Shown here: piece by piece, positions 1 to 10,574 of the stretch
Position numbering within the stretch: the stretch's first letter is position 1
Layout of the letters: the number at the start of each line of letters is the position of its first letter
Origin: Planococcaceae bacterium UBA3370
Lineage (GTDB): Bacteria; Bacillota; Bacilli; Bacillales_A; Planococcaceae
Direction: 5' to 3'
Assembly (NCBI GenBank): GCA_002360295.1
Contig: DEQI01000152.1
Location: 575 to 11,148 of the forward strand
Length of the DNA stretch: 10,574 nucleotides
The notes under the pieces: model-generated
Seen by the model: the letters and a program-made list of their open reading frames with translations, nothing else
The model's database searches: none
What the model was told of the DNA's origin: nothing
Made by a program: the position numbers and the translations under genes

Positions 1-1113
1 AACGGTGTAGATTTAGGTACGTATAATGAAAACTATATGTATCAACAAGGTACAGCAGTTTCAAAAAGCAATTTACAAAAAGGGGATCTAGTATTTTTCA
101 AAAGTAAAACAACAGGTACAGATCCTGACCATGTAGGTATTTACATCGGTGATAATAAACTACTTCACATGGCAGACTCTAAGCAAAATATCGTTATTTC
201 TGATATGAATAGCAAACCATATTACACTGAAAATTATTATGGTGCACGTCGCGTTTTACCATCTTTATTATCTGCAAATCCTGCAACTACAGGTGATAAA
301 ATCGTAGAAAACGCCATTAAATATAAAAACAAAGTAACAATTGGCTCTACGAATAATGCTTCACAATTACGCTTTACAGCTGGTGGGTTTGTCGATTATA
401 TATATAACCTTAGTGGTGTTAAATTAAATGCAACAAATACGAATTTAAGCTCATTAATGAAGCTAGGAACTACTGTATCTAAAGCTAACTTAAAGAAAGG
501 TGATTTAGTATTCTTTAATAGCTCAACTGGGTCTTCAACTCCTTCACTTGTAGGGATTTATGCAGGTGATCACCGTGTTATTATTCCAAATTCAAGTGGT
601 GTTATGACACGTGTATTATTAGTAGATTATTATAAAGAGCATTATATTACGGCAAAACGTGTCATTACAGGAAATAGTACTGGTACTGGTTCTGATTCTA
701 GTACTGGGTCTAATTCTGGTTCTAGCACTAACACAGCGGCAGCTAATAAAATTGTCACAACTGCAACAAACTTAATGTCAAAAGCAAAATTTGGCTATGG
801 ATATAATGAAAGCACTCTTACGTTTACGAGTGGTGGCTTCTCTTATTATGTCTTTAAACAGAACGGCATTGATTTAAAGGACAAGCTTGCTAGCCGCCAA
901 GCTACAGTTGGTACAGCCGTACAAAAGGCAAATCTTCAAAAAGGTGATCTTCTGTACTTATCCAATAATAACGATCGACAAAAGATTGTAAATGTTGGTA
1001 TATACATTGGCGGTAATCAGTACATTATGATGTCGACAAACGGTGTAGTAAAAGAAAATATTAACTCTACATGGACAACTAAAAATTATGTAAAAGCACG
1101 TCGAGTTTTATAG
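1..1113 (+). CDS. NlpC/P60-like repeat protein, 5'-truncated by the window, last two repeats lacking catalytic residues
   Basis: The frame is open from base 1, so the ATG at 37 is internal and 370 residues are present. Three copies of the C-terminal half of an NlpC/P60 fold are visible, each with N-L-x-K-G-D-L followed by V-G-I-Y-x-G and ending in (A/K)RV. NlpC/P60 enzymes are Cys/His peptidases that cut cell-wall stem peptides. Copy 1 keeps the expected His (codon 130-132, DHVGIYIG) and a second His in LLHM; its Cys box would lie upstream of the window. In copy 2 the DCSGF box reads TAGGF (Cys to Ala, codon 379-381) and the His is Leu (547-549). In copy 3 it reads TSGGF (Cys to Ser, 829-831) and the His is Asn (991-993). 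A Ser/Gly/Thr-rich linker lies between copies 2 and 3. The protein is presumably exported, but its N-terminus is not visible. The dead repeats may bind wall or act as spacers. Confidence 0.85.
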   Translation, partial: NGVDLGTYNENYMYQQGTAVSKSNLQKGDLVFFKSKTTGTDPDHVGIYIGDNKLLHMADSKQNIVISDMNSKPYYTENYYGARRVLPSLLSANPATTGDKIVENAIKYKNKVTIGSTNNASQLRFTAGGFVDYIYNLSGVKLNATNTNLSSLMKLGTTVSKANLKKGDLVFFNSSTGSSTPSLVGIYAGDHRVIIPNSSGVMTRVLLVDYYKEHYITAKRVITGNSTGTGSDSSTGSNSGSSTNTAAANKIVTTATNLMSKAKFGYGYNESTLTFTSGGFSYYVFKQNGIDLKDKLASRQATVGTAVQKANLQKGDLLYLSNNNDRQKIVNVGIYIGGNQYIMMSTNGVVKENINSTWTTKNYVKARRVL

Positions 1114-1185
1114 AATGGTCTAAAATAGAGCTTTCATGCTACATGATATAGATGTCACGATAAGTTAAACTATTTCTTGGTATTC

Positions 1186-1226
1186 AAAAAACCGTGTGAG
1201 CTTGTGAATAGGCTCTCACGGTTTTT
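1186..1226. terminator. Bidirectional Rho-independent terminator
   Basis: A 14-position stem (1188-1201 with 1212-1225, one T/T mismatch) encloses a 10-base loop. It is flanked by A6 on the left and T5 on the right, so it can stop transcripts from both strands. It sits between the convergent NlpC/P60-like gene and the first Mur ligase gene. Confidence 0.9.
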
Positions 1227-1253
1227 CTCTATACTAAGTTATTATTCTGTATA

Positions 1254-2645
1254 TTATTTATTACCTGTTTTTAATTGGCGCGCGAACTCTATCATAGCTT
1301 TACTTGACATGGGGCCTTTTATTAATACCATACATTGATCGTTTAATTTTGGCTGTAGCAATTCTATTACTCCCGTAACATCTTTAAACATATGAACTTC
1401 AGCTTTAATTTTATCTCGCAACGCCTGCTTACCAATGTCCTCTGCCCTACTCCCTATCGTAATAAGGATACTTATATTTTGCTTCGCTACAAGTGATCCG
1501 ATTTCACGATGATATTTTTGTTCAAAGTTCCCTAAACGTTTAATATCTCCAAGAATAACAATTTGTTTTTTATCTTTACCTACTGAACTTAAAACTTTTA
1601 ATGCTGCTTCAATGGAGGTCGGGTTATTTGTCCATGTATCATCAATTATTGTGCTATTCCCTAATCCTTTTGAAAACTCCAAATGACGTTCCATATTTTT
1701 AAAAGATCTTAATCGCAATATCGCTTTTTGAATACTGACTCCCATTTCATTTACTGCAGCTAAAGCTGCCAATGCATTATAAACTTGGTGATCCCCATAA
1801 CCAGGAATAAAAACATTATAGCGCTCTTTATTTTTATGCAATATAAATTTCATACCGCCTGCTGAATATTGAATTTTGCTCGCTTTATAATCAGCATCCT
1901 CCTGGAAACCAAACCTAACAATTTTCCCTTTAAACTGTTGAAGTGGTATTTTTTTCGTATTTTCATCATCTGCGTTAATGATTAACGTTCCGCCTTCACG
2001 AATACCATCTATAATTTCTGATTTCGCCTTAATATACCCTTCTAAATTTTTACAACCATCTAAATGATGAACACCAATATTCGTAATGATGCCAATTGTA
2101 GGTTGATAAATCATACATTGATGAGCGATATTACCAGAGTTCCCTAGTCCTAATTCAAAAATAGCAGCCTTCGTATGATTTTCTATCCCCGTTAAATACG
2201 GAAGGGACTGTCTTGGTTCGTTAATGCTACTTATCGTTGCTTGTACTGGCCAATCTTTTGATAAAATATGCCGAATCATCTCTTTTGTAGTTGTCTTTCC
2301 ACAAGTTCCTGTTAATGCAACAACTGGAATGTTAAATAGCTCTCTATAATGTTGAACGAACATCCAAAAAGCTTGCATCACATTTTTCACGTGTAATACT
2401 GTGGTTGAGCTTCGAGCACGCTGAAGTTCTTCTTTACTTTTATCAGAAACGATGGCAATGGGAGATATTTTATTTAACTCTATCCAATCGATACGATCTC
2501 CTTTACTAATAAAAACCAGTGAATTAGGTTGAGTTAGGTCATGTCGTAAATAATTTATCGCCTGTTTCACAAAAAAGGTAGTCGGGCCGTTTATTACTTG
2601 AGCCCTAAGTATTTGTTGTAGTTCGCTTACAAGTATTGGTCGCAA
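1254..2645 (-). CDS. MurF-like Mur ligase paralog 1
   Basis: Mur ligases join an amino acid or peptide to a carboxylate through an ATP-made acyl phosphate. With the TTG start at 2645 the protein is 463 aa, normal for MurF. Seen in order: an N-terminal domain of about 105 aa; P-loop GTCGKTTT (113-120); FELG with the Mg-type Glu (163-166); TNIGVHH (188-194); AKSE with the Lys that is carbamylated in Mur enzymes (K208); GDHQVYNALAA (from 284); DDTWTNNP (335-342, MurF-like); and LGD with a downstream His (375-389). The N-terminal DSR motif that contacts the UDP-sugar substrate in MurE/MurF is absent. The upstream in-frame ATG (2663) precedes the Shine-Dalgarno GGAGGGAGGA and probably the transcription start, so TTG, 7 bases after GGAGG, is preferred. 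It closely resembles the ligase at 7063-8445. Activity as a ligase is likely; the substrate is unknown and probably not that of housekeeping MurF. Confidence 0.85.
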   Translation of the reverse strand: MRPILVSELQQILRAQVINGPTTFFVKQAINYLRHDLTQPNSLVFISKGDRIDWIELNKISPIAIVSDKSKEELQRARSSTTVLHVKNVMQAFWMFVQHYRELFNIPVVALTGTCGKTTTKEMIRHILSKDWPVQATISSINEPRQSLPYLTGIENHTKAAIFELGLGNSGNIAHQCMIYQPTIGIITNIGVHHLDGCKNLEGYIKAKSEIIDGIREGGTLIINADDENTKKIPLQQFKGKIVRFGFQEDADYKASKIQYSAGGMKFILHKNKERYNVFIPGYGDHQVYNALAALAAVNEMGVSIQKAILRLRSFKNMERHLEFSKGLGNSTIIDDTWTNNPTSIEAALKVLSSVGKDKKQIVILGDIKRLGNFEQKYHREIGSLVAKQNISILITIGSRAEDIGKQALRDKIKAEVHMFKDVTGVIELLQPKLNDQCMVLIKGPMSSKAMIEFARQLKTGNK

Positions 2646-2651
2646 GTATAT

Positions 2652-2661
2652 TCCTCCCTCC
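2652..2661 (-). promoter_or_regulatory. Shine-Dalgarno that sets a TTG start
   Basis: On the minus strand GGAGGGAGGA sits directly over the first codons of the longer reading frame, whose ATG is at 2663. A TTG follows at 2645-2643 with a 7-base spacer. This makes the ATG an accidental in-frame codon and TTG the likely start. Confidence 0.75.
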
Positions 2662-2665
2662 ATTG

Positions 2666-2694
2666 TATCGTATGCACTTTTTCTATTTGTCGTT
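2666..2694 (-). promoter_or_regulatory. Candidate sigma-K-like promoter for Mur ligase 1
   Basis: Read on the minus strand, CATACGATA (2674-2666) fits the CATANNNTA -10 consensus of sigma-K and also CATACNNT of sigma-E. AACG (2694-2691) lies 16 bases upstream and matches the short -35 (mAC). The predicted transcript begins near 2660, at the Shine-Dalgarno, giving a very short leader. Assigned by consensus only. Confidence 0.5.
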
Positions 2695-2719
2695 TGGGTT
2701 TAATGGATAAAACTAAAGA

Positions 2720-2751
2720 CGGCTAGTTGTCCCTGTGAGAACAATTAGCCG
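2720..2751. repeat. Inverted repeat, possible terminator of the His/Cys-rich gene
   Basis: Arms CGGCTAGTTGT (2720-2730) and ACAATTAGCCG (2741-2751) form an 11-bp stem with one G-T wobble and a 10-base loop. On the minus strand it is followed by a moderately T-rich run (GTCTTTAGTTTTATCC), so it may end the transcript from 3199. There is no clean T-tract. Confidence 0.5.
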
Positions 2752-2971
2752 GCAACTATTTTGAAATGATTAGAGGAGTTTTTTTGATTTCCGATTCATA
2801 ATTATTTAAAAGGTGTGAGGTAGTTTTCAACTATATATGAGCCTATTTTAAACTATTTACTATATAAATACTCTAACTGCCTAAACTACTTTTCTTTGTA
2901 CTGGTAACAAAGAAATAGCAAATACGCCTAATTCTCATTCCATCTTCAACCGACTAAATTACTTACGCCCA
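2752..2971. other. AT-rich intergenic stretch without a convincing gene
   Basis: Together with 2646-2751 this makes a gene-free interval of over 300 bases between Mur ligase 1 and the His/Cys-rich gene. A perfect 9-bp inverted repeat (TTTCTTTGT at 2891-2899, ACAAAGAAA at 2907-2915) is the only other structure seen, and it lacks a T-tract on either strand. A short ATG frame with a GAGGAG-like site near 2767 ends after about 11 codons and is not called. Confidence 0.5.
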
Positions 2972-3199
2972 CTATTCTACATCCCCAGAGTATGCATCGT
3001 GTTTATGTCTACCTCTACAGTGACAATGATGATGCGAATGGCAGTGACAGTGAGAATGGCAATGGTGATGCGAAGACCTTGGTGACATGGTAGGCATACA
3101 ATGAATATCAACTGCCTTAAAAGGACCTACATTAACACAACGTCTAGTGTGGCAACGACAAAATGAATCACAGCCACATCCGTGGTGAAAACTACACAT
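2972..3199 (-). CDS. Small His/Cys-rich protein, putative metal-binding or coat-type
   Basis: This is a 75-aa protein with 17 His and 12 Cys. The N-terminal part has a Cys cluster (CGCDSFCRCH, residues 8-17) followed by a more ordinary segment VGPFKAVDIHC (24-34). Residues 44-61 are almost only His, Cys and Ser in HC/HS alternation, and the tail is acidic. There is no signal peptide or membrane segment. The start is well supported: AGGGGGTG lies 7 bases before ATG. Such composition suits zinc/copper/nickel binding or disulfide-crosslinked coat material. I recognise no named family. It sits alone between two minus-strand genes and may be transcribed separately, since a terminator ends the upstream gene. 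Confidence 0.75.
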   Translation of the reverse strand: MCSFHHGCGCDSFCRCHTRRCVNVGPFKAVDIHCMPTMSPRSSHHHCHSHCHCHSHHHCHCRGRHKHDAYSGDVE

Positions 3200-3206
3200 T
3201 TTTTTG

Positions 3207-3215
3207 CACCCCCTT
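3207..3215 (-). promoter_or_regulatory. Shine-Dalgarno of the His/Cys-rich gene
   Basis: AGGGGGTG on the minus strand, 7 bases (CAAAAAA) before the ATG at 3199. It is a strong site and supports this small frame as a real gene. Confidence 0.7.
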
Positions 3216-3313
3216 TCGTCTTTAGATTATTCAATCTTCAAACGAATTGAAGGGCTATTAACTACGAAATGAGAGTTTATTTATCTAAATAACATAGGAT
3301 TTTGCCATAACGA

Positions 3314-3325
3314 GTACAAATGTAC
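3314..3325. repeat. Short palindrome GTACA-AA-TGTAC
   Basis: A perfect 5-bp inverted repeat with a 2-base centre, about 115 bases upstream of the His/Cys-rich start. It may be an operator half of the pair with 3337-3355, or chance. Confidence 0.35.
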
Positions 3326-3336
3326 AATATATTTGA

Positions 3337-3355
3337 ACTATGAATGTTTCATAGT
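3337..3355. repeat. Operator-like palindrome ACTATGAA-TGT-TTCATAGT
   Basis: A perfect 8-bp inverted repeat around a 3-base centre, upstream of the His/Cys-rich gene and just past the terminator of the coiled-coil gene. The size and symmetry resemble a dimeric repressor site. No T-tract follows, so it is not a terminator. Confidence 0.45.
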
Positions 3356-3374
3356 GTATTCCATTTTTATAGGC

Positions 3375-3409
3375 AAAAAAATACCACTCTCGCCTACTTG
3401 GAAAGTGGT
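3375..3409 (-). terminator. Rho-independent terminator of the coiled-coil gene
   Basis: On the minus strand, ACCACTTTC (3409-3401) pairs with GAGAGTGGT (3391-3383) with one wobble and a 9-base loop, followed by A and then T7 (3381-3375). It lies about 60 bases after the stop of the gene at 3467-4372. Confidence 0.85.
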
Positions 3410-3466
3410 TGATGATATTGAACTAAGCCTACTACACAGTGCAACCATATTCTAATACTTAATTAG

Positions 3467-4372
3467 TTATGACCCATCAAATTTACTCCACTTTTTAAAA
3501 ATATTAAATATCGAATTCGATTTTTCTTTCTTTTGCTCTGAAGATAATTGTTGCTCATTTATTTCACTTTTTTCTGTTACTTGAGTTGATCCTATGTCGT
3601 CTTTATTAGTTGAAAAATCATTAATAGAAGATTCAATTATATGTGATAATGGGCTATCTTGTTTTTCGCTACTTTCCTCAATTGCGGTTACAGCATTCCC
3701 CTCCTTTTCTATTAGATCTTCCTCTTTTTCAACGACATTTTTAAAGCGCATGGCCGGTTTCTTCTCCTTGTTTTTATAAAGAATGTTATAAATGTGATTA
3801 GGAAATGTTTCAGTTCCTCGGAAATATTGTTCATTAAAATGTTTATCTAGCAGCATGATTTCTTCGTTATTTTGTTGTAAAGGAAGTGGTTTATTTTGCG
3901 GTGTATCATTTGAGATAAACGTTTTACCAGCTATTCGCTGTAAGTCATTAAACGTGGGTATATTAGTAGGCCGATTTTCAAAATGAGCAGACTTCTTACT
4001 TTCCTCTATAGACTTTTGAGTATGAGGAATAGTTTCGCCACTTTGTCGGGCTAAACTAGTTGCTTTGCTCTGCGATAATTGATTCAGAATAGTTGATATT
4101 TCTGCATTCATATCCTCTATAGATATTTTAATACATTTAAGCTGCTTCATTACATCTATTCCATATCTATTATTTTGTTGGGTAGAATCACCATTTTCCT
4201 TTAAGATTTCACATTGTGAAACTTGTATTTTCAAGTCATCTAATTCACTTTGCATCCGTAATAATGCTTCAGTTGTATGTCCATTTTTTAAAGTAACTAA
4301 TGCAGCTTGATATGAAGCCACTTTCTGTTGCAAAGATTTTATTTTTTGTGTGTTTAACATGGAATCCTTCAT
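3467..4372 (-). CDS. Hypothetical coiled-coil protein with acidic low-complexity C-terminal half
   Basis: This 301-aa protein belongs to no family I recognise. Residues about 6-60 and 73-103 are helix-prone with heptad-like hydrophobic spacing (KIKSLQQKVASYQ). Residues 136-200 look more globular, with FNDLQRIAGKTF (141-152) and an aromatic stretch FNEQYFRGTETFPNHIYNI (179-197). Residues 211-285 are rich in Glu, Ser, Lys and Asn and probably disordered. A short amphipathic basic tail (IFNIFKKWSKF, about 288-298) ends the protein. There is no signal peptide or membrane helix. ATG at 4372 has GAAGGAGTG 9 bases upstream. The gene is monocistronic, with a terminator after it and a divergent neighbour at 4586. 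The architecture resembles scaffold-type spore morphogenetic or coat proteins, but this is only inference. Confidence 0.8.
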   Translation of the reverse strand: MKDSMLNTQKIKSLQQKVASYQAALVTLKNGHTTEALLRMQSELDDLKIQVSQCEILKENGDSTQQNNRYGIDVMKQLKCIKISIEDMNAEISTILNQLSQSKATSLARQSGETIPHTQKSIEESKKSAHFENRPTNIPTFNDLQRIAGKTFISNDTPQNKPLPLQQNNEEIMLLDKHFNEQYFRGTETFPNHIYNILYKNKEKKPAMRFKNVVEKEEDLIEKEGNAVTAIEESSEKQDSPLSHIIESSINDFSTNKDDIGSTQVTEKSEINEQQLSSEQKKEKSNSIFNIFKKWSKFDGS

Positions 4373-4396
4373 CCTATTTCACTCCTTCCAGCTCAT

Positions 4397-4438
4397 ACCT
4401 ATTTTATTTAATATTATTAAGTTATGTTCCAAATAGGT
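4397..4438. repeat. Inverted repeat around the coiled-coil gene promoter
   Basis: ACCTATTT (4397-4404) and AAATAGGT (4431-4438) are perfect 8-bp complements separated by 26 bases. They bracket the candidate -10 box at 4418-4426 in the divergent intergenic region, a layout that could serve a regulator. It may also be chance in AT-rich DNA. Confidence 0.35.
4418..4426 (-). promoter_or_regulatory. Candidate sporulation-type -10 box for the coiled-coil gene
   Basis: CATAACTTA on the minus strand fits CATANNNTA (sigma-K -10). No mAC -35 element is found at the expected 16-17-base spacing, so support is partial. Confidence 0.35.
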
Positions 4439-4537
4439 AAAATAATCAATTTTTATTAGGTAACTATACAATAAAAATATTATTTTAATTATCTTGTTTA
4501 GAACAATTTAAAAGCCTATGCACTAATGTTTGTAAGA

Positions 4538-4546
4538 CATATGATA
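4538..4546 (+). promoter_or_regulatory. Candidate sporulation-type -10 box for the Cys-rich beta protein
   Basis: CATATGATA fits CATANNNTA. It lies 39 bases before the ATG at 4586, a sensible leader length. No clear -35 element is seen at 16-17 bases. Confidence 0.4.
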
Positions 4547-4569
4547 CAAACGAAAGTAAAATTTTAAAT

Positions 4570-4576
4570 GGAGGTG
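4570..4576 (+). promoter_or_regulatory. Shine-Dalgarno that moves the start to 4586
   Basis: GGAGGTG overlaps the in-frame ATG at 4568, so that ATG cannot use it. The ATG at 4586 is 9 bases downstream and is the likely start. Confidence 0.75.
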
Positions 4577-4585
4577 TCAATTTAT

Positions 4586-5221
4586 ATGCAAGAGATTATG
4601 CAATCACAAGCACGGGAACGTATTTGTATTAATGTCGATAAAGTATTTGATTGGATAGTAAAAGAATTATCATTCGAATTTTCTAAAAACCACATTCATT
4701 TCCCATGCTTACCGGAGCACGTAAATACACACAATGCTGTTGTTACATGTAAAGTTGTACCTGATCCACATTTTCCAGTAGTTGTTTTACACCGCGAAGA
4801 TCGTCATTTTACGATTGATGGTAGATCTGTTACTCTGCAACAAATCACGCTTCAAAAGAAATTCTTAGTGACAGTATTCGTCACATTAGCAAATGGAACT
4901 GTCCTAAAAAGTGAAGAAATCCATGTTTCACGTAACGAGCAAGTGATTTTATGTGCACCTCGAGGCACTGAAATAGAAGTAACTTATACAAATTTAGATT
5001 GTTTTGTTGCTTCCACTGGAGAAATTCACAGACATGATGATAAATTATCATTCTCTGATTTACGTATTGTAGTAACAGTTTGCCAAAGCATCCAGTCTAC
5101 ATTCCCAGTAACAGTTGAATTTTTAGCTGAATACTGTGAACCACGAGATGAAATCGTAACTTCTTGTGGTACGGCAAATCGCCCAAGAAATTGCTCGGGT
5201 ATTTTCCCTAGTCATTCTTGA
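4586..5221 (+). CDS. Hypothetical Cys-rich, beta-rich protein (putative spore surface type)
   Basis: This is a 211-aa protein with nine cysteines and no signal peptide or membrane segment. After a short helical N-terminus (residues about 1-30, with INVDKVFDWIVKEL) the sequence alternates hydrophobic and polar residues typical of beta-strands (KFLVTVFVTLANG, EQVILCAPRGTEIEVTYT). A second beta segment, LSFSDLRIVVTVCQSIQSTF (about residues 155-174), follows. The C-terminal tail is Cys/Arg/Asn-rich (CGTANRPRNCSG) and looks flexible. The composition fits small disulfide-bonded coat or exosporium proteins of spore formers; I cannot name a family. The in-frame ATG at 4568 overlaps the Shine-Dalgarno and is rejected as start. 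A strong terminator follows, so the gene is transcribed alone, divergently from the coiled-coil gene. Confidence 0.8.
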   Translation: MQEIMQSQARERICINVDKVFDWIVKELSFEFSKNHIHFPCLPEHVNTHNAVVTCKVVPDPHFPVVVLHREDRHFTIDGRSVTLQQITLQKKFLVTVFVTLANGTVLKSEEIHVSRNEQVILCAPRGTEIEVTYTNLDCFVASTGEIHRHDDKLSFSDLRIVVTVCQSIQSTFPVTVEFLAEYCEPRDEIVTSCGTANRPRNCSGIFPSHS

Positions 5222-5251
5222 TAGTGCTATCTACTAAAAGAACATCATACG

Positions 5252-5285
5252 ATAAAGAGAGGGTGCCCCCTCTCTTTATTTTTTT
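5252..5285 (+). terminator. Strong Rho-independent terminator
   Basis: A perfect 12-bp stem (5252-5263 with 5268-5279) with a TGCC loop and a run of seven T (5279-5285). It separates the Cys-rich protein gene from the following operon, which must have its own promoter or depend on readthrough. Confidence 0.93.
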
Positions 5286-5330
5286 ACATATTTATACATA
5301 GTGGCCCTTCATGCCCTTGTATATTCAATT

Positions 5331-5335
5331 GGAGG
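5331..5335 (+). promoter_or_regulatory. Shine-Dalgarno that sets a TTG start
   Basis: GGAGG lies 7 bases before the TTG at 5343. The longer frame beginning with GTG at 5301 has no such site in front of it and starts just after the terminator. Confidence 0.7.
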
Positions 5336-5342
5336 CGATACA

Positions 5343-5927
5343 TTGACTCATCAAAAGGATGACATAGAGGAGATTATAAAAAGCTTAGCGCATCAAACGA
5401 AACACTATGTTGATGAAATTAAAAAGAGGATTGAGCAAATACCTATAGTAATTAACAAAACTCTAATCAGTTACTTTACTACTTCCATTAATATTTCACA
5501 TCCTATTGAACAAGAAAGCCTATGCTTAGGCTCCTATCATATTCGAAATACAGGCAATCAGCTTATTACAAACCCATCTATTTGTATTAAACTTCCTGAA
5601 GGTTCCCCTTTTTCATTTTCAGGGAAATATGTATATGGACAAATGAAGCCAAATAGCAATGATACAATTATTTGGGAACGGATAAATGATACTAAAAATA
5701 AAAGTGAGTTTTGGCTAAAACCTATTGAACAAATATCAATAATGCCCAATGACACGATTTCTTTTTCAAACTTCCAAATTTCATGGCCTAATCATCCATC
5801 TTATAGTGGCATCATTTCAGGGATTACGTATTGTGATGAAATACCTGAAGGAATTGAAGTTGTTAACCCGATTAGTCTTAGTGGAATGAATAATTCGTTA
5901 GGAGATGAGCATGGATATAACGAATGA
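5343..5927 (+). CDS. Hypothetical beta-rich protein, first gene of a three-gene operon
   Basis: This is a 194-aa protein beginning at TTG. Residues about 3-45 form a charged helix (DDIEEIIKSLAHQTKHYVDEI). The remainder is beta-rich with Gly/Asn/Pro turns, including YHIRNTGNQLITNPSICIKL and MKPNSNDTIIWERI, reminiscent of an immunoglobulin-like or DUF11-type sandwich; that comparison is by appearance only. It has three cysteines and no signal peptide or membrane segment. Its 3' end overlaps the next gene by 17 bases, implying translational coupling. The function is unknown. It may be a structural partner of the helical and coiled-coil proteins encoded behind it. Confidence 0.78.
   Translation: MTHQKDDIEEIIKSLAHQTKHYVDEIKKRIEQIPIVINKTLISYFTTSINISHPIEQESLCLGSYHIRNTGNQLITNPSICIKLPEGSPFSFSGKYVYGQMKPNSNDTIIWERINDTKNKSEFWLKPIEQISIMPNDTISFSNFQISWPNHPSYSGIISGITYCDEIPEGIEVVNPISLSGMNNSLGDEHGYNE
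5901..5904 (+). promoter_or_regulatory. Shine-Dalgarno for the 100-aa gene
   Basis: GGAG inside the end of the preceding gene touches the ATG at 5905 directly. It has a 6-base spacer to the ATG at 5911, so the latter is the likely start. Confidence 0.6.
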
Positions 5928-6213
5928 AAAAGAGCTAGAATTGTTGATGAAACGTCTATTACATGATTATTTAAATGAGCACCTTGCCCAGCTAAAAGAA
6001 TCAAACAGGGAGTCTAATAATAGTTTTGTTTTCCTTGAAAAAAGCACATTAAATAGACTGATTAATTATATATTATCGGGCACGACAAATAAGAAACAAC
6101 AAAGCTTAGGAGAATTAGATGAGTCGCAAGTTCGATTACAACTTCAACAATTAATGAATCAAAATAAAGAAGAATATGAAGAAATACTAGCCATGCTAAA
6201 AAATCTTACATGA
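5911..6213 (+). CDS. Small hypothetical helical protein, middle gene of the operon
   Basis: This 100-aa protein is almost entirely helix-prone and charged. Residues 5-30 form an amphipathic helix (KELELLMKRLLHDYL). A central helix contains FLEKSTLNRLINYIL, and a Glu/Gln/Leu-rich C-terminal helix (QVRLQLQQLMNQNKEEYEEI) could pair as a coiled coil. It has no Cys, Trp, signal peptide or membrane segment. It overlaps the upstream gene by 17 bases and is followed after 13 bases by the long coiled-coil gene, so the three products are probably made together and may form one complex. Not recognised as a named family. Confidence 0.72.
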   Translation: MDITNEKELELLMKRLLHDYLNEHLAQLKESNRESNNSFVFLEKSTLNRLINYILSGTTNKKQQSLGELDESQVRLQLQQLMNQNKEEYEEILAMLKNLT

Positions 6214-6226
6214 AAGGAGATTTTTT

Positions 6227-7042
6227 GTGGATAATGATAGCGTAAAAAATAAAGACTACTTCCAAATGCAACAAAACATTATTTTTTTAAAATCAGAGTT
6301 AATGAAATATCAAAATGAAGTAAAAAAACATGAAGAAAGCGATTATTATTCACTAACTATCAGTCTTGAGCAAGAAAATGCCTATTTAAAAAGTGCTATG
6401 CAAGAACTTTCAAGGGAACATCACGACTTAAAAGTTCAGCTTGAAAAAACAAAAAAAGATGAGCAAGAAATCAACAACTTATTGGAAAAGCAGCAAATAA
6501 AACAACTTGAAACAATAGAGGCTTTACAAAGAGAAAATGAAGAATTAATCATAGCGAATAAACATATAAAGGAGTCTTTATATACTATTCAAACTGAACT
6601 ATCTACTATTATCCTAAACAATCAAAAAATGAATGAAACTAACACAATGAAAGCCATTGAAAAGTTAGAACTTCAATTCCATGACTTTACCTATCAATTG
6701 CTGCAACAATTACATCTGATAAACGAAACATTAGAACAAAAGAGCATTCATGCTGTCGATCAATTGATCAACGAAAAAACGAACGAAACGAAACCCCTTA
6801 TAAAAGAGATCTTAAAATATCAACAACAACAGGAGTTATACCTAGAGAAAATCGTTTCGAATGGCAATTCTCACACGCATTTTGATTTAGAAACATTTTC
6901 TCATTTAAAAGTGAAAATACAAAAAATATTATCTCAATCTCTGGATTTCGAACAGCAATTAGATGAAAAAATGAAAATACTACAAGAATTGGATCAAAAA
7001 ATAAGTGAGTTATCTGATGAAATGGATGAAAATCCTCTATAA
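6227..7042 (+). CDS. Long coiled-coil protein, last gene of the operon
   Basis: This 271-aa protein starts at GTG, with AAAGGAGA 7 bases before it. Nearly its whole length is coiled-coil-like: Glu/Lys/Gln/Leu-rich heptads from about residue 12 to 120 (SLEQENAYLKSAMQELSRE). A second helical block runs about 120-200, and a C-terminal one about 225-265 (KILQELDQKISEL). It has no Cys or Trp, and Pro occurs only near residue 189 and at the extreme C-terminus. There is no signal peptide or membrane helix. It is likely a rod or scaffold protein acting with the two upstream gene products. A terminator that also serves the convergent Mur ligase follows directly. Confidence 0.8.
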   Translation: MDNDSVKNKDYFQMQQNIIFLKSELMKYQNEVKKHEESDYYSLTISLEQENAYLKSAMQELSREHHDLKVQLEKTKKDEQEINNLLEKQQIKQLETIEALQRENEELIIANKHIKESLYTIQTELSTIILNNQKMNETNTMKAIEKLELQFHDFTYQLLQQLHLINETLEQKSIHAVDQLINEKTNETKPLIKEILKYQQQQELYLEKIVSNGNSHTHFDLETFSHLKVKIQKILSQSLDFEQQLDEKMKILQELDQKISELSDEMDENPL

Positions 7043-7048
7043 TAAGTG

Positions 7049-7078
7049 AACACCACCAATGCTTATTTTGGTGGTGTT
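7049..7078. terminator. Terminator hairpin overlapping the end of Mur ligase 2
   Basis: AACACCACCAA (7049-7059) and TTGGTGGTGTT (7068-7078) form a perfect 11-bp stem with an 8-base loop, followed on the plus strand by TTCATTTTC. The stop codon of the minus-strand ligase (7063-7065) lies in the loop, and the right arm encodes its last residues (TPPK). The minus-strand T-tract is weak. Confidence 0.8.
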
Positions 7079-8445
7079 TTCATTTTCAAATGGGCTGCTA
7101 ATTCATGAATGGTTTCGCTATACATATCCCCTTTAATTAATATAACCGTTTCCGAATCAGCCAATTTTTCTACTAATTCATAAACAAAGAGATTATTTCT
7201 GAAATTATATATTTGTGCATTTAACCCTAATGCGCGCACTTTATCAGCCATAATCGCTGCATGCTCTCCCACTGTAATTAGTATATTAACCCCATGCTTA
7301 TTTATAATTTCACCTGCTTGCTCATGAATGACATATCCCCATGAGCCAAGATCTGTTATTGTTCCAATAATAGCGATTTTTTTCTTACCTTTTCCAATGG
7401 CATTTAGTACTTCTAATGCAGCATCTAACGAAGTTGTCGTGATACTCCATGTATCATCTATCAAAACAGCATCATTCACGCTTTTGAAAAATTGAAGTTG
7501 TTTATTTAGTGGACGATACGTTTTTAAACGATTAATCGCTTCTACTAAAGGGATGCCCATTTCATGTACGGCTGCTAGTGCAGCTACCGCATTATATACT
7601 TGATGTTCTCCGTAGCCAGGGACAAATGCTTGATATTGCTTTTGAGCATGATGAACAGTAAATTGCATGCCATGTTTACCATATTTTATATCACTCATCC
7701 GATAGTGACTATTTTGCTTTCCAAAACGGATAATTTTGCCCGGGAAATAATTCGTGTCTATTTTCAGAATATTCAGGTCATCACCATTGATTATTAGCGT
7801 ACCTTTATCCAATATTTGTAGCATTTCTGCTTTTGCATTTATATAAGCTTCCTGCGTTTTGCAATAATTTAAATGATGTGATCCAATATTCGTTATGATG
7901 CCAATTGTCGGCTTATAATAACGACCTGCCAATAATACATCTCCCGGTGAACCTACTGCAGTTTCAAATACACCGGCTTCCGTCTGATGGTTCATTTTCA
8001 ATAAGTTTTGCAATGTCTCTGTTCTTGAATTATTACTTAATGTTGTTGCGACTACTTGGCGATCTGCTAATAAAATATGTTTGATCATTTCCTTTGTCGT
8101 GGTTTTACCAGATGTACCTGTAATTGCAACAACAGGGATTTGAAATTGATTTCGATAACGCTCAACAAAATGCCAGTAAGCTTCATCCAAATTACTCACT
8201 TTTATGAGGATTACACCAACTGGTACTTCATTTTTTTTATACTGCCACTCTGATACTAAAATAAGCGGAAAATGATTCATGATAGTTGACCAATTAATGA
8301 TTCGGGTATTCATAAAAAGAATTGTATTGGGATGTTTAACTTGTTTTAATCTATATGCGCCAAATTTAATCGTTGTATCATGATTACCTTGCAAAAGTTC
8401 CCCTTTAATAATTTTTAATACTTCTGAAACGGTAGTATGTTTCAT
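7063..8445 (-). CDS. MurF-like Mur ligase paralog 2, with altered C-terminal motifs
   Basis: Full-length Mur ligase of 460 aa, a clear paralog of the one at 1254-2645. Seen in order: P-loop GTSGKTTT (110-117); FETA (160-163), keeping the Mg-type Glu but not the usual LG; ITNIGSHH (184-191); AKAE with the carbamylated-type Lys (K205); GEHQVYNA (from 279); DDTWSITTTS (330-339), where the Asn-Pro of MurF's DDxYNANP is lost; and IGTITDLG (370-377), where the Asp of LGD is lost, although the His at about 384 remains. The N-terminal DSR substrate motif is absent. The ATPase core looks intact, so it probably still activates a carboxylate, but C-terminal substrate handling must differ from MurF. The ATG at 8466 lies before the Shine-Dalgarno, so the ATG at 8445, with an 8-base spacer, is chosen. 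The gene is divergent from the ATP-grasp gene. Confidence 0.85.
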   Translation of the reverse strand: MKHTTVSEVLKIIKGELLQGNHDTTIKFGAYRLKQVKHPNTILFMNTRIINWSTIMNHFPLILVSEWQYKKNEVPVGVILIKVSNLDEAYWHFVERYRNQFQIPVVAITGTSGKTTTKEMIKHILLADRQVVATTLSNNSRTETLQNLLKMNHQTEAGVFETAVGSPGDVLLAGRYYKPTIGIITNIGSHHLNYCKTQEAYINAKAEMLQILDKGTLIINGDDLNILKIDTNYFPGKIIRFGKQNSHYRMSDIKYGKHGMQFTVHHAQKQYQAFVPGYGEHQVYNAVAALAAVHEMGIPLVEAINRLKTYRPLNKQLQFFKSVNDAVLIDDTWSITTTSLDAALEVLNAIGKGKKKIAIIGTITDLGSWGYVIHEQAGEIINKHGVNILITVGEHAAIMADKVRALGLNAQIYNFRNNLFVYELVEKLADSETVILIKGDMYSETIHELAAHLKMKTPPK

Positions 8446-8452
8446 ATTATGT

Positions 8453-8463
8453 CCCTCCTCCCT
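8453..8463 (-). promoter_or_regulatory. Shine-Dalgarno that moves the Mur ligase 2 start
   Basis: AGGGAGGAGGG on the minus strand directly follows an in-frame ATG (8466-8464) and precedes the ATG at 8445 by 8 bases. The same arrangement occurs at Mur ligase 1. Confidence 0.75.
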
Positions 8464-8470
8464 CATTCTC

Positions 8471-8479
8471 TATCTTATG
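8471..8479 (-). promoter_or_regulatory. Candidate sigma-K-like -10 box for Mur ligase 2
   Basis: CATAAGATA on the minus strand fits CATANNNTA and sits just upstream of the Shine-Dalgarno, exactly as at Mur ligase 1. The -35 region reads AATC at the 16-base spacing, a partial match only. Confidence 0.45.
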
Positions 8480-8551
8480 TCCATTCAAAAAAGTTGATTG
8501 GATGAATGTTTAGTCAGTACGTGATACTTAACCAATCCAACCTTTTTACGG

Positions 8552-8579
8552 TTCATACATATAGAAAGATATCTATAAT
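8552..8579 (+). promoter_or_regulatory. Candidate promoter of the ATP-grasp gene
   Basis: TTCATA (8552-8557) and TATAAT (8574-8579) with a 16-base spacer resemble a sigma-A promoter (4/6 and 6/6 matches). CATACATA (8554-8561) in the same place partly resembles a sigma-E -10 box. The sequence alone does not decide which is used. Confidence 0.35.
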
Positions 8580-8593
8580 ACGACAGAAATAGT

Positions 8594-8601
8594 AAGGAGT
8601 G
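8594..8601 (+). promoter_or_regulatory. Shine-Dalgarno that sets a TTG start
   Basis: AAGGAGTG overlaps the in-frame GTG at 8599, which therefore cannot be served by it. TTG at 8608 has an 8-base spacer from GGAG. Confidence 0.7.
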
Positions 8602-8607
8602 AAAAAA

Positions 8608-9819
8608 TTGAAGACCATTCTCTTTATAGGTACTAACAAAACAGGTTCAAGCCGAGATGCCATTAAAGCTGCTGAGAAATTAGGCTATTTTACTGTTCTA
8701 TTCACGAATAATGAAAAACAATTACAACAAAGAGAAGCTTATCCAGATGTTCATAAAATGGTTTATGTTGATATTACAAAAATGACTTCAATGAAACATG
8801 CGATTAATCAGCTTATAAAAAGTAGTTTTGAGATTGTGACAATTGTTAGCTTTGTTGATCCGTATGTTCATACTGCTTCTATTCTTTGTGATGAATTTTG
8901 TCATAATTACACGAATTCAGCGGCCATAAAAGCAATGGAGGATAAGGAAGAAACGAGAAATTTTCTAAAAGACTACCCGTTTACTCCTAAATTTTTAGTA
9001 TTAAATGATGGAGATCCTATTTCAGCAATTAAAATGGGGTATCCTGTTATTATTAAATCACCTAAATCAACAGGCTCAAAAGATGTGTTACTTGCTAATA
9101 ATAAAAAACAAGTAGAAAAACATATTCTATATTTACGAGAAAAATACCCCAAAGATACGGTTATGCTTGAGGAATATCTAGATGGGCCACAATATTTAGT
9201 AGAAACGATTATATATAATAAACAACCACATATAATCGGTGTAATGGAGCAAGAAATTACCCATGGTAAACGATTTATTATTACAGGTTATAGTGTGCTA
9301 GCGAGTGTACCTAGCAAAATGCTCGAAAAATTACAAGAAATCGTAAAATCAATCGTGACTGCCTTTGATATAAAAAATGGAGCTATGCATTTAGAGCTTC
9401 GTTTAACAAAAGCTGGGTGGAAGCTAATTGAAATTAACCCTCGTATATCAGGTGGCGCTATGAACAAAATGATTCATGCAGCTTTCGGTTTCAGTTTAGT
9501 TGAGGAGACACTGAAGCTTTTTTTAGGTCAAAAACCTGATATTACACCCAAATATAAAAATTTCGTTTTCACCAAATATATAGTCCTTGGGCGAAAAGGG
9601 ATTCTTGAAAAAGTGACTGGCAAAAATAGAGCTAGTCATTCCCCTGGGGTAGTCGATGTGTATATTAAACCGAAAAAAGGGACATTATTAATACCACCTC
9701 TTTCGATGGGACACCGATATGCCTATGTAATAGCTACAGGGGCTACAAAATATGAAGCCAAACATAATGCTATTACAGGGGCAAAGGAGATCAAGTTCCA
9801 TTTAAAAGTAGATAAATAA
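8608..9819 (+). CDS. ATP-grasp ligase resembling L-amino-acid (dipeptide) ligases
   Basis: ATP-grasp enzymes of this type activate a carboxylate as acyl phosphate and join it to an amine. The 403-aa protein has an N-terminal Rossmann-like pre-ATP-grasp domain (residues 1-100, ILFIGTNKTGSSRDA), then the ATP-grasp core: VIIKSPKSTGSKDV with the ATP-binding Lys (K150), EEYLDG (188-193), VETI (E199), HLELRL (E263) and LIEINPRISGG (E275, N277, R279), the metal-binding signature. The C-terminal region, with GHRYAYVIATGAT and a following EAKHNAITGAKEI, matches in style the C-terminal domain of BacD-type L-amino-acid ligases. No catalytic residue appears missing. The TTG start is set by AAGGAGTG; the GTG at 8599 overlaps it. 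It lies between two MurF-like ligases, divergent from one and convergent with the other, suggesting a shared amide-forming pathway. Substrate unknown. Confidence 0.87.
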   Translation: MKTILFIGTNKTGSSRDAIKAAEKLGYFTVLFTNNEKQLQQREAYPDVHKMVYVDITKMTSMKHAINQLIKSSFEIVTIVSFVDPYVHTASILCDEFCHNYTNSAAIKAMEDKEETRNFLKDYPFTPKFLVLNDGDPISAIKMGYPVIIKSPKSTGSKDVLLANNKKQVEKHILYLREKYPKDTVMLEEYLDGPQYLVETIIYNKQPHIIGVMEQEITHGKRFIITGYSVLASVPSKMLEKLQEIVKSIVTAFDIKNGAMHLELRLTKAGWKLIEINPRISGGAMNKMIHAAFGFSLVEETLKLFLGQKPDITPKYKNFVFTKYIVLGRKGILEKVTGKNRASHSPGVVDVYIKPKKGTLLIPPLSMGHRYAYVIATGATKYEAKHNAITGAKEIKFHLKVDK

Positions 9820-9848
9820 TAGAAAAGCACAAGAGTTGGATGGCTCTC

Positions 9849-9876
9849 AAGCGAAAGCAGCTTATCGCTTTCGTTT
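9849..9876. repeat. Hairpin after the ATP-grasp gene without a T-tract
   Basis: AAGCGAAAGC (9849-9858) pairs with GCTTTCGTTT (9867-9876), 10 bp with one wobble and an 8-base loop. It begins 29 bases after the ATP-grasp stop. AAGGGC rather than T follows, so on its own it is a weak terminator; it may stabilise the 3' end or be part of a dispersed repeat. Confidence 0.45.
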
Positions 9877-9927
9877 AAGGGCTTGGCGCTCGAGATAGAC
9901 AATATTACTTTCTTTTATCAAAATAAT

Positions 9928-9961
9928 AAAACGGGAGTGTCCACAATGACGCTCCCGTTTT
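9928..9961. terminator. Bidirectional Rho-independent terminator
   Basis: A 14-bp stem (9928-9941 with 9948-9961, one T-G wobble) has a CACAAT loop. On the minus strand it is followed by TTATTATTTTGAT after the TTTT of the stem and ends the third Mur ligase gene. On the plus strand TTTTGTCTATTTT follows and can stop the ATP-grasp transcript. Confidence 0.88.
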
Positions 9962-9963
9962 GT

Positions 9964-10574
9964 CTATTTTCCATCAAACCGTTTTGCTATAAACTGCACG
10001 GTTTCAAACATATTTGTTTTACTTGCGCCTTTTACGAGAATCGTATCTCCTCTTTTAATGAGCTTTTCTAGCAAAGCATGAAGCTTTTCTTTATTCGTAA
10101 AATGGTACATATTTTTTTCATTAAACCCTTTTTGTTTCGCTGCCTCATTCATTTCTTCTGTTCTAAAACCGTACGTAATAAAAATATCAATGCCTTGAAC
10201 CGTTACATATTCGCCCACTTTTTTATACTCTGCCTCACGTAAATCGCCAAGCTCCCTCATTTGCCCAATAATGGCCACTTTACGTTTTTTACTAATCGAT
10301 GTTAAAACATCAAGCGCTGCCTTTACTCCCTGTGGATGTGAATGAACTGTATCGTCAATCAACGTAATGTTTTGATTACAACGATAAATAGTGAGTCTCC
10401 GTGGTGGTTTTTTGAATACGAGTCCTTTTTTAATATCCTCAGCAGAGAATCCTAAATAATGTGCAATGGCCACTGCGTTTAATGCATTATAAACATGGTG
10501 TTCTCCTAAAATCGGGATGAAGAATTCTACTACTTTACCATCTAGTTTCATTTTAAATGCCATTCCATCATCTT
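9964..10574 (-). CDS. MurF-like Mur ligase paralog 3, C-terminal part only
   Basis: The frame is open to the window edge, so the start lies beyond 10574 and the apparent ATG at 10563 is internal. The visible 202 residues cover the end of the central ATPase domain and the whole C-terminal domain. Seen: GEHHVYNALNAVA (Mur-type His and Asn), DDTVHSHPQG in place of DDxYNANPxS, GQMRELGDLREAEY in place of LGDMxELG with its His (His is Tyr here), and LVKGASKTNMFE in place of KGSRGMxME. It is more diverged from the other two ligases than they are from each other. The P-loop and carbamylated Lys are outside the window and cannot be checked. It converges on the ATP-grasp gene across a shared terminator. 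Confidence 0.85.
   Translation of the reverse strand, partial: DDGMAFKMKLDGKVVEFFIPILGEHHVYNALNAVAIAHYLGFSAEDIKKGLVFKKPPRRLTIYRCNQNITLIDDTVHSHPQGVKAALDVLTSISKKRKVAIIGQMRELGDLREAEYKKVGEYVTVQGIDIFITYGFRTEEMNEAAKQKGFNEKNMYHFTNKEKLHALLEKLIKRGDTILVKGASKTNMFETVQFIAKRFDGK

What the first reader, a model, noticed from the sequence alone, without database searches (positions are those of the whole stretch)
1254..10574. Three MurF-like ligases clustered with an amino-acid-ligase-like ATP-grasp enzyme: possible non-ribosomal peptide or polymer pathway in sporulation
Seen: three separate Mur-ligase genes and one BacD-like ATP-grasp gene within about 9 kb, interleaved with Cys/His-rich and coiled-coil proteins. 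Known: both superfamilies form amide bonds through acyl phosphates and are fused in cyanophycin synthetase; single Mur-type ligases also make poly-gamma-glutamate (CapB/PgsB). Inferred: together they could make or attach a non-standard amide-linked product during spore formation. I know of no named system with this exact gene set.
Basis: partly seen in the sequence, partly recalled or inferred. Interest (0 to 1): 0.72.

Follow-up and report, generated by a model that had tools for sequence, protein, structure and literature searches.

The report
Spore gene cluster of peptide-bond ligases
Many spore-forming relatives of Lysinibacillus carry a conserved gene cluster of several enzymes of the kinds that join amino acids without ribosomes, one of them built like the enzyme that makes the storage polymer cyanophycin, so these bacteria may make an undescribed peptide-like product for their spores.

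Summary
The window (Planococcaceae, Solibacillus-like) has two whole MurF-like genes, the end of a third, and an amino-acid-ligase-type ATP-grasp gene, around spore-coat genes. All four genes lie within 12 kb in 59 of 62 fusion-bearing genomes of 200 sampled; all 62 are SpoIVA-positive (153 of 200). A canonical murF exists besides (20 of 20 tested). The short Mur domain is also fused to YheC/D in the opposite order and, in one protein each, to the LAL-type ATP-grasp and to a MurA1-like ligase, so the parts very probably act together. Its standalone relatives neighbour CapA (16 of 28 loci), the reverse fusion an Asp/Glu racemase (5 of 5), hinting at an acidic, D-amino-acid-containing product. 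Most likely: a mother-cell pathway making a non-ribosomal peptide or polymer for outer spore layers. The product is unknown; protein modification and peptidoglycan remain rivals. Not a CphA or PgsB family member.

The parts
1..1113 (+). NlpC/P60 protein with three repeats, 5' end cut by the window; conserved neighbour of MurA1. Repeats 2 and 3 lack the Cys and His; the first keeps both in full-length relatives (read by eye)
   Evidence: Pfam PF00877 2.9e-44, 3 stretches; NlpC in 28 of 30 fusion loci; residues read
1254..2663 (-). MurA1: MurF-like ligase; likely true start TTG at 2645 behind GGAGGGAGG
   Evidence: start read by eye
2666..2696 (-). putative mother-cell promoter of MurA1: C-N21-CATACGATA
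   Evidence: CATAnnnTA upstream of MurA1 in 15 of 32, controls 28 of 308
2972..3199 (-). 75-aa Cys/His-rich protein with a CVNVGPFKAVDIHC segment, resembling the N-terminus of the BclB-type exosporium protein beside the coat block in L001-L003
   Evidence: TIGR03721 136.9 bits for the L003 protein; similarity read by eye
3467..4372 (-). coiled-coil-like coat-block protein, 301 aa
   Evidence: no Pfam or NCBIfam match; protein of like make-up in the same position in L001-L003 (by eye)
4568..5221 (+). BMQ_0737 family morphogenetic spore coat protein
   Evidence: NF052457 180.7 bits, cut-off 71; relatives L001-L003
5301..5927 (+). coat-block protein, 208 aa, no known family
   Evidence: similar ORFs in L001-L003 (by eye)
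5905..6213 (+). coat-block protein, 102 aa
   Evidence: only sub-threshold Pfam matches
6227..7042 (+). coat-block coiled-coil-like protein, 271 aa
   Evidence: similar ORFs in L001-L003 (by eye)
7063..8466 (-). MurA2: MurF-like ligase, paralogue of MurA1
8471..8501 (-). putative mother-cell promoter of MurA2: CCA-N19-CATAAGATA
   Evidence: C[CT]A-N19-CATAnnnTA upstream of MurA2 in 11 of 32, controls 1 of 308
8599..9819 (+). ATPg: L-amino-acid-ligase-type ATP-grasp enzyme
   Evidence: LAL_C2 8.1e-19, ATP-grasp_4 1.5e-18; best PDB relatives 3vot and 4wd3, L-amino acid ligases; ATP-grasp motifs invariant in an alignment of 32 sequences
9964..10572 (-). C-terminal 202 aa of the YheC/D ATP-grasp-Mur ligase fusion; its N-terminus lies beyond the window
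   Evidence: Mur_ligase_C 1.1e-18; 97% identical to the end of the 743-aa P0127; fusion architecture

Best explanation
The locus is one functional unit: a sporulation-specific, ribosome-independent amide-bond pathway. SHOWN: MurA1, MurA2, a LAL-type ATP-grasp and a YheC/D ATP-grasp-Mur fusion are linked, confined to SpoIVA-positive genomes in the family sample, and keep the conserved motifs of their superfamilies. INFERRED: the mother cell expresses them. The LAL-type ATP-grasp and the two MurF-like enzymes make or load short peptide units. The fusion works like cyanophycin synthetase: its ATP-grasp and Mur sites take turns activating carboxylates as acyl phosphates, so the growing chain is extended at one site and branched or extended at the other. 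Since the Mur half lacks MurF's N domain (which binds UDP in MurF; recalled), the acceptor is probably a free peptide or a protein-bound chain rather than UDP-MurNAc-peptide. Associations of the Mur half elsewhere (CapA, NlpC/P60, Asp/Glu racemase) point to an acidic, perhaps gamma- or beta-linked, D-amino-acid-containing product. It would be deposited on or attached to the outer coat or exosporium, beside CotZ-like proteins, with the NlpC/P60 protein as its trimming hydrolase.
For: Linkage: all four ligases within 12 kb in 59 of 62 fusion genomes; 30 of 30 mapped fusion loci have MurA1, MurA2 and ATPg, 28 NlpC, 21 a CotZ-like gene just upstream on the same strand. Spore link: all 84 ATPg-positive and all 62 fusion-positive genomes are SpoIVA-positive, 153 of 200 overall. 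Apart from wall synthesis: one MurF over cut-off (417-432 bits) elsewhere in the genome plus the three cluster Mur ligases below it (233-271 bits) in 20 of 20 of the fusion genomes tested. Fusions among the 360 listed proteins of three searches: YheCD-Mur 122, Mur-YheCD 51, MurA1-Mur 1, ATPg-Mur 1; the two YheCD fusions are separate clades. In L142 most of the set (no MurA2 seen) occurs with YheC/D and the short Mur as separate neighbours. Model of the fusion: among listed PDB matches only CphA1 entries align over more than 500 residues (511-553; all other rows at most 384). Motifs kept. Promoter-like boxes. Company of the short Mur: CapA 16 of 28, NlpC 7 of 28; reverse fusion: Asp/Glu racemase 5 of 5.
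Against: No product, expression or proteome data were found. No racemase or CapA match lies in the fusion-bearing Planococcaceae loci themselves (about 18-19.5 kb each), so the acidic or D-amino-acid idea is carried over from distant relatives. Standalone Mur relatives also sit beside an S11 DD-peptidase in 6 of 28 loci and beside none of these genes in 4; the former fits peptidoglycan as well. The CphA1 match has rmsd 24-27 over both halves (the domains are arranged differently, or the model misplaces them; pTM 0.56). The promoter box is missing upstream of the fusion itself (CATAnnnTA 2 of 30, long form 0 of 30) and shows no excess at NlpC (3 of 27), the ~430-aa YheC/D (0 of 19) and the 145-aa gene (2 of 18). 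The ATPg+YheC/D pair exists without Mur ligases in many genomes and on Priestia plasmids, so part of the set works alone. ATPg-Mur and MurA1-Mur fusions rest on one protein each. Counts are not corrected for kinship.
Confidence: 0.5

Rival explanations
1. Protein modification: the ligases add amino acids or short chains to side chains or the C-terminus of coat/exosporium proteins (CotZ-like, the 145-aa CPCGV protein), as tubulin-tyrosine-ligase or RimK enzymes do. No free polymer is made.
For: A YheC/D relative (L070) scores just over the TTL and RimK gathering scores, and the fusion's YheC/D half matches the MptN alpha-L-glutamate ligase profile weakly (31 bits); a CotZ-like gene lies directly upstream of the fusion in 21 of 30 loci; B. 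[quoted passage not shown]
Against: Needs no CapA or racemase, yet the Mur half keeps such company elsewhere. I saw no obvious acidic acceptor tail on the CotZ-like or 145-aa proteins printed (read by eye). Several Mur-type ligases for one protein tag would be unusual (judgement).
Confidence: 0.25
2. Sporulation-specific peptidoglycan: MurA1, MurA2 and the fusion are alternative MurF/peptide ligases for cortex or germ-cell-wall precursors, in a group whose vegetative wall has lysine and whose cortex has diaminopimelate (recalled, not read here).
For: Nearest curated family is MurF for all three; NlpC/P60 neighbours; S11 DD-peptidases beside 6 of 28 standalone relatives.
Against: A canonical murF is present as well (20 of 20). 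The extra MurE that a diaminopimelate cortex would need exists but is unlinked: 2-3 MurE over cut-off in each of 20 genomes. The fusion has no MurF N domain, and profile alignment of MurA1 and MurA2 with the canonical MurF begins only at its column 92 and 84. The YNAAPTS motif of the canonical copies is replaced in all three.
Confidence: 0.15
3. Small-molecule pathway: the cluster makes a dipeptide or other small amide (bacilysin-like antibiotic, germination signal or metallophore) during sporulation rather than a structural product.
For: ATPg belongs with L-amino-acid dipeptide ligases (3vot, 4wd3) and LAL_C2.
Against: I noticed no transporter or tailoring gene recurring in the maps, but the neighbours were not annotated systematically; close company with structural coat genes.
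Confidence: 0.1

Closest known systems
Cyanophycin synthetase CphA1
   Different: No room for the CphA N domain; the ATP-grasp is YheC/D type; TIGR02068 scores 55.5 bits against a cut-off of 850; Mur half nearest MurF; spore context; extra ligases; product unknown.
Poly-gamma-glutamate synthetase PgsBCA/CapBCA with PgdS
   Same: N-domain-less Mur ligases beside CapA and NlpC/P60 proteins in distant relatives; the cluster NlpC protein has repeated domains of which some are degenerate, as in PgdS (PMC5880399, passages).
   Different: No TIGR04012 PgsB in 30 of 30 cluster genomes tested; the short Mur domain's listed NCBIfam matches are led by MurF and do not include PgsB; PgsC not searched; a different NlpC repeat is intact (second in PgdS, first here).
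YheC/YheD endospore coat-associated proteins
   Same: Pfam ATPgrasp_YheCD domain; in B. [quoted passage not shown]
   Different: B. subtilis YheD is of unknown function (PMC7911427, passages) and single-domain (recalled); here the domain is fused to a Mur ligase and linked to three more ligases.
L-amino-acid ligases (BL00235, BacD group)
   Same: ATPg has the ATP-grasp core and LAL_C2 domain; 47.6 bits to 3vot.
   Different: Distant; conserved in a spore cluster; substrate unknown.
MurF (UDP-MurNAc-tripeptide--D-Ala-D-Ala ligase)
   Same: Middle and C domains, P-loop, AK.E lysine and H.V.NAL-type motifs (their roles recalled).
   Different: Below the MurF cut-off; N-terminal region not aligned (MurA1, MurA2) or absent (fusion); YNAAPTS motif changed; separate clade from the canonical MurF.

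Membership tests
Cyanophycin synthetase CphA1 (TIGR02068) | Full-length profile over the curated cut-off (850 bits) | tested here: not met
   55.5 bits (fusion) and 50.7 bits (reverse fusion), Mur part only
Cyanophycin synthetase CphA1 (TIGR02068) | ATP-grasp domain followed by Mur domain in one chain | tested here: met
   PF14398+PF08245+PF02875 precomputed for the 120 listed fusion relatives; order YheCD-Mur by BLAST; model aligned to 7lgq with first and last residues 8 and 731
Cyanophycin synthetase CphA1 (TIGR02068) | N-terminal N domain | tested here: inconclusive
   The fusion begins directly with the YheC/D region and seems to have no room for it, but no N-domain profile was run; alignment to CphA1 starts at its residue 163
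Cyanophycin synthetase CphA1 (TIGR02068) | Makes beta-Asp-Arg polymer | not testable with these tools
   needs enzymology
PgsB/CapB (TIGR04012) | Match of any gene of the cluster genomes, cluster ligases included | tested here: not met
   0 of 30 genomes at E<=1e-10 (30 of the 62 fusion genomes); B. subtilis control rings
MurF (TIGR01143) | Score over the curated cut-off of 288.6 bits | tested here: not met
   268.6 and 238.6, 258.3 for the fusion; the canonical copies score 417-432
MurF (TIGR01143) | N-terminal domain, in the fusion | tested here: not met
   Mur part starts just before the P-loop, preceded by linker and YheC/D domain
MurF (TIGR01143) | N-terminal domain, in MurA1 and MurA2 | tested here: inconclusive
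   They have an N-terminal region of their own; local HH alignment with canonical MurF starts at its column 92 and 84, which does not exclude a diverged domain
YheC/D ATP-grasp (PF14398) | Domain over the gathering score | tested here: met
   Neighbouring and relative proteins 118-203 bits, reverse fusion 168.3 bits; precomputed PF14398 on fusion relatives
L-amino-acid ligase type ATP-grasp (LAL_C2, PF18603) | LAL_C2 and ATP-grasp domains over gathering scores | tested here: met
   68.1 and 67.3 bits against 29.4 and 27
L-amino-acid ligase type ATP-grasp (LAL_C2, PF18603) | Dipeptide ligase activity | not testable with these tools
   needs enzymology

The most novel reading that the evidence does not exclude
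An undescribed class of spore polymer: a branched or side-chain-linked acidic poly-amino acid with D-residues, made in the mother cell by ATP-grasp/Mur bimodular synthetases that arose more than once by fusion (YheCD-Mur, Mur-YheCD, LAL-Mur) in Bacilli and Clostridia. It would form or anchor part of the coat or exosporium and would give the long-mysterious YheC/YheD coat proteins their function.
Probability: 0.3. Interest if true: 0.92.

Novelty: new variant of a known kind. Interest (0 to 1): 0.74.

Why it matters
YheC/YheD-type ATP-grasps are spore coat-associated proteins of unknown function. Finding them fused, in both orders, to a MurF-like ligase tells what chemistry to look for and makes the question testable with one mutant and one purified enzyme. 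If a product exists, endospores have a non-ribosomal component beside protein, peptidoglycan and glycans, which bears on exosporium assembly, spore surface charge and the origin of polymer synthetases such as CphA.

Tried and rejected
Plain dcw-like wall cluster: rejected, a canonical murF and 2-3 murE lie elsewhere in 20 of 20 genomes (that the canonical murF lies in the dcw cluster is assumed, its neighbours were not read). Canonical poly-gamma-glutamate operon: rejected, no PgsB in 30 of 30. Plasmid-borne origin of the window: not shown; the closest plasmid homologues of ATPg (Priestia pBM300, pBM600 and others) are about 48% identical. Coat block as part of the conserved ligase set: rejected, its BMQ_0737 gene is in 0 of 30 fusion loci, and the block sits elsewhere, flanked by folA- and thyA-like ORFs (named by eye), in L001-L003. 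Sigma-K box with a textbook AC -35: weak (3 of 32 for MurA1, 0 of 32 for MurA2, 3 of 54 for ATPg); C[CT]A at 22 bases upstream of CATAnnnTA fits better but was found by looking at the same sequences, so its p-values are optimistic. PgdS orthology of the NlpC protein: not shown; the best PDB relatives are general cell-wall hydrolases. Chemical specificity from the Mur acceptor motif: not readable. VIA-align listed no ATP-grasp structure by itself, as one domain can fill its list, so the N half was not separately fold-searched. The ten literature searches listed no paper that I recognised as describing the gene set; the 2009 amidoligase survey (recalled) is not held. mixes true relatives with ordinary MurF at its loose threshold, so its tally of 148 of 398 was not used; the loci were chosen from its and one search's best-listed matches, not at random. 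Loci are 42 of the 84 ATPg-positive genomes, spread by identity. Only 120 of the matches of each protein search are listed. CotZ-like, NlpC and similar labels rest on BLAST and may miss distant copies. Left unused: one structure job, two Foldseek and three VIA jobs.
Full report
WHAT IS THERE. The window holds, from left to right, a 5'-cut NlpC/P60 protein (1-1113+), a MurF-like ligase MurA1 (1254-2663-), a 75-aa Cys/His-rich ORF (2972-3199-), a coiled-coil-like protein (3467-4372-), a BMQ_0737 spore coat protein (4568-5221+), three further coat-block ORFs (5301-7042+), a second MurF-like ligase MurA2 (7063-8466-), an L-amino-acid-ligase-type ATP-grasp 'ATPg' (8599-9819+) and the last 202 aa of a third Mur ligase (9964-10572-). 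The names MurA1, MurA2, ATPg, 'Mc' (short Mur domain) and 'fusion' are my labels. The closest named protein for ATPg is from Solibacillus sp. CAU 1738 (82%). No whole genome is held for the window, so relatives were reached through locus handles.

THE THIRD LIGASE IS A FUSION. In relatives the gene of which the window shows only the end is about 720-785 aa: a YheC/D ATP-grasp of about 350 aa, a linker, and a MurF-like middle plus C domain starting just before the P-loop (precomputed Pfam PF14398, PF08245, PF02875 on the listed relatives). P0127, whose contig has the same length (7826) as that of the 94%-identical ATPg P0001, is 743 aa and 97% identical to the window's 202 aa. So the window's gene is almost certainly this fusion.

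CONSERVATION AND LINKAGE. In 200 genomes drawn from the family of G001 (the genome of locus L003), ATPg is found in 84 at E<=1e-60, the fusion in 62 at E<=1e-150 (in 4 of these as two pieces of one open frame) and MurA1 in 64 at E<=1e-100. All four ligases lie within 12 kb on one contig in 59 of the 62; the three exceptions are one where the fusion lies on another contig (G069), one whose MurA1-like gene is elsewhere (G135), and one whose MurA2 fell under the threshold (G120). Of 43 loci mapped gene by gene (the window, 2 and 40), 30 hold the fusion (the window's fragment not counted): all 30 have MurA1, MurA2 on the same strand, and ATPg; 28 have NlpC; 21 have a CotZ-like gene within 1 kb upstream on the same strand; 18 have a further YheC/D protein (~430 aa) and 18 a 145-aa 'CPCGV' protein; 14 have a second ATPg; none has BMQ_0737. 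Two CotZ-like proteins scanned score 21.2 bits (under the 24-bit gathering score; L056, a fusion locus) and 33.6 bits (over it; L070, a locus without Mur ligases). The interleaved coat block is therefore not part of the conserved set; in L001-L003 it lies elsewhere, with no Mur ligase seen in those loci.

SPORULATION. SpoIVA is in 153 of the same 200 genomes. All 84 ATPg-positive and all 62 fusion-positive genomes are among the 153 (Fisher p 7e-14 and 3e-9, kinship not corrected). CATAnnnTA, the -10 box of mother-cell promoters (recalled), occurs upstream of MurA1 in 15 of 32, MurA2 in 14 of 32, CotZ-like in 17 of 33 and ATPg in 11 of 54 genes, against 28 of 308 unlabelled ORFs of the same loci; with C[CT]A 22 bases upstream the counts are 7 of 32, 11 of 32, 0 of 33, 7 of 54 and 1 of 308. 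The fusion has 2 of 30 and 0 of 30 and may be read from the CotZ promoter; NlpC (3 of 27), the ~430-aa YheC/D (0 of 19) and the 145-aa gene (2 of 18) show no excess. The long form was chosen after looking at the sites. In the window CATAnnnTA boxes precede MurA1 and MurA2. B. subtilis yheC and yheD are sigma-E genes stimulated by SpoIIID (PMC517825, passages), and YheD surrounds the spore, function unknown (PMC7911427, passages).

NOT THE WALL PATHWAY. Each of 20 cluster genomes tested has one MurF over the family cut-off (417-432 bits) and the three cluster ligases beneath it (233-271 bits); they also have further weak matches. Each also has 2-3 MurE over cut-off, none in the cluster. In a tree of 59 Mur domains, canonical MurF, the MurA1/MurA2 group and the short Mur domain Mc are separate, well supported groups; one MurA1-like protein (L141) groups with MurA2, and the tool warned of long branches meeting between canonical MurF and the MurA1/MurA2 group. 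All classes keep the P-loop and the lysine of the AK.E (NKS in the reverse fusion) motif, and nearly the same H..YN.L motif.

FUSIONS LINK THE PARTS. Among the 360 proteins listed by the three searches, best-hit architecture gives YheCD-Mc 122, Mc-YheCD 51, MurA1-Mc 1 (P0295) and ATPg-Mc 1 (P0307, whose ATP-grasp lacks the EINPR motif). In the tree the two orders of YheCD and Mc form separate clades (13 rows, 100/95; 4 rows, 98/95), each with standalone Mc as nearest kin, so they most likely arose separately. The reverse fusion is listed from Caldalkalibacillus, Brevibacillus, Pontibacillus, Rossellomorea, Paenibacillus, Natronincola, Alkalicella and others. In L142 most of the gene set (NlpC, MurA1, YheC/D, Mc, ATPg; no MurA2 found) occurs with YheC/D and Mc as separate neighbours. 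Several genomes without the fusion keep a lone YheC/D 40-49% identical to its N half, as in L070 beside ATPg and a CotZ-like gene.

WHAT THE MUR DOMAIN KEEPS COMPANY WITH. In 28 loci with a standalone Mc (chosen from the best matches), CapA (PGA_cap) is adjacent in 16, an NlpC/P60 protein in 7 of these, an S11 DD-peptidase in 6, YheC/D near it in 2, none of these in 4 (by BLAST). Domain identity was checked by Pfam for 4 CapA, 4 racemase and 1 S11 proteins. The reverse fusion has an Asp/Glu racemase next to it in 5 of 5 loci, in genomes with 3-5 such racemases; the one scanned with NCBIfam scores 160 bits as aspartate-type racemase (cut-off 93) and 216.5 as cysteate racemase (cut-off 190). CapA copies number 1-6 per genome in 16 genomes that have the pair. 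PgsB is absent from 30 of 30 cluster genomes tested.

HOW IT MOST LIKELY WORKS. See Best explanation. Shown: linkage, spore-former confinement in the sample, fusions, kept motifs, absent MurF N domain in the fusion. Inferred: mother-cell expression, joint action on one product, polymer or oligomer nature, acidic or D-residues, outer-layer location, NlpC trimming. I give 0.5 to the coupled pathway with a non-ribosomal peptide or polymer product, 0.25 to protein modification, 0.15 to peptidoglycan, 0.1 to a small molecule.

NOVELTY. ATP-grasp+Mur bimodular synthetases are known from cyanophycin; this one is of other sub-lineages, in another setting, fused more than once and joined by three further ligases. 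I call it a new variant of a known kind. My ten literature searches listed nothing that I recognised as a description of the gene set; I saw listings and abstract starts only, apart from the passages cited, and subscription journals are mostly missing from that library.

Noticed in passing
window 2972-7042: A coat block (BMQ_0737 and neighbours) sits between MurA1 and MurA2; its BMQ_0737 gene is in none of 30 fusion loci mapped, while in L001-L003 a similar block lies between folA-like and thyA-like ORFs.
   Followed up: partly
L006 3525-5952, L007 7091-9496, L008 10824-13230: Priestia megaterium plasmids (pBM300, pBM600, pBP01R2a) carry a YheC/D + ATPg pair, with no Mur ligase annotated in the stretches shown.
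   Followed up: partly
L148, L149, L152, L153, L160, L161, L163, L168, L172-L177, L179, L180: A MurF-like ligase without N domain stands next to a CapA-type gene in many Bacilli, with NlpC/P60 in seven of these loci: possibly another unrecognised polymer or peptide system.
   Followed up: partly
L150, L164-L167, L170: The same short Mur ligase lies beside a compact S11 DD-peptidase gene, overlapping it in L150.
   Followed up: no
L043:12228-12668:+ and 17 further loci: A 145-aa 'CPCGV' protein with no Pfam or NCBIfam match (one example scanned) lies in 18 of 30 fusion loci, between MurA2 and a YheC/D gene in those printed; candidate acceptor or structural protein.
   Followed up: no
P0307: ATPg-Mur fusion whose ATP-grasp lacks the EINPR motif (metal binding, recalled), hinting at a non-catalytic, binding role of that half.
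   Followed up: no
genomes G001 ... G083 (20 genomes): Two or three MurE-family ligases per genome, fitting a separate diaminopimelate ligase for the cortex in lysine-wall species (recalled).
   Followed up: no
window 1-1113: Of the three NlpC/P60 repeats the second and third lack the catalytic Cys and His (read), recalling PgdS, where only one of three repeats works (PMC5880399, passages).
   Followed up: partly
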